From positions 34,891 to 98,890 of the forward strand of contig JAQTME010000002.1 in assembly GCA_028714535.1 (NCBI GenBank): 64,000 nt of DNA, written 5' to 3'. Under the pieces are notes generated by a model. That model ran no database searches, was not told the origin of the DNA, and saw only the letters and a list, made by a program, of their open reading frames with translations. Source of the DNA: Candidatus Iainarchaeum sp. (lineage in GTDB: Archaea; Micrarchaeota; Micrarchaeia; Anstonellales; Bilamarchaeaceae). The position numbers and the translations under genes are program-made. Below, piece by piece: positions 1 to 64,000 of the stretch (positions are counted from its first letter, which is position 1; every line of letters starts with the position of its first letter).

Positions 1-236
1 ACGCGACGACCTGCTGCAAGGAATCCATAAGCGAGGCGTGCCAGCGCACGTGCACCGAGACGATGGCCTCCATCTATTCCAAATACGGTGCTGGCGCGAT
101 GGGCGAGGAGCAGCGGGAAGAGATAGAGCAGTGCGTGGGAGAATGCACGGCGCCATACCTCCAGATGGGCATCCCCCTGAACAGCTGCAACGTCCTGGAT
201 TATGATATTGTGAAACAGGCGATAGCTGAGGACTAA
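1..236 (+). CDS. C-terminal part of a Cys-rich hypothetical protein (5' truncated by window)
   Basis: Open frame from base 3 to TAA 234-236; ...ATTCCKESISEACQRTCTETMASIYSKYG...CVGECTAPYLQ...; repeated Cys pairs. Confidence 0.6.
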   Translation, partial: ATTCCKESISEACQRTCTETMASIYSKYGAGAMGEEQREEIEQCVGECTAPYLQMGIPLNSCNVLDYDIVKQAIAED

Positions 237-245
237 GGTGACATT

Positions 246-623
246 ATGCCAGCGATGAAACAGGCCCAAGAGAAGAAGGATGCTGAAGCGGTGTTTGAGA
301 AACTGCCCGCCAAATACGGCGCCATACTGCCCATGGGCAGCTCCCTCGACGGGCGGCTGAGGTTCGAGGATTTCAACTCCAACCAGGTCAGGCCGTTCCA
401 GATGTCAAATGTGCCGGCGGAAGAAAAGGACGCGCTGGTGAATAAGCTGGTCAAGGATCTGACTGCCGCGCAGTACAAGTATGACCCTTCCACGAAGGAC
501 TCTGTCTTCGTTGCCAGTAAAGTCACATACGATGAAAAGGGAGGGCTGTTGTCGTTTTCCCTGCAGCGGATAGACGCCACACGCAGGGAAAAGGGCGCTA
601 CCGAGCAGCTGGCCAGGAAGTGA
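246..623 (+). CDS. Hypothetical protein, 125 aa
   Basis: ORF directly downstream of previous gene, GGTGA ribosome-binding-like motif upstream. Confidence 0.6.
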   Translation: MPAMKQAQEKKDAEAVFEKLPAKYGAILPMGSSLDGRLRFEDFNSNQVRPFQMSNVPAEEKDALVNKLVKDLTAAQYKYDPSTKDSVFVASKVTYDEKGGLLSFSLQRIDATRREKGATEQLARK

Positions 624-629
624 CCGGCA

Positions 630-917
630 TCAGCTCCTGTTCGCCCGGTCGTTCTCCTTGCCCCCTGCAAGAACAAGCATGCCGCCGATGAAGGCCACTG
701 ATGCCAGTGCCATGAACCATTGCGGCGGATCCGCATGATTCTCCCTTGCCCATGCATTCCCGGCCTTGGCGGTGTCTGCCGCTGCAATCCTGTCGGCTGC
801 CGGCTCCTTTGCCGCGAATGCCGGCCTTGCCGCCATGGGCGATGCGGCCAGCGCGGCGACGCCGGCAGCGATAATGTATCCTCTCAGTCTCATCGCCACA
901 TTCCCCTCCGCGGGCAT
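630..917 (-). CDS. Small hypothetical membrane/secreted protein, 95 aa
   Basis: N-terminal signal-like hydrophobic stretch and C-terminal TM segment (MALASVAFIGGMLVLAGG). Confidence 0.5.
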   Translation of the reverse strand: MPAEGNVAMRLRGYIIAAGVAALAASPMAARPAFAAKEPAADRIAAADTAKAGNAWARENHADPPQWFMALASVAFIGGMLVLAGGKENDRANRS

Positions 918-960
918 TCCTGTGGCAACTAATGCTTAAAAAGCAGTGGCACGTCGATGC

Positions 961-1095
961 TCATCGCCTTTTCTTCGCCAGCCTGATGAGCTTCCTGACT
1001 TTGGACATCTTGCCCTTCTTGCTGGGCTTGCGCCCCTTCGGGCGCTTTGCCCTGATTTTTTTCCTTGCCTTCGGCTTAAGCTTACGTTTTGCCAT
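961..1095 (-). CDS. Very basic Lys/Arg-rich small protein (44 aa from the MAKRKLK start)
   Basis: MAKRKLKPKARKKIRAKRPKGRKPSKKGKMSKVRKLIRLAKKRR; start chosen inside the 63-aa ORF. Confidence 0.45.
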   Translation of the reverse strand: MAKRKLKPKARKKIRAKRPKGRKPSKKGKMSKVRKLIRLAKKRR

Positions 1096-1454
1096 TTTGG
1101 TCACCGCTCTGGCGGGGTTCTGACGTCTGGACTCGGTGAAGAAGAATTTCAAACGATTGCAGATATCAATCTTAACCCATCCGCTCGTTTTAGATATCTA
1201 CTTCGTGCCATAGGCAAGCATGCGCAGGTATGGATTTCATACAGCGAGTTATAGTCCAGACGCCGTATTCATAGCTGACTACCTGTCAGAGGCTGCTATA
1301 GACGCATCCTTTTCAGGACAACCGAAATATCCTCGTCAGAACCCATCCGAGGGGTAGGAGATAACATGGCAAAATTCTTAATTTTTTCGGTTATGCGTGG
1401 GAGAAAAAGTATGTTTCGCTATGGGTTTGCACACAAAATTGGCGCATCGCCCAT

Positions 1455-2642
1455 CTAATAGAGCTGCCTCAGTTTCCGGAGCGCCTCGCCGAATTTATTC
1501 ACTTCATCAACGGTATTATATACATAGCAGCTCGCGCGCACCGCGCCGTCATTCGCGCCCAGCGCCTCTAGGGCGGGCTGCGCGCAGAAGAACCCGCTCC
1601 TCACCGCGATGCCCTGCCTGTCCAGCATGAGCGCCAGGTCGTGCGGCTTCCCTTTCAGGTTGAACGAATACAGCGCGCTGTGCCCTGCGGCATCAGCCGG
1701 GCCGTAGATGACCGCATCAACTGCCTCCAGTTCCCTGCGCAGCGCCATGCCCAGCGTTTTCTCGTGCGCTTCCACCTTTTCCATGCCTATTTTTTTGAGG
1801 TAATCGCACGCCGCGGCGAGCCCGAGGATGCCGCCGTAGTGCTGGACCCCTGCCTCGAAGCGGGTCTGGTCGTTCATCGGGTCTATCTTGCCGCCGCTGA
1901 CCGCCTTCACTGTCCCGCCGCCGCTCATCAGCGGCTCGAGCCTGTCGAGCAGCTGCCTTTTCGACACCAGCGCGCCTATGCCTGTCGGGCCGAGCATCTT
2001 GTGGCCTGAGAAGCAGAGGAAGTCGAAATCATCGCGCCGGAAGTCGGTCCTGCCGTGCGCGACCCCCTGGGCCCCGTCGATGCATATGAGCGCGCCGCTG
2101 TCATGGGCTATCTTCGCCACTTCCCGCGCGTTGCCCTTCCACCCGGTGGTGTTGGTGCCGCTGTTCGTGACCACGAGCGCCGTCTCGCGGTCTATGGCCT
2201 GCGCCCATCTCCCGGCGCTTACCGTCCCGTCGCTCTCGCAGCCGACGATCTCAAGGCGTATCTGCCCCCTGTCCCTGAGCTTCATGAAAGGCAGCAGCAC
2301 CGCATGGTGTTCCATCACGCTGGTGACGACCTTCCTCCTTTTTGAGTAGTCAAGCCCGCTGGCCACCATGTTCAGGCCTTCGGTCGTGTTCCTGGTCCAT
2401 ACGAGCCCCGATGCTTCGGCGCCGACGAACCTGGCCACGTTTTCCCGCGCCTCCTCGGTCTTCTCGGTGGTCTTCCTGCCCAGCGCATGCGAGCTCCTTC
2501 CGCCGCATGCGCCCAGCTGGGTATAATACGACGTCTCGGCGTCTATGACCTGCGCAGGCTTCAGCGACGTGCACGCGCTGTCGAGATAGACTAGCTGCGG
2601 ATTGGCGCCGAGCAGCGGGAAATCCCTGCGTATGCCGTTCAT
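1455..2642 (-). CDS. sufS: SufS/CsdA-type cysteine desulfurase
   Basis: PLP aminotransferase class V features: DSACTSLKP, SSHALGRKTTE, DGAQGVAHGRTDFRRDDFDFLCFSGHKMLGPTGIGAL, RSGFFCAQP. Confidence 0.9.
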   Translation of the reverse strand: MNGIRRDFPLLGANPQLVYLDSACTSLKPAQVIDAETSYYTQLGACGGRSSHALGRKTTEKTEEARENVARFVGAEASGLVWTRNTTEGLNMVASGLDYSKRRKVVTSVMEHHAVLLPFMKLRDRGQIRLEIVGCESDGTVSAGRWAQAIDRETALVVTNSGTNTTGWKGNAREVAKIAHDSGALICIDGAQGVAHGRTDFRRDDFDFLCFSGHKMLGPTGIGALVSKRQLLDRLEPLMSGGGTVKAVSGGKIDPMNDQTRFEAGVQHYGGILGLAAACDYLKKIGMEKVEAHEKTLGMALRRELEAVDAVIYGPADAAGHSALYSFNLKGKPHDLALMLDRQGIAVRSGFFCAQPALEALGANDGAVRASCYVYNTVDEVNKFGEALRKLRQLY

Positions 2643-3547
2643 CCGCCCGCCTCGGCTATCGCCTTCTCGAATTCCTCAATCGGCTTCGGGCCGACCAGCG
2701 GCTTTCCGTTGATGAAGAACGTTGGCGTTGCGTAGATGTGCGCGTCCCTGCCTTCCTGGACGTACCTTTCAAGCTCCGCGCCGGTCTCGTTGTTATCGAA
2801 GCACCTGTTGAACGCGGCCATGTCAAGCCCTGCGTTCTGCGCAAGCGGCTTCAGGGCGAGCGCGCCTTCCTCGCTGCATACCTGCTGCTGCCTGAAGATC
2901 TCGTCCTGCAGTTCCCACGACTTGTTCTGCCGGTACGCGCAGAGCACTGCCCTTGCCGCATCCTGGCTGTAGGGGTGGTTGGGCAGGGGGAACGGCTTGA
3001 ACACGTAATATATGGTCCCGTTGTACCTCTGCAGCAGCGTTTTCATGGTCGATTCCGCCTTCTTCGTATAAGGGCAGGTGAAGCATCCGAACTCGATTAT
3101 GGTCACGTTTGCGCTGGCATTGCCCGCGGCCATGCCGTCCAATGCCGTGGGCGGTATGAGGTCGGTCGGCTCGCTGAACCTGCCATAGTCGCCGGTTATG
3201 TCGTTGAGGATGCAGGCGCCGATGGCCTGCGGGCCGTCGCAGTTGCCATAGACGTAGAAATTGTAGACGCCGACCGCCGTGTAGGCGAAGCTTGCCAGCG
3301 TGATTATGACGAATAGCCACGACAGGGCCGCGAAATGGCCGTTTATCACTTTCGCCAGCGGCGGGGAGTACTTCAGCACGGCGGACACCACGTCGGCCTT
3401 TATCCTCTCGTCAAGCCCGGTATCGCACGGCTTCATCATCAGCGTCCTGAAGACGCAGCGGAAGCCCTCCTTGGCGAGCGGCCTGTATTTCGCCGAGAAG
3501 ATCGACATGACGGCGAACACGAAAAACGCTATGAAGCAAAGTACCAT
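2639..3547 (-). CDS. Membrane-anchored DsbA/thioredoxin-like protein
   Basis: TM segments plus EFGCFTCPYTKKAE (CxxC) and TPTFFINGKPLVGPKPIEEFEKAI; overlaps sufS start by 4 nt. Confidence 0.8.
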   Translation of the reverse strand: MVLCFIAFFVFAVMSIFSAKYRPLAKEGFRCVFRTLMMKPCDTGLDERIKADVVSAVLKYSPPLAKVINGHFAALSWLFVIITLASFAYTAVGVYNFYVYGNCDGPQAIGACILNDITGDYGRFSEPTDLIPPTALDGMAAGNASANVTIIEFGCFTCPYTKKAESTMKTLLQRYNGTIYYVFKPFPLPNHPYSQDAARAVLCAYRQNKSWELQDEIFRQQQVCSEEGALALKPLAQNAGLDMAAFNRCFDNNETGAELERYVQEGRDAHIYATPTFFINGKPLVGPKPIEEFEKAIAEAGG

Positions 3548-3637
3548 GCATTCTCCCTATCCCGCACTCTGCGGGTATCCTAGCATCTCTTATCAGCAGA
3601 ATAATATATTTATAGGTTCTTGGACGACATCTACCCG

Positions 3638-4036
3638 ATGGAAAGGCCCAAAATACTCGTTTTCGGCAACGCGCTCGTGAAGGAGGATTCCCTGCCGCTG
3701 CGGCTGATGCCCGCATTGCGGAAGCGTTTCCCGTCAGTCGAGTTCAAGGAGTTCGACGCTGCCGAGAACCTCGAGGACGAGGGGCGGGACCTCGTCATAC
3801 TGGATACGGCCAAGGGCCCGGACAGGGTCGTGCTGCTGGAGGGCGTCGAGAGCATAGAGACGGGCAAAATCTATTCCATGCACGATTTCGACCTCGCGCT
3901 GACGCTGAAGATACTGAAGAAGCTGAAATTGCTGGATTCGGTCAGGATAATCGCGGTGCCCATGGGCTACCCTGAAAAGAAGGCGCTGGACGAGACGTGC
4001 GCGGTCATCTCCAGTTTACTTTCAAAAAGTGCGTAG
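3638..4036 (+). CDS. Hydrogenase maturation protease-like protein
   Basis: RPKILVFGNALVKEDSLPLRLMPALRKRFPSVEFKEFDAAENL..LVILDTAKG: HyaD/HycI-like N-terminus; next to hydrogenase large-subunit gene. Confidence 0.7.
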   Translation: MERPKILVFGNALVKEDSLPLRLMPALRKRFPSVEFKEFDAAENLEDEGRDLVILDTAKGPDRVVLLEGVESIETGKIYSMHDFDLALTLKILKKLKLLDSVRIIAVPMGYPEKKALDETCAVISSLLSKSA

Positions 4037-5297
4037 CGCAGCTCATGCACGGGTCGTAGGCGCGTATCAGCTTCTCGATCTCGAGCTGCATCTGCTCCTT
4101 GCCCATGCCCTGGTCCAGCTTCTGCTGGGCGAGCGCGCCCACGTCCTTGTCCATCTTTATGTGGTTCTGCGACGTGGGTATCACCAGGTCCGCGAACTCT
4201 ATCTTCCCGGCGTCGTCCATCCTGAGGTTGTAGTACAGCGTGCCGCGGGGCGCCTCCAGGACTCCCACGCCCTCTGATTTCACCGGCTTTATCGCCATTT
4301 TCGGCTCGTCCTTGAACTCCATCGTCTCGAGCATCTCCACCGCCGAGTCGATGCAATGAACAATTTCGATGGCCTGTGCCAGGTTGTTGTGGAATATATT
4401 CTTGGACGGGAACACCGCAAGCGCATTGCCAAGGTCCCTGCGCGTGTCGCGGTGCAGCGTGTCCTTGTTCATGTTGAGCCTGGCCAACGCGCCGACGACG
4501 TACGGCCGCCCCTTGAACTCGAAGCCTGGCGCCTGGGAATACGGGCGCACGGACTTCTGCAGGTAGCTGCGGTAATTCCTCCGCGCTATGCAGATGCCGT
4601 CCGAGGCCATGAGGTCCCCGCCGCGGTAGCTGAACCTGCTGTTCCTGAGCGCGATATACGTCGTTTCCGTGTCGAACCTGAAGCCGCACTCGCGGAATAT
4701 CTCGACGAATTCGATCACAGCGCTCCTCACGCCGCGCAGCCGCTGCGCCATTTTTTTGGCGTCCTCGGCCTTCGGTATCTTCATGAAGCCGCCGACCTGC
4801 GGGAACGGCGCATGAACCGCCCTCCCGCCAGTCAGCACGCTCAGCTCGTTGCCGGCTGATTTCACGTCGAACGCCTTGTGCACCAGGTCGTGCTCGCGGC
4901 CGTGGTCAGCGAACTCGAGCAGCGAGTCCTTGCCGAAAATGTCCGGCAGGCAGAACAGGTACAGGTGCATGGCATGGTCGCGGATGTTCAGCCCGTAGAG
5001 CAGCAGGTCCCTGAGGTTCCTGGTCTGCTCGGACGGCTTTATCTCCAGCGCGTCCTCGACGCAGTTTATGCAGCACAGCAGGTGCGCGACCGAGCAGGTC
5101 CCGCATATCCTCGACACCACCTGGTGCACGCCCAGCGCGGGCTTCCCTATGGCCCCGGTGGTGAAGAAGCGCTTGTTCTCGGTTATCCTCAGCGCAGAGC
5201 CGACGACCTTCCCGTGCTTGACCGTTATGTCTAGGTCGGTGTGGCCCTCTATCTTGCACAGGTTCTTTATGGTGATGTCGAAATCCTGGCCGTGCAT
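4005..5297 (-). CDS. [NiFe]-hydrogenase large (catalytic) subunit
   Basis: L1 motif RICGTCSVAH and L2 motif DPCMSCATH, followed by short cleavable C-terminal tail FLKVNWR. Confidence 0.92.
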   Translation of the reverse strand: MHGQDFDITIKNLCKIEGHTDLDITVKHGKVVGSALRITENKRFFTTGAIGKPALGVHQVVSRICGTCSVAHLLCCINCVEDALEIKPSEQTRNLRDLLLYGLNIRDHAMHLYLFCLPDIFGKDSLLEFADHGREHDLVHKAFDVKSAGNELSVLTGGRAVHAPFPQVGGFMKIPKAEDAKKMAQRLRGVRSAVIEFVEIFRECGFRFDTETTYIALRNSRFSYRGGDLMASDGICIARRNYRSYLQKSVRPYSQAPGFEFKGRPYVVGALARLNMNKDTLHRDTRRDLGNALAVFPSKNIFHNNLAQAIEIVHCIDSAVEMLETMEFKDEPKMAIKPVKSEGVGVLEAPRGTLYYNLRMDDAGKIEFADLVIPTSQNHIKMDKDVGALAQQKLDQGMGKEQMQLEIEKLIRAYDPCMSCATHFLKVNWR

Positions 5298-5591
5298 TCA
5301 TTTCCCCCCTACGAAATATACGTATACAAGATATGCATCCGAGCGGTTCGCGACGTCATGGAGCGTTTCCTGCGGTATGAAGACGCACTCGTCCCTGGCG
5401 AGCGTCCTAGTCTCGCCGTTGGCGGTGACGGTCGCCTCCCCGTCAAGCACCAGCAGGACCTCCTCGCCCTTCCCCGTGGTGTGCTCGCCGACGTTCTTTC
5501 CAGGCGCAAGGCATATGCAGCCGCCCTTTATCTTCGCGCCCCGCACGAACCCGCCGTTGGCATCCCTCACGTTCATGACATCCATGGGCAT
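5298..5591 (-). CDS. Cupin-domain protein between hydrogenase subunit genes
   Basis: GGCICLAPGKNVGEHTTGKGEEVLLVLDGEATVTANGETRTLARDECVFIPQETLHDVANRSD; start MPMDVMN chosen. Confidence 0.8.
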   Translation of the reverse strand: MPMDVMNVRDANGGFVRGAKIKGGCICLAPGKNVGEHTTGKGEEVLLVLDGEATVTANGETRTLARDECVFIPQETLHDVANRSDAYLVYVYFVGGK

Positions 5592-6061
5592 CACTTGAAC
5601 TGTGTTATGTACTTGTCGAGCACTTCGATGAACCTGGCCTCTATCATCGGGCAGCCGTCGACCTTGTCGTCCACCTTGACCACCTCGTCCACCCTGAGCA
5701 CCTTCCTGTACAGGTCCCAGCGCCTGATGAACGGCTCTATCTGCGCGCTGAGCTGCTCCGGGAAGTCGTTCCTCTGCGCCGAGGGATAGCCGGTGCAGGC
5801 GCACGCGCCGGTGGCGACCAGGTATTTCGATTTCGCCCTTATCTCCAGCAGCTTTTGCTTCTCCCTTTCATTTGATATGGCGCCCTCAACGAACGCGACG
5901 TCGAAGCTGTCAAACAGGTTCTTCGACTTGAGCGGCCTGCAGTAGCGGAAATCCACCTTCTCCTTCCACTCGAAGTAATGCTTGATGAGCAGCTCTATGA
6001 GGACTATGGAGCTGTCCTCGCTGCACGTGAAAGTGAACCAGCCGACCCTCAGCTTCGCCAT
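5591..6061 (-). CDS. [NiFe]-hydrogenase small subunit (short, 156 aa)
   Basis: VGWFTFTCSEDSS, ATGACACTGYPS, DGCPM cysteine motifs of the proximal [4Fe-4S] cluster domain. Confidence 0.85.
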   Translation of the reverse strand: MAKLRVGWFTFTCSEDSSIVLIELLIKHYFEWKEKVDFRYCRPLKSKNLFDSFDVAFVEGAISNEREKQKLLEIRAKSKYLVATGACACTGYPSAQRNDFPEQLSAQIEPFIRRWDLYRKVLRVDEVVKVDDKVDGCPMIEARFIEVLDKYITQFK

Positions 6062-6114
6062 CCATTCCGCTTTCCCGCCTAGGGGTTTAAAACCTTGTTA
6101 TCCAATCCCCAGAT

Positions 6115-7047
6115 ATGGCGGAGAATCCTGGCAATCACGACAAGGGGATAGCCCTCGCGCTGGCCGCCGCGCTCGTGAGCGGCATCTCGGTGTTCATAAA
6201 CGGCGTGGCCGTCCAGCTGGCAGACCCGTTCGTCTATACGGCGATGAAGAACATGGGCGCGCTCCTCCTGGTCTGCGCGATCGCGCTCGCCTTCACAGGT
6301 ATCAGGCATTTCCGCCAGCTTTCCCTGCGCCAGTGGGGCATGCTCGCGCTCATCGGCGTGCTCGGGGGCAGCATCCCGTTCCTGATGTTCTTCTGGGGGC
6401 TGAAGCTCGGCGGCGCAGCGGTCAGCTCGTTCATATTCCGCTCCCTGTTCATTTTCGCAGGCATCACGGGATGGCTCATACTGAAGGAGAGGCCTTCGCC
6501 CAGGGACCTGGCAGCCGGCTTCGTCATCCTGGCAGGCAACGCGCTCCTCGTCTCGGGCGAAGCAGCGTTCGGCCTGGGCCAGGCGCTGGTGCTGGGCGCC
6601 ACAATCCTCTGGGCAGTGGAATACGCGCTTTCACGCAAGATACTGAGCGACGTCCATCCCCAGGCGGTCATGGCGTCGAGGATGTTCTTCGGCTCAATGG
6701 TGCTGCTCGCGTTCCTGGCGGCGACGGGCTCGCTCGGCGCCATGTTCACGGCCAACGCTGAAATCGTCGGCTGGCTGGCGATAACCTCGCTGCTGCTCTG
6801 CGGCTTCCTCTTCACGTGGTACAACGCGCTGAAGAACCTGCCGCTCATGAAGGCGAGCGTCGTCTTCACGCTCGGCGGAATCGTCACCGCCGCGCTCAAC
6901 GCTGTCTTCCTTGCCAAGGCGATAACGCTGGTGCAGGCAACAGGGCTCGTTCTCATACTCGGCGGCGTCCTCATGGCCGTGGGCATAGCATCGCTAGTCC
7001 GCTCATCGCTCAGGCTGCCGCATGCGCTCCCCTGGCTGGTCGAATGA
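6115..7047 (+). CDS. EamA/DMT-superfamily transporter
   Basis: About ten hydrophobic segments in two repeats. Confidence 0.8.
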   Translation: MAENPGNHDKGIALALAAALVSGISVFINGVAVQLADPFVYTAMKNMGALLLVCAIALAFTGIRHFRQLSLRQWGMLALIGVLGGSIPFLMFFWGLKLGGAAVSSFIFRSLFIFAGITGWLILKERPSPRDLAAGFVILAGNALLVSGEAAFGLGQALVLGATILWAVEYALSRKILSDVHPQAVMASRMFFGSMVLLAFLAATGSLGAMFTANAEIVGWLAITSLLLCGFLFTWYNALKNLPLMKASVVFTLGGIVTAALNAVFLAKAITLVQATGLVLILGGVLMAVGIASLVRSSLRLPHALPWLVE

Positions 7048-7754
7048 AGGGCCGGCGCAGCATGAACGGCGCGGAACTCGCTGCACGCTATGCTTTCCCG
7101 CCGAACAGCCGGGGATACTGCGGCCGCCGCTCGTTCGCCGCCGCGCTGAAGTCCGGGCGCCGGCTAAAAGCCGAGCTGAAGAAATTCCCTGTGCATTACG
7201 GCTATCTCTCGCTAATCGCCCGCGCGAACCGCAAGAAGCCCTTCGACATGGAGGTCGTCCGCGCCTTCTGGACCGGCAACAGGCTGCTGGGCAGCGTCCG
7301 GCCATCGGCAGTCCGCAGTTTCCTCCGCAGGATAGTCAAGAACCCTGCCCGCGCGGAAAAGCTCGCGGGCAGCCTGCCCCCCGGAATCGCCCCGCATCAC
7401 AGCTTCAACGCGCTTTACGTCAATTTCGCCACTGACAAGGCCGCGCGCTCAGCCAGGAACTACGATTCATGCTGCGTGACCTCCGGCAAAATCCTGTCCG
7501 TATCCCGCGATTCGGCCATCATCCGGCGCTGTTCAATCGCGAGGAAGGCAGGCAGGCTCGCATTCGTGCAGAAAACCGGGCGCGTCGCATTGGAGAAGAA
7601 CGGCGTCCGCTTCGTGGATTCGCCCAAAAAGGGCGACACGGTGTCCATCCACTGGGGGATGGCAATCGAGCGGCTTGCGCCGGAGCAATCCGCAGCATTG
7701 AAAAGGTATACCCTGAAGAATATCGCTGCCGTGAATGGCGCGGCAAAACGGTGA
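7044..7754 (+). CDS. Two-domain protein with C-terminal HypC-like region
   Basis: C-terminus DSCCVTSGKILSVSRDSAIIRR..KKGDTVSIHWGMAIERLAPEQSAALKRYTL resembles HypC (CLAxPGKV..GDYVLVHAGFAIERL); N-terminus RYAFPPNSRGYCG..FPVHYGYLSLIA..PFDMEVVRAFWTGN is a separate domain. Confidence 0.6.
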   Translation: MKGRRSMNGAELAARYAFPPNSRGYCGRRSFAAALKSGRRLKAELKKFPVHYGYLSLIARANRKKPFDMEVVRAFWTGNRLLGSVRPSAVRSFLRRIVKNPARAEKLAGSLPPGIAPHHSFNALYVNFATDKAARSARNYDSCCVTSGKILSVSRDSAIIRRCSIARKAGRLAFVQKTGRVALEKNGVRFVDSPKKGDTVSIHWGMAIERLAPEQSAALKRYTLKNIAAVNGAAKR

Positions 7755-7761
7755 CTGGCAG

Positions 7762-8949
7762 ATGTTCGACGGCTTTTTCAGCAACCCCTTCAACCGCTAT
7801 CTTGCCGCCGCGCTGATCGTGCTCGGCGTCATCCTCTTTGTCGCCGGCCCGCAGGCGGCCGAAGAGCCCTCCACGGCGAAACTGGCGGTCCATTTCTTCT
7901 ATTCCCCGACCTGCCCGCACTGCGCGGCGCAGGAGCCGTTCAACGAAAAGCTCGCGCTTGAATTCACCGGCGTGGAGATTGTGAAGCACGACGTGACCAT
8001 CGCGGAGGAATACCGCCGCCTCCTCGTCATGGCCCAGAACTTCAGCCTCGACGAGTCCAGGCTCGGCACGCCGACAACGTTCATAGGCGACAGCGTCTTC
8101 ATGGGCTTCGAATCCGAGAATACGACCGGGCAGCAGATGCGCGAGGCGGTGAAAAACTGCCTTGAGACCGGCTGCAACCGGACGGTTTCGGTTTCAGGCG
8201 GCGCGATGCTGAAGGATTTCAACATCCCGCTGCTCGGCAAGGCAGACCTCTCCGCCATGTCCCTGCCCCTGCTGGCAGCAGTACTGGGCCTCGTCGACGG
8301 CTTCAACCCCTGCGCCATGTGGGTCCTGGTCTACCTCATCGGCCTTGTCATGGACCTGAACGACAGGAAGCGCATCTGGCTCATCGTCGGCACGTTCCTG
8401 CTGGCATCTGGCGTTCTTTATTTCCTGTTCATGACCGCCTGGCTGAACGCCTTCCTGTTCCTGGGCTACGTCCGGCCGGTCACAATCCTCATAGGCCTGG
8501 TCGCGCTCGGCGGCGGCATACTGTCCATAAAGGAATATCTCGAGACCCATGGCGCCATGTCCTGCAAGGTCACCGGAGGCGACGAAAAGAAGAAGCTCAC
8601 GGCCAGGATGCGCGAGCTTGTGGCAGCGCCCATGACCTGGGCCGTGCTGGCAGGGATCGTGGTGCTGGCGTTCACTGTCAATTCCATGGAATTCGTCTGC
8701 TCCTCGGCCATACCTGCGGTCTTCACGCAGGTGCTCGCCCTCAGCGGCCTGCCAGCCTGGCAGTATTACGCCTACATCCTGCTGTACGACCTCTTCTTCA
8801 TGCTGGACGACCTGCTCGTCTTCGGCTCAGCGGTGCTCGTCTACAGCGAAGTCGGCGGAAAATACGCGAAATACTGCAAGATGATAGGCGGCGCGATAAT
8901 GCTCATCCTGGGATTGATGCTGCTGTTCGCGCCCGGCATGCTGCGCTAG
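7762..8949 (+). CDS. Thioredoxin-like domain fused to CcdA/DsbD-type membrane domain
   Basis: FYSPTCPHCAAQEPFNEKL (CPHC) then multi-TM region with DGFNPCAMWVLVYLIGL. Confidence 0.8.
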   Translation: MFDGFFSNPFNRYLAAALIVLGVILFVAGPQAAEEPSTAKLAVHFFYSPTCPHCAAQEPFNEKLALEFTGVEIVKHDVTIAEEYRRLLVMAQNFSLDESRLGTPTTFIGDSVFMGFESENTTGQQMREAVKNCLETGCNRTVSVSGGAMLKDFNIPLLGKADLSAMSLPLLAAVLGLVDGFNPCAMWVLVYLIGLVMDLNDRKRIWLIVGTFLLASGVLYFLFMTAWLNAFLFLGYVRPVTILIGLVALGGGILSIKEYLETHGAMSCKVTGGDEKKKLTARMRELVAAPMTWAVLAGIVVLAFTVNSMEFVCSSAIPAVFTQVLALSGLPAWQYYAYILLYDLFFMLDDLLVFGSAVLVYSEVGGKYAKYCKMIGGAIMLILGLMLLFAPGMLR

Positions 8950-8967
8950 CCGGCCGCGCGATTTTTT

Positions 8968-9480
8968 TCATCCGAGGAACTTGTTGGCCATTGCCGCATC
9001 CCCTGCCCTGGAGAATATCCTGGAGAGGATTCTTTTCTCACCAGCCGGGATGGCTGCGGCATCCCTGCCCTCAAGATAGCGCTCCGCGCATCTCTTGGCG
9101 GCCCAGACTTCAGAATTGTCAAGGAAAAGCGTCGCCGCCCTGAACGCATCGCTGCCTTCGCAGCCCTGCACGCATCCAATGGCTTCGTGCGGCATCCCTG
9201 CGGTTAGATAGACCCTGGCGGCATCCACCCGGTGGCCGGCCTTCACGCATGCGTCCGCGCACCTTTCCACGTCTTTGACCCTGCCCTGCCTGGCATACTC
9301 CATGCCTGCGGCCAGGTGCTTGCCGCCGGCCTCCAAATCCCCTGCTACTTTGAGCGGGTTATCCCCCAGCGTCATCGGCCCGCTGTAGAACCGCTGATGC
9401 AGGATTGGCTTGCCTGACCGCTGGCCTTTGCTGGCAATCAAGAAGCCGGCCCTGCCGTGGTTGCATTCCCTGGCATACAT
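8968..9480 (-). CDS. Hypothetical alpha-helical (TPR-like) protein
   Basis: Repeated short helical pattern with Ala/Cys; no recognised family. Confidence 0.5.
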   Translation of the reverse strand: MYARECNHGRAGFLIASKGQRSGKPILHQRFYSGPMTLGDNPLKVAGDLEAGGKHLAAGMEYARQGRVKDVERCADACVKAGHRVDAARVYLTAGMPHEAIGCVQGCEGSDAFRAATLFLDNSEVWAAKRCAERYLEGRDAAAIPAGEKRILSRIFSRAGDAAMANKFLG

Positions 9481-9609
9481 GTTATCGCCTGCCTGTGTTA
9501 CTTGTATAACTTATATGGCACTATCTTTATTAGCATATCCCCTTTCCCATTACAACATATCCAGGCCGGCATCAACAGGTTTTTTTAACCCTCACTGCGA
9601 CTGGAAGGC

Positions 9610-10815
9610 ATGGCAGGCAACAGCAAGAAAGCCATACTCCTAATCATAGACGGGCTGGGAGACCTTCCCACGCCGAAGACGCCGCTGCAGATGGCGAAGA
9701 AGCCGAACCTGGACCGGCTCGCCAAGAACGGCATGACCGGCCTGCTGGCGCCCGTGAAGCGCTACGTCGTGCCGGGCAGCGACACCTCGCACCTGCAGCT
9801 CCTCGGCTACGAACCGTCGATATTCTACCATGGCAGGGGGCCCCTGGAGGCGCTCGGCCTGGGCATGGACATGCGCAACGGCGACGTGGCGTTCCGCACG
9901 AACTTCGCCACCGTGAAGAACGGCAGGGTCATCGACCGCCGCGCGGGCAGGATTGACACGAAGACGGCGGGCGCATTGTCACGGAACCTTTCCATGAAGA
10001 TAGAGGACGTGCAGGTCGAGTTCAAGAATTCCGTAGAGCACCGTGGCGCGCTGGTCCTGCACGGGCCAGGCCTCAGCCACAACGTCTGCGAGACAGACCC
10101 GCACGAGCTCGGGCCAGTCCACGAGTGCCATCCGCTTGACGCCAGCCGCGAGGCCGCCAAGACGGCCCGCATAGTGAACCGCTTCACCGAAATCACCGGC
10201 GGGATGCTCTCAGCCGCGCCGGAGAACCGGAAGCGTGAGAAGCCGGCCAACATGCTCCTGCTGCGCGGCGCAGGCTATTACGAAAAGGTCCCGTCCTTCA
10301 CCGAGCGGTTCGGCATCGAGGCCGCGTGCGTGGCAGGCGGCGCGCTCTACAAGGGCATCGCCAGGTACCTGGGAATGGACGTGGTGATAGTCCCGGGGGC
10401 CACCGGCGACAGGAACACCAACCTCAGGGCAAAGGCCCAGGCATCGGTCAAGGCGCTGCAGGACTACGACGTCGTGTTCATGCACGTGAAGGCCTGCGAC
10501 AGCGCCGGCCATGACGGCGACGTGGAAGGCAAGAAGAGGATGCTGGAGCGCATCGACGCCGAGGCAGTGCCGATACTGGAGAAGAGCGGCGCGTATATCA
10601 TAATAACCGGCGACCATTCGACCCCGTGCTGCCGCAAGGCGCACTCCGGGCATGAGGTCCCGATACTCGTATGCGGCAAGGGCGAGCGCACGGACGGCGT
10701 TACCAAATTCGACGAGATAAGCTGCGCAGAGGGCGGCCTGGGCCACATACGCGGCAAGGACATCGTATACCTGATCCTGAACCTGATTGAAAAGGCAGAA
10801 AAGTACGGAAGCTGA
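9610..10815 (+). CDS. apgM: 2,3-bisphosphoglycerate-independent phosphoglycerate mutase, archaeal type
   Basis: AILLIIDGLGDLP..KTPLQMAKKPNLDRLAKNGMTGLL, VVFMHVKACDSAGHDGD, IITGDHSTPC, HSGHEVP. Confidence 0.93.
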   Translation: MAGNSKKAILLIIDGLGDLPTPKTPLQMAKKPNLDRLAKNGMTGLLAPVKRYVVPGSDTSHLQLLGYEPSIFYHGRGPLEALGLGMDMRNGDVAFRTNFATVKNGRVIDRRAGRIDTKTAGALSRNLSMKIEDVQVEFKNSVEHRGALVLHGPGLSHNVCETDPHELGPVHECHPLDASREAAKTARIVNRFTEITGGMLSAAPENRKREKPANMLLLRGAGYYEKVPSFTERFGIEAACVAGGALYKGIARYLGMDVVIVPGATGDRNTNLRAKAQASVKALQDYDVVFMHVKACDSAGHDGDVEGKKRMLERIDAEAVPILEKSGAYIIITGDHSTPCCRKAHSGHEVPILVCGKGERTDGVTKFDEISCAEGGLGHIRGKDIVYLILNLIEKAEKYGS

Positions 10816-10841
10816 AAATAAAAAGAAAAATAAAAGAGGAT

Positions 10842-11423
10842 TCAGCCTGCCTGGACCGCGCCGGTTAGGGTCGCGACCGCGAGCCTGGGCGGTGCGCTGC
10901 TGACCTCGTTGTTGTAGTTGTAGACCACGGCTATGCTTCCCTTGAAGCTGGAGCCGGCAGACATGGGTATCGGGTTGCCGTCGGAGTCCGCGCACTGCAG
11001 CGCGAACTCCTTGTTCGAGCCGGCGGCCATGTTGCCTTCTGCCTCGCTGAGCTGCCGGGCCCCGGGGTTGCCGGTCACCGCCACGGAGTTGAGGTTGCCA
11101 GCCACCTCGTCAGTGCAGAGTATGTAGCTGAGCGTGATGTCCCTGCCCTGCTGGTTGTCCAGCTGGATGGCCGCATTCACCGCGTTGTTCGCACGCGCGA
11201 CCGAGTATATCGCGTGCGCCTTCGAGCTGCACCCGAATCCAGGCTGGCTGAACTGGCAGCTCTCCGGCGCCTTCAGCTGCGGCAATACCACCGCGACCAG
11301 TATGGCCAGCACGATGAGTATCACGAAGAGCGCGAGGCCGTAGGTTATCAGGTATTCCATGACCGCCTGGCCCTTCATGTGCCCTTTCATCCCATTCATC
11401 AATTTTTCCAAGTCCATAATCAA
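10842..11423 (-). CDS. Pilin-like protein with class III (archaeal) signal peptide
   Basis: MKGQAVMEYLITYGLALFVILIVLAILVAVVLPQLK: GQAxxEYL motif before hydrophobic helix; adjacent to TadB/TadC-like genes. Confidence 0.8.
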   Translation of the reverse strand: MIMDLEKLMNGMKGHMKGQAVMEYLITYGLALFVILIVLAILVAVVLPQLKAPESCQFSQPGFGCSSKAHAIYSVARANNAVNAAIQLDNQQGRDITLSYILCTDEVAGNLNSVAVTGNPGARQLSEAEGNMAAGSNKEFALQCADSDGNPIPMSAGSSFKGSIAVVYNYNNEVSSAPPRLAVATLTGAVQAG

Positions 11424-11428
11424 CCCCT

Positions 11429-12502
11429 CTATGCTATTGTAGAGAATATTCCTTCTATGCCCTGCCCCACCAGCCAGTATACTAGGTAGGTGAGGCCGAG
11501 TACGAACGGGAAATACTTCATGCCCTGGTTCTTCGTGCCGGTCCGTATCACGCTGACGATGAAAGACGATATGAGCGCCGTGACGAACATGGTGGGCAGG
11601 GTGAACCAGAAGAAGTCAGACGAGCTTATGACCGCCTGGCCGACCTTGATGCCTGAGAACGACGATATCATGCCGCCCCCCGTGGGCAGGCTGCCGCCCC
11701 CCAGCTGCGGGGACAGCTTCTCGAACACCTGGATGAGCTTGGACGCCACTGCGAACAGGAACGGCGTGCCTACTATCGCCGCGAAAAGGACGAATATCTC
11801 GTAGAGCACCAGCGACGCCGCGATCTCCTTCTTCATGGTCGAGGTGTTGCGCACGTCGTCCGCGGTCTGCTCGAGCACGTTGGTCAGCTCGCCCCCGGAC
11901 TTGCTGGCCTGCTTCAGCAGGAGTATTGTCCGCTTGAAGACGCGCGAGTCGAAGCGCGAGCCGAGCGTGTCCAGCGCGTTCTCCAAGGATTCGCCGCTGA
12001 AGGAGCCCTTGATGACGCCCTTGACCTCCTGCGACAGCAGCCCGAACTCGGGCTTCGCCGAATACCACATGGCCTGGTCCAGCGTCATGCCCGCGTTTAT
12101 GTTGGACGAGACGAGCGTGAGGAAGTCCGGCAGCACGGATTCCAGCCTGTCGCGGCGGTCGTCAGCCTTCATGAGGAGGTACGTCGAAAGAAGCATGAGC
12201 GTGGCCAGGTAGGTCACTATGAACGCGAGCACGACCACGACCAGCGGCAGTATCTGCGGCAGGCCGATGTAGCTCTTGAGCAGGCCACTGAGGGGCTCGT
12301 TCAGGGGCCGGTAAAGGATGACCAGCAGCGTGAGGAATGCCGTGATGACGAGCACGTTTATGCTCATGTAGCCGGCGAACGAGTCCGCGGGCATGCTTAT
12401 GCCGGCTATGCTGAGCTCGCCCTCCAGGCTCTTTATGCGCTGCCTGGTGAAGAAGAGCCGCCCGGCCTTTTCGAACACGCTTTCGTTTGTCATCGTCAGC
12501 AC
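11429..12502 (-). CDS. Type II/IV pilus platform membrane protein (TadC/FlaJ-like)
   Basis: DRLESVLPDFLTLVSSNINAGMTLDQAMWYSAKPEFG..LKQASKSGGELTNVLEQTADDVRN. Confidence 0.85.
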   Translation of the reverse strand: MLTMTNESVFEKAGRLFFTRQRIKSLEGELSIAGISMPADSFAGYMSINVLVITAFLTLLVILYRPLNEPLSGLLKSYIGLPQILPLVVVVLAFIVTYLATLMLLSTYLLMKADDRRDRLESVLPDFLTLVSSNINAGMTLDQAMWYSAKPEFGLLSQEVKGVIKGSFSGESLENALDTLGSRFDSRVFKRTILLLKQASKSGGELTNVLEQTADDVRNTSTMKKEIAASLVLYEIFVLFAAIVGTPFLFAVASKLIQVFEKLSPQLGGGSLPTGGGMISSFSGIKVGQAVISSSDFFWFTLPTMFVTALISSFIVSVIRTGTKNQGMKYFPFVLGLTYLVYWLVGQGIEGIFSTIA

Positions 12503-13417
12503 CTATATGAGGTATTTCGGCCTGGCGCTCTCCACGATGCCGAGGAACAGGAACTGCACCACGGCTATCAGGAAGAACGCTATGACCAGCAGCCCGGAGG
12601 AGAACCCGAACTTGCCGCCGCTTATGGCGGAGAACACCACGGTCGCCAGCACTATGCCCAGCGAGGGCACTATGATGCCGAACACCATGTAGAACATCAC
12701 TATGGGCGTCAGCTTCTGGCTGTACTCCTTCAGCGCTATGAGCTGCTCCTTGGATATCTGGTCCAGCACGCTCTCCAGCGAGCTTCCCACGTCCGCGCCG
12801 CTGGAGACGGAGTTCGCTATCTGTATCATCACCCTGTTGAAATACTTGGACGGGTTGTTCTGCGTGATGTCCCGTATCGCCTGCGTGACCGGCGTGCCGA
12901 GCACGACCTTATCCACTATCCTGGAGAACTCCCTGCTCACCGCGCCGTATCCTGCGGACGCGCCCGCGAACGTGTCGAAGAGCGGCATGCCCGACTTGAG
13001 CGCTATTGCTATGTGGCGGGCCGCGAAAACTATCTCGTAGTCCAGCTCCTTCTGCCGCCTTATCAGCGCCGCGTCGGGGTATAGCAGGAGGTAGAAGAAC
13101 GATGCGAGCGGCACGAGCACCAGCGGCCCCACGATCATGACGACCGCCATGAGGGCGTTCCTGGCGAGGTTATCGAGTATCGACTGGTAGATGAAGAGGT
13201 ACACCAGCACCAGCAGGCAGGCGGACATGAGCGCCGTCGCGCGGATGGTCTTCTCAAGGAACACGACCGGGTCGTCGTCCATGTCAGCCATCCTGAGCTT
13301 GCGCTTCAGTTCAGGCATCCTCTGCGACACGAGCTCCGCGGCCTGGGTGAACGGACCCCTCTTCTTGGGCGCCGCGGCCGGTGCCGCTTTCGGTATAGAC
13401 ATATCAGCCATTTTCAA
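12503..13417 (-). CDS. Type II/IV pilus platform membrane protein (TadB/FlaJ-like)
   Basis: EIVFAARHIAIALKSGMPLFDTFAGAS..SVSSGADVGSSLESVLDQISKEQLIALKEYSQKL. Confidence 0.85.
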   Translation of the reverse strand: MKMADMSIPKAAPAAAPKKRGPFTQAAELVSQRMPELKRKLRMADMDDDPVVFLEKTIRATALMSACLLVLVYLFIYQSILDNLARNALMAVVMIVGPLVLVPLASFFYLLLYPDAALIRRQKELDYEIVFAARHIAIALKSGMPLFDTFAGASAGYGAVSREFSRIVDKVVLGTPVTQAIRDITQNNPSKYFNRVMIQIANSVSSGADVGSSLESVLDQISKEQLIALKEYSQKLTPIVMFYMVFGIIVPSLGIVLATVVFSAISGGKFGFSSGLLVIAFFLIAVVQFLFLGIVESARPKYLI

Positions 13418-14906
13418 CCCCGCTGAAGTATTTCCTTATCATGCTGTCACTTAATCCCTTCTCCTTGGCAAGGCGCGCCTTCGCCCTTGCTATGGCCTCG
13501 GCCCTTGAGACCGCCTTGCTCTCGTATTTCCTGTAGAAATCCGGGTCCTTGGAACGCAGGTAGGACAATAGGGTGCCCTCGTTGGTGGCGTTGATTTCGC
13601 CCACGGTCTCCATCATCTTTGCCTCCTTGCCCTCCTCCCCTTCGAACACGCCGCTGCCCGCGGAGTCTATGAGCGCCTCTATGTCCCTGCCTATTATGCC
13701 CTTGACAGGGGCGAACTCGGCATCGTAGCCCCTCTTCACGTATTCCAGCCGTTCATCGGCCCTTGCCGCGGTGGCCTTCTCCTTGTCGCCGAGCGATTCG
13801 AGCACCTTCTCCAGCTCTGCGGTGTGCTTCTTCACCGTGTAGTCCTGGTATTTCTTCAGGACCTGCGGAAGCTGCTCGACCAGGGAAGTGACCGAGAACA
13901 CGAACGAGTCGAATATCCTCTTCCTCTCCTCCGGCGCTTCCACGCTGGCTATGTCGTCGTAGAACTTCTTCCTTATGGACGCTATCTGGCGGTGGTACGA
14001 GTCTATTATGCTGTCCTTGGTCTGGGCCAGCTCGGCCTGCTGCGTGCCGAGTATCGTTTCCAGCAGCCCGCCGTGGGCGTCTTCACCGCTGACCGCGGCC
14101 TTTTTCCTCCTCACGCCGCCAACGAGCATGTTCTTCATGACGCTTATCTGCAGCTTTATCTGCTCCCTCCTGTTGATGCTCTTCTCCTTGAACAGTTCCT
14201 TGGTGAGCTCCAGCATCTTCTTCTTTATGCTCACCTCGTCGGCCGCACCGCCGAGCATCTCGGCGACCTGCTCCTCCATCTGGTCGTATCTCCTGCCGGC
14301 CGCCTCGTCAGGGCTCTCGCGGAGCGCAGGCGGCACCGTCGCGACCACGACCTTCTTCTCGGCTGGCAGCTCAAGCGCAGGCTCTGCCACTTCAGGCCTG
14401 CGCGCCGGCTCCTTTTCGGGCTCCTCTTCCTTCCTGGCCGGCTTTTCAATCTCCAGCTCCAGGTCAGCCTCAGCCGCCGGCTTCTGTTCGAACTCGATTT
14501 CCATCTCGTAGGGCTTCTGGGCTTCGGCCGGCTTTGGCATCTCCTCCTTCTCAGGGGCCTTCGCCACCTCCTCGGCCATCTTCAGCGTCTCGGTCGTCAT
14601 CTCCTTTAGCCTGGTCTCTATGGCGGCGCTGGCGGCGGTCGGCTTCGGCGCGGGAGGCGCAGCGACCGCCTTCTCAGGCGCCCCTGCGGCGGCCTTGAAC
14701 ACCGCAAGGCCAACCGTGCTCCTTATCTTCTCGCTCCTCTCGTACATGTTGAGCATGTCGGTATATGTGAGGTCCACGAAGTCCCTGGGCTCGAGGTCCA
14801 GCGTCCGCTCTACGCTCACCTCGCCGCTGTAGGGGGCGTATGGCAGCAGCTTCCGCTCAAGCTGCTTGATCTCTTCGGCGGCCGCATCGAATTCCTCCTT
14901 GCCCAT
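13404..14906 (-). CDS. Long coiled-coil protein within pilus cluster
   Basis: Acidic/proline-rich linker followed by long charged helices; start overlaps the pilus operon order. Confidence 0.65.
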   Translation of the reverse strand: MGKEEFDAAAEEIKQLERKLLPYAPYSGEVSVERTLDLEPRDFVDLTYTDMLNMYERSEKIRSTVGLAVFKAAAGAPEKAVAAPPAPKPTAASAAIETRLKEMTTETLKMAEEVAKAPEKEEMPKPAEAQKPYEMEIEFEQKPAAEADLELEIEKPARKEEEPEKEPARRPEVAEPALELPAEKKVVVATVPPALRESPDEAAGRRYDQMEEQVAEMLGGAADEVSIKKKMLELTKELFKEKSINRREQIKLQISVMKNMLVGGVRRKKAAVSGEDAHGGLLETILGTQQAELAQTKDSIIDSYHRQIASIRKKFYDDIASVEAPEERKRIFDSFVFSVTSLVEQLPQVLKKYQDYTVKKHTAELEKVLESLGDKEKATAARADERLEYVKRGYDAEFAPVKGIIGRDIEALIDSAGSGVFEGEEGKEAKMMETVGEINATNEGTLLSYLRSKDPDFYRKYESKAVSRAEAIARAKARLAKEKGLSDSMIRKYFSGVENG

Positions 14907-14954
14907 TGAAACTTTCCTCCTATTTCACTCCTGATAAAGTTTAATCAATGTCGC

Positions 14955-15003
14955 GCTCGACGAATCGAGCACGAACATGCTCAAGGTCGAAACATCGACC
15001 TTG
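14955..15003. repeat. Two tandem perfect inverted repeats in intergenic spacer of pilus cluster
   Basis: GCTCGA-CGAA-TCGAGC (14955-14970) and CAAGGTCGA-AACA-TCGACCTTG (14982-15003). Confidence 0.85.
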
Positions 15004-15017
15004 ACAACTTCATGAGG

Positions 15018-16589
15018 CTACATCTTAGCCTGCGTCTTAAAATCCCACTGCCTGCCCTTGCTGACCGCGTCGAGCACCTCCTCGGGCTCGATGTAGTAGT
15101 GCGAGACTATCTGGCCGACCTGGTCCACGTCGTCGTAGTTGTTTTTCACCAGCCAGTTGAGCACGTTGGTCTTCTCCTCTATGTCTTCGCCTATCTCCTT
15201 CTCCTCGATGCCGGCGTAGAGCGAGAGCGTGTCCACGAGCCTGGTCATCTTCCCCGTGCTCCTGGTCTTGTCGGTCTTCACGTCCCAGCGGTAGAGCACG
15301 TTGGCCTTGTTCTGGTTCGTGATCTCCGCGAACTCCAGCACCCTGCGGATGTTGAAGCGCCTGTGCCTGAACGTGACGACCATGCCGGCAAGCGCGTCGA
15401 GCATCGAAGGCGGCACGTTGATGGGCGGGTTGGTGAGCCTGGATATGGTCTGGTCTGCGTTGTCCGCGTGGAGCGTCGCATAGACGCTGTGGCCCGTGTG
15501 CATTGCCTCGAACATGACCTCTGCCTCGCGCTGGCGCCTTATTTCCCCGACTATTATCCTGTCCGGCCTCTGGCGCAGCGCGTTCACCATCAGGTCGAGC
15601 ATGGTGACCTCGCCCTTGCCCTCGGGGTTCGGCTCGCGCACCACCATTGGCACCCAGTGGAGGAACGACGGGAGCGTGAGCTCGCGCGTGTCCTCTATGG
15701 ACACTATGCGCTGGTTGGCCGGTATGAGCCCCGCCATGGCGTTCAGGAACGACGTCTTGCCGCTTCCGGTCCCTCCGGTCACGAGCAGCGAGAGCTCGTT
15801 CTGCATGCACAGCCATATGAGCGCTGCGACCTCGGGCGTGACCGTCTTGGACTTTATGAAGTTCGTTATGGTCCAGGGGTTGCGCGAGAATTTCCTGATG
15901 GTTATGGTGTTGCCGAAGGACGATATGGGGAACAGCGTCGCATTGACACGGTCGCCGCTTGGCAGGTGCGCGTCCAGCATCGGGTTCAGCACGTTTATCT
16001 GCCTTCCGACCTTGCGCGCTATGGTGGATGCGTAATCGGAGGTCATATCCTCGTTCTTTATGCGGAGGTTGGTCTTGCACCACCCGAATTTCTTGTGGTA
16101 CACCCAGACCGGGTCGCGGGAGTTGTTTATGACCACTTCCTCCAGCTGCTCGTCCGCGAGCAGCGATTCCAGCTCTCCCATGCCGAGCGTGTTCTGCAGG
16201 AGGAACACCGCCAGGACCTCCTTCTTGTCGTCCGGAAGAGACGGGAAATTGCGCGCCAGTATCTTCTTTGCCGACTCGAGGAACTTGGCCTTGACATCCT
16301 CGAACTTCTTGGGGTCCAGTATCTCGCTTATGTCGAGCTTGACCTCGCTCACAAGCTCTCCCTTGAGCTTGGTCTCCAGCATCAATTTCGTCCCTTCGGC
16401 TATGCCAGGTATCGTCACTTCGTAGCGCGGCACGAAGTCCGCCTTGCGCCATATCTTCACTTCCACCGGCAGGCCCTCGTTCCTGAACGAGTATGAAGAA
16501 AGCAGCGGATTCTTGGCCTTCGCCTCCTCGGCGGGCAGGTCGCCCTCCTCCGTCTTCTTCCTGGCTTCATCCTTGGGCATCATCATCAC
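15018..16589 (-). CDS. Type II/IV secretion ATPase (TadA/FlaI/PilB-like)
   Basis: Walker A VTGGTGSGKTSFLNAMAG, IEDTRELTLPS, VNALRQRPDRIIVGEIR, MFEAMHTGHSVYATLHAD. Confidence 0.95.
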   Translation of the reverse strand: MMMMPKDEARKKTEEGDLPAEEAKAKNPLLSSYSFRNEGLPVEVKIWRKADFVPRYEVTIPGIAEGTKLMLETKLKGELVSEVKLDISEILDPKKFEDVKAKFLESAKKILARNFPSLPDDKKEVLAVFLLQNTLGMGELESLLADEQLEEVVINNSRDPVWVYHKKFGWCKTNLRIKNEDMTSDYASTIARKVGRQINVLNPMLDAHLPSGDRVNATLFPISSFGNTITIRKFSRNPWTITNFIKSKTVTPEVAALIWLCMQNELSLLVTGGTGSGKTSFLNAMAGLIPANQRIVSIEDTRELTLPSFLHWVPMVVREPNPEGKGEVTMLDLMVNALRQRPDRIIVGEIRRQREAEVMFEAMHTGHSVYATLHADNADQTISRLTNPPINVPPSMLDALAGMVVTFRHRRFNIRRVLEFAEITNQNKANVLYRWDVKTDKTRSTGKMTRLVDTLSLYAGIEEKEIGEDIEEKTNVLNWLVKNNYDDVDQVGQIVSHYYIEPEEVLDAVSKGRQWDFKTQAKM

Positions 16590-16592
16590 CTG

Positions 16593-18287
16593 TCATTCCC
16601 ACAGCTTCTTTATGAGGCTCTTGAGCTCCTCCCTCTTCTTCCTGAATTCCATCTCCTCTTCCTCGCTGAGCTTGAGCTCCTGGCGCAGCTCCTCGCGCCT
16701 GGCCTCCTTCTCGGCCGCGGGGCCTGCCTCGCCGCCGGTGCGTATCTCCAGCAGCTTGGCCTCCCTGGACAGCAGGGTTATCCTCTTGTTGAGGTTGTCG
16801 GACATGGCGTCCATGTCCTCCAGCGACTGCATTATCTCGTCGAGCATCTTCTTCTTCTCGCCTATGTCCTGCGCGGTCCTCAGCGCCTCCTGGGCCTCGC
16901 TGCCCTTGAGCGCGGCCTGGAGCTTCTTCGCATCCTCCGCCAGCGCGCCCTCCTTCTGCGCCGCCTCGGCTTTCAGCTTGCCTATGTCCGCCTCGAGGCC
17001 GTCCAGCTGCTTCTGGTATGCCTCGATGGACGGCACGACCCTTTCCTTTATCTTCTGGAACGTGAGGTATGTGGCCTTCTCGTCCTCCAGCGAGCCGGAG
17101 AGCGAGTCCATGTCGCGCCGCATCTGGTATGCCTTATCGTCTATCCGCTTGGACAGCTCTGTGAACTGCTTCGCGGTCACCTGCTTGCCGCCGGCCGCCT
17201 CCAAAAGCGTCTCCAGCGCCTGCACCTTCTCGGCCAGCCCGTCCTCCAGGTTCTGCATCCGCTCGAGCTCGGCCATGACCTTCTCCTGTGCGGGGAACCT
17301 GGCCAGTATGCCCCTGGCGACGTCCACGGTGTCCCCGAACCTTTCCGTGAGCTCCTTGTTCTCCTTCACCATGGCGCCGATTTCCTTCGCCTTCTTCATG
17401 AGGGCGTCTGCCTCTGCCGACAGGGAGGCCATCTCCTCGCGCAGGCTGCCCACCTTCTCGTCGTGGCCCATGATGGATTCGGCGACGCCCTTCAGTATCT
17501 CGGAGCTCTCGTGCAGGCTTATCATGTCCTGCCGCATCTTCGCATTCCTGGAGCGCAAATCCGCGAATTCCTTCTTTATGGATTCGAACTTCTTCTTTAT
17601 TTCCGTGACAGTCGGCAGCGCGACATCCTCGGGCGCCTGCCTGGCGGATTTCCTCTTGAGCTCCTGGAGCTCGTCCTGCATGGCCGAAAGCTCGGCGTTC
17701 ATCCGCTCTGCCTTGTCCATCCAGCCCTTGCTCTCGGCAGTGCCCTTCCCGATGCCCAGGCCGCCCAGCTCTGCCCTTATGCCGGCGATGCCGTCCCTGG
17801 CCTCTTCAAGCTGCGAGACAAGCGCCTGCAATGCCGCCTGCTGCTTCGCAGCCGTGTTCTCCGTGACAGCCTTCGCGGCAGGGAACCTGGCGACCTCCTT
17901 CTCCAGCTTCTCTATCTTCGGGTATGCCTTCGCGTAGAATTCGGCGAACGACTTGCGCAGGTCCGCGAAGCCGGCCGTCTGCTCGGTGGCCCTCTGGCGC
18001 ACCTGCTCCACTTCCTCGTTTATGCTCTTCTTCGCCTCGCGGAACGATTCGGCCTCGCTTGCGACCTCCTCTTCCGTGGGCCTGACCCACGCGAGCCAGA
18101 TGCGCGTGAGGCGGTACTCCATGCGGATTATGCCTTCTTCCTCGAGCACCCTGGCCCATTCCTCTATGGTCTCCCGCCCTATGTTCAGCGTGGAAGCGGC
18201 TTCTTCGAGCTCGATTTTCTGCCTGTCTTTCACCAGGCGCACAAGCGCATCAACACCTGTGGTTATCAGTAGCTCGTCGAACTCCAT
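16593..18287 (-). CDS. N-terminal winged-helix domain plus long coiled coil
   Basis: VDALVRLVKDRQKIELEEAASTLNIGRETIEEWARVLEEEGIIRMEY (wHTH-like), then about 450 aa heptad-like charged sequence. Confidence 0.7.
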   Translation of the reverse strand: MEFDELLITTGVDALVRLVKDRQKIELEEAASTLNIGRETIEEWARVLEEEGIIRMEYRLTRIWLAWVRPTEEEVASEAESFREAKKSINEEVEQVRQRATEQTAGFADLRKSFAEFYAKAYPKIEKLEKEVARFPAAKAVTENTAAKQQAALQALVSQLEEARDGIAGIRAELGGLGIGKGTAESKGWMDKAERMNAELSAMQDELQELKRKSARQAPEDVALPTVTEIKKKFESIKKEFADLRSRNAKMRQDMISLHESSEILKGVAESIMGHDEKVGSLREEMASLSAEADALMKKAKEIGAMVKENKELTERFGDTVDVARGILARFPAQEKVMAELERMQNLEDGLAEKVQALETLLEAAGGKQVTAKQFTELSKRIDDKAYQMRRDMDSLSGSLEDEKATYLTFQKIKERVVPSIEAYQKQLDGLEADIGKLKAEAAQKEGALAEDAKKLQAALKGSEAQEALRTAQDIGEKKKMLDEIMQSLEDMDAMSDNLNKRITLLSREAKLLEIRTGGEAGPAAEKEARREELRQELKLSEEEEMEFRKKREELKSLIKKLWE

Positions 18288-18365
18288 ACGCTAATATAAA
18301 TATGGCATCTTAATAAAGATTTTGATGATTATTATCTGAAAGCGGAGAGGCTTATTTGCCAGAAT

Positions 18366-19862
18366 GTGGTGCAGATGGAAACAGGCTCAGACTATCGCAT
18401 AATGAAGCTCGAAAAAGGGCCGCTGCAGCGCTTCAAGAACCAGAACCTGATCCTGAAGAAATACGGGGAGACCGGCCTGCAGATATACAAGGCCATCACA
18501 GGCAAGCGCACCGCCGCAGAGCTCCGAAAGGACCTCGGCGTGGAGCCCGCCCTTTTCAGGGAGATACTCGACTTCATGCGCGATGCCGGCATGGTGGAGC
18601 TCCAGAGCGTGAAGGCGCACGAGCCTGAAAGGGGCGTGGAAACGCCCGAGGAGGAGCTGCCGCCGGAAGAGGAGAAGCCCGGCCGCACGCTCGAGGAGAT
18701 CCCCCCCGAGGAGGAGACGTCGGAAGAGGAGAAGCCGCCTCTCGAGGAGCTCCCAAGGCGGAAGAAGCCCGCGCGCGAGGAAGAGGAGGCAAAGCCCGAG
18801 GAAGCCCCGCCGGAAGAGAAGGCCGAGGTCCGGGCGATGGATTTCGAGGAGATACGTCCCATAGAATTCGGCGAGGAGGAGAAGCCGAAAAAGAAGAAGC
18901 CTGCGGAGGAAGAGGCGCCGCCAGAGGAAGAGGCGCCAGAAGAAAAGGAGGAGGCGCCGCAGGAGGAAGCCCCGCCTGAAGAAAAGGAGGAGCAGCCCGA
19001 AGAGGAGATACAGCCGCTCTCCCAGGAGGAGATGCCCGAGGCGAAGGAGGAGAAGATATCCTTCGAGGAGGAAAAGCCGCCCGAGGAAGAGGCGGCGGGC
19101 CTCAGCCCGGTGGAGAAGATAATATCTGACAAGTACGGCGACATCGGGCTCAGGGTGTACACGCTCATAGACGGCCAGCGGACGGCAGAGGAGATAATGA
19201 AGGACACCGGCCTCACGGAAGCCAAGCTCGTGGAGATACTCGACTTCATGGACGAGCAGGGCATCATAAAACTCGATTATCCCAAGGGGCAGCCGCCCGC
19301 CGGGGCCGCGGCCGCGCCTGCGGAAGCCGCGAAAGAGGCCGGCTTCGTGCCCATGATAGAGGGCGAGCATGCGGAGGAGACGGGCCAGGTCCCGTCGCCG
19401 CTTGAAATCCCGGTGCGCGCCCCATCGGACCTGGTCAAGAGCGTCCAGATGAAGGCGAAGGTCATGCTCAAATTCGGGGACAGGGGCAGCAGGATACTCA
19501 GCCAGATAGACGGCAAGAACGACGTCATCGACCTGGCCATGAACCTGGGCCTGCCGCTATACACGGTCACTGACGTCCTGAAGTTCATGATGGAGGGCGG
19601 GATGATAATAATGAAGCCCGTCCCGCGCGCCGACGCGCGGAAGAAGTACGGCGACGACGGCTATGCGGTCTACAAGCGGTACGGCAAGGAGGGGCTCATG
19701 CTGTACGAGCTGATAGGCAAGGAGCTCACCATAAAGCAGATGGCGGACCAGATAACGACCGACAAGGCGAAGATCATAGACATGTTCATATTCATACACA
19801 AGGTGCTCGGCATCGAGCTGCCCATAGACAAGGACGTGCTGGCCAAGCAGCTGGGCGTCTAG
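18366..19862 (+). CDS. Protein with four winged-helix-like repeats and Glu/Pro-rich linker
   Basis: Repeated unit KYGxxGLxxYxxIxGxRTAxEIxxDxGLxxxxxxEILDFMxxxGxIxL seen four times; EEEAPPEEEAPEEKEE linker. Confidence 0.7.
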   Translation: MVQMETGSDYRIMKLEKGPLQRFKNQNLILKKYGETGLQIYKAITGKRTAAELRKDLGVEPALFREILDFMRDAGMVELQSVKAHEPERGVETPEEELPPEEEKPGRTLEEIPPEEETSEEEKPPLEELPRRKKPAREEEEAKPEEAPPEEKAEVRAMDFEEIRPIEFGEEEKPKKKKPAEEEAPPEEEAPEEKEEAPQEEAPPEEKEEQPEEEIQPLSQEEMPEAKEEKISFEEEKPPEEEAAGLSPVEKIISDKYGDIGLRVYTLIDGQRTAEEIMKDTGLTEAKLVEILDFMDEQGIIKLDYPKGQPPAGAAAAPAEAAKEAGFVPMIEGEHAEETGQVPSPLEIPVRAPSDLVKSVQMKAKVMLKFGDRGSRILSQIDGKNDVIDLAMNLGLPLYTVTDVLKFMMEGGMIIMKPVPRADARKKYGDDGYAVYKRYGKEGLMLYELIGKELTIKQMADQITTDKAKIIDMFIFIHKVLGIELPIDKDVLAKQLGV

Positions 19863-20272
19863 ATCCGCGACAGCGAGATGCGCTCCAGCGCCAGCGGCTC
19901 AGCATTTTTCTTCAGCTTCGCCTCCTTGGCGCCGAGCGCCTCAAGCTTCTTCACCAGCCCGCCGCGTTCGGAAAAAACGACAACCAAAACGTCCCCGCCC
20001 GCTTTCGGCGCCGCGCTCTCAAGGGCGCTCCTTATGTCCGTCTTCCCCGCGAGCCAGAGCAGGAATTCGAATTCCATCTTTTTAGCGACGTTCGTCTTTT
20101 CCGCGAAGGCGCGCCCCGCCAAATAGTGCGCGAGCTGCAGCTCCTCCAGCGATTCCACCATGCCCGCGCGTATGGCGACCGCGCCCTCCTCTTTCAGCAG
20201 CGCCCCGCCGCCAATCCTGAACACCCGCATGCCAATCTCGTCAAGCCAATATTTTAAAAGCCCTTCAGTCAT
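19859..20272 (-). CDS. KEOPS complex subunit Cgi121-like
   Basis: VAIRAGMVESLEELQLAHYLAGRAFAEKTNVAKKMEFEFLLWLAGKTDIRSAL. Confidence 0.8.
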   Translation of the reverse strand: MTEGLLKYWLDEIGMRVFRIGGGALLKEEGAVAIRAGMVESLEELQLAHYLAGRAFAEKTNVAKKMEFEFLLWLAGKTDIRSALESAAPKAGGDVLVVVFSERGGLVKKLEALGAKEAKLKKNAEPLALERISLSRI

Positions 20273-20320
20273 AAGTTTTCTACTAATTGCTCTCAATGAG
20301 TAATCTGCAGAGGTTGTATC

Positions 20321-20704
20321 ATGGACCAATATCACAAGCCTTATGGTAAGAAAGTCGGCTCGGGGACAGGCGGCAGGCGGCGCAAGTTCAGGGACAAGAA
20401 GCTCTCCCACATCGGCGGCACCTTCCCGGCCACCAAGGTCGCCGCGAAGGACCTGAAGGTCAGCGTGCGCGGCCGCGGCGGAAGGATGAGCATCAAGCTC
20501 AAGAAGGCGTCGATGATAAACGTCGTCAGCAAGGACGGCAAGATGAAGAAGGTCGCCATAAAGCGCGTGCTCGAGAGCCACAACCCGGAATACGTGCGCA
20601 TGAACATCGTCACCCGCGGCGCGGTGGTCGAGACCGAGCTGGGCAAGGCGCGCGTGACCAACCGCGTCGGCCAGGACGGCATAGTCAACGGCGTCCTCAT
20701 CTGA
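20321..20704 (+). CDS. rps8e: 30S ribosomal protein S8e
   Basis: KKVGSGTGGRRRKFRDKKLSHIGGTFPATKV, NPEYVRMNIVTRGAVVETELGKARVTNRVGQDGIVNGVLI. Confidence 0.93.
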   Translation: MDQYHKPYGKKVGSGTGGRRRKFRDKKLSHIGGTFPATKVAAKDLKVSVRGRGGRMSIKLKKASMINVVSKDGKMKKVAIKRVLESHNPEYVRMNIVTRGAVVETELGKARVTNRVGQDGIVNGVLI

Positions 20705-20743
20705 CCTGAAACACCCTTTTATTCCCTTTCGTTCCCTTTTACC

Positions 20744-21865
20744 TTGATGATACCCCCCGCCAGCAACTCCTTCCTCCGGCTGATGTCGGTCTATTCGCTC
20801 TACAATGCGGCAGGCCTGGTGCTGGGCGGCATTTTCGAGGCATATTTCTACCACCTCGGCCTGAGCCTGGCCGAAATCGTGTTCACGTCAGCAGGCCTTT
20901 TCGCCATCCCGCTCCTGTTCCTCCTTCTCATGAGGAGGTTCGAGGCGCGCCAGTCGATACTCATCGGGCTGGCCATGAACGCCCTTGGCGGCCTGCTCCT
21001 CGCGTTCTTCCCCAACCCGGCGACGCCGTTCATTGCCAGGACAGTCATGGGCGTTGCCATCTTCTTTTTCTGGATGCCGATGAACATCATGTTCTACGAG
21101 CACGCGCAGAAGAACAACGCGTTCCTGGGCTCGCTGTACTACTCGGTCTCGGCCGTGCTTTCCCTGATCCTGCCCGCGCTGGCCGGATGGATAGCATTCG
21201 CGTTCGGCTATCCGGCCATGTTCCTGGCCGGCGTCGCGATGTTTGCCGTGAACATGGTCATTGCAGAGGCGTTCGTGGAGCCGAAAACATATTCCTACGA
21301 CCCGCTGAAGAGCCTGCGCTCGATTTCCGGCCTGCGCACGCTGTTCTTCGTGGAGGGCTTCTCCTTCGTGTCCATCACCCAGATCACGCTCAGCGCCATG
21401 ATACTGCTTTACTTCACCGACCCGGTGGATTTCGGCGGGCTGCTGTCAGCAGTGACCGTGTTCGCAGTGATAGCCTCGTTCGTCACCGCGAGGCTGTCCG
21501 ACCACTTCGGCCAGCGGAGGACGTTCCTGGTCGCAGCCGCGTTCGGCTTCCTGCTCGCCGCCATATTCACGAGCTTCGCCAACGGCGTCGCGCTGTTCTT
21601 CCTGGGGTTCGGCGCCATCACCTTCTTCAGGACCATGCTGCTGCCCCTGCCGCTCGCCCTGGCTGTGGACAACAGCACGAGCATGGTCGAGACCATGGTG
21701 GGCAGGGAGATAATGCTCGATATCGGAAGGGTCGTAGCGGTCCTCATCGGCGTCGCGCTGATACTCCTTTTCGACATCCGCGCCATGCTAATCATGCAGA
21801 CGATCGCAGCGGCGCTATACATCCCGCTTTTCGAGCTCAAGAAAAGGAAGCTGGCGAGGTTTTAA
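20744..21865 (+). CDS. Major facilitator superfamily transporter
   Basis: About 12 hydrophobic segments. Confidence 0.75.
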   Translation: MMIPPASNSFLRLMSVYSLYNAAGLVLGGIFEAYFYHLGLSLAEIVFTSAGLFAIPLLFLLLMRRFEARQSILIGLAMNALGGLLLAFFPNPATPFIARTVMGVAIFFFWMPMNIMFYEHAQKNNAFLGSLYYSVSAVLSLILPALAGWIAFAFGYPAMFLAGVAMFAVNMVIAEAFVEPKTYSYDPLKSLRSISGLRTLFFVEGFSFVSITQITLSAMILLYFTDPVDFGGLLSAVTVFAVIASFVTARLSDHFGQRRTFLVAAAFGFLLAAIFTSFANGVALFFLGFGAITFFRTMLLPLPLALAVDNSTSMVETMVGREIMLDIGRVVAVLIGVALILLFDIRAMLIMQTIAAALYIPLFELKKRKLARF

Positions 21866-22491
21866 TCCAGGATGCGCATGGCGCGCCTCATTATCAGGAA
21901 CGCGTTGAACCAGCAGAGCGGCAGCCATAGCGGCGTGCCGAACATGGCGGCGGAATACTGCCAGGCGCCGGCCATTATGCAGGCGCTCTCCATCGCGGTC
22001 CCGAAGACGGCGGCCATGATTCCAGGGACGATGTCCTGCTTCCTGTGATATCCAACCAGGAACAGCGCTGCGGTTGCCGCGGCAAAGGCGAGCAGCAGGA
22101 AGAATTCGTTGTGGAACGACAGGCCCGCGCCCACTGTGCCAAGGAGCGCGACAACCGCTGACTTTTGCGACGCCTTCACAGGCACGCCGGCGGCGAACGC
22201 ATCTTCCAGGAGCACGACCGCCATGCCCCAGCCGATGGGCAGCCAGAGCGGCGCGAACAGCCAGTTCGCGTTCGCGTAGTGCCACGCGCCCATCATCACA
22301 GCGATGTTCTCGCAGGCGCCGCCTATGAGCGTCGCGAGGATGAAATGCTTCGCGCTTTTCCACCTGTCTATATATAGCAGGAGCGCGGCCGCGGCGGACA
22401 TCAGCGCCAGCAGCAGCAGTTCGTGCTGCCATAATGTGGCCATGAGGATTGTGCCTGCGATGAAAAATGCGATTGCCAGCGGCGGCTTCAT
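21862..22491 (-). CDS. Multi-pass membrane protein of unknown function
   Basis: Two similar halves: GGACENIAVMMGAWHYANANWLFAPLWLPIGW and FGTAMESACIMAGAWQYSAAMFGTPLWLPLCW. Confidence 0.65.
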   Translation of the reverse strand: MKPPLAIAFFIAGTILMATLWQHELLLLALMSAAAALLLYIDRWKSAKHFILATLIGGACENIAVMMGAWHYANANWLFAPLWLPIGWGMAVVLLEDAFAAGVPVKASQKSAVVALLGTVGAGLSFHNEFFLLLAFAAATAALFLVGYHRKQDIVPGIMAAVFGTAMESACIMAGAWQYSAAMFGTPLWLPLCWFNAFLIMRRAMRILD

Positions 22492-24671
22492 CAGCTCACT
22501 TTGCCTTCCTTGACGTTCCTCATGCGGAGCTCCTCGCCCTGCGTCACGAGCGGCTTCCCTCCTGATACGACTGCGAAATCCTTCACTTCGATTTTTATCT
22601 TTTTGAATTCGTCGAACGTGACCATCTTCGCCGGTGAGTGCGTCGTGCCCTTCTGCGCGACCTTGTCGCCCACCCTGCTTTTCTCGCAGAAAATCACTTC
22701 AACGGCGCCGCTTTCGAGGCCTGCGCCCTTCGTCACTTTCTGCGGCACGTGCTCCCTCCCCTCTGCAGCGAGCAGCATGCCGCTGGACTCGACGCCGCGG
22801 AGCATCGCCGGCTTCAGGTTCTTCACTATGACGACCTTCTTCCCGACGAGGTCCTCCGGATAATAATGCCCGGCCAGGCCGGACACTATCTGCCTCTCGC
22901 CGTCCGAAAGCACGACCTTCTCGACGAACAGCTTTTCCGCGTCCGGGTGCTTCTCCACGCTTTTTATCTCCCCGACCTCGAGGTCCAGCATGCCGACGTC
23001 CAGCGCGGCCGCGGCCTCCTTCTTCCCCGCGAACTTCGCCTTGAGCGCCTCGATCTCCTTCTGCTCGATTTTCCTGAACAGCGGCGCAGGCTGGCCGATT
23101 TCGTGCCCTGATGCAAGCGGCCTGCCCAGGCCATCCCATTTAGCCTGCTCCAGGCCGAGCTGCTTCGCCATCGCGGCCGCGGTCGCCGGCAGGTACGGTT
23201 CCACGAGTATCGAGAGGTCCTTCACCTGGGATGCGAGCACGCCGATGACCGCGCCGGCGCGCGCCTTGTCCGTCTTCACGAGCTCCCAGGGCTTGTTGTC
23301 CTGGAAATACCTGTTCGCGTTCTTCGACAGCGACATCATGCGGTGGAGCGCGTCCTTGAGCTTCACGGCCTCCAGGTCCGCGGTTATCTCGCCGCGCAGC
23401 TTCTCCTGCCCCTGGAGGAACGCCCTGTCCGCGTCGTTCAGCGCGCCCCCGGGCACCCTGCCTTCGAAGTTGTTCTTGATGAATACGAGCGTCCTGTTCA
23501 CCAGGTTGCCCAGGTTCGCGAGCAGCTCGTTGTTGTTCTTGTCGGCGAAATCGGCCCAGAGGAAATTGGTGTCCGCCTGCTCAGGCCTGTTGGCCAGCAG
23601 GTAATACCTCCACACGTCCGCGGCTATGCCCGAATTCATGGCGTCGTCGCCGAACACGCCCACCTGGCGCGATTTGGAGAACTTGCCCCCTTCGTAGTTG
23701 AGGAATTCGGTCGTGCTCAGGTGGTGCACGAGCGTCCAGCCCTGCCTCGTGCCCATGAGCGTGGAAGGGAATATCACAGTATGGAACGGCACGTTGTCCT
23801 TGCCCATGAACTGGTAGAGGCGGACGTCCTTTGGTTTCATCCACCACTCCTGCCACGCATCCGTGAGGTTGGCCGTTATCGATATATACCCTATGGGCGC
23901 GTCGAACCAGACATAGAAGACCTTGTTCTCATAGCCTGCGAGCGGCACAGGCACGCCCCATTTCAAATCGCGGGTAATCGCCCTTTTCTTGAGCCCTTCG
24001 CGCAGCCACGATTCGGCGATGCGGATTGTGTTCTCAGACCACGCGCCGTTCCTGGATTCCGTGCGTATCCATCCGGTCAGTTCCTTCTCGATGCCCGGCA
24101 GGTTGATGAAAAGGTGCTTGGTCCTCCTCATGACCGGCTTCGTCTTCGTCACCTTGCTCACCGGGTCTATGAGCTCGCCCGGATGGAGCAGCTTGCCGCA
24201 CCGGTCGCACTGGTCAGAGCGCGCCCCTGTGGACTGGCAGTGCGGGCAGGTCCCCTCTATGTACCTGTCAGCCAGGAACATGCCTGCCTTCTCGTCGTAG
24301 AACTGCTCAACCTCGTCCTCGACCACGTAGCCGTTCTTGTGGAGCCGGCTGAATATGTCCTGGGTTATCTGCTTGTGCTTTTCAGTGGAAGTCCTGCCGA
24401 AGGCGTCGAACCTTATCCCGAACCACCGGTAGATGTCGCTGTGGATCCTGTAGTACTTGTCGCATATCTCCTTGGGCGTGACGCCCTCCTCCAGCGCCTT
24501 TATCTCGGTTGCAGTTCCATACTCATCCGTTCCGCAGACGTAGAGGCAGTCGTAGCCGCGCGAGCGGCAGTAGCGGGCGTAGACGTCCGCGGAGAGCACG
24601 CACCCTATTATGTTCCCCAGGTGCGGCACGTTGTTCACGTAAGGCAATGCGGAAGTTATCAGTATCTTCAT
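22491..24671 (-). CDS. metG: Methionyl-tRNA synthetase with C-terminal tRNA-binding domain
   Basis: ITSALPYVNNVPHLGNIIGCVLSADVYARYCR, zinc-knuckle CPHCQSTGARSDQCDRCGKLL, KFSKSR, C-terminal EMAP-like domain. Confidence 0.96.
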   Translation of the reverse strand: MKILITSALPYVNNVPHLGNIIGCVLSADVYARYCRSRGYDCLYVCGTDEYGTATEIKALEEGVTPKEICDKYYRIHSDIYRWFGIRFDAFGRTSTEKHKQITQDIFSRLHKNGYVVEDEVEQFYDEKAGMFLADRYIEGTCPHCQSTGARSDQCDRCGKLLHPGELIDPVSKVTKTKPVMRRTKHLFINLPGIEKELTGWIRTESRNGAWSENTIRIAESWLREGLKKRAITRDLKWGVPVPLAGYENKVFYVWFDAPIGYISITANLTDAWQEWWMKPKDVRLYQFMGKDNVPFHTVIFPSTLMGTRQGWTLVHHLSTTEFLNYEGGKFSKSRQVGVFGDDAMNSGIAADVWRYYLLANRPEQADTNFLWADFADKNNNELLANLGNLVNRTLVFIKNNFEGRVPGGALNDADRAFLQGQEKLRGEITADLEAVKLKDALHRMMSLSKNANRYFQDNKPWELVKTDKARAGAVIGVLASQVKDLSILVEPYLPATAAAMAKQLGLEQAKWDGLGRPLASGHEIGQPAPLFRKIEQKEIEALKAKFAGKKEAAAALDVGMLDLEVGEIKSVEKHPDAEKLFVEKVVLSDGERQIVSGLAGHYYPEDLVGKKVVIVKNLKPAMLRGVESSGMLLAAEGREHVPQKVTKGAGLESGAVEVIFCEKSRVGDKVAQKGTTHSPAKMVTFDEFKKIKIEVKDFAVVSGGKPLVTQGEELRMRNVKEGKVS

Positions 24672-24755
24672 GCTTAATCACCGGAAACGCGGCAAAAACA
24701 CAGTGAAAGTTAGATATGGCACATGATATTTAAACCGTCCGCGCCCATCCTGTCC

Positions 24756-26066
24756 ATGCGCCCCCGCCACGCCCTCCTGTTCCTTGCCATATTGGCCATC
24801 GCCGGCTGCACGCAGCAATCGGCGGGCCGCGTAGATGCCGTGGACTGCAGGCTTGACGACCCGCAGTACGACAACGGCATAGGCATGGACACCACGCTGC
24901 TCGCCGGGCTTCAGGACGAGCTCCTCTGGTGCATCGAGAACAACCGCACCTTCGACAACGGCCGCGCGCTCGCGCTCCTTGATTCGTTCTGGCCGGAAAA
25001 CCCGACCGGCATCCGGGAGGTGGACCGCATGAACCCGCTCCTCTGGAACAACCTGGCCATACGGAGCGGCCTCATCCGCATGATGGTGATGCAGCAGAAT
25101 GACCCGTCCTACGCGCCGGACTTCGGCCCTGTGCTTGAAAAAATCCGGCAATACGGCTTCGAGTCCGGCGGCTACGCCACCTGGTACGAGGGCAGCGGAT
25201 ACCTCGTCTACACGCTCGCCGCAGTGAGGCAGGCGAACCTGCATTTCTACAGCCCTGAGTTGCGCGATTTCGAGGCGTCGTCCGTCCGCTGGCTCAACGA
25301 TTTCGCGCTTCCTGACGGCACGCTCGCGCCGATAGGCGACACCGCTCTGGGCTCGGCCTACGCGCCTGAGAACAGGCAGGACCGCGTCGCCCATACCGAT
25401 CATGAGACCGCCATAACCTTCGACAACGGCACCGGCTACCTGCTCTTCAGGCACCCGGTGGCCAATCTCGCGCCTGCAAGCCCCATACGGAACGATCTGC
25501 ACACGCAATTCGACTTCGGCTCTGTCTGGCTCTGGTACAACGGCAGCTGGAGGATACGGCCAATCGGCTATCCCGGCTATCCCCTGAAAATTGCAGAAAA
25601 CCTTGACGACAAGCTCAGCTACAACATCCAGTCCGCAGGCCGGATAGGCGAAGATTTCACCCAGGCGGATTTCAACAGCCTGGATTTCATGCGCTACTCA
25701 AATTCGTGGAGGGCGAAAACCTCCGCCACCCTGCCCGGAGGCCCTGTGCTGGTGCAGGAATACCCTGACCGCTACGAGCTCGCCTTCTCCTACGCGCTCA
25801 ACACAGGCGAAGGAGGCATATACGAGAACTATTCCAGGAAAATCACGCTGTACAAGGGGCAGAAGCGTCTCGACATAACCGATTCCAACCCCGTGGCCCT
25901 CTCATCAAGCCTGCTGGTTTCCGGCGACGCCATCGTCAGCTCCGCATTCCCGGTCTCATGCAGCTACGGGGCGAAATGGTCCCCTGCCTGGGGGACGGTG
26001 GAGGAGTCCAGGCGCTGCTCGGCGGGCCCGGGCCAGGCCCTCAGCTACGCAGTGGAATGGCAGTAA
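24756..26066 (+). CDS. Predicted lipoprotein, extracellular, unknown function
   Basis: ALLFLAILAIAGCTQQ lipobox; TATA-like ATGATATTTAAACC just upstream of chosen start. Confidence 0.65.
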   Translation: MRPRHALLFLAILAIAGCTQQSAGRVDAVDCRLDDPQYDNGIGMDTTLLAGLQDELLWCIENNRTFDNGRALALLDSFWPENPTGIREVDRMNPLLWNNLAIRSGLIRMMVMQQNDPSYAPDFGPVLEKIRQYGFESGGYATWYEGSGYLVYTLAAVRQANLHFYSPELRDFEASSVRWLNDFALPDGTLAPIGDTALGSAYAPENRQDRVAHTDHETAITFDNGTGYLLFRHPVANLAPASPIRNDLHTQFDFGSVWLWYNGSWRIRPIGYPGYPLKIAENLDDKLSYNIQSAGRIGEDFTQADFNSLDFMRYSNSWRAKTSATLPGGPVLVQEYPDRYELAFSYALNTGEGGIYENYSRKITLYKGQKRLDITDSNPVALSSSLLVSGDAIVSSAFPVSCSYGAKWSPAWGTVEESRRCSAGPGQALSYAVEWQ

Positions 26067-26082
26067 TGCCAGCGGTTAAAAA

Positions 26083-26100
26083 TTATTCCGTAAGGAATAA
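26083..26100. promoter_or_regulatory. Perfect palindrome upstream of HTH-CBS regulator (candidate operator)
   Basis: TTATTCC-GTAA-GGAATAA, 4 nt before the ATG at 26105. Confidence 0.55.
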
Positions 26101-26104
26101 CCCC

Positions 26105-26650
26105 ATGCTTGAGATAGAACGCATCGGGCGGATGAGGAAGCAGCTCGGCCTCACCCAGAAGGAGCTCGCCTCGCTCTCAGGCGTCTCCCAGTCGCTCATC
26201 GCCAAAATCGAATCCGGGAAGATAGACCCCGCATACTCGAAAGTGACCCACATCCTGGCGGCGCTTGAAAGCCGGCAGAAGAAGGGCAGCAAGACCGCCG
26301 AGCAGATAATGACCACCGGCCTGATTTCAGTGGGCCCCTCTGACTCATTGGAGAAGGCGATAGCGCTCATGCGCGCCAAGGACATATCGCAGCTCCCTGT
26401 CTTCGATTCCGGCAAGTGCGTCGGCAGCCTGTCGGACAGCATGATAGTCGACCTGATGGCCAGCAAGGGCCAGGGGATACGCGCGGTCAAGGTCGGCGAC
26501 GTGATGGCAGAGAGCTACCCTGTCATTCCCGCAAGTTCGCTGGTGGAAGTCGTCACAGGCCTGCTCCAGCACTATCGCGCCGTGCTTGTAGAAAAAGACG
26601 GCAAGATCAGCGGGATAATAACGAAAGCGGACCTGCTCAAGGCAATCTAG
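26105..26650 (+). CDS. HTH (Xre/Cro) plus CBS-pair transcriptional regulator
   Basis: MRKQLGLTQKELASLSGVSQSLIAKIESGKIDPAYSKVTHIL followed by two CBS motifs. Confidence 0.88.
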   Translation: MLEIERIGRMRKQLGLTQKELASLSGVSQSLIAKIESGKIDPAYSKVTHILAALESRQKKGSKTAEQIMTTGLISVGPSDSLEKAIALMRAKDISQLPVFDSGKCVGSLSDSMIVDLMASKGQGIRAVKVGDVMAESYPVIPASSLVEVVTGLLQHYRAVLVEKDGKISGIITKADLLKAI

Positions 26651-28425
26651 TCATATGTCCCCGTGGCCCCGACTCCCATTTCAACTGCTTTATCTTTTTT
26701 CGGCCTGCCCACCTGGCCCGGACCGCACGCCTGCATCGGTTCAAGGCCCACCTTCTTCCACAGGCCCCGCTCGTCCACTTCACTGTATGCCGCCCCGCTC
26801 GTCACCCTGAGTTTCCAGCCGGTGGTGATACCTTTCCGGGTTTTCAGCTTCTTTACATGGCTGATTACTTCCCTGTCTGTCATTTTGCTGAATATCACGC
26901 GCCTGAATCCGAAGCCAGCCTTTTCCAGCAGCTCCCTGCCCGCCAGCATGTCGTAGGCCCAGTACATCTTCCGGTTGAGCTTCGTCCGGTCGCCGGTTAT
27001 GCCTTTCGCTGCAGCGCGTGCGTTTATCTCCGCCATCAGCTCCGTATCCCCCAGTTTATCCCAGTCGGGCTCGGTCTGCACGAACATGATGCGGCCCCCA
27101 AGCTTGTTGTCGTTCAGAAACCGGTATGCGGCATCATCAATGCCCCTCAGCTGCGTGCGGTTTGGTATCTTCTTCTCATCGACCAGTGCCTGTATGGCGG
27201 CCAGCGCCTCCGCCTCTTCCATCATCGCATATCTGTTTACGTCCAAAGGCGGGAATCCTGCCTTGTCCAGCAGTTCTTCACCCGCCAGCACCTTGTAGGC
27301 GCCAGAAAGTTTGTCCTGGAGCTCGCTCCTGGTGCCTGCACCCACTGCCTTGGCGGCCTTCTGCACAGCTTTTATCAGGGCGCGTTCGCCCTTCTTCTCC
27401 AGCATGCGCTTCCACTGCACCTTGCTTGGCGAGAAGCCTGTGAATTTCACCCAGCCGCGTTGGCATGCCACCTGATATGCGCGGCCCATCCTGTCTGTGA
27501 AGTCCTCGAATGTCTTTACGCCGAGGAGTTCCGCGACCTCCTTGACCTGGGCCAGAAACCTGTCTTTTTCCAGCCCAGTCCATTTGCGGTTCTTCCATTT
27601 GAGCGGCAACCCGTACAGTATCCCCCTTCTCCTCAGGGTGCTGACGAGCGCCGGGTCGTAATCCTTCAACTGCTCAAAAAACTCAATGCGCCTGGCTGTT
27701 ATCAGCTCTACAGTATACCTCCTGAGTTCATCATTCGTCATCCGTTTCCATTTGCGTCCGCTCTCCAGGTGGAGATCATCAAGCCATCCATTGCGGTACA
27801 GCCCATCGTGGATTTTCCTGTTGAGGAACAGGAGCTTGCCTTCGGTCTTTATGTCGTTGCGCTCGCAGTATGCCTTGCCATAGGCGACGCACCAGTCCCT
27901 CCCCTTCTTCTTCCACAGTATGGCCGGAGGCATCACGTCGTCAAGCACTTCCCTCTTGGCCATCCAATGATAAAGGATGCCGTTGTGATTTTTGAAACTG
28001 ATGCGTGTTTTGAACTCGTGGAATATCCTGTACCTGAAGCCTTCCTTCCTGAGCTGGTCCGGGCTCATGAGGTCGTATCTCAGCCCATTCTGGTTAATCC
28101 AGCGGCCCTCTTTTTTATGCAAATCAGCGAAGGTGGATTTGACGTTCCCTCCAATCGCAGACTGAGCGAGTTTGTAGCCCGGGTTGGGCAGCGCGCGTGC
28201 GCCTCCGCCTTTGACCGGCCCGAGAGGCACGCCCGCGCGCGCCAGGCCCTCGCGCACGATGTCCTTGAACTCCACGTTGGCCGCGGCTTTGTTTGCGGTT
28301 GCCTCTACAATGACTTCCCTGGCTGAGAACAAGTTCGCTTTGCACTGCAGGGCTCCGCCTTTCCTAGCGCCGGCAACCGCACTTTCAACGGGCCTTATTT
28401 GCCTCTGGGCGACAAGTTCAGGCAT
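26647..28425 (-). CDS. Repeat protein with multiple AY..NGWLDDL-type (homing-endonuclease-like) helix-turn-helix modules
   Basis: Modules such as KTEGKLLFLNRKIHDGLYRNGWLDDL, GTRSELQDKLSGAYKVLAGEELLDKAGF, GDRTKLNRKMYWAYDMLAGRELLEKAGF; start MPELVAQ preferred. Confidence 0.65.
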   Translation of the reverse strand: MPELVAQRQIRPVESAVAGARKGGALQCKANLFSAREVIVEATANKAAANVEFKDIVREGLARAGVPLGPVKGGGARALPNPGYKLAQSAIGGNVKSTFADLHKKEGRWINQNGLRYDLMSPDQLRKEGFRYRIFHEFKTRISFKNHNGILYHWMAKREVLDDVMPPAILWKKKGRDWCVAYGKAYCERNDIKTEGKLLFLNRKIHDGLYRNGWLDDLHLESGRKWKRMTNDELRRYTVELITARRIEFFEQLKDYDPALVSTLRRRGILYGLPLKWKNRKWTGLEKDRFLAQVKEVAELLGVKTFEDFTDRMGRAYQVACQRGWVKFTGFSPSKVQWKRMLEKKGERALIKAVQKAAKAVGAGTRSELQDKLSGAYKVLAGEELLDKAGFPPLDVNRYAMMEEAEALAAIQALVDEKKIPNRTQLRGIDDAAYRFLNDNKLGGRIMFVQTEPDWDKLGDTELMAEINARAAAKGITGDRTKLNRKMYWAYDMLAGRELLEKAGFGFRRVIFSKMTDREVISHVKKLKTRKGITTGWKLRVTSGAAYSEVDERGLWKKVGLEPMQACGPGQVGRPKKDKAVEMGVGATGTYD

Positions 28426-28520
28426 ACTGGTAAAACCATTAATGGCTACATCTTTTAAACGTTTCAGAACGTATCCCGGCATGGCGTGCTTTCCTGTTAA
28501 AAACACGACTGAGCATCATC

Positions 28521-29726
28521 TTGCTGATGCTATCCGAATTATCCTATCTTTCCAAGTCCCCAGGCACGGGCGGCAGCCTGAAGAATGCGCCCGAAGACTT
28601 CGCAGTCGAGGAGATCCTGGCGGACGGCACCGTGCTGGAGCTTGACAGGCCGTTCTCCCGGCCGGACGAGCCCGGCAGGTTCGTGCATTTCGCCCTGCAG
28701 AAGCGCGGCTGGTCCACCTCGTCGGCGCTGTCCGAAATAGCGAAGCGCCTGGGCATGGGCCAGAGGAACTTCAACGCCGCCGGCATGAAGGACAAGACCT
28801 CCATATCGACGCAGCTCGCATCGGCAGAAGGCGCATCAAAGGGCGCGCTGCTCTCGCTCAGCGTGAAGGACATCAGGATATTGGGCGCCTGGGGCGCCAG
28901 GGACCGCGTCAAGCTGGGCGCGCTCCTGGGCAACCGGTTCACCATCCGCGTCGCAGGGCTGGAGCCCGAAGGCGATGCCGGCGGCCGTGTTCGGCGCATT
29001 TGCGCCGAACTGAACGGCCAATTCCCGAACTATTTCGGCGAGCAGAGGTTCGGCTCGGCCAGGAAGAACACGCATAAGATCGGGGAGAAACTGCTGCAGG
29101 GGAAATTCGACGACGCGGTGCGCACGTTCCTGTGCGGGAACGAGGGCGAGGGCAACGCGCTGGCCATGGAGGCGAGGAAGGAACTGGCAGCGACCGGAAA
29201 TTACGCAGCCGCGCTCAAGACGTTCCCCAAGCACCTGCGCCTGGAGCGCTCCATGCTGGCGCACCTCGCAGCAAAGCCTGACGATTCTGTGGGCGCGCTC
29301 AGGCGCCTGCCGCGCAACATCCTGCTCCTCTTCATCCACGCGTTCCAGTCGCACATGTTCAACCTGCTCCTCTCCGAACGCATCGCAGAAGGGCCGGAGC
29401 TGGAGAAGGGGGAATACTACTGCGGGGAAACCCTCGGCTTCCCTGACATATCAAAGGCAGAGGCAGAGGGCTGGATAACCACGAAGCTCATAGGATACGA
29501 CACGCCAGTGAACGGGCGCGAGCAGGCGATGCTCGACCGCATGGGCATGGCACGGGACGCGTTCCGCATGAAGGCGATGCCGGAAATAGCGTCAAAAGGC
29601 ACGTACCGCACGCTTCTCGCCCCGATGAAAGATTTTAATTTTAGTAATGATACGTTCAGGTTCGCACTGCCGGCCGGCGCATACGCGACCGTGGCATTGC
29701 GCGAGTTCATGGACAGGAAAGGGTGA
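28521..29726 (+). CDS. truD: tRNA pseudouridine synthase D
   Basis: EDFAVEEI, FNAAGMKDKTSISTQ, NYFGEQRFG, HAFQSHMFNLLLSERI. Confidence 0.92.
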   Translation: MLMLSELSYLSKSPGTGGSLKNAPEDFAVEEILADGTVLELDRPFSRPDEPGRFVHFALQKRGWSTSSALSEIAKRLGMGQRNFNAAGMKDKTSISTQLASAEGASKGALLSLSVKDIRILGAWGARDRVKLGALLGNRFTIRVAGLEPEGDAGGRVRRICAELNGQFPNYFGEQRFGSARKNTHKIGEKLLQGKFDDAVRTFLCGNEGEGNALAMEARKELAATGNYAAALKTFPKHLRLERSMLAHLAAKPDDSVGALRRLPRNILLLFIHAFQSHMFNLLLSERIAEGPELEKGEYYCGETLGFPDISKAEAEGWITTKLIGYDTPVNGREQAMLDRMGMARDAFRMKAMPEIASKGTYRTLLAPMKDFNFSNDTFRFALPAGAYATVALREFMDRKG

Positions 29727-29730
29727 CGAT

Positions 29731-30816
29731 TTGGAAGAGGAAAAGATAACATTCGCGACGACGAAAAACGTCTTCTACAATCCTGAGATGCGCTTCTGCA
29801 GGAGCATGTCGTCGCTGGCAGTGGGCGCCATAGGCGGGCCGCTGGAGGCCGTAGACGCGTTCTGCGCCAGCGGCATACGCGGCATACGCTATGCGAAGGA
29901 GAACAGGAACGTGAAGCATGTCACGTTCATAGACATAGACCAGGCCGCAATCACGCTCGCGAAGAAGAACGCGAAGGCGAACCGGCTGAAGGCCGGTGCG
30001 AAAAAGGGCAACGTCTCCAGGCTGGCGTTCGAGACTGCCGCCGACTTCCTTGAAATCGACCCGTTCGGCACGCCCAGCCCGTACCTGGTGGACTCGTTCC
30101 GCTTCTTCAACCCGAAGAAGAGCGCATACCTGTCTGCAACAGCAACGGACGTCGCCGTGCTGTGCGGTGGAAAGGTCGCGCCGTGCATGAAGAACTACCA
30201 TGCAAGGCCGCTGAACAACGAGTTCACGCACGAAACGGGATTACGTATACTCATCAAGAAGATCGCTGAAACCGCGGCCGAGTTCAACATGGGCATCACG
30301 CCGCTCGTCTCATTTTCCGACCGGCACTACCTCAAGACGATACTCCACGCCAGCCGCAGCGCTGACGACGCCTACCATTCGCTGAAACGCATCGGCTACG
30401 TCTCCTGGTGCAGGAAGTGCGGCTGGAGGGGCAGCGCAGAATTCCCGCAGAGCTGCCAGAACTGCAGGAGCACTGGCGTTGAGTTCGCAGGCCCGCTCTG
30501 GCTCGGCGAGCTGCACGACGCGCAGTTCCTGAAGAAAATGGCGCAGCTGAACAGGAAGCGCGGTTATTCAGACAAGGCGCAGCTAGGCCGCATGCTCTCG
30601 CTCATGCAGGGCGAAACCGGCATGCCGCCCTACTACTATAACGTTCATGACCTGTGCAAGATGCAGAAATGCGTCTCTGTGCCGAAGATGGACGCGGTGC
30701 TGGAAAAGCTCCAGGGCATGGGATACGACGCCCGCAGGACCCACTTCTCCCCGGTTTCCATAAAGACCGCGGCGCCCTACAAGGCGCTCCTGGCCGCGAT
30801 ACGCGGGAAGGGCTGA
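29731..30816 (+). CDS. trm1: tRNA (guanine26-N2)-dimethyltransferase
   Basis: TTG start after GGGTGA; NVFYNPEMRFCRSMS, DAFCASGIRGIRYAKE, IDPFGTPSPYLDS-type motif, Zn motif CRKCGWRG..CQNC. Confidence 0.92.
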   Translation: MEEEKITFATTKNVFYNPEMRFCRSMSSLAVGAIGGPLEAVDAFCASGIRGIRYAKENRNVKHVTFIDIDQAAITLAKKNAKANRLKAGAKKGNVSRLAFETAADFLEIDPFGTPSPYLVDSFRFFNPKKSAYLSATATDVAVLCGGKVAPCMKNYHARPLNNEFTHETGLRILIKKIAETAAEFNMGITPLVSFSDRHYLKTILHASRSADDAYHSLKRIGYVSWCRKCGWRGSAEFPQSCQNCRSTGVEFAGPLWLGELHDAQFLKKMAQLNRKRGYSDKAQLGRMLSLMQGETGMPPYYYNVHDLCKMQKCVSVPKMDAVLEKLQGMGYDARRTHFSPVSIKTAAPYKALLAAIRGKG

Positions 30817-30817
30817 C

Positions 30818-31630
30818 ATGGAAAAGCTTATCGCAGGCACGAAGATAACGGCGAGCGGAACCAGCTCCGCAAGCACTGCGTTCTGCGACTTTTCCGTCCT
30901 CGTAAAAAAAGGCCATGAGGAATGCGGCGACTCGGCGTTCGCATACTCCGACGCTGAAAAAACAATCCTCGCGATTTTCGACGGCGTGAGCGGCGAGCCC
31001 AACGCCGCGTCGGCATCGTCCGCAGCCGCGTCCGCGGCATTGAAGCACCTCAAGGCGCTGGACCGCTGCGACGAGCGGCAGATGAAGGATGCGCTCATGG
31101 AGGCGCAGCTGGCAGTGGCCGCCGGCTACACCACCGCCATAATCCTCTTCGTGGAAAAAAGCGGCCGGTTCCTGGTCGCTGGCGTGGGCGACTCGCCTGC
31201 CTACGGCATAAGCGCGAATGGCGAAATCAGCCTGGAAATCCCGCTCGCGCGCATGACGGACGACGGCGATTCGATATTCAAATTCTTCCACTTCCGCAGC
31301 ATAGTCACGGCCGTGCTCGGGCCGAGCGGCCAGGACGTGCCCATACGCATGAGAAGCGGAAAACTGGAGAAGGGCGACGTCATCCTGCTGGCCAGCGACG
31401 GCCTGACAGACAACCTGTGGGTGAAGGTGCACGGCGGCTACGTGAAGGACTCGTCCGGCATCGAAGACCTGAAGGCGCTGATAGGCAAGGAGCGCGCACC
31501 ACAAAAAATCGTCCGCATGCTCATGAACGAGGCGTCAAGGCGCATCAAGGCCGGCAAAAAGGAGAAAACCGGCGAAATGCTCGTCCCGAAGCAGGACGAC
31601 ATCGCCATCGCCGCGCTCAGGTTTAAATAA
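30818..31630 (+). CDS. PP2C-like serine/threonine phosphatase
   Basis: HEECGDSAFAYSDAEKTILAIFDGVSGEP, VAGVGDSPAYGI, DVILLASDGLTDNL. Confidence 0.8.
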   Translation: MEKLIAGTKITASGTSSASTAFCDFSVLVKKGHEECGDSAFAYSDAEKTILAIFDGVSGEPNAASASSAAASAALKHLKALDRCDERQMKDALMEAQLAVAAGYTTAIILFVEKSGRFLVAGVGDSPAYGISANGEISLEIPLARMTDDGDSIFKFFHFRSIVTAVLGPSGQDVPIRMRSGKLEKGDVILLASDGLTDNLWVKVHGGYVKDSSGIEDLKALIGKERAPQKIVRMLMNEASRRIKAGKKEKTGEMLVPKQDDIAIAALRFK

Positions 31631-31650
31631 AACGCCGCATCTATCCCAGC

Positions 31651-32274
31651 ATGGGAGTTTCCGTAAACCTGCTCATAGCCCTGGGCATCGTCTTCGTGCT
31701 CCAGCTCATCATCCCCCCGCTCACAGGCGCGTTCATATTCGACCCTGCGCTCGCATTGTCGCAGCCCTGGCGCTTCGTCACCAGCATGTTCCTGCACGCG
31801 GACCCGACGCACATCTTCTTCAACGGCTTCGCGCTGCTCATGTTCGGCCCGCTGCTCGAGCGGAAGGTGAGCGCGCGGGACTTCCTGATAATATACTTCG
31901 GCGCAGGCCTGCTCGGCGGCCTGCTCTACTATCTGACCTACGCCGTCGGCATCATCCCGCCAATACCGGCGCTCGGCGCGAGCGGCGCCATCTACGGCAT
32001 CCTGGGCGCATGCGCCGTCCTGTTCCCCGACGTCCGCATATTCTTCATGGGCATCGTCCCGATGAGCATGCGGACCGCTGCAGTGGCCTGGTTCCTGATG
32101 GAGTTCCTGGGCACGTTCAGCATAGACAGCGGGGTGGCGAGCGCGGCGCACCTCGGAGGGCTCATCTTCGGCCTGGCGTGCGCCTGGTACCTGAGGGGGC
32201 GGAAGGAGGAGCAGCCGTTCGCGCAATATTCTTATCCGGCCGGGCCTGCCTACTCATGGCAAAACGAGGCCTGA
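31651..32274 (+). CDS. Rhomboid-family intramembrane protease
   Basis: HADPTHIFFNGFALLMFGPLLE, GASGAIYGI, SAAHLGGLIFG. Confidence 0.9.
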   Translation: MGVSVNLLIALGIVFVLQLIIPPLTGAFIFDPALALSQPWRFVTSMFLHADPTHIFFNGFALLMFGPLLERKVSARDFLIIYFGAGLLGGLLYYLTYAVGIIPPIPALGASGAIYGILGACAVLFPDVRIFFMGIVPMSMRTAAVAWFLMEFLGTFSIDSGVASAAHLGGLIFGLACAWYLRGRKEEQPFAQYSYPAGPAYSWQNEA

Positions 32275-32336
32275 GCGTTCTCGCTACCTATTTATACCTT
32301 TTTATGCAATCTTAACACATCAAGTTCTTAGGTGAT

Positions 32337-33461
32337 ATGTTGGACCAAACGGCACCAGCCCCCGAACCGGCCTCTGAAAGGGCATCCGAAAGGAAAATGC
32401 TGCAGGACATCACTCCAAAGTCCAAGGACGACGAGGACCTGTTGAAGTTCATAGAGGAGACCAAGCAGAAGATAGTCGTGGTCGGCTCCGGAGGGAGCGG
32501 CACGAACACGCTGGACCGCCTTTTCGAGATGGGCACCTCCGGCGTCACCCTCATCGGGATGAACACAGACGCCAAGCACCTGCTCCGCATCCGCGCGAAC
32601 AAGAAGATACTCCTCGGCAAGAAGGTGAGCGGCGGCCACGGTGCCGGAAGCAACCCGGTCGTAGGCGAGGAATCGGCCAAGGAATCGCTCGAAGACATAA
32701 AGGCGTCGCTCCACGACGCATCGATGGTATTCATAACCTGCGGCATGGGCGGGGGCACCGGCACCGGCAGCGCGCCCATAATCGCCGAGGCGGCGAAGGC
32801 GGCCGGCGCGCTCACCGTGGCGATAGTCACCCTGCCGTTCACTTCCGAAGGCAAGGTGCGCCTTGAGAACGCGCTCGCGGGCCTTGAGAAGCTGAAGAAG
32901 CACACCGACACGCTCATAGTTATCAAGAACGACAAGCTGCTCAGCCTTGTCCCTGACCTGCCGCTGAACACCGCGTTCAAGGTCTGCGACGAGGTGCTTG
33001 CAGGCTCGGTGAAAGGGATCGCAGAGCTCGTGACGAAGTCCGGCCTGGTCAACGTGGACTATGCCGACCTGCGGACGATACTGGCCGAAGGCGGCTTCGC
33101 TGTCATCGGGCTGGGCGAGGCGTCGCTGGACGCGAAGCACGAGGAGCGCGCCAGGCTGGCGGTTGAAACCGCGCTCACGTCGCCGCTGCTCGACGCGGAC
33201 GTCAGCACCTCGACCCGCGCCCTGGTCAACGTGGTGGGCGGCGAGGACATGACGCTCAAGGAGGCGGAGCACGTGGTCGGCGAGATATCCCGCCGCATCA
33301 ACCCCAACGCCCACATCATCTGGGGCGCCAGGGTCGAGGAAAACATAAAAAAGTCTTCCATGCGTGTACTGGTCGTGATCGCAGGCGTGCGGTTCCCGAA
33401 ATACGCCCTCAAGCCGCAGGACTCTGAATTCGAATCCATCGATCTCGACATCATAGGCTAG
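32337..33461 (+). CDS. ftsZ: Cell division GTPase FtsZ
   Basis: VVGSGGSGTNTLDRL, CGMGGGTGTGSAPIIAEAAK tubulin signature. Confidence 0.97.
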   Translation: MLDQTAPAPEPASERASERKMLQDITPKSKDDEDLLKFIEETKQKIVVVGSGGSGTNTLDRLFEMGTSGVTLIGMNTDAKHLLRIRANKKILLGKKVSGGHGAGSNPVVGEESAKESLEDIKASLHDASMVFITCGMGGGTGTGSAPIIAEAAKAAGALTVAIVTLPFTSEGKVRLENALAGLEKLKKHTDTLIVIKNDKLLSLVPDLPLNTAFKVCDEVLAGSVKGIAELVTKSGLVNVDYADLRTILAEGGFAVIGLGEASLDAKHEERARLAVETALTSPLLDADVSTSTRALVNVVGGEDMTLKEAEHVVGEISRRINPNAHIIWGARVEENIKKSSMRVLVVIAGVRFPKYALKPQDSEFESIDLDIIG

Positions 33462-33470
33462 GTGATACCC

Positions 33471-33635
33471 TTGGAAATGGCCGAGCTGATAAAAAGATGC
33501 ATCCGGATACTCTACATATCCCGCAAGCCCACGCCCGAGGAGTTCGAAAAGGTGGCCAAGGTCACGTCGCTCGGCATGGCCATATTCGGAATCATAGGCT
33601 TCATAATCTCGTTCCTATTCGGACTGGTAAGGTAA
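33471..33635 (+). CDS. secE: SecE/Sec61-gamma translocase subunit (54 aa, not in ORF track)
   Basis: TTG start: LEMAELIKRCIRILYISRKPTPEEFEKVAKVTSLGMAIFGIIGFIISFLFGLVR; between ftsZ and spt5 as in other archaea. Confidence 0.9.
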   Translation: MEMAELIKRCIRILYISRKPTPEEFEKVAKVTSLGMAIFGIIGFIISFLFGLVR

Positions 33636-33639
33636 TGGC

Positions 33640-34101
33640 ATGATCTACACTATCCGCGTCACATCGGGGCAGGAAAAGATACTCTCGGAGATACTGATGA
33701 AGAAGTCAAGGGCCGAGAAGCTGAACGTCTACTCCATAGTCCACGTCGAGAACGTCAAGGGCTACCTTTTCGTCGAGGCGTCGGACGAGAACACGCTCGT
33801 CAAGCTCATCCAGAAGGTCAAGCACGTGAAGGGCTTCCTCAAGAGGCCGATCACGCTCGCGGAGATAGAGAACCTGGTGAAGGCCACGAAGCAGCCCGCG
33901 CTCGCCATAGAGCAGGGTGACACCATAGAGATGACCTCCGGCCCGTTCAAAGGGGAGCGCGCCAAGGTCCTCAAGATAGACGAGGCCAAGGACGAGATAA
34001 CGGTCGAGCTCATAGAGGTCGCGGTGCCCATCCCGGTCACCGTGAAGTCGAAGATGGTGAAACTCTTCCAGAAGTCCGGCCAGGGCGAAGATGACTCATA
34101 G
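33640..34101 (+). CDS. spt5: Archaeal Spt5/NusG
   Basis: NGN domain IYTIRVTSGQEK..GYLFVEA and KOW motif GDTIEMTSGPFKGERAKVLKID. Confidence 0.93.
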   Translation: MIYTIRVTSGQEKILSEILMKKSRAEKLNVYSIVHVENVKGYLFVEASDENTLVKLIQKVKHVKGFLKRPITLAEIENLVKATKQPALAIEQGDTIEMTSGPFKGERAKVLKIDEAKDEITVELIEVAVPIPVTVKSKMVKLFQKSGQGEDDS

Positions 34102-34105
34102 CCCC

Positions 34106-35200
34106 TTATTTCTTCCCTTCTTTCTGGTATATTACCCTCACCGGGAATGGTATGCCGATGCCTTCCTTCTTGAACGAGTAGAACAGCTCGCGGTTCACGT
34201 CCTTCAGCACGTTGAACCTGTTGACGTAGGCGCCCTTCACGAGGTAGCCGAACTTGAAGTTGAGCGCATAGTCGCCGAAGGAGTCGAACCGCACCCATAT
34301 GGTCTGCTCGTCAACCATCTGCGTCTTCTTCGCGGAGCGGCGCAGCGCTTCGGTGATGACCTTCTCCACGTCGTCTATGTCCTCCTTGTAGTCCACGCCC
34401 ACCTGGTAGAGGACGCCGCTCAGGTCGCTGGGCGTGGAATAGTTCTCCACCACCGCGCTGGCGAGCTTCGAGTTCGGCACTATGACCTCGTTCTGCGCCA
34501 GGGTCACCATCCTGGTGGTCCTCCACCCTATCTTCTTGATGGTGCCTTCCATGCCATTGTCGAGCTTCACGTAATTCTCTTCCCTGAACGGCTTGTCCAC
34601 GAGTATGTGGACTCCTGCGAAGAAGTTGCCGAGCGTGTCCTGCAGGGCCAGGGCGACCGCAAGGCCGCCGATGCCCAGGCCTGTTATTATGGCCGCGGTC
34701 TCGAAGCCCATGCGGTTTAGTATGAAGACGGCGAATACCGCCAGTATGGTTATCCTGACTATGTTACGTACGAACGGGAAGACCTCCTCGTCCCTGCTTT
34801 TCCTGCCCGCCCTGGCCCTTATCTCAATCCCGTACCAGAGCAGCACGGCGTCAGCCAGCGAGCTCAGCAGGAAGCCGAGGATAATTAGCAGCAGCGTGAC
34901 GTAGACGTCGAAATCGTTGTAGCTGCCTAGGATGAGGGCCCCCGGGTATACGGCCTCCACGGCGAGCCAGAGCGCGGTCAGGATGGATATCGGGGGGAGG
35001 TAGCCGGCCATGACCTTGAGGATACGGTCGTCAATGGTGGTCTTCGTCCTGCCAGCCACCTCGCCGGCTATGCGCAGCACTATGGCGAGCAGCAGGTTGA
35101 ACGCAGTGGAAAGGATGAAAAGCAGTATGAAGAACGCTGTAATGTCGCCTCCGGGCAGGGCACGGAGGCCTTCGGTATATGGCAGGGTTATGGAAAGCAT
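34106..35200 (-). CDS. MscS-family mechanosensitive channel
   Basis: GLGIGGLAVALALQDTLGNFFAGVHILVDKPFREEN; start moved to MLSITLPY because the longer ORF runs into the tRNA-Gly gene. Confidence 0.9.
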   Translation of the reverse strand: MLSITLPYTEGLRALPGGDITAFFILLFILSTAFNLLLAIVLRIAGEVAGRTKTTIDDRILKVMAGYLPPISILTALWLAVEAVYPGALILGSYNDFDVYVTLLLIILGFLLSSLADAVLLWYGIEIRARAGRKSRDEEVFPFVRNIVRITILAVFAVFILNRMGFETAAIITGLGIGGLAVALALQDTLGNFFAGVHILVDKPFREENYVKLDNGMEGTIKKIGWRTTRMVTLAQNEVIVPNSKLASAVVENYSTPSDLSGVLYQVGVDYKEDIDDVEKVITEALRRSAKKTQMVDEQTIWVRFDSFGDYALNFKFGYLVKGAYVNRFNVLKDVNRELFYSFKKEGIGIPFPVRVIYQKEGKK

Positions 35201-35259
35201 GGCTTGTATAGAAAGCCCAGAGTTTAAAAAAACTTCCACGGATTTTCCACTAGCGCGCA

Positions 35260-35459
35260 GCGATCGTAGTCTAGTGGCCTTTTTGACTACTGCCATTCCA
35301 AGGGCAAAAAGCCCGGGGAAAGGCCCTCAGGGCAACAGGTCAAACGGGCCGGACTGTGGTAGGATTCGAGCTTCCCATCCGCCTTTTTACCAAAAAGGCG
35401 GCCCAAAAAGTGGGTGATGGAAAAAGCTCGCGACCCGGGTTCGAGCCCCGGCGATCGCA
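35260..35459 (+). tRNA. tRNA-Gly(CCC) with two introns (approx. 35275-35356 and 35378-35424)
   Basis: Acceptor GCGATCG/CGATCGC, discriminator A; T-arm CCGGG-TTCGAGC-CCCGG; anticodon stem CGAGC/GCTCG; spliced 71-nt sequence GCGATCGTAGTCTAGTGGTAGGATTCGAGCTTCCCAAGCTCGCGACCCGGGTTCGAGCCCCGGCGATCGCA. Confidence 0.88.
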
Positions 35460-35517
35460 TTTGAACTTCGTTCAAAGGCTGATTCGGGAAGCGCCACTTC
35501 CCGAACATCGCATTTTT

Positions 35518-35553
35518 TTCGCTAAAAATTTCGCTTCGCGAAATTTTGCGAAA
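35518..35553. terminator. Long hairpin between convergent tRNA-Gly and glyA (candidate bidirectional terminator)
   Basis: TTTCGCTAAAAATTTCGC-TTC-GCGAAATTTTGCGAAA near-perfect inverted repeat. Confidence 0.6.
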
Positions 35554-35561
35554 CCTTCTCC

Positions 35562-36797
35562 TTACTTATATATAGGGAAGCGCGAGCAGAGCTCCTCGGT
35601 CTCCTTCCTCACGCGCAGCTTCAGCTCGCTGTCGTTCGGGTTCTCTATGACCTTCACGATGAGCTGGCCTATGTGCTTCATCTCGCCCTCCTTCATGCCG
35701 CGTGTTGTGAGCGCAGGCGTACCGAGCCTGAGCCCGCTGGTCACGAAGGGCGGCCTCGGGTCGTAGGGTATCGCGTTCCTGTTGCTGATTATGCCGGCCT
35801 CCTCGAGGGCGAGCTGCGCCTCCTTGCCGGTTATGCCCTTGGGCGTGAGGTCCACGAGTATCAGGTGCGTCTCGGTCTTCCCTGCGACGAGCCGCAGCCC
35901 GTGGGCGGCGAGCTCATCCGCGAGCACCTTCGCGTTCTTCACTATCTGGGCGGCATAGGCCTTGAATTCCGGCTGGAGCGCCTCATGGAAGCACACCGCC
36001 TTCGCGGCGATGCAGTGCTCGAGCGGGCCTCCCTGCATGCCCGGGAAGACCGCCTTGTCTATCTTCTGGGCGTTCGCCTCCGGGCACATTATCATCGCGC
36101 CGCGCGGCCCGCGCAGCGTCTTGTGCGTGGTGGTCGTGATTATGTCGGCGTATTTCGCCGGGGACGGGTATGCCCCGCCGGCCACAAGCCCTGCGAAGTG
36201 GCTTATGTCCGCCATCATTATGGCGCCCACCTCGTCGCATATCTCCCTGAACGCCTTGAAGTCGATTATGAGGGGGTAGGCGGTGTAGCCGCATATTATG
36301 AGCTTGGGCTTCTCCTCCAATGCGCGCTTCCGTATCTGGTTGTAGTCGAGGGCCTCTGTCTTCCTGTCCACCGTATATGCGCACGGCCTGAACCATTTGC
36401 CTGAGAAATTGACCGGCGAGCCGTGCGTGAGGTGGCCCCCGTTGGCCAGGTCAAGCCCCATGAACTTGTCGCCTATCTCAAGGAACGCGTAGAACGCGGC
36501 TATGTTGGCGGACGCGCCAGCGTGCGGCTGCACGTTCGCATGCCCGGCGCCGAAGAGCTTCTTGGCCCTTTCTATCGCCAGTATCTCAATCTCGTCCACG
36601 TACTGGTTGCCGGCGTAGTACCTCTTTTTCGGGTAGCCTTCGGCATACTTGTTGGTGAGGACGGAGCCCGTCGCCTCCATGACCGCCCTGCTGGCGTAGT
36701 TCTCGGACGCGATGAGCCTCAGCGTCTTCTGCTGGTATTCCAGCTCCTTCTGCAAAAGTTCGTACACTGCCCCGTCAGTCTGTTTTAGATACGACAT
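35562..36797 (-). CDS. glyA: Serine hydroxymethyltransferase
   Basis: [60 protein letters not shown]. Confidence 0.97.
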
Positions 36798-36888
36798 GGA
36801 AACGGCCTCCCAGTTCCTAGATTGCGGATAACTATTAAAAAGAGAGGTGCCACCTAGATATAACTCCTTGTGAAACACCTGTTTTCAT

Positions 36889-37029
36889 GCCGACGTCGCA
36901 TAACCCGGTAGTGCGCACATCCTACCTGATGAGAATCAGGTATGAGCGTATGCCTGGAAGTCCGTCCTCTGGACGGCACCGGTGAGCGTGTTCCCCTGTG
37001 GATTGGGAGTTCAAATCTCCCCGTCGGCG
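36889..37029 (+). tRNA. tRNA-Ser(GGA), long variable arm, with two insertions (approx. 36916-36948 and 36960-36984)
   Basis: Acceptor GCCGACG/CGTCGGC, discriminator G; T-arm GGGAG-TTCAAAT-CTCCC; anticodon arm TATGC-CTGGAA^A-GCGTG with clear bulge-helix-bulge at 37/38; spliced length about 83 nt. Confidence 0.8.
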
Positions 37030-37031
37030 TT

Positions 37032-37131
37032 AGACGGGGGCGGTGGCATCAGCCACCCAACCCCCGTCGGCGAATTTTAATGAGCCGAAGGGGGCAGTGG
37101 CCGGCGTTCCGGCCGCTCAACCCCGTCGGCG
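37032..37131 (+). repeat. Two tandem GC-rich hairpins each ending in CCCCGTCGGCG, echoing the tRNA-Ser 3' end
   Basis: GACGGGGG-c-GGTGGC-ATCA-GCCACC-caa-CCCCCGTC and GGGG-ca-GTGGCCGG-CGTT-CCGGCCGC-tcaa-CCCC; CCCCGTCGGCG at 37019, 37062 and 37121. Confidence 0.75.
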
Positions 37132-37202
37132 ATTTTCCCTCCCCAGCGCCAGCCAAAACGAATATAAACATTCGAGTATTCCTACTGTCCAAGGTGATAT
37201 GC

Positions 37203-37808
37203 TTGAGGTCTTTCATGCTATTAGGGATTTTCGCGATGCTTCTCTTCGCTGGCTGTACCATGCCGGCTGTGCCGCTGATAACCAACAACCAGACGCAGCA
37301 GACCTGCCACATGGTCACGGAGCAGAAGCCTGTGACCACCGAGCAGTGCGGCGAAGTATCCACCACCGAGCAGGTGTGCGGGATACGGAAGCTGCCATAT
37401 GATGCAACCGTCCTGCCGAGGATAGACCTCTGCATACTGGACGGCATGTGCGTTGGCAAGCCGCTGTCAGACTGCCCGGCCTGCAGCAATGCGATGACCC
37501 GCTGCACCCTCATCATAGAGAACGAGGACCCGCAGAAGTCAGGGACCTGGACCGTGGGGGCCAATTACACGCTGCGCAACTCCGGCTTCAACAAGGACCC
37601 GATAACCGCGACCATAAAACCGAACGAGACGTTCGCATTCGACTTCCAGCAGATGTACGTGCCAGGCGACCCGGTCACCTCCGCCATATGCAACATATAC
37701 ATACTATCCGAGGCGACGGTGGACGACTGCCACGATGAGACGAGGACGAAGAGCGAGTGCAGGAACGTGACAACCATGTCCACGGTCCAGCGTCAGGTCT
37801 GCAATTAG
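37203..37808 (+). CDS. Cys-rich predicted lipoprotein
   Basis: LLGIFAMLLFAGCTMP lipobox then many Cys; TTG (37203) or ATG (37215) start. Confidence 0.65.
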   Translation: MRSFMLLGIFAMLLFAGCTMPAVPLITNNQTQQTCHMVTEQKPVTTEQCGEVSTTEQVCGIRKLPYDATVLPRIDLCILDGMCVGKPLSDCPACSNAMTRCTLIIENEDPQKSGTWTVGANYTLRNSGFNKDPITATIKPNETFAFDFQQMYVPGDPVTSAICNIYILSEATVDDCHDETRTKSECRNVTTMSTVQRQVCN

Positions 37809-37898
37809 TTCTCTTTATTTTTCTCCTTTTTCTTCCCTTCTCTCTGCCCTGCGACCAGTTTTTATAGCCATGCACAGATAACCACTACAGGTGGATGT

Positions 37899-38762
37899 AT
37901 GGCAGAAGCGCAAATCAAAAAAACGGACTTCCAGGCGTTATTTACCCAGGCCAACTGGTACGGCACGCTGAAAGAAGGAGTCAAAAATACCGGATTCAAG
38001 GACCAGTTCGTGGCCTTTATCCGGACCGACCCATTCCTCCAGTCGATGAAAGCCGCAGTCAAGACCCCCTCCGGAAGGGCTAACCTGGCCAAGGCGTTCA
38101 AGGACGATGAGCTCAGGGGCATCCTCCTGAAGGAATACCAGTACTACCCTGTCAGGTGGGCGGTGGGCGACCTGTACAATTCCGGCGATGGCCGGAAGGT
38201 CTACTTCGATATGTTCGCGTCCTGGGAGAACCTGGGGTCTATCCCGAAGGCCCTCCTGGACATAGTCAATGCGATGACTGGCACGAAGCTGCCTAGGGAC
38301 CAGGCACTCATCGACTGGAAGCACTACAACAAGGTTGAAAAAGAGCTGCATGCTGCAAAAGCAGACATCGACTGGTTCAAGACGGGCTTGGGTTCGGATG
38401 CGGAGACCAAAAAACTCCTGGACGGGATAAAAACCGGCCCTGGCAAGACCCGTCTGGTCGCGCTTTTAAGGACGCAGGAAATCCGGCCTGCGCTTGACGA
38501 TGTCCTAACGACGAAAGCTGGCAGGGCCGGGCTTGCACAGCTGCTTAACTCCGGTGCCGGCCGCGGCGTCCTTGGCGAAGCGATGGATAGCGCCGAAGGC
38601 ATAAACGTCGTGGGCTACATCTGGAACATGCCTGACGGCAAGACCATGATGTCTGAGAAAGGGAATGGCATAGGCCTCCTGACCACCGCAGTCATCTTAC
38701 GCCACCAGCTGACGTACAACGAGAACCAGGACAAGCTGAAGGGCACGCCTGCGCGCCAGTGA
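37899..38762 (+). CDS. Hypothetical protein with internal duplication, 287 aa
   Basis: VAFIRTDPFLQSMKAAVKTPSGRANLAKAF..RGILL and VALLRTQEIRPALDDVLTTKAGRAGLAQLL..RGVLG. Confidence 0.6.
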   Translation: MAEAQIKKTDFQALFTQANWYGTLKEGVKNTGFKDQFVAFIRTDPFLQSMKAAVKTPSGRANLAKAFKDDELRGILLKEYQYYPVRWAVGDLYNSGDGRKVYFDMFASWENLGSIPKALLDIVNAMTGTKLPRDQALIDWKHYNKVEKELHAAKADIDWFKTGLGSDAETKKLLDGIKTGPGKTRLVALLRTQEIRPALDDVLTTKAGRAGLAQLLNSGAGRGVLGEAMDSAEGINVVGYIWNMPDGKTMMSEKGNGIGLLTTAVILRHQLTYNENQDKLKGTPARQ

Positions 38763-40103
38763 TCATTTCAGCCGGCGTTCGGCCTGAAGCTCGGTGAGGA
38801 GCCTGCCAAATGCCGCACTGAATGCATCCAGGCTCTCCTTCTGGACGCCTTTACGTTCCCTGATATCCTCCCCGATACGATCCTCGCACCTCTCTACTTC
38901 TACGAATGAAGGCAATTTCCTGAGCGCTTTACTGCCTGAGGCCATGACTTTGTCCATGTGAGTCAGGTCACGGAGGAGCCGCCCGTCTCTCATGTACCAT
39001 CCTTTCCTGCTGAATACTGAAACCAAATCCAGGCGTAAACCCCAGAAGCCTTTTATCTCACCAACATCGGTTGCTGTCTTGAGTTCCGCTTCAAGCGCCG
39101 CGTGCGCCGAAACGACCTTCGCTGCCAGTTCTGCCTTTTCAGGCGCAAGCACCGGCGTGAACGGATTCCACTTCCAACAGGAGCGCGATATGGCCGCGAG
39201 CTGGAACTTCAGCGCGGTGAACTTTTCGTCGCCGACTATCTTCCGTATGGCCTGAAGGGCCGCCTCTTCCCTCCCCCGGCCGTCCTCGATTATGCGGTCG
39301 GCGATCTTCCTGATGCCGACAAGCCAGGAAATCTTCCCCAGGAATGCGTCCAATACCCGTCCGACTGTAAGCACGACTGCGAGCTGAGGGCCTGTCCTCC
39401 AGAGGGAGCCCATGAATCCCTGTATGCTGCTGAAAATCTGCTGCGGGGTGCCTATGGTCCACGGCTTCAGGACATAGCCGATTATCTTCTGGTACGCCTC
39501 GATGCTTGAATACCTGGCAAAGAACGGCCTCACCTGGCCGTAGGCCCTGGCGCAGCCGTCCGCGGCTATGCCATACTTCTTCTGGGTCCAGTATTCTATG
39601 TAGCAGCGTGAGAAATCAGTGATGAGCTCTATGGCGAGCATGGTTCCGCCGAACGCCACGGTCTTCGGCGCCTTGTCTGCGAGCTGCGCGGCGAAGCTAG
39701 TGCTGTAGCCCCCTGTGTGCGAGACCAGCTGCTCAGGGGAGATGAAAAGCTTGTCAGAGCCGCCCCAGGCAAGCCAGCCCAGCGCGGTGTCCCTGATGTG
39801 CGGTATGTGTGACAGGGCCGGACAGACTATATACCACATGCCCTGGCCGACGATGAGCGACGTCAATACGTTCCTGGTCGCCCGCGGGAAGTTCGCCTTG
39901 GCTTCGGCGACGCGCAACTGCTTGCCAAGCTCGATGACGTCCTTCTGCTGTTCCGGCGGCAGGGTCTTCGCGAAGTGGTAGATGGCGCGCCCCTTCTCCG
40001 AGAAATGGAAATTCATCCAGCGGAATCCGCTCCTGACCGGTTTCGGGACTGCCCTTTCGACCATCGTCCGCTTATATCCGGTGTTTTGGCTCATCTGTTT
40101 CAC
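38763..40103 (-). CDS. Hypothetical protein, 446 aa, possible membrane association
   Basis: Uninterrupted ORF, hydrophobic segments near LIVGQGMWYIVCPALSHI and LAVVLTVGRVLDAF. Confidence 0.55.
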   Translation of the reverse strand: MKQMSQNTGYKRTMVERAVPKPVRSGFRWMNFHFSEKGRAIYHFAKTLPPEQQKDVIELGKQLRVAEAKANFPRATRNVLTSLIVGQGMWYIVCPALSHIPHIRDTALGWLAWGGSDKLFISPEQLVSHTGGYSTSFAAQLADKAPKTVAFGGTMLAIELITDFSRCYIEYWTQKKYGIAADGCARAYGQVRPFFARYSSIEAYQKIIGYVLKPWTIGTPQQIFSSIQGFMGSLWRTGPQLAVVLTVGRVLDAFLGKISWLVGIRKIADRIIEDGRGREEAALQAIRKIVGDEKFTALKFQLAAISRSCWKWNPFTPVLAPEKAELAAKVVSAHAALEAELKTATDVGEIKGFWGLRLDLVSVFSRKGWYMRDGRLLRDLTHMDKVMASGSKALRKLPSFVEVERCEDRIGEDIRERKGVQKESLDAFSAAFGRLLTELQAERRLK

Positions 40104-40116
40104 TTCTCAGGAACCT

Positions 40117-40755
40117 TCATTCTATAGAGGGGTTGATGGCCTCTTCTATCGCTTCGAAAGAGTCCCGGGTATTTCCCAGATGATGTGTGCAATCTGCAAG
40201 CATTTTACTTACTGTTTTATGCGCACTGGTTGCCCTTTCTATAATCTTCTCTATGCCAATGCTGATGCCTGCCAGGCATGCGCAACCTACTATAACTGTT
40301 ATGCCCGTGCCTATGGCCATCCGCGTCGCCGAAAATGTGTTAAACCAGTTAAAAATCTTCTCCACATTTACAATAAAGGCGCCTATGGCCGCGATCGACG
40401 CGAGCGGCGCAGCCATCCTGATGCCATAACTGAGTATCTTGTCGTGCAGGCGTATCGGTTTTTCGTCTATCGTAGCAGTTGTGCTGGCGCTTTTAAGCTG
40501 CGTTCTCAGTTGTTTCTCTGTAGCTGCAATATCCGATGTGATCACTTTCTTTCCAGCAGCAATCTTCTCAATAACAGTCGCGCGGCTCTCGCTAAACGTA
40601 TCCTGCTCAAAGAACCTTAGCAACTCCAGGGTCTTCTTCTTGGCCGTTGGGAACTTGGCTTTACTATCTCTCATCGCCTGATGCATTGCGCTTAGCTCAC
40701 TCACAATCCAGTGCCTATTGATATAGCGTCTATTAGCAGTCGTCATATTAATCAC
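40117..40755 (-). CDS. Hypothetical protein with two TM segments, 212 aa
   Basis: MAAPLASIAAIGAFIV and AIGTGITVIVGCACLAGISIGI hydrophobic stretches between coiled regions. Confidence 0.5.
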   Translation of the reverse strand: MINMTTANRRYINRHWIVSELSAMHQAMRDSKAKFPTAKKKTLELLRFFEQDTFSESRATVIEKIAAGKKVITSDIAATEKQLRTQLKSASTTATIDEKPIRLHDKILSYGIRMAAPLASIAAIGAFIVNVEKIFNWFNTFSATRMAIGTGITVIVGCACLAGISIGIEKIIERATSAHKTVSKMLADCTHHLGNTRDSFEAIEEAINPSIE

Positions 40756-40808
40756 GTATATATACTAAATGAAACAATTTAAAAAGAGTGCTGCACGCCC
40801 TAAATCAG

Positions 40809-41669
40809 CTACTTTTCCGGCCTGTGGATGCGCTCAAGCCGTATGGCCAGGCCCTTCTTCTTTCCTGCAGCCAAATCCCTGTCGGATACCTGCGCCACTC
40901 CGACGCCTATGAACAGCCCGCCGCAGTACATGGCCACACGCTCCCCGCGTTCAACCGCCTCCATGCCCTCCACGGCAGGCGTCATGACCTGGGCGCCGGA
41001 ATAAATCGAGTTTAGCGCGCTCTCCTTTATGAACGCCCGCGGCAGGCCGATGAGCGACTCCGGCGGCCTGAGCATCTTCCTCAGCATGGACTCGTCGCCC
41101 CGGTTCTTCCACAGCCACATGGCGTCGATGACGTCCTCCATGCGCCAGGAGTCCTTCTCGCTTATCTTTCCGACGGCCGTCCTGCGCAGCTCCTCCATGC
41201 GCGCGCCGCCGCATTCCTTTCCCATGTCCTCGCACAGCGTGCGTATGTACGTGCCCGCATCAACCTTGGCCTCGAAGAGCGCGATATTGCCCTTGGCCTG
41301 AAGCAGCTTCAGCGAATGGACCGTGCGCCTGCGCGGCGCTTTCCGCACCGCGCTCATCTTCGGCGGCGTCTGCACCAGCGTTCCTGTGAATTTCGCGAAC
41401 AGCCGCCCGATGCTCTCCGGCGGCTGCCTGAACTTCATTATGCCGACGTAGGTCTTGTCCTTGCCTGCGATGTACTGGAGCAGCTTGGTAGCCCGGCCGA
41501 GCGCCACGGGCAAAACCCCAGAAACGTCCGGGTCCAGGGTGCCTGCATGGCCGGCCCTTGCCGAGCCTGTTATCTTCTTCACGAAAGTCGTTATCTCGTG
41601 GCTGGAGTGCCCTGGCGGCTTGTTGATGATTATGACGCTGTTTTTGAGAAGTTCATCTATGGCCGGCAT
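40809..41669 (-). CDS. cbf5: Archaeal Cbf5/TruB pseudouridine synthase with C-terminal PUA
   Basis: IINKPPGHSSHEITTFVKKI, GHAGTLDPDVSGVLPVALGRATKL, VDAGTYIRTLCEDMG. Confidence 0.93.
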   Translation of the reverse strand: MPAIDELLKNSVIIINKPPGHSSHEITTFVKKITGSARAGHAGTLDPDVSGVLPVALGRATKLLQYIAGKDKTYVGIMKFRQPPESIGRLFAKFTGTLVQTPPKMSAVRKAPRRRTVHSLKLLQAKGNIALFEAKVDAGTYIRTLCEDMGKECGGARMEELRRTAVGKISEKDSWRMEDVIDAMWLWKNRGDESMLRKMLRPPESLIGLPRAFIKESALNSIYSGAQVMTPAVEGMEAVERGERVAMYCGGLFIGVGVAQVSDRDLAAGKKKGLAIRLERIHRPEK

Positions 41670-41713
41670 CTGCTACCCCGTTTTCGATTCGTCTGGCGCA
41701 GTATCCGCGCCAT

Positions 41714-42232
41714 TCACATGTGATAGAATCCTTCTATCACCCTCATCGCCATGGCCAGGAGCTGCTCGGGCTTGTTCTTCCCGCCGTCCAGTACCGCGTC
41801 GAAGATCTTCTCGTCGTCTATGTCGATATTATAGAGTTTTTTGTAGCGCGCCCTGTTCTGCTCGTCCCGCTTCTTCAGGTGCGCGAGCGCCTCGGCCGTC
41901 GTCATCCCGTCGCGCTTGGCTATCCTTTCGGCGCGTATCCTGTCCGCGACCTTGACCTTTATGCGCACGTCAGCATCGACCATCCACGGTCCGAGCCACG
42001 TGGTCACGACGCAGTCGCCGGCGGCCGCCTGCTCCCTGAGCACCGCGTCGAACTTCCTGTCGATGTCCGGGTCTTTTGCAGCCCTTTCCTGGAACTCCAT
42101 CAGCGACACGCCTTCCTTCGCGGCGAGGTCCTTGAACGTCGGGCAGACCAGCCGGTAGCCCAGTTTCTTCGCCAGCAGCTCGCCGAGCGTGTTCTTCCCG
42201 CTTCCGGTGAGCCCTGATATCGCGATTATCAT
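41714..42232 (-). CDS. cmk: Archaeal cytidylate kinase
   Basis: MIIAISGLTGSGKNTLGELLAKKLGYRLV..FDAVLREQA..TTWLGPWMVDADVRIKVKV. Confidence 0.9.
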   Translation of the reverse strand: MIIAISGLTGSGKNTLGELLAKKLGYRLVCPTFKDLAAKEGVSLMEFQERAAKDPDIDRKFDAVLREQAAAGDCVVTTWLGPWMVDADVRIKVKVADRIRAERIAKRDGMTTAEALAHLKKRDEQNRARYKKLYNIDIDDEKIFDAVLDGGKNKPEQLLAMAMRVIEGFYHM

Positions 42233-43068
42233 GCCCTTTCGCCCGCCCATTTCCCCGCGTCCGCATCCTTTTTCTTCTTGCCCAGCTGGCCGATGACCCC
42301 GGATATCACCAGGCTGGCTATGAACGATACGAAGATGAACCACCAGTACGGCTGCTGTATGCGCTGCACGTTCAGCAGCGGAATCGCCATGGGCAGGTCC
42401 ACGTAGAACGACGTGCCGTTGCTGAGCACGGCCCTCACCTGGTCAGGCTTCGCCGACGGCGTGGCATAGAGCTTCACCGTCTCGCCAGGGGAATAGCTTT
42501 TCTTGTCCGTACGGATGCCTATCGGCTCCCCCTTGGGCGCCTCTGTGAAGTTGTCAGACACCTCTGCGTTGTAGGCGAACCAGGTGTAATTGGTGCCCAC
42601 GTCGGCTCCCCCGCGGACCGAATGGGCGGTGAACACCCATTTGCCGTAGTTCGCGTTCGCGAGCGCGTAGCATGCGGAATACGTGCCGTCTCCGGCAGCC
42701 GCGTCGCACCCCAGGCCGTCGTCAGTCATATTCAGGGTTATGTCGTCCTGCACGGTCGGGTCGACCTGGCCTATCACCCACATGAGCGCGAAGAACACGC
42801 CCAGGATGAAAATCATGGGCTTGAACTGGCCCATCATGACCTTGTTCATCTTTGGCAGGAATTCCATCTGCTGCTTCATGAGCTCCTGGACGCGCGCCTC
42901 GTCCTTGCGCTCCTGCGCCGTTTTCATCTCGGCGCTCAGGCGCTTGGATTCGGCCTGTATGGCCTCCATCTCGCTCTTGTCAACGAGCCTGTTCTGGAGA
43001 TACCTGGATGCGCCTGCATAGGCGAGCGCCAAAAATGCGACTAGGGCGATAAAAGTCTCAAAAGCCAT
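42229..43068 (-). CDS. DUF106/EMC3-Oxa1-like membrane protein
   Basis: LVDKSEMEAIQAESKRLSAEMKTAQERKDEARVQELMKQQMEFLPKMNKVMMGQFKPMIFILGVFFALMWVIG; next to cmk and cbf5. Confidence 0.85.
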   Translation of the reverse strand: MAFETFIALVAFLALAYAGASRYLQNRLVDKSEMEAIQAESKRLSAEMKTAQERKDEARVQELMKQQMEFLPKMNKVMMGQFKPMIFILGVFFALMWVIGQVDPTVQDDITLNMTDDGLGCDAAAGDGTYSACYALANANYGKWVFTAHSVRGGADVGTNYTWFAYNAEVSDNFTEAPKGEPIGIRTDKKSYSPGETVKLYATPSAKPDQVRAVLSNGTSFYVDLPMAIPLLNVQRIQQPYWWFIFVSFIASLVISGVIGQLGKKKKDADAGKWAGERA

Positions 43069-43124
43069 CGTTAATGATTGAATGCGGAATTATTAAATAC
43101 CTTCGGCGGCTTCTCTGGTATGAA

Positions 43125-43679
43125 ATGGCAGACTTGGATTCTCAGGCCAAGCTTGAGATCTACAAGCTTGTGCTCAGCCGGTACAAGGACCTGATAAGCG
43201 AGAAGGAGTCACGCTCCATATCCGAGATACGGCAGCGCGTCTCCCCGTACAACGACTTCATAAGGAAGATGCGCGACTCCATGGTCACGGACATGGCGCC
43301 CTACGTCTTCAAGAACCAGTTCTTCGTGGCCGCCCAGCGGGCCATGGCCTACGTGCGCAGCATCCGCACCTGCGAGTTCGCGTTCACATTCTGGATGGAC
43401 TTCGCCGAGATGGACGCCCTGAAGTTCGGCACGTCCATGGACAAGGCCATACTGCTGGCCGCGCTGCTCCGTTCCCTGGAATGCGAGGACGCGCGGGTGC
43501 TGGTGACGAAAAGGCGCAGCGCGTTCGTGAAGTTCACCTGGAACGGCGCCCCGTACCTCTTCGCGGCCGAGAGCGGCTCGCTGCTGGCCGGCGACGACTC
43601 CATGAAGGTATTCGCCGACGACCCCGTCGCCTATTCGTTCAACGACCTTGCCTACGAGAGCTACGAAGAGAACGACTGA
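43125..43679 (+). CDS. Hypothetical protein, 184 aa
   Basis: ORF from MADLDSQAKLEIYKL; transglutaminase-like fold only a guess. Confidence 0.6.
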   Translation: MADLDSQAKLEIYKLVLSRYKDLISEKESRSISEIRQRVSPYNDFIRKMRDSMVTDMAPYVFKNQFFVAAQRAMAYVRSIRTCEFAFTFWMDFAEMDALKFGTSMDKAILLAALLRSLECEDARVLVTKRRSAFVKFTWNGAPYLFAAESGSLLAGDDSMKVFADDPVAYSFNDLAYESYEEND

Positions 43680-43814
43680 AAGCCCGCGGAGGCCCCTCTC
43701 AAAACCGCATTGGCGGCGGGCTGCGTTTACGACGTTGCGGCCGTTTCGGTCTATTTAAATACCTTTCGCAGTAAATTACATCTTGTATCACAATTAAAAA
43801 GCGGGTAATGACTG

Positions 43815-44408
43815 ATGAATACTAAAACCGTAGCAGGAAAAACGCAAGCGTTTGTCCTCAAAACGCTTGTCACCAGGAGCGTAAAACCAACCGACACGCA
43901 GGTGCACCGGCTGAGCGACCTGGTCCATAGATGCAGCCTGCAATCAAGCGGAGGCGGTTTTGACCGCCTCAGGGAGGGCACCGAAACGAACCTGAAGAAC
44001 ATGGGGCGGAGAATCAGGCGTGCAAGGCGCTTCTTATCATCTGCAGAAAAAAGGATGAAAAGGCAACACATCTCACCCGAAGTCTTCATAGCAGAAACGG
44101 CCGAGGCCAGCACTGCCATATCGCTATACGATTCGCTCAGAAAAATGGTCGAAACTGCCCTGAAGACAACTGACCAGGCTTCCCTCATGCTCCTTAACGT
44201 GGCTACCGGAGTCCTGTCAGCGCGTTTTGGCGAGGCAATCCTGCTTGAGGAAAGCTATCCCCAAAGGTCGGAAATTTTGACTGCCATGGTCAAGCAGAGG
44301 ATTTCGGGCGCCTTGCGCCTCTATAATGACATTGTCTCTGAATTGGGCGATGTGCCGCAAAAGCTTGGCATCCCACTGCCAAAACGGCCTGAACAAAAGC
44401 GCGATTAG
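43815..44408 (+). CDS. Hypothetical helical protein, 197 aa
   Basis: Uninterrupted ORF, convergent with next gene with 4-nt overlap. Confidence 0.55.
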   Translation: MNTKTVAGKTQAFVLKTLVTRSVKPTDTQVHRLSDLVHRCSLQSSGGGFDRLREGTETNLKNMGRRIRRARRFLSSAEKRMKRQHISPEVFIAETAEASTAISLYDSLRKMVETALKTTDQASLMLLNVATGVLSARFGEAILLEESYPQRSEILTAMVKQRISGALRLYNDIVSELGDVPQKLGIPLPKRPEQKRD

Positions 44409-46048
44409 TAGCGCCTCTGCTTTATCTGCTCCCTTATCCTCTCGGCAAGGAACCTGAACGTGGACTCGAACCTGGCCCAGGAGAACTCGAACAGCCAGGC
44501 CTCTATCTCCGCCTTCTTGGCTTTTATCCCAGCCGGCAGGGTATCATCCATGCGCAGCGTCCACACGAGGTCCTCGGTGTCCCTGACGGTCCTCCTGTGC
44601 GCGCATATCTGCCTTATGTGCTCTATGTGCTCGAGGTCAGAATCGAGTATCGGGGTGGCGCCCTTCTCCTTCCGCGCCATCTTCATGTATATCATCTTCT
44701 GGACCTTGGGATCTATGTTCTCCAGGAAGTTGAGTATGAAATCCGTCCTGTTCAGTATCTCTGCAGGATAAGCGCCGCCCTTGCCCAGCGCCTCAAGTAT
44801 GAACCTCGCCCTGGCCTCGGGCAGCGCGGCCTGTGACGCGTCAAGGAGCGTCACGACGGGCCTGAAAGGCACGCTTGTGTCCTTCGTGGCGCGCAGCCTC
44901 CTGGCCACTGCCTTCTCCACCCGCTCCCTCGTGGCCGCATCGGGCGGGAGGTCCACCCAGTACTGCAGGTAGCCGCCGTTCAGCGGAAGGACCGATGTCT
45001 CCTTTGCCATGTCTTTCATTGCCCATGCCATGGGTGTGAGTATGCTGTTGGCGCGCGCCTTGCCGAGGAACGTGTTGAAGCCGCGCATGCCGAACCTGCC
45101 CGAGAATATCTCCGCGAAGCCCTTCCTGGTGCCCTTTATGCCCCCGTGGTCCTGCACGAAGTCGAGGAGCTTCATCGCGTCCGCCCCGTCCACGCCGAGC
45201 TTTATCTCCACATAAGAGCCGCTGTTCCTTTTGTTGATGCCGAGCGTCGCAAGGTTGATGTCAAATGGCGTGTTCGCCTCTGCCACGCTGCCGAAGCCCC
45301 TGAAGGCAGGCGGCAGGCTCCTGTAGAACGCCACCTCCTTGTCCTCCAGCTTCCGTATCTCCTCCGCTATCGTGCCCTGCGACTCAGGGGTTATGCGCCT
45401 GGGCTGGGATATGGAAGAGTCGCAAGTCAGCACCATCTCCCTGTGCCTGAGGACGCTTGAGAACGCCTCCAGGTCGAGTTTGAAAACCTCGATATCGCCA
45501 TTCCAGGGCACTTCGATGCTGTATTCGTATTTCCTCAGGTCCACGGAGTCCCTGGCGTACGCCCAGGCTATGGGGAACTCAGTTTCCGCGTGCCTGCCGA
45601 GGTGCTTGCCGCCCAGGTTGAAAATCGCCTCGTCCGAGGACGAGTTAGCCCTTATGAGCTCTCCGTACTCGCTGCCGTTGATGAAGGCCAGGAGCGCGAC
45701 CGCCTTCCTTGCCACTTCCCAGTGGGCCGCCATGGCCGCATCGCCTGCCCCTGTGAAGCCTCCGAGGTGGTTTATCGCATTCTGCCTCGACTTGTCAAGC
45801 ATGCCTACGATGAGGCTGTAGCCGTTGCCAGTCGTTGCGACCGCGGCCAGCTGCATCTCCACGGAAAGCAGGTGGTTGTGGAGCGTTTGCATGCTCTCGC
45901 TGTGCTGGCTGCAGACCTGGAACGGGGCCGGCTCTACAGCCTCCCCAAACTTCCTGAAGAGTGCATGCGCCCTTTTTGCCACTAGCTGCGCCGACGCATC
46001 GGCTGGTAAGCCCTTTAGGGCTGGGCCTGTCACTCTTTTCATGGTCAT
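44405..46048 (-). CDS. Hypothetical protein, 547 aa
   Basis: Long ORF with balanced composition; no family recognised. Confidence 0.6.
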   Translation of the reverse strand: MTMKRVTGPALKGLPADASAQLVAKRAHALFRKFGEAVEPAPFQVCSQHSESMQTLHNHLLSVEMQLAAVATTGNGYSLIVGMLDKSRQNAINHLGGFTGAGDAAMAAHWEVARKAVALLAFINGSEYGELIRANSSSDEAIFNLGGKHLGRHAETEFPIAWAYARDSVDLRKYEYSIEVPWNGDIEVFKLDLEAFSSVLRHREMVLTCDSSISQPRRITPESQGTIAEEIRKLEDKEVAFYRSLPPAFRGFGSVAEANTPFDINLATLGINKRNSGSYVEIKLGVDGADAMKLLDFVQDHGGIKGTRKGFAEIFSGRFGMRGFNTFLGKARANSILTPMAWAMKDMAKETSVLPLNGGYLQYWVDLPPDAATRERVEKAVARRLRATKDTSVPFRPVVTLLDASQAALPEARARFILEALGKGGAYPAEILNRTDFILNFLENIDPKVQKMIYMKMARKEKGATPILDSDLEHIEHIRQICAHRRTVRDTEDLVWTLRMDDTLPAGIKAKKAEIEAWLFEFSWARFESTFRFLAERIREQIKQRRY

Positions 46049-46292
46049 GGGTATCTCTCCGGCGCTGTTTTTGCAGTCCGGCCGCTATTATACATGATAT
46101 AATATGCGTGGTTCTCTTTTTAAACATGCTTTTTCACTAACCCCCACATTAGGGGTATTTAAAGCCACGCCGTGGGAGCCAAAACTTCGTCTTTTGACGG
46201 ACTTTCCGTGCGCATGGTGCACAGGCTGGGAGTGCTGTGATATCCTGTTATGGAAGCTGGTTTTTTAAATCTGTCGCCCCAACTATCTGTTT

Positions 46293-46787
46293 ATGGCTGA
46301 ACAAACTGCTCGTCCCGGACTTGCCTATGGCGTAATAAAATGCCCTCCAACTAAAGTGCCGTCTGATGCGTGGCGGAAACTCGAAATCGCGCTGGAAACC
46401 ATCAGGAAAACGGCTGTTGACGCAGGCGTGCTGGAGGTCAGCACCCGCGGGCTGCCGATTCCACTGAAGGAGGAACGGTCCGCCGGGCTGGCGCTTTCTG
46501 CGACCCATATCAGGGCAGGGACTGTCCAGATGCGGTGCGACTGCGCACAATACGGGCCTTTCATAGCCGAGAAAATAGAGGCTTTGGAACGCGGCAAGGG
46601 AGCGAATTACCTAATCCGCATCTCAGTGCCGACTGTCCCCAACGACCTTGCTGCAGCAGGGCTGGGCCATGTGATGGGAAAACTGCGGGAGACGGACCCG
46701 GAGCTGGAGCTCATGGACATCTTCTATGTGCAAGACAACCGCCCGCACATTTCCACGGCTATCCGCGTCATGGACCCGCCGAAGTAG
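46293..46787 (+). CDS. Hypothetical protein, 164 aa
   Basis: Uninterrupted ORF with plausible composition. Confidence 0.55.
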   Translation: MAEQTARPGLAYGVIKCPPTKVPSDAWRKLEIALETIRKTAVDAGVLEVSTRGLPIPLKEERSAGLALSATHIRAGTVQMRCDCAQYGPFIAEKIEALERGKGANYLIRISVPTVPNDLAAAGLGHVMGKLRETDPELELMDIFYVQDNRPHISTAIRVMDPPK

Positions 46788-46822
46788 CGCGTACCTGCTA
46801 TGATTTCAAAGTGATTATTGTG

Positions 46823-47350
46823 ATGCTGCAACAGCCGAATGGACCGGACGGAAAACCGCTCAACATAGACCTCACGCCGCTGGCCCGCAAAAAACCCCTG
46901 CAGGAAGCGCCGATGCTGGCGCAGCCCGTATGGCCTTTCGCCAGCCTGTTCCTATGGCCGTCGCAGAAAGTTTCGCGCGGCGAAGCCACTTCAGGGCGCA
47001 TGGCGCAGTTTTTTTCCATCAATGTCCGCACAACCGATGATGTGCTTGACCGGGATGGAATACGCCAAATCGCCGGAGAACTGTCGCTTGGCGCCACCCC
47101 GGCTGGCGCCGGGCTGAGCCTCTCATCCGGCGAGGACCGGTGGCTCGGTGGCAACATACGCCTTGAATCCTGCAAGGATGGAAAATATTATGCAATACTA
47201 ACCATCGGGTTCACCGCAGATCATCTTGAGGTTGACGATGCCGCGAATGCAAAACGGCTCGCCGTGGAAATCGCGAAGAGGCTCTTCGAGCTGAAGGAGA
47301 GGCCGCACTTCCCCGACGAATTCGCAGCTGCCTTCTCGAAGGCGCTTTAG
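46823..47350 (+). CDS. Hypothetical protein, paralog of next gene
   Basis: Shares ...LA[VM][EQ]..LF..KE[RK]PHF.D.FAA... C-terminus with 47429..48046. Confidence 0.55.
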   Translation: MLQQPNGPDGKPLNIDLTPLARKKPLQEAPMLAQPVWPFASLFLWPSQKVSRGEATSGRMAQFFSINVRTTDDVLDRDGIRQIAGELSLGATPAGAGLSLSSGEDRWLGGNIRLESCKDGKYYAILTIGFTADHLEVDDAANAKRLAVEIAKRLFELKERPHFPDEFAAAFSKAL

Positions 47351-47428
47351 GGCATCTGAATACCAGGCGGACGCATCCGAGCACCCGAACGCCGTCAGCA
47401 CGTTTATAAAGTGTTTGTTTCTTAAATT

Positions 47429-48046
47429 ATGTGGTGCTTTATGATGAATCAGAATACGTCAAGGCTATCGGTCCCGCAGGACAAACTTCGTGTTCCAGTT
47501 TTTCAGGCCCCAAACACGCCGGCGGCGCGCTTTAGAAATGCCAGCCCGTGTATTGAATCTCCCACAACGCATTGGGGATTTAGCGATTTCTCCCTTTCAC
47601 CCAACTGCCTCATGCCGCGTGGTTCTAGCTCAACCCAAGCCTCCTTCAGCCTGGCCAGCCTTCGTGTCCGCACGAAGGATTCTGCTCTTGACGCGCAGTC
47701 CATAAGAACTATCGCAAGGAACTTGTTATCGAAGGAAGGAGTATTACTGAAGGAAAAAGTATCAGATACGCCCTGCCTGCTCATATTTTCCTCTATAACT
47801 CTCGATCCCTCAGATTCGCTCACAGTTTCGGTAGTCTATGAGGAGGCCGCAATAAAAGTCCCGGAAAGGTATTCTATAAACGTATCAGCCTCCTCCCCCC
47901 TGCGCGTAGATGCATGCAAAAAGCTTGCAATGCAGTTCTGTTCGTTGCTTTTTGCAGAGAAAGAGAAGCCGCACTTCCAGGATTTCGCCGCTAACTCCTT
48001 AGAAAATATGCTCTCCACGCTGGAACAGCTCGCCGCGAAGCGATGA
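47429..48046 (+). CDS. Hypothetical protein, paralog of previous gene
   Basis: See above; TTTATAAA box upstream. Confidence 0.55.
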   Translation: MWCFMMNQNTSRLSVPQDKLRVPVFQAPNTPAARFRNASPCIESPTTHWGFSDFSLSPNCLMPRGSSSTQASFSLASLRVRTKDSALDAQSIRTIARNLLSKEGVLLKEKVSDTPCLLIFSSITLDPSDSLTVSVVYEEAAIKVPERYSINVSASSPLRVDACKKLAMQFCSLLFAEKEKPHFQDFAANSLENMLSTLEQLAAKR

Positions 48047-48095
48047 CCTCGGCACGTTTATAAACATTTCTTCTTATACTTCTCCAAGTATCCAA

Positions 48096-48223
48096 TTATT
48101 TATATCCGGCGGTTTCTGCCTTGCAGCGCAAGGCATGAACACCTCAGTGCACACTGAGGTCCCGATGACAGTAGGGGATTCGTCCCTGAAAATGTTCGGG
48201 CAACGCGGAAAGAAAGGTGCAAC
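48096..48223 (+). promoter_or_regulatory. TATA box and structured leader upstream of ribosomal protein operon
   Basis: TTATTTATAT (48096-48105), hairpins CCTTGC-AGC-GCAAGG (48119-48133), ACCTCAGTG-CA-CACTGAGGT (48141-48160), GGGA-TTCG-TCCC (48175-48186). Confidence 0.6.
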
Positions 48224-49180
48224 ATGACAGACATACGCAGACCCCGCAGGGGTTCTATGGCCCACAGGCCAAGGAAAAGGGCATACAGCCAGAACGCGCG
48301 CGTCTACTGGCAGGACCTGCCCGACAAGAGGGTTCTCGGTTTCGCAGGCTACAAGGTCGGCATGACGCACGTCGCCTACGTGGACGACACGGAGTCGCCG
48401 ACAAAGGGTCAGGAGATAGTCAGCCCGGCGACAATCATAGAGGTCCCGCCGATCATGGTCTACGGCGTCCGCTGCTACAGGGGAAACAACTCAGTGGGCG
48501 ACATACTCTCCACTGACAAGAAAGTCCTCGGGCTCGCGGGATTCGGCGAGAATCCGAGCGCGAAGCAGAAAGGCGAGCGCGCGAAAATCGACGACGCAAC
48601 GGTCGATGACGCGAGGCTGCTCGTGTTCGCCATGCCAGCCAAGACAAAGATGGGCAAGAAGCACATCGAGAAGATGGAGCTGGGCGTGGGCGGCAAGGAC
48701 GGCAAGGAGAAGCTGGAATTCTGCAAAAGTTTCATAGGCAAGGAACTGCGCATCTCCGAAGTCTTCAAGAACGGCGAGCACATCGACGTGGTCTCGGTCA
48801 GCATCGGCAAGGGCTGGCAGGGCGCGGTCAAGAGGTTCGGCATTTCCATACAACGAAGAAAAGCCACGGGCAAGAGGCGCCACGTAGGCACCCTGGGCCA
48901 ATGGCACCCGGCTTACGTTCTTTACACGGTCCCGCAGGCAGGCCAGACCGGCTACCACCAGAGGACCGAGATGAACAAGAGGATACTGAAGATGGGCCAG
49001 AAGCCCGAGGAGATAAACCCGTCCGCCGGTTTCGCCGGCTACGGGTTCGTGAGGAACGACTACGTCGTGCTCAAGGGCTCGGTGCCCGGGCCGGTAAAGC
49101 GGCTCGTGAAGCTGAGGCTGGCGGTCAGGTCAGCGCCGGGCGGCAAGGAGCCGCAGGTGTCATACATCGCCACAAGATAG
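48224..49180 (+). CDS. rpl3: 50S ribosomal protein L3 (uL3)
   Basis: RPRKRAYSQNARVYWQDL..GFAGYKVGMTHV, RRKATGKRRHVGTLGQWHP. Confidence 0.95.
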   Translation: MTDIRRPRRGSMAHRPRKRAYSQNARVYWQDLPDKRVLGFAGYKVGMTHVAYVDDTESPTKGQEIVSPATIIEVPPIMVYGVRCYRGNNSVGDILSTDKKVLGLAGFGENPSAKQKGERAKIDDATVDDARLLVFAMPAKTKMGKKHIEKMELGVGGKDGKEKLEFCKSFIGKELRISEVFKNGEHIDVVSVSIGKGWQGAVKRFGISIQRRKATGKRRHVGTLGQWHPAYVLYTVPQAGQTGYHQRTEMNKRILKMGQKPEEINPSAGFAGYGFVRNDYVVLKGSVPGPVKRLVKLRLAVRSAPGGKEPQVSYIATR

Positions 49181-49188
49181 GTGTTCAT

Positions 49189-49938
49189 ATGAAAGCAAGC
49201 GTATACTCGATTGAAGGGAAGGTGCTCAGGCAGATAGACCTGCCGGCTGTTTTCCAGACGCCGCACCGCGAAGACCTGGTCAAGCGCGCTGTCCTCAGCG
49301 AGGAAAGCATGCTCTACCAGCCGAAGGGCAACTACAGGTGGGCAGGCCTCAACACCAGCGCGCGCTACCGCGGGCGCAAGGAGGACTTCGGCGCAGTCAA
49401 GAACAAGGGCATCCCGCACCTGCCGCACGAGGTCCTGCCGAAAGGCGGCCTGGGCAAGGTGAAGCGCGTGCCCCACGCCGTAAAAGGCCGCAGGGCGCAC
49501 CCGCCGAAGCCGGAGAAGATAATCGTCGAGTTCATCAACAGGAAGGAGCACAGCCTCGCGCTGGCGAGCGCGCTCTCCATGAGCGCCGACCGCAAGACGG
49601 TCTGCGACAGGCTCCACGTGGAAGTGGGCGTGTCGCTCCCCATCGTGATGGACGCCGCATTCGAGAAGCTCGCCAAGACCAAGGACGTGGTCAAGGTCCT
49701 CGAGGCATTGAACCTCATGAAGTTCATAGAGCGGGCGAAGCGCAACGGGACGAAATCACCGCTCATAGTGGTCGCAGGCGGAAGCATAACAAAGGCCGCG
49801 GCGAACCTCGCGGGCGTGGACGTGGTCACCGTGAAGGCCCTGTCCGTAAAAGATCTGGCTCCGGGCACGCACGCAGGCCGGCTGACCCTCTACACCGAGG
49901 GCGCGCTGCCAGAGATTGAAAAGAGGTTTTCGGCATGA
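49189..49938 (+). CDS. rpl4: 50S ribosomal protein L4 (uL4)
   Basis: Start ATG after AGGTGTTCAT; NTSARYRGRKEDFGAVKNKGIPHLPHEVLPKGGLGKVKRVPHAVKGRRAHPPK. Confidence 0.94.
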   Translation: MKASVYSIEGKVLRQIDLPAVFQTPHREDLVKRAVLSEESMLYQPKGNYRWAGLNTSARYRGRKEDFGAVKNKGIPHLPHEVLPKGGLGKVKRVPHAVKGRRAHPPKPEKIIVEFINRKEHSLALASALSMSADRKTVCDRLHVEVGVSLPIVMDAAFEKLAKTKDVVKVLEALNLMKFIERAKRNGTKSPLIVVAGGSITKAAANLAGVDVVTVKALSVKDLAPGTHAGRLTLYTEGALPEIEKRFSA

Positions 49939-50186
49939 TACTGATATCTCCGGTCAAGACGGAAAAGGCCATAGGGAAGATAGAGTACGAGAACACGCTC
50001 ACGTTCGTCGTGCAGAACTCAGCCACGAAAAAGGCCGTAAAGGACGAGGTCGAAAAACTGTTCGCTGTGAAGGTGGCCGGAGTGCGCACGTTCATAACGT
50101 CCATGGGCAAGAAGCATGCGTTCGTGAAGCTGGAAAAAGCCTTCAAGGCGGACGACGTGGCGATTAAGCTGAAGATGATTGCATAG
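49935..50186 (+). CDS. rpl23: 50S ribosomal protein L23 (uL23)
   Basis: MILISPVKTEKAIGKIEYENTLTFVVQNSATKKAVKDEVEKLFAVKVAGVRT. Confidence 0.94.
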   Translation: MILISPVKTEKAIGKIEYENTLTFVVQNSATKKAVKDEVEKLFAVKVAGVRTFITSMGKKHAFVKLEKAFKADDVAIKLKMIA

Positions 50187-50196
50187 AGGTATACTT

Positions 50197-50949
50197 ATGG
50201 GTAAGAGACTAAAACAGCAAAAAAGAGGGCGCGGCTCGCCGAGGTACCGGGCGCCGCACAAGCGGTTCAAGACGGACCTGGCCTACCGGTCGTACGACGA
50301 CGTGGAGAAGACAGGCGTGCTCACAGGCAAGGTCGTCGGGCTCGTGGACGACCCGGCAAGGACCGCGCTGCTCATGAAAGTCGTATACGAGAACAACGAG
50401 AGCGGCTTCCTGCTCGCACCCGAAGGCATCGCAGTGGGCGACACGATCGAGGTCGGCTCGCAGGGGCGATTGACGCTCGGAAGCGTGCTCCCGCTCTACC
50501 GCATGCCGGATGGCGCTTACATATTCAACATAGAAAGGAACGCAGGGGACGGAGGCAAGATGGTGAAGGCCCCGGGCTCCTACGCCATCATAGTCGCCAA
50601 GGAGGGCAAGATAGTATATCTCAAGCTGCCCAGCAAGGCGACTGTCGTATTGTCAAACGAATGCAGGGCGCAATTGGGCGTTGTCGCAGGCGGCGGCAGG
50701 CTCGAGAAGCCGATGCTCAAGGCAGGCAACCAATACCACAAGATGAAGGCGAGGAACAGGCTGTGGCCAGTCCCGAGGGGGGTGCACCAGTCGGCCTACA
50801 ACCACCCGCACGGAGGCAAGCAGCACCACGTCGGAAAGCCGACCACGGTCGCACGCAGCACTCCGCCAGGAGGCAAGGTGGGGCACATCGCCGCGAGGCA
50901 GACGGGCCGCCGCAAAGGCAAGAAGGCATTCGAAGCAGAGGCTGAGTGA
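50197..50949 (+). CDS. rpl2: 50S ribosomal protein L2 (uL2)
   Basis: MGKRLKQQKRGRGSPRYRAPHKRF..GVHQSAYNHPHGGKQHHVGKPTTVARSTPPGGKVGHIAARQTGRRKG. Confidence 0.96.
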   Translation: MGKRLKQQKRGRGSPRYRAPHKRFKTDLAYRSYDDVEKTGVLTGKVVGLVDDPARTALLMKVVYENNESGFLLAPEGIAVGDTIEVGSQGRLTLGSVLPLYRMPDGAYIFNIERNAGDGGKMVKAPGSYAIIVAKEGKIVYLKLPSKATVVLSNECRAQLGVVAGGGRLEKPMLKAGNQYHKMKARNRLWPVPRGVHQSAYNHPHGGKQHHVGKPTTVARSTPPGGKVGHIAARQTGRRKGKKAFEAEAE

Positions 50950-50951
50950 TT

Positions 50952-51347
50952 ATGAAAAAGGACACATGGAAAGGCATTGATGACGCGGGCATACTCGCGC
51001 TGCCCATGGACGACTTCCTGAAGAAGACCACGTCCAGGAACAGGCGCACCATGCTGAGGCTGAAGTTCAACCCGAGGCTGAAGCAGTTCATCGAAGAGGT
51101 CCGCAAGATCAGGAAGGCGAACCCCAAGAAGCTCATCAAGACGCACCTGCGCGAGGCCGTGATACTGCCCGAATGGGTCGGCCTCACGTTCGGCGTCCAC
51201 AACGGCAAGGAGTTCAAGCGCGTTGAGATAACGCTTACAAAGGTGGGCAGAAGGCTCGGCGACTTCTCGCACAGCACAGGAAGGGTGTTGCATTCCGGCC
51301 CTGGTGTCGGTGCTACGAGGGGTTCCAAGTTCGTGCCGCTGAAGTGA
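50952..51347 (+). CDS. rps19: 30S ribosomal protein S19 (uS19)
   Basis: THLREAVILPEWVGLTFGVHNGKEFKRVEI..GDFSHSTGRVLHSGPGVGATRGSKFVPLK. Confidence 0.95.
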   Translation: MKKDTWKGIDDAGILALPMDDFLKKTTSRNRRTMLRLKFNPRLKQFIEEVRKIRKANPKKLIKTHLREAVILPEWVGLTFGVHNGKEFKRVEITLTKVGRRLGDFSHSTGRVLHSGPGVGATRGSKFVPLK

Positions 51348-51352
51348 TGGCT

Positions 51353-52030
51353 ATGAAAGGATACTCATCCAGTACGGAAAAATGCGCCGCCGCGCGGGCC
51401 GAGGGGGTCAACGCCTCCTGGAAGGACCTCGCGGAAGTGTGCGCCAGGATACGCGGCATGAGCGCCGACAAGGCTGTCGTGTTCCTCGGGAAGGCGTCGA
51501 TTAAGCCGACCGAGGGCGGCATCCCGGTGCTTTTCAAGAGGCACTGCAAGAAGCTCGGCCACAGGCGCGAGCTCGGGGGCCGCAAGGGCAGGTACCCCTG
51601 GAAGTCGGCCGCGATAGTGCTGAAGGTGCTGCAGAGCGCCATGGCGAACGGCCGCACACAGGGCATGGGCGACGAATATACCGTGCAGGCGGCATGCGCC
51701 AACAAGAACATGTCGTTCCCGAGGCTCGCGTCCAAGGGGCGCTGGGCGCGGTCCAACCTGGAGACGTCGCGCATAGAGATAATACTCAAGGGCTCCGAAA
51801 TCCCGAAGGGCGTTACTGTGAAACCGGCGAAGCCCGAGGCGAAGAAGGAAACGAAAAAGCCCGAGGCGCCGGTGATAGGCAAGCCCCCCGAAGCGAAGCC
51901 GCCCGCCACGGTCCTCAGGGACCAGGCGACGCAGCACGAGCACAAGCACGAGGCCGAGAAGGAGTTCGAGCAGGAGAAGAAGCATGAGGAAGCCGAGCCC
52001 CACCACCACGGGGAGTACAAGAAAAGGTGA
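51353..52030 (+). CDS. rpl22: 50S ribosomal protein L22 (uL22) with His/Glu-rich C-terminal tail
   Basis: WKDLAEVCARIRGMSADKAVVFL..HRRELGGRKGRYPWKSAAIVLKVL; tail HEHKHEAEKEFEQEKKHEEAEPHHHGEYKKR. Confidence 0.94.
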   Translation: MKGYSSSTEKCAAARAEGVNASWKDLAEVCARIRGMSADKAVVFLGKASIKPTEGGIPVLFKRHCKKLGHRRELGGRKGRYPWKSAAIVLKVLQSAMANGRTQGMGDEYTVQAACANKNMSFPRLASKGRWARSNLETSRIEIILKGSEIPKGVTVKPAKPEAKKETKKPEAPVIGKPPEAKPPATVLRDQATQHEHKHEAEKEFEQEKKHEEAEPHHHGEYKKR

Positions 52031-52036
52031 TTATGG

Positions 52037-52759
52037 ATGCTTTACCAGGAGAAACTCATCGAGGAGCAGATAAGCAAGTACCAGGTCATGAAGTTCCTTG
52101 AGCTGAAGCTGGACCGCGCTGGCCTGGCGAGCGTCGACATACAGCGCACGCCGCTTGTGACGCGCATCACCCTCGAGGTGACGAACCCGGCGAGGATAAT
52201 CGGCAAGAAGGGCAAGCTCATCAACGAATTGACAGAGGTCATAAAGAAGGAGTTCAAGATAGAGAACCCGCAGATCAGCGTCATCGAGGTCCGCAACCCG
52301 TCCCTCGAGCCGCGCATGGTCGCCAAAAAGGCGTCCAAGTACATCGAGCAGGGCAAGAAGGTGCGCGCCGTCCTGCACTTCGTGCTCCGCGAGGTCATGC
52401 GCGCGGGCGCATTGGGCGCCGAAATCAAGGCATCAGGAAAGATAGGCGCAAAGGGCGCGAAGGCGAAACGCCTGCGCGTCATGGCTGGGTACATTCCAAC
52501 TGCCGGCGAGCCGGCAAGGCTCGTGCGCGTGGCGCACCTGAACGCGAACACCAAATCAGGTGTCATCGGCGTGCTCGTCCGCATCGTGCCGCCGGGCACG
52601 GTGTTCCCGGACAAGGAGAACATACAGGTCGTGCTCCCGAAGGTCATAGAGGCGGCCAGCGAGGTCACCGAAGGGCGCGAGCCCAGGCGGCCGCCGACCG
52701 CAGAGGAGAAGGAAGCCGCGGAGAAGGCGAGGAACGCCCCGCCAAGGAGAAGGCACTGA
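52037..52759 (+). CDS. rps3: 30S ribosomal protein S3 (uS3)
   Basis: NPARIIGKKGKLINELTEVIKKEF KH domain. Confidence 0.95.
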   Translation: MLYQEKLIEEQISKYQVMKFLELKLDRAGLASVDIQRTPLVTRITLEVTNPARIIGKKGKLINELTEVIKKEFKIENPQISVIEVRNPSLEPRMVAKKASKYIEQGKKVRAVLHFVLREVMRAGALGAEIKASGKIGAKGAKAKRLRVMAGYIPTAGEPARLVRVAHLNANTKSGVIGVLVRIVPPGTVFPDKENIQVVLPKVIEAASEVTEGREPRRPPTAEEKEAAEKARNAPPRRRH

Positions 52760-52768
52760 GGGATGACG

Positions 52769-53047
52769 ATGGCAATCATACGGAAAAGCGAGTTGAAGAA
52801 GATGAGCGCCCAGGAGCGCGCCGGCAAGATAGCAGAGCTGGAGAAGGCGATGCTCGAGCTCCGCGGCGAGGGCAAGAAGGAGAAGACCAAGCCGTTGCGC
52901 AAGGCGATAGCCAAGCTGCTCACCATGGGGGGCATCGAGGCTGCGAAGGCGCATGCGCACAAGGCCCCGGCGAACGCGGCGGCGAAAAACCCCGCCCCCG
53001 AAGCCCGGAGGCCATCTGTGGCAGCATCTGTTGAAAAGCGGAAATAA
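52769..53047 (+). CDS. rpl29: 50S ribosomal protein L29 (uL29), extended
   Basis: MAIIRKSELKKMSAQERAGKIAELEKAMLELRGEGK. Confidence 0.88.
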   Translation: MAIIRKSELKKMSAQERAGKIAELEKAMLELRGEGKKEKTKPLRKAIAKLLTMGGIEAAKAHAHKAPANAAAKNPAPEARRPSVAASVEKRK

Positions 53048-53095
53048 GCGAACCTTTATATAGTTCATACGCCGTAATATGTGCAGGTGAATGTA

Positions 53096-53398
53096 TTGGA
53101 TAAATGCCAGAAATGCGGTATGCTCAAGGATTTGTGCGTTTGTGAAATCCTTGACAAACAGGGAGTAGCGAAAATAAAAGTATATACGACTTCCAAGAAG
53201 TTCAAGAAGATCGTCACGATAGTCGAGGGCATAGACAAGGCCCAGCTGGACCAGACGACCAAGGAACTTAAGCACAAGCTCGCCTGCGGCGGCAGCGCCA
53301 AGGACGGGCAGATAATCCTGCAGGGGAACCACAAGACGAAGGTGTCCGCTGCGCTCAAGCACCTCGGCTACCTCGAAGAGAGCATAGAAGTCAGGTAA
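53096..53398 (+). CDS. Translation initiation factor SUI1/eIF1
   Basis: CQKCGMLKDLCVCE..KIVTIVEGI..HKLACGGSAKDGQIILQGNHKTKV; TTG 53096 preferred (GTG 53081/53087 possible). Confidence 0.93.
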   Translation: MDKCQKCGMLKDLCVCEILDKQGVAKIKVYTTSKKFKKIVTIVEGIDKAQLDQTTKELKHKLACGGSAKDGQIILQGNHKTKVSAALKHLGYLEESIEVR

Positions 53399-53403
53399 GC
53401 CTG

Positions 53404-53670
53404 ATGATAGACAGGAAGAACCTCCTTTTCTCCACTTTCATAGGGCTAGATGTCGAAATATCCAATTCCAGCCAGCGGAAGCTCGTCGGCCTCAAGGGAA
53501 AGGTCGTAGACGAGACCAAGAACCTCCTTATAATAGAGGCGCACGGCAAGGATGTCCGCGTCCCCAAAGTCTCCGCCACGTTCCGCTTCACCCTCGATGA
53601 CGGGGATAAATTGGACGTGGACGGCTCTAAAATCACGTTCCGGCCGCACGAGCGCGCGAAAAAAGTCTGA
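53404..53670 (+). CDS. rnp1: Ribonuclease P protein component 1 (Rpp29/Pop4-like)
   Basis: FSTFIGLDVEISNSSQRKLVGLKGKVVDETKNLLIIEAHGKDVRVPKVSATFRF. Confidence 0.9.
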   Translation: MIDRKNLLFSTFIGLDVEISNSSQRKLVGLKGKVVDETKNLLIIEAHGKDVRVPKVSATFRFTLDDGDKLDVDGSKITFRPHERAKKV

Positions 53671-53695
53671 GGATTTCCCGCACGTTCTCGCCTGA

Positions 53696-53883
53696 TTATT
53701 TATAAATCTTTGTATCTAAATTAGGTCTACCCGTATTATATTACACTCAATCGGCCGCTCATTACGGCCGGCGGCGCGCGAACACCTCTTTCCAGCGGAA
53801 AGGGATTCGTGCGCTTTGTAATGTGGGTTTCGTTCGTTCTACGAGCGAGAATCCGATATGCATCGGCAGAGATGGTGATACTG
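53696..53883 (+). promoter_or_regulatory. Internal promoter and multi-hairpin leader upstream of uS17
   Basis: TTATTTATAAA (53696-53706), second TATTATATTA; hairpins GCGCGCGAA..CTTTCC-AGC-GGAAAG..TTCGTGCGC, TCGTTCG..CGAGCGA, CCGAT-ATGC-ATCGG. Confidence 0.6.
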
Positions 53884-54189
53884 ATGGCAGACAAATGTGA
53901 CGACAAGAAATGCTTCAGGCACGGAGGCCTGAAACTGAGGGGGGAGACCGTCTCAGGGAAAGTGGTCAGCGCCAAGTCGAGGCACACCGTTATCGTCGAG
54001 AGGGCCACGACCAAGTTCATCTCCAAGTACCAGAAATGGGCCAAGGGGCGCTCGCACATCGCTGCGCACAACCCCGCGTGCATAGCGGCCAAGGTCGGCG
54101 ACATGGTGGAGCTGGCCGAGACGAGGAAGCTGAGCAAGACCAAGGCATGGACCGTGACCAGCGTCATGGGAAAGGGTGAACAGGCATGA
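53884..54189 (+). CDS. rps17: 30S ribosomal protein S17 (uS17)
   Basis: FRHGGLKLRGETVSGKVVSAKSRHTVIVERATTKFISKYQKWAKGRSHIAAHNP; start MADKCDD chosen. Confidence 0.94.
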   Translation: MADKCDDKKCFRHGGLKLRGETVSGKVVSAKSRHTVIVERATTKFISKYQKWAKGRSHIAAHNPACIAAKVGDMVELAETRKLSKTKAWTVTSVMGKGEQA

Positions 54190-54584
54190 AAGGGCTCACA
54201 AGCAACATAGTGAAGACGCTTACGACCGGGTCGATGATCCCGTGCAGCGACAACAGCGGCGCCAAGATGGTCTATGTCATCGGCGCACTGCGCTACAAGG
54301 GGACGAGGGCGAAATATCCCAAGGTGGGAATCGGCGACATCGTCATAGCATCGGTCAAGAAGGGCAAGCCGGACATGATAAAGAAGCTCGTGAAGGCGCT
54401 CATAGTCAGGCAGAAGAAGGAATTCCGCAGGGCGAACGGGGTAAGGGTTTTCTTCGAGGACAACGCAGCGGTGCTTGTCTCGGACGACTTCCTCCCGGTG
54501 GGCACCGAAATCAAGGGCGTCGTGGCCAGGGAGATAGCAGAGCGCTTCCCCAAGGTCGCGGCGATCTCAGCGGGGGTCGTCTAG
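54186..54584 (+). CDS. rpl14: 50S ribosomal protein L14 (uL14)
   Basis: TTGSMIPCSDNSGAKMVYVIGALRYKGTRAKYPKVGIGDIVIASVKKGKP. Confidence 0.95.
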   Translation: MKGLTSNIVKTLTTGSMIPCSDNSGAKMVYVIGALRYKGTRAKYPKVGIGDIVIASVKKGKPDMIKKLVKALIVRQKKEFRRANGVRVFFEDNAAVLVSDDFLPVGTEIKGVVAREIAERFPKVAAISAGVV

Positions 54585-55088
54585 ATGAAATCCGACACTG
54601 AGAGGAAGAAATACTACACGGAAAAGCTCCACAAGAAGAGGAGCAGGCTGCACGTGCACCTCTCCAAGGACCTGCGCGGCAAGCTCAAGACCAAGAAGCG
54701 CGCGGTCCTGGTCCACAGGGACGACCGCGTGAAGGTCATGCGCGGCCCGGGCACAGGCAAGGAGGCGCGCGTGCTGCGCGTGAGCACGCTCCAGCGCAAG
54801 GTGTTCGTGGAAGGCGTCGTGTCGAAGAACCGCAAGGGCAAGGAGAACGCGCTCGCGCTCGAGCCGTCCAACCTCCTCCTCATAGCGCTCGAGCCGACAG
54901 AGGAGAGGAAGCAGATATTCAAGGAAGAGGCGTTCAAGAAGCACGAGAAGCCGGCCGAGGCGAAAAAGGAGCCCGCGGCCGAGCACAAGCATGACGTTCA
55001 TGAGGGCGCCGTGCACACGCACGAGCACAAGCCCGTGGCCGAATCGAAGCCGCCTGCGCACACCGCAGTGAAGCCGTCTACCAGGTGA
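54585..55088 (+). CDS. rpl24: 50S ribosomal protein L24 (uL24) with His-rich C-terminal tail
   Basis: RRKKY-type start, VHLSKDLRGKLKTKKRAVLVHRDDRVKVMRGPGTGKEARVLRV; tail EHKHDVHEGAVHTHEHKP. Confidence 0.93.
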   Translation: MKSDTERKKYYTEKLHKKRSRLHVHLSKDLRGKLKTKKRAVLVHRDDRVKVMRGPGTGKEARVLRVSTLQRKVFVEGVVSKNRKGKENALALEPSNLLLIALEPTEERKQIFKEEAFKKHEKPAEAKKEPAAEHKHDVHEGAVHTHEHKPVAESKPPAHTAVKPSTR

Positions 55089-55095
55089 TATTCTT

Positions 55096-55815
55096 ATGGC
55101 AAAACTCGGAGGAACAAAGCATCTGAAAAGGATCGCGGCGCCGAAATCGGTGCCGGTCACTGACAGGAAGGCCAGGACGTGGATGATAAAGACCGCGCCG
55201 GGCCCGCACCCCAAGAAGCACGCCATCTGCCTCGCAGTGCTGCTGCGCGACATCATCGGCGTCGTGAAGGACGCGAGGGAGGCCGGAAGGGCGCTCTCCC
55301 GCAGGCTGGTCATGGTGGACGGGAAGCCGCGCACTGACGCGAAGTTCCCGGTCGGCCTGATGGACGTGGTGTCCTTCGCAGGCAAGAGCTACCGCATGGT
55401 CGTGGACTGGAAGGGCAGGCTCGTGCCAGTGGAAATCAAGGGCGAGCGCGCCTCGTCGAAAATACTCAAGGTCGTGGGCAAGCGCACCGTCCAGGGCGGC
55501 AAGATAAGCATCAGCTTCCATGACGGCAGGAACATGCTCGCGGACAACAACGTCAAGGTGGGCGACAGCATAGTCGTCTCCCTGCCCAAGGTCTCCATGG
55601 TGAAGCACCTGAAGTCGGAGAAGGGCGCGCGCTGCCTCGTATCCGAGGGAAAGCACGCTGGAAAGATAGTCAAGCTCAAGGAGATAATCCAGAGGAAGGG
55701 GAGCAAGCCGTCCGAAGCGCTGGTTGAAAGCGAAGGCGGCGAGTTCATCACGGTCGCCAAATACCTGGTGGTCGTCGACGAAGGCTTCCATGCTAAAGGA
55801 GGGAAAAGCCCATGA
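55096..55815 (+). CDS. rps4e: 30S ribosomal protein S4e
   Basis: GGTKHLKRIAAPKSVPVTDRKARTWMIKTAPGPHPKKHAICLAVLLRDIIGVVKDAREA. Confidence 0.95.
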   Translation: MAKLGGTKHLKRIAAPKSVPVTDRKARTWMIKTAPGPHPKKHAICLAVLLRDIIGVVKDAREAGRALSRRLVMVDGKPRTDAKFPVGLMDVVSFAGKSYRMVVDWKGRLVPVEIKGERASSKILKVVGKRTVQGGKISISFHDGRNMLADNNVKVGDSIVVSLPKVSMVKHLKSEKGARCLVSEGKHAGKIVKLKEIIQRKGSKPSEALVESEGGEFITVAKYLVVVDEGFHAKGGKSP

Positions 55816-56321
55816 GCAGCATGCGCGATATACTCATAGAGAAGGTAACGGTCAACATCGGGGTCGGCGCGCCGGGCGAGAGGCTCGACCACGCCAAGGG
55901 CCTGCTGAGCAGGCTCGCGGGCAACCGCAAGCCGGTCGAGACCGTGGCCAAGAGGAGGGAGCCCGTCTTCAAGCTGAGGAAAGGCATGGCGATAGGCACC
56001 AAAGTGACGCTGCGCGGCGGCGATGCGAAGTCCTTCCTGGAGAAGGCGTTCGCTGCCAGGCGCAAGATGATCAAGGAGTCCAATTTCGACAAGCAGGGCA
56101 ATTTCGCCTTCGGCGTGCCGGAATACATAGACTTCCCAGGCGCCAAATACGACCCGGCCATAGGCATGTTCGGGTTTGACGTCTGCGTCTCCCTGGTGCG
56201 GCCGGGCAGGCGCGTCTCGCTGAGGCGCCTGAGGCCTGCCACGATAGGGAAGGGCCACAGGATAAGCAGGGAAGAGGCCATGGAGTTCGTGAAGAGCTCC
56301 TTCGGCGTAAAAATCGAGTGA
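55812..56321 (+). CDS. rpl5: 50S ribosomal protein L5 (uL5)
   Basis: [66 protein letters not shown]. Confidence 0.95.
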
Positions 56322-56326
56322 TGCTT

Positions 56327-56488
56327 ATGAAGATGTCTTTGGAAGAAAGATACAAGGGGAAAGGCAAACGCTTGTGCCGCAACTGCGGCAACTCCCGCGG
56401 CCTGATACGAAAGTACAAGCTTTTCGTATGCAGGCGCTGCTTCAGGGAGATGGCCGAGAGCATCGGTTTCCGCAAATACGGAGGTTGA
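56327..56488 (+). CDS. rps14: 30S ribosomal protein S14 (uS14), zinc-binding; not in ORF track
   Basis: [53 protein letters not shown], CxxC...CxxC. Confidence 0.95.
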
Positions 56489-56492
56489 TATG

Positions 56493-56873
56493 ATGGATCA
56501 TCTTGCTGACGCGCTCAACACTATAAAGACGCATGAAATGGTCGGGCAGGAAGTCTGCACCGTCAGGGCCACCAAGCTCATAGGCGAGGTCCTCCGCGTG
56601 CTCAAGGAGCACCAGTACCTCACCGAGTACAAGCTCGTGGAAAACGGGAGGGGCGGCCTCTACGAGGTCAAGCTGGACGGGCGCATCAACGAATGCGGCG
56701 TCATAAAGCCGAGGATGCCGGTCCGGAAGACCGACTGGGCGAGGAAGGAGCAGCAGTTCATCCCGGGCTTCGGCGTGGGATTGCTCATCGTGTCCACGCC
56801 GAACGGCATAATGACGAACGCCGATGCCGAGAAAGGCCGCGTGGGAGGAAGGCTCCTGGCCTACGTTTACTAG
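56493..56873 (+). CDS. rps8: 30S ribosomal protein S8 (uS8)
   Basis: DHLADALNTIKTHEMVG..KPRMPVRKTDWARKEQQFIPGFGVGLLIVSTPNGIMTNADAEKGRVGGRLLAYVY. Confidence 0.95.
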   Translation: MDHLADALNTIKTHEMVGQEVCTVRATKLIGEVLRVLKEHQYLTEYKLVENGRGGLYEVKLDGRINECGVIKPRMPVRKTDWARKEQQFIPGFGVGLLIVSTPNGIMTNADAEKGRVGGRLLAYVY

Positions 56874-56882
56874 GTGTTCATC

Positions 56883-57374
56883 ATGGTTGACATACCCGAA
56901 GGAGTGAATGTCCGCGTGGAAGGCCACAAGGTCATAGCCAAGGGCCCGGCAGGCGAGGTCCAGAAGACATTCAGCAAGGAATCGTCCGTCAAGGTCAGCG
57001 GCAACAAGGCCGAAGTGACCGCCAAGGGCAAGGCGCTCGCCAACACGGTCGAGGCCGTACTTGAATGCATGGTCCTGGGCGCCAAAAGCGGCTACAAGAA
57101 GAGCATGAAGCTCATCTACGCCCACTTCCCGATCACCATAGAGGTCAAGGGGAAGGACATAACAGTGAAGAACTTCCTTGGCGAGAAGCAGGCGAGGAAG
57201 ACGTTCGTGGTCGGCAGCACCAAGGTGGAGGCCAAGGGGCAGAGCGTCACGATCTCAGGCCCGGACAAGGAAGCGGTCGGCCAGACGATAGCCAACCTGC
57301 GCACCGCGATGCGCATAAAGGACAAGGATCCGCGCGTGTTCCAGGACGGGATATACGACGCCGAGGGTGAATGA
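56883..57374 (+). CDS. rpl6: 50S ribosomal protein L6 (uL6)
   Basis: IPEGVNVRVEGHKVIAKGPAGEVQKTF..YKKSMKLIYAHFPITIEVKGKDITVKNFLGEK. Confidence 0.95.
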   Translation: MVDIPEGVNVRVEGHKVIAKGPAGEVQKTFSKESSVKVSGNKAEVTAKGKALANTVEAVLECMVLGAKSGYKKSMKLIYAHFPITIEVKGKDITVKNFLGEKQARKTFVVGSTKVEAKGQSVTISGPDKEAVGQTIANLRTAMRIKDKDPRVFQDGIYDAEGE

Positions 57375-57376
57375 TC

Positions 57377-57853
57377 ATGACAACCAAGAAGAAAAAGCCG
57401 AAGTTCAACGTGCTCAACCTGGGATTCTTCAAGAGCGTGAAGGCGCGCTGGAGAAGGCCCCGCGGCACGCACAACAGGAAGCGCATGAAGCAGAAGTGGA
57501 CCGGCGCTTCACCGCACATAGGCTACCGCAACGCCCTGGCAATCCGGGGAGTGCACCCGGCTGGCCTGCGCGAAGTGCTCGCGCACAACGTCCAGGAGCT
57601 CGACGGGCTCAAGAACGTGGTGGTGCGCATCGCCGGTGGCGTGGGCGCCAGGAAAAGGAAGGCCATGGAGGAGAAGGCGAAGGCCATGTCCCTCAGGATA
57701 CTCAACAGCGGCTCCGATGGAAAGGCGCCGTCCAAGCACGTGCCGAAGGCGGCTAAACCAGCCCCTGCTGCGAAACCCCAGGCACAGAAGCCGGCCAGGA
57801 AGGCCGCGCCCCCGAGGGCGCCAGAGCCCCCATCGCCGGGCATCAAGAGATAA
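57377..57853 (+). CDS. rpl32e: 50S ribosomal protein L32e with Ala/Pro/Lys-rich tail
   Basis: WRRPRGTHNRKRMKQKWTGASPHIGYRNALAIRGVHPAGLREVLAHNVQEL. Confidence 0.92.
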   Translation: MTTKKKKPKFNVLNLGFFKSVKARWRRPRGTHNRKRMKQKWTGASPHIGYRNALAIRGVHPAGLREVLAHNVQELDGLKNVVVRIAGGVGARKRKAMEEKAKAMSLRILNSGSDGKAPSKHVPKAAKPAPAAKPQAQKPARKAAPPRAPEPPSPGIKR

Positions 57854-57865
57854 AGGTGTTTGCTC

Positions 57866-58435
57866 ATGGCAATTGCTACGATAAGAAGGCTCGCGGCCGA
57901 CATACTGCACGTCGGCGAGAACAAGATCAGGATATCGCCCGACAGCCTCAAGGAGGCCGAGGGCGCGCTCACACGGGTGGACGTGAAGGGCCTCATAGAC
58001 AAGGGCATCATCACGAAGCTGAAGCCCCAGGGAAGGGCCAGCACCCGCAAGAAGGAGCGCAGGAGCGTCGGCAAGAGGCGCGGCATCATGATGGAGCCGA
58101 AAGACGCCTGGATGATGAAGGTGCGCGCCCAGAGAAGGCTGCTCCGCACGCTCACGGCCGACGGCGCCCTGAAGAAGGGCACCAAGCGTTCCGTGTACGG
58201 CAAGGTGAAGAGCGGCATCTTCAGGAACAAGAGGGCCATGCTCATCTATCTCAAGGACAACGGCCTTGTGGCCAAGGACTACGAACCGGCTAAAGCAGCC
58301 TTCGTGAAGAAGGCCGGGAAGCCAGGGACTCCGCCTAAGGCGAAGCCTGCGGCAGTGAAGCCGCCCGAGCAAAAGGCCCCGGTTCACCGCGAGGCGCAGC
58401 CGAGCGCAGTGAACAAAAAAGGTGAATCAAGATGA
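57866..58435 (+). CDS. rpl19e: 50S ribosomal protein L19e with extended tail
   Basis: RRLAADILHVGENKIRISPDSLKEAEGALTRVDVKGLIDKGIITKLKPQGRAS..RRSVGKRRGI. Confidence 0.94.
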   Translation: MAIATIRRLAADILHVGENKIRISPDSLKEAEGALTRVDVKGLIDKGIITKLKPQGRASTRKKERRSVGKRRGIMMEPKDAWMMKVRAQRRLLRTLTADGALKKGTKRSVYGKVKSGIFRNKRAMLIYLKDNGLVAKDYEPAKAAFVKKAGKPGTPPKAKPAAVKPPEQKAPVHREAQPSAVNKKGESR

Positions 58436-58926
58436 CAAAGGCAACAAGCCCCATATTCAGGGTCCCCTTCAGGAGAAGGCGCGAAGGCAAGACCAACTTC
58501 GCCAAGAGGCTCGCCCTCGTCAAGAGCGGCAAGCCCCGCATGGTGGTGCGCAGGAGCAACGCCGGCATAGTGGTGCAGTTCATCGAGTTCGACCCAAAGG
58601 GCGACCGGACGCTGCTCACCGTGAACGGCAGGCACCTGGCCAAGCAGTGCCAGTGGGACTCCAAGCGCAACGTATGGACCGCGTATCTCGCCGGCCTCAT
58701 GGCAGGCAGGCTCGCCCACAAGAAGGGCGTGACCGATTTCGTATTGGACATAGGCATGTACACGCCGTCCAAGGGTTCGATACTCTTCGCGGCGCTCAAG
58801 GGCGCGGCAGATGCGGGGCTCAAGGCATCCTTCGACAAGGAGAAGGTGCCCGAGTCCAAGATTGCGAACCCGCCGGAGAAGATCAAGGCGGCGTTCATCA
58901 GCGCCAAGAGCAAGATAGCAGGGTGA
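58432..58926 (+). CDS. rpl18: 50S ribosomal protein L18 (uL18)
   Basis: FRRRREGKTNFAKRLALVKSGKPRMVVRRSNAGIVVQFIEFDPKGDRTL. Confidence 0.94.
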   Translation: MTKATSPIFRVPFRRRREGKTNFAKRLALVKSGKPRMVVRRSNAGIVVQFIEFDPKGDRTLLTVNGRHLAKQCQWDSKRNVWTAYLAGLMAGRLAHKKGVTDFVLDIGMYTPSKGSILFAALKGAADAGLKASFDKEKVPESKIANPPEKIKAAFISAKSKIAG

Positions 58927-58931
58927 TGTTT

Positions 58932-59555
58932 ATGCCGGAAAAAATACGCACTATGGACAAGGAATCCTGGACGCCACGGACGTCCACGGGCATCAAGGTC
59001 AAGGCGGGGGAGATAACGACGCTGGAGCAGGTCGTCGAGTCTGGCAAGCCCATACTCGAGCCCGAACTGGTCGACGCACTCCTCCCGGACATGGAGTCCG
59101 AGACGCTGCAGATAAAGACCACGCAGAGGGTCACCGACTCCGGAAAAAGGACCAAGTTCCGCGTCGTCACGGTCATCGGCGACAGGAAGGGCCACGTGGG
59201 CATAGGCGTGGGCAAGAGCGACGAGCTCAAGCCGGCCATGGACTACGCCATACGCGATGCAAAGAAGCACATGATAGCCATCGGGATGGGCTGCGGAAGC
59301 TGGGAGTGCAAATGCTCCATCCGCCACTCGGTCCTGTCCAAGACAGTAGGCAAGGAAGGAAGCACCATAGTCACGCTCAAGCCGGCCCCGCGCGGAGTCG
59401 GCCTTGCTGCCAACGACGTAGTCAAGAAGGTGCTTGGAATGGCGGGCGTGAAGGACATCTGGAGCTCGATGCACGGGGGCAAGAACGTCTACAACATGGC
59501 GATCGCCACCAAGAATGCCCTGGACGGGCTCAACACGCTCAAGCCGCGCGCATGA
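58932..59555 (+). CDS. rps5: 30S ribosomal protein S5 (uS5)
   Basis: WTPRTSTGIKVKAGEITTLEQVVESGKPILEPELVDALLPD..DRKGHVGIGVGKSDELKPAMDYAIRDAKK. Confidence 0.95.
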   Translation: MPEKIRTMDKESWTPRTSTGIKVKAGEITTLEQVVESGKPILEPELVDALLPDMESETLQIKTTQRVTDSGKRTKFRVVTVIGDRKGHVGIGVGKSDELKPAMDYAIRDAKKHMIAIGMGCGSWECKCSIRHSVLSKTVGKEGSTIVTLKPAPRGVGLAANDVVKKVLGMAGVKDIWSSMHGGKNVYNMAIATKNALDGLNTLKPRA

Positions 59556-59566
59556 AGGTGATGCTG

Positions 59567-59998
59567 ATGAAAATCGCAATCGTACGTGTGAGGGGCATAC
59601 GCAACATGGTCCCGAAGATAAAGAAGACGCTGGAACTGCTCAGGCTGAACAAGCCCAACCACTGCGTGCTGATAGACGAAAGCCCGCAGAACAAGGGCAT
59701 GCTCAACGTGGTCAAGGACTACGTGACGTTCGGGCCGGTGTCCGAGGACACGGTATACCGGCTCCTGCTGAAGCGCGGGACAAAGGGCGCCTCACTGCTC
59801 CGCAAGGTGGCGAAGGAGGCCGACATAAAGAAGGCCGCGAACGAAGTCGCATCCGGGAAGAAGGTGTCGGACTACGCCGACCCGGTGTTCAGGCTCCCGC
59901 CCCCGTCAAAGGGCTACAGGGACATACGGAGAAGCTATCCCGCAGGGGACCTGGGGAAGCGTGACGAGATGGACACGCTCCTGAGGCGCATGATATAG
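59567..59998 (+). CDS. rpl30: 50S ribosomal protein L30 (uL30)
   Basis: MKIAIVRVRGIRNMVPKIKKTLELLRLNKPNHCVLIDESPQNKGMLNVVKDYVTFGPV. Confidence 0.93.
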   Translation: MKIAIVRVRGIRNMVPKIKKTLELLRLNKPNHCVLIDESPQNKGMLNVVKDYVTFGPVSEDTVYRLLLKRGTKGASLLRKVAKEADIKKAANEVASGKKVSDYADPVFRLPPPSKGYRDIRRSYPAGDLGKRDEMDTLLRRMI

Positions 59999-60008
59999 GG
60001 TGATGCTC

Positions 60009-60443
60009 ATGGCAAAACGCAAGGAAAGGCAGAAAAAGGGCTATCTGGGCCACAGGTCTCACGGCCGCGGCAATGTCAAGAACAGGCGTGGCAGCGGCAA
60101 CCGCGGAGGCCGCGGAATGGCGGGCATAGACAAGCACAAGTGGAGCTGGGCGGTGGTGAACGTGCGCGGCTGCTACTTCGGCAAGAACGGCTTCACCCGG
60201 CCGGTCGGCAAGGACACCAAGGTGGCGCACCTCTTCGACATAAACCAGAAGGCCATGCTCAACCAGCTCGAGAAGAAGGAGGGCAAGTACGTCTTCGACT
60301 TCGACGGCAAGATACTGGCGACCGGCAGCGTGACCATGCCGCTTTCCATACGCGCGGAGTCCTGGAGCAGGAACGTGGAGGAGAAGCTCAAGGCGGCCGG
60401 CGGGACGATATCCAAGCTGCACGAGGGGAAGAAAGCCTCCTAG
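60009..60443 (+). CDS. rpl15: 50S ribosomal protein L15 (uL15)
   Basis: LGHRSHGRGNVKNRRGSGNRGGRGMAGIDKHKW. Confidence 0.93.
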   Translation: MAKRKERQKKGYLGHRSHGRGNVKNRRGSGNRGGRGMAGIDKHKWSWAVVNVRGCYFGKNGFTRPVGKDTKVAHLFDINQKAMLNQLEKKEGKYVFDFDGKILATGSVTMPLSIRAESWSRNVEEKLKAAGGTISKLHEGKKAS

Positions 60444-60508
60444 CAGTTGCGTTTATAAATATATTAAGATAGTTCAGGAAAAACCGAAGAAAGAGAGGCG
60501 TGCCCCTG

Positions 60509-62023
60509 ATGTTGCTGGATCTTATCCATTCGTTATCGAGATTCCTCCCGGTCATAAAGCCGCCCGAATCGCCTCCAGGCACCAAGGAGCGGCTGATGTG
60601 GACCGGCGTCGCGCTCGTGCTCTTCTTCATGATGTACGAGACGACCTGCATCGGCGTGGAGTCCAAGGCCGCAGGCGTCGACTTTTTGCAGACGATAACC
60701 GCGAGCAAGATAGGCACCCTGCTCACCGCAGGCATCGGCCCGATAGTGCTCGCCAGCATATTCCTGCAGCTTTTCGTGGGCGCTGGCATAATCAAGCTCA
60801 ACATAAAGGAAAAGGCGGACAAGCAGAAGTTCCTCGAGACGCAGAAGGTGCTGGCCATACTCCTGGCGGTCGCCGAGGGCATGATATTCGTCATGACAGG
60901 CAGGACGCTCATAGACCCGCTGTTCCCAGGCCTGGGCGAGGGGATAATCACGGCCGCGGGCGGGCAGGCCATCCATGCGCCGTTCACCATGGCGCTCGTC
61001 GTCCTCCAGATAGCCCTGGGCTCGGTCATCGTGCTTTTCCTTGACGACCTGGTGTCCAAATACGGCATAGGGAGCGGCATCAGCCTGTTCATCGCTGCAG
61101 GCGTGTCCCTGTCGGTAGCCATAGGCGTATTCCAGATAATCTTCGGCACCACCGGCGTGGTCTCCATAATGGCCGGCGGCGATGCCGAGGCCATAAAGAA
61201 CGCAGTGCTGGCGGTCCTGCCCTTCGGCTTCACCATACTCGTGTTCCTTGCCGTCGCCTATGCCGAATCAGTGAAGGTGGAGATACCCATAGCGTTCGAG
61301 CGGGTGCGCGGCATGGTGCCGAAGCTGCCCCTCAAGTTCTTCTACGTGTCCAACATCCCGGTCATATTCGCCAGCGCGCTCATAATCAACCTCCAGCTGT
61401 TCGCAGGCTCCATGCTTGTCGGCCAATACTGGGACAAGGCAACGCAGGCGAGCACGCTCGACTTCACGAACGGCTACGACATCGGCAAGGACGGGGTCCT
61501 GCCCCTCATAGGCTACGTGAGCGCAGACGGCCAGCTTGAGGACGGCCTGCTCTACATGTTCACGCCGCTCTACGGCATGGGCAGGTCCAGCGAGCAGCAA
61601 TGGGCGCTCCTGTCGAGCCAGGTGACGCCAGTGTTCCACATCCCCCAGTGGGTCCATGCCATATGCTACATGCTGAGCCTCTCGCTCGTTTCGGTGCTGT
61701 TCGGCATGTTCTGGGTCGAGATAGCCAACATGGACGCCAAGAGCGTCGCAGGCCAGCTGTCGTCCTCCGGGCTGCAGATACCCGGCTTCAGGCGCGACCC
61801 GCGCATGCTGGAGACCATATTGAACAAGCACATATTCCCGCTCACGGTGCTGGGCTCGTTCTCGGTCGGCCTCCTGGCCGCCGCGGCAGACCTCACCGGC
61901 GCGCTGGGGACAGGGACAGGCATCCTGCTTACAGTCGGCATCCTGCACAGGATGTACGAGCAGCTGGAGCAGATGAACGCCTTCGAGACGTACCCGCTGC
62001 TGGGAAAGATCGTCGGCGAATGA
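60509..62023 (+). CDS. secY: Preprotein translocase subunit SecY
   Basis: ITASKIGTLLTAGIGPIVLASIFLQLFVGAGII..YGIGSGISLFIAAGV..IPIAFERVRGMVPKLPLKFFYVSNIPVIFASALI; multi-TM. Confidence 0.95.
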   Translation: MLLDLIHSLSRFLPVIKPPESPPGTKERLMWTGVALVLFFMMYETTCIGVESKAAGVDFLQTITASKIGTLLTAGIGPIVLASIFLQLFVGAGIIKLNIKEKADKQKFLETQKVLAILLAVAEGMIFVMTGRTLIDPLFPGLGEGIITAAGGQAIHAPFTMALVVLQIALGSVIVLFLDDLVSKYGIGSGISLFIAAGVSLSVAIGVFQIIFGTTGVVSIMAGGDAEAIKNAVLAVLPFGFTILVFLAVAYAESVKVEIPIAFERVRGMVPKLPLKFFYVSNIPVIFASALIINLQLFAGSMLVGQYWDKATQASTLDFTNGYDIGKDGVLPLIGYVSADGQLEDGLLYMFTPLYGMGRSSEQQWALLSSQVTPVFHIPQWVHAICYMLSLSLVSVLFGMFWVEIANMDAKSVAGQLSSSGLQIPGFRRDPRMLETILNKHIFPLTVLGSFSVGLLAAAADLTGALGTGTGILLTVGILHRMYEQLEQMNAFETYPLLGKIVGE

Positions 62024-62097
62024 GCGTTCATTTCCTATTTTTGCATCTGGCAGGAGCTCGAGTTTAGCTAAAAAGAGGAAACAATAAAAAGGAAAAA

Positions 62098-62889
62098 TTA
62101 CTGCCGGAGCGAATCCTGCGGCATTTTCGCATATGTCACTTTCAGAACCGCAGTGCTATTCGTAGGGCCCCTTTCCGCTGTTATGCTATCGATGATGCCC
62201 TCACCAATCCTGCGCGCCTGGCCGTAATCCAGCCTCCACGGCTGTCTACGCGTATTGTCGGCGGCGAACTCTATGCCGCTTGCATCTATTTTAGTGACGA
62301 GGAAAGAGTTATTGAACGCGCCAGCACCAACGACCCAGTATCCGTAGTTAAGGGCATTAGATATCCTCAAACCCTTTCTGGTCGTATCCCTGGCATAGAC
62401 GGCTCTAACTATGGCGGTGCCTGGCGTGTCACCTTCAATGGCCTCCACGTCTATCGGAACGCCCACCCCGTTCTTCCCCCTGCCAGTCACCCTTGTTGCT
62501 TCACCGTAATTGATTCGGAATGCAGGCCCACCTGCGCGTTCGCTCATGAAAATTTCCATCGCAAAAGACACTTCCACGCCTTTCGCATCTATCTTATCAA
62601 CTTTCCAGCCACTTTGTCCGGCAGCCTCGCCAGAATACACCATTTTTGTTACAAAATCCCCTACTTTCACAACCGTGGGTTTTGTTAATTCCAGCATCGT
62701 ATTGTTCCCGCAGTAACTGTCATAGGCAAACGTACTATGGCTTGCCACTATCGGTACGGGCTTTTCTTTTGCAGCACAGCCGCCAATGCTCAACGCCGAT
62801 GCCAAAACCATCAGGCCGGTGCCGAACTTAACCCCAGCCAAACAGCCCAGGTTCTCCTTCTTGTGAGTGAACGTCAATTTCCCCCTCAT
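62098..62889 (-). CDS. Predicted lipoprotein with duplicated domain
   Basis: LMVLASALSIGGCAAKE lipobox; two ~90-aa repeats (TKIDAxG[VI]E..; xxYGxAxR[VI].G; TAIVRAVYA / TAVLKVTYA). Confidence 0.65.
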   Translation of the reverse strand: MRGKLTFTHKKENLGCLAGVKFGTGLMVLASALSIGGCAAKEKPVPIVASHSTFAYDSYCGNNTMLELTKPTVVKVGDFVTKMVYSGEAAGQSGWKVDKIDAKGVEVSFAMEIFMSERAGGPAFRINYGEATRVTGRGKNGVGVPIDVEAIEGDTPGTAIVRAVYARDTTRKGLRISNALNYGYWVVGAGAFNNSFLVTKIDASGIEFAADNTRRQPWRLDYGQARRIGEGIIDSITAERGPTNSTAVLKVTYAKMPQDSLRQ

Positions 62890-62981
62890 ATCAATATCTC
62901 CTCCACATACGTATGTATTTAGAAACAATTAAATAGGCTTTCCTTACGCCACGAGCGGGGCATATTTAAACCGTTTTCCGC

Positions 62982-64000
62982 ATGAATTCTACGATGAAAG
63001 GCGGAGAAGAAACCATGGCGCAGAAGGTATGCGTTGAAACGTACGGCTGCACGCTCAACCAGGCGGATTCAGACATACTCTCAGCCCTACTTAAGGAAAA
63101 GTATTCCCTGGTTGACGTGCCGGGACGCGCCGACGTCATCGTCCTCAACACCTGCACGGTGAAAGGCGTCACGGAGAACAAGATACTGGAATACGTCCGC
63201 CGCCTGCGCATGGAAAACAGGAAAATCGTAATAGCCGGCTGCCTCACGGCCAACATCGTCAAAATCCGTAAGTTCGCGCCACTGGCGCCCATAGTCGGCA
63301 CGTCGTCGCTGAATCGCATATGCGATGCAGTGGCAGACGCGTTCTCAGGCAAGGCAACCACATACAACACGCCCGCATCCAAGGAATCCCTGCCGAAGCT
63401 GCTCACGGCGCCGATAATGCGCATCCCGATAAACGACGGCTGCACCTCTGCCTGCGCTTTCTGCCAGACAAAGCTCGCAAGGCCGTTCCTGAGGAGCTAC
63501 ACGCCCAAGACGGTCGTCAAATGGATAAACGACGGCGTGCGCAGCGGCGCCAGGGAGATCCAGCTGACCAGCATGGATTCCGGCGCATACGGCCTGGACC
63601 TCCGCACGAACCTCGTCGAGCTGATGGAGGCGATAGCGAACGACGACAGCGCATCAAAGCCGTCCATGCCGTTCATGGTCCGCGTGGGCATGATAAACCC
63701 GAACCACGCCAGGCGCATGCTCCCGGGCATAATACGCATGCTCAAGGGCCTGCGGTTCTACAAGTTCCTGCACGTCCCTGTCCAGACCGGGAGCGAGAAG
63801 GTGTGCGAGGACATGGGCCGCGACCACACCGTGAAGGATTTCATCGATATCGTCAGCGCGGTGCGCAGGGAAATCCCGGGCGCGACCGTCGCCACCGACA
63901 TCATAGTGGGCTACCCGACCGACACCGAAAAGGACTTCGAGGACACCGTCCGCCTCCTGAAAACCGTCCGCCCGGACATAACCACCGTCTCACGCTTCAG
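62982..64000 (+). CDS. MiaB-like methylthiotransferase, archaeal e-MtaB type (3' truncated by window)
   Basis: VCVETYGCTLNQADSDI, VLNTCTVKGVTENKI, DGCTSACAFCQTKLARPFLRSY (CxxxCxxC); three in-frame ATGs (62982, 62994, 63015). Confidence 0.9.
   Translation, partial: MNSTMKGGEETMAQKVCVETYGCTLNQADSDILSALLKEKYSLVDVPGRADVIVLNTCTVKGVTENKILEYVRRLRMENRKIVIAGCLTANIVKIRKFAPLAPIVGTSSLNRICDAVADAFSGKATTYNTPASKESLPKLLTAPIMRIPINDGCTSACAFCQTKLARPFLRSYTPKTVVKWINDGVRSGAREIQLTSMDSGAYGLDLRTNLVELMEAIANDDSASKPSMPFMVRVGMINPNHARRMLPGIIRMLKGLRFYKFLHVPVQTGSEKVCEDMGRDHTVKDFIDIVSAVRREIPGATVATDIIVGYPTDTEKDFEDTVRLLKTVRPDITTVSRF

Follow-up and report, generated by a model that had tools for sequence, protein, structure and literature searches.

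Transfer RNA genes carrying several introns are established in ARMAN archaea, Thermoproteales and others (PMC4033280), and the highest number of introns that we found published for one tRNA gene is three (PMC8450103, PMC4033280). In ARMAN-1 and ARMAN-2 (Candidatus Micrarchaeum acidiphilum), several introns per gene occupy non-canonical positions and are bounded by relaxed motifs (PMC4033280, PMC6379350); the epsilon-2 splicing endonuclease is of broad specificity, and its range takes in non-canonical positions as well as relaxed motifs (PMC6379350, PMC4033280). In Thermoproteales, tRNAs with two or three introns, up to three per gene, likewise combine non-canonical positions with relaxed motifs (PMC8450103, PMC4033280). 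In Caldivirga maquilingensis, tRNA-Ala is encoded by separate half-genes, broken at position 29/30, whose products are joined in trans (PMC4090602). The gene analyzed here lies at positions 36889-37029 (plus strand, as are all features given below for the window) of a 64,000-nt stretch of DNA from Candidatus Iainarchaeum sp., hereafter the window. The evidence leaves little doubt that it is functional, encodes an archaeal tRNA-Ser(GGA) and contains two protein-spliced introns, one at position 29/30, inside the anticodon stem, and one at 37/38. It is thus an ordinary archaeal double-intron tRNA of a kind already known, to which it contributes a well-supported intron at 29/30 that is present in some genomes of one genus and absent from others. 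ARMAN-1 and ARMAN-2 are close parallels, from different species with the same type of endonuclease; Thermoproteales belong to another phylum and use an (alpha-beta)2 endonuclease with a crenarchaeal loop. The break position 29/30 is shared with the split tRNA-Ala of Caldivirga, but here it is occupied by a cis intron.

The identity of the gene, proposed in the initial annotation, was corroborated by its stems, by ARAGORN on the spliced form and by orthologues. The acceptor stem is GCCGACG/CGTCGGC with discriminator G, the T-arm is GGGAG-TTCAAAT-CTCCC and the variable arm is long. Exon 1 (36889-36918, positions 1-29) ends in GTGC-G-CAC, exon 2 (36952-36959, positions 30-37) reads GC-CTGGAA with the anticodon GGA at 36956-36958, and exon 3 (36985-37029, positions 38-73) includes the variable arm. 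Exact exon matching gave exactly one two-intron solution, and removal of both introns left an 83-nt RNA with a cloverleaf laid out as in intronless orthologues, which ARAGORN called as tRNA-Ser(gga). By contrast, neither ARAGORN nor Rfam at the gathering score called the unspliced gene in the window, because two additional blocks lengthen it by 58 nucleotides; the locus thereby illustrates why standard tools overlook such genes. This failure could also be taken as the mark of a decayed or non-functional copy. Such a reading is scarcely credible, since the stems are intact once spliced, exons are near-identical among relatives while the introns have diverged, and no other serine tRNA gene with a GGA anticodon was found in the assembly (genome 91.4% complete). 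As the sole gene of its kind found there, tRNA-Ser(GGA) is probably essential. In each of two tandem hairpins immediately 3' of it (37030-37131), the last bases repeat the 3' end of the tRNA (CCCCGTCGGCG, positions 37062 and 37121). Similar copies of tRNA 5' ends were seen upstream of tRNAs in relatives (L044, L047, L053) and upstream of tRNA-Trp in this genome.

Intron 2 (25 nt, 36960-36984) is at the canonical position 37/38, and sequence, fold and enumeration agreed with the ends and the motif first assigned to it. Its central helix CUGG/CCGG (36954-36957/36979-36982) and its bulges AA^G and UG^A make up the four-pair helix and two 3-nt bulges that define a bulge-helix-bulge (BHB). The inner helix is formed by CCGUCC/GGACGG plus a U-A pair, with one bulged C (36977), and the outer helix is the anticodon stem.

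The upstream block was also present as annotated, as 33 extra nucleotides preceding the anticodon and containing the hairpin TACCTGAT-GAGA-ATCAGGTA. Its ends, by contrast, had to be moved. It had been described as an insertion between D-arm and anticodon arm at about 36916-36948, with an ambiguity due to a GCG repeat and with no good BHB. Orthologues were collected by searching relatives with the 141-nt gene, which gave matches from the genus and the family. Those devoid of the upstream insertion (L042, L043, L045, L050, L052 and L055) read GTGC-G-CACGC-CTGGAA; in the fully intronless L058, CGTGC stands where other orthologues have CACGC. Around the end of exon 1, the sequence of the intronless orthologues is GTGCGCACGCCTGGAA. 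In the window, the order is GTGC-G-CAC, then 33 nt, then GC-CTGGAA. Since CACGC is uninterrupted in the intronless orthologues, intron 1 corresponds to 36919-36951, between positions 29 and 30, and the 5' strand of the anticodon stem is assembled from CAC (36916-36918) and GC (36952-36953).

All 16 possible 33-nt removals in the region were then scored. Removal of 36919-36951 was the only one combining five Watson-Crick stem pairs, a central helix with 4/4 pairs and an inner helix with 10/11 pairs. Placement of the insertion at 26/27 (or 25/26), with a TATGC/GCGTG anticodon stem and an unusual mode of removal, was considered as well. The 83-nt RNA so produced is still recognized as tRNA-Ser by ARAGORN, and two G-U pairs allow its anticodon stem to form. 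However, these ends put CAC inside the intron and let the last intron bases, TAT, mimic the stem. They offer no motif, the central helix reaching at most 3/4 pairs and the inner one at most 5/11, and with them the spliced RNA, when forced into a cloverleaf, is 3.9 kcal/mol less stable (-25.4 versus -29.3 kcal/mol for 36919-36951). Moreover, CACGC or a close variant is directly visible in orthologues lacking intron 1, and every insert-bearing orthologue has GCGCAC^A...GCGYAN^GC. The 26/27 placement is therefore very unlikely and was rejected on the basis of the enumeration and the orthologues.

With the 29/30 ends, a splice motif became apparent, and the failure to see one earlier is explained by ends set three bases off. 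The 5' strand of the central helix, GCGC (36913-36916), pairs with GCGT (36946-36949); the 5' bulge AC^A (36917-36919) would be cut between 36918 and 36919, and the 3' bulge AT^G (36950-36952) between 36951 and 36952. A four-pair central helix, GCGC/GCGU, thus has a 3-nt bulge on either side, AC^A and AU^G, as in a BHB. Between them lies the inner hairpin TCCTACCTGAT-GAGA-ATCAGGTATGA (36920-36945), whose helix strands UCCUACCUGAU/AUCAGGUAUGA are paired at 10 of 11 places. None of 200,000 shuffled intron-1 sequences matched the stem, central and inner score of the real one, and both the central and the inner helix are already formed when the unspliced RNA is folded to its energy minimum. No stable outer helix, as strict hBHBh' demands, was found beyond the 3' bulge in the fold, and the modelled motif is accordingly of the relaxed HBh' type and not a full hBHBh'.

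The 29/30 intron is found in 11 of the 17 genus genomes (G000, G002-G007, G009, G012, G013 and G015) and in G019, from another genus of the family; the other six genus genomes lack it. Orthologous introns range from 31 to 80 nt and all conform to GCGCAC^A...GCG[T/C]AN^GC. When the 12 genomes were aligned, anchored at the splice sites, standard pairs occupied 93.5% of the motif cells, 26 cells being changed on both sides, and the covariation score was reached by none of 500 shuffles. Sliding the partner strand by 1 to 3 columns lowered pairing to 32-53%. The signal comes mostly from the inner helix, where the first five pairs covary, the central helix varying at only one of its four pairs. These data also bear on whether the mature tRNA could retain the 33-nt segment, as an additional hairpin arm. 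Its stable hairpin in the unspliced fold would suit such a role, but orthologous segments vary in sequence as well as in length, six of the 17 genus genomes do without them, and conservation resides in the splice motif and not in the loop. We know of no precedent for an arm within the anticodon stem, and retention of the segment is judged highly improbable. In G019, tRNA-Ser(GGA) (L053, G019:C73) contains four insertions, in the D-loop, at 29/30, at 37/38 and in the T-loop, and at least four deletions are needed to obtain its mature sequence, compared with the three introns that are the highest published number we found.

The splicing machinery encoded in the genome was also inspected. A 403-aa endonuclease, a single chain of three units, is encoded on contig C4 and aligned nearly end to end with the ARMAN-2 enzyme (PDB 4fz2; E 3.9e-127), with 48% identity over 388 aligned columns. 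Catalytic residues Y236, H251 and K282, the RNA-contact residues K228, S252, R275 and W384, and Y160 and K161 of the ARMAN-specific loop are all kept (9/9 key residues; roles as described in PMC12397907). By this homology, the protein is an epsilon-2 (ARMAN-2-type) splicing endonuclease, orthologous to that of ARMAN-2, and the match also points to an organism of Micrarchaeota type. The removal mechanism of the 33-nt insertion, previously regarded as open, thus needs no special explanation, given an ordinary motif at the correct ends and a gene for a broad-specificity epsilon-2 endonuclease. A second, 165-aa endonuclease-like protein is encoded at L066:426-923, minus strand (G000:C8); by eye, its catalytic Tyr and His seem to be absent, and it is perhaps a structural subunit. 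A single gene for the ligase RtcB is present in the genome.

In the pathway that we propose, the epsilon-2 endonuclease would make four cuts at the two BHB-type motifs and RtcB would perform two exon joins, yielding a tRNA of 83 nt whose anticodon stem is CACGC/GCGUG and whose loop is CUGGAAA. The UAU that closes intron 1, together with the exon bases GC, can replace CAC opposite the 3' anticodon strand (pairs U-G, A-U, U-G, G-C and C-G). Owing to this pairing, formation of the 37/38 motif need not await the removal of intron 1, and either order of intron removal looks possible.

Interrupted tRNA genes are common in this genome. About 44 tRNA genes were located in the assembled contigs, of which about 22 have introns, 11 of them two, for a total of about 33 introns; these counts are partly hand-curated, several false joins of the scripted solver having been checked by hand. 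Exact exon matching bore out nine genes with two introns. The other tRNA of the window, tRNA-Gly(CCC) (35260-35459), has a D-loop intron and a 37/38 intron, so that, as annotated, both tRNAs of the window have two introns. The disruption deduced from this pair was indeed genome-wide, but calling it extreme is a relative matter: with about 0.75 introns per gene, the genome comes close to the mean for Thermoproteales, 0.84 introns per tRNA gene (PMC8450103), and stays below those Asgard genomes in which 92-95% of tRNA genes have introns (PMC11291895).

A dispersed element, consisting of the hairpin NNNNCTTTTT-AAAAAGNNNN followed by CAAAAA, was observed in these introns, one copy lying in the 37/38 intron of tRNA-Gly(CCC) (35379-35413). 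Fifteen copies exist in the genome, nine within tRNA introns and five more adjoining tRNA genes or lying within about 110 nt of them. In each genome of the genus, a model of the element detected between 3 and 100 copies; in G014, G008 and G010 most of the copies read were inside tRNA genes, and in the tRNA-Ser genes of relatives both orientations occur. The element is accordingly described as a predicted dispersed family of tRNA introns that extends across the genus. Two non-tRNA copies of the hairpin pair (L188 and L189; G014:C83 and C75) are situated between box-C-like and box-D-like motifs and may lie within C/D sRNA genes; no sRNA family was found around either with Rfam. Large-scale intron transposition is known in Thermoproteales, according to the citation of Fujishima 2010 in PMC4090602.

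An insertion was also found in rtcB itself (L194, G000:C2:14754-16100, minus strand), about 19 kb from the start of the window. It consists of 33 nt with in-frame TGA and TAA, and separates the His codon from the Ser codon in MPDGH|SGYGFPIGG. The site is uninterrupted, MPDGHSGYGFPIGG, in the eight genus relatives read there and in G029 of the family, and no in-frame stop in rtcB was present in the other 54 matched genomes. Removal of ATTTCTTTTAATTGAAGTTAAAAGAAAGGCAAA restores the reading frame exactly, and the insertion can be folded into a BHB-like structure with an ACA bulge, a GCC/GGC helix, an 11-bp inner hairpin and an outer helix. Judged from sequence and predicted fold, it looks like a pre-mRNA intron within the gene for the splicing ligase itself. 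The stops might instead come from faulty assembly or a broken gene, but RtcB would be required for some 33 tRNA introns of this genome. A stop-containing insertion in the sole RtcB gene counts against explaining tRNA-Ser(GGA) by splicing of two introns. No report of such an rtcB intron was found in the literature searched, and an ab initio scan of protein genes for BHB introns returned 1,210 candidates and was uninformative. Were the insertion an intron, RtcB would be needed to make RtcB, constituting an autoregulatory loop of the splicing pathway.

The many tRNA-gene sites, the hairpin family and the one putative entry into rtcB suggest that this genus is still acquiring and relocating BHB introns, a proposition for and against which we consider the chances evenly balanced. 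Closely related genomes that differ in whether a given intron is present, the dispersed hairpin introns and the apparent ligase-gene intron would together permit direct study of intron gain in archaeal RNA genes, and in this respect the wider genome matters more than tRNA-Ser(GGA) itself. Among order and family relatives, RtcB was observed within open frames of about 940-990 aa (G044, G051, G028, G056, G041, G023, G030 and G024), in which matches begin near profile position 41-49; these long frames possibly hold inteins close to the rtcB insertion site.
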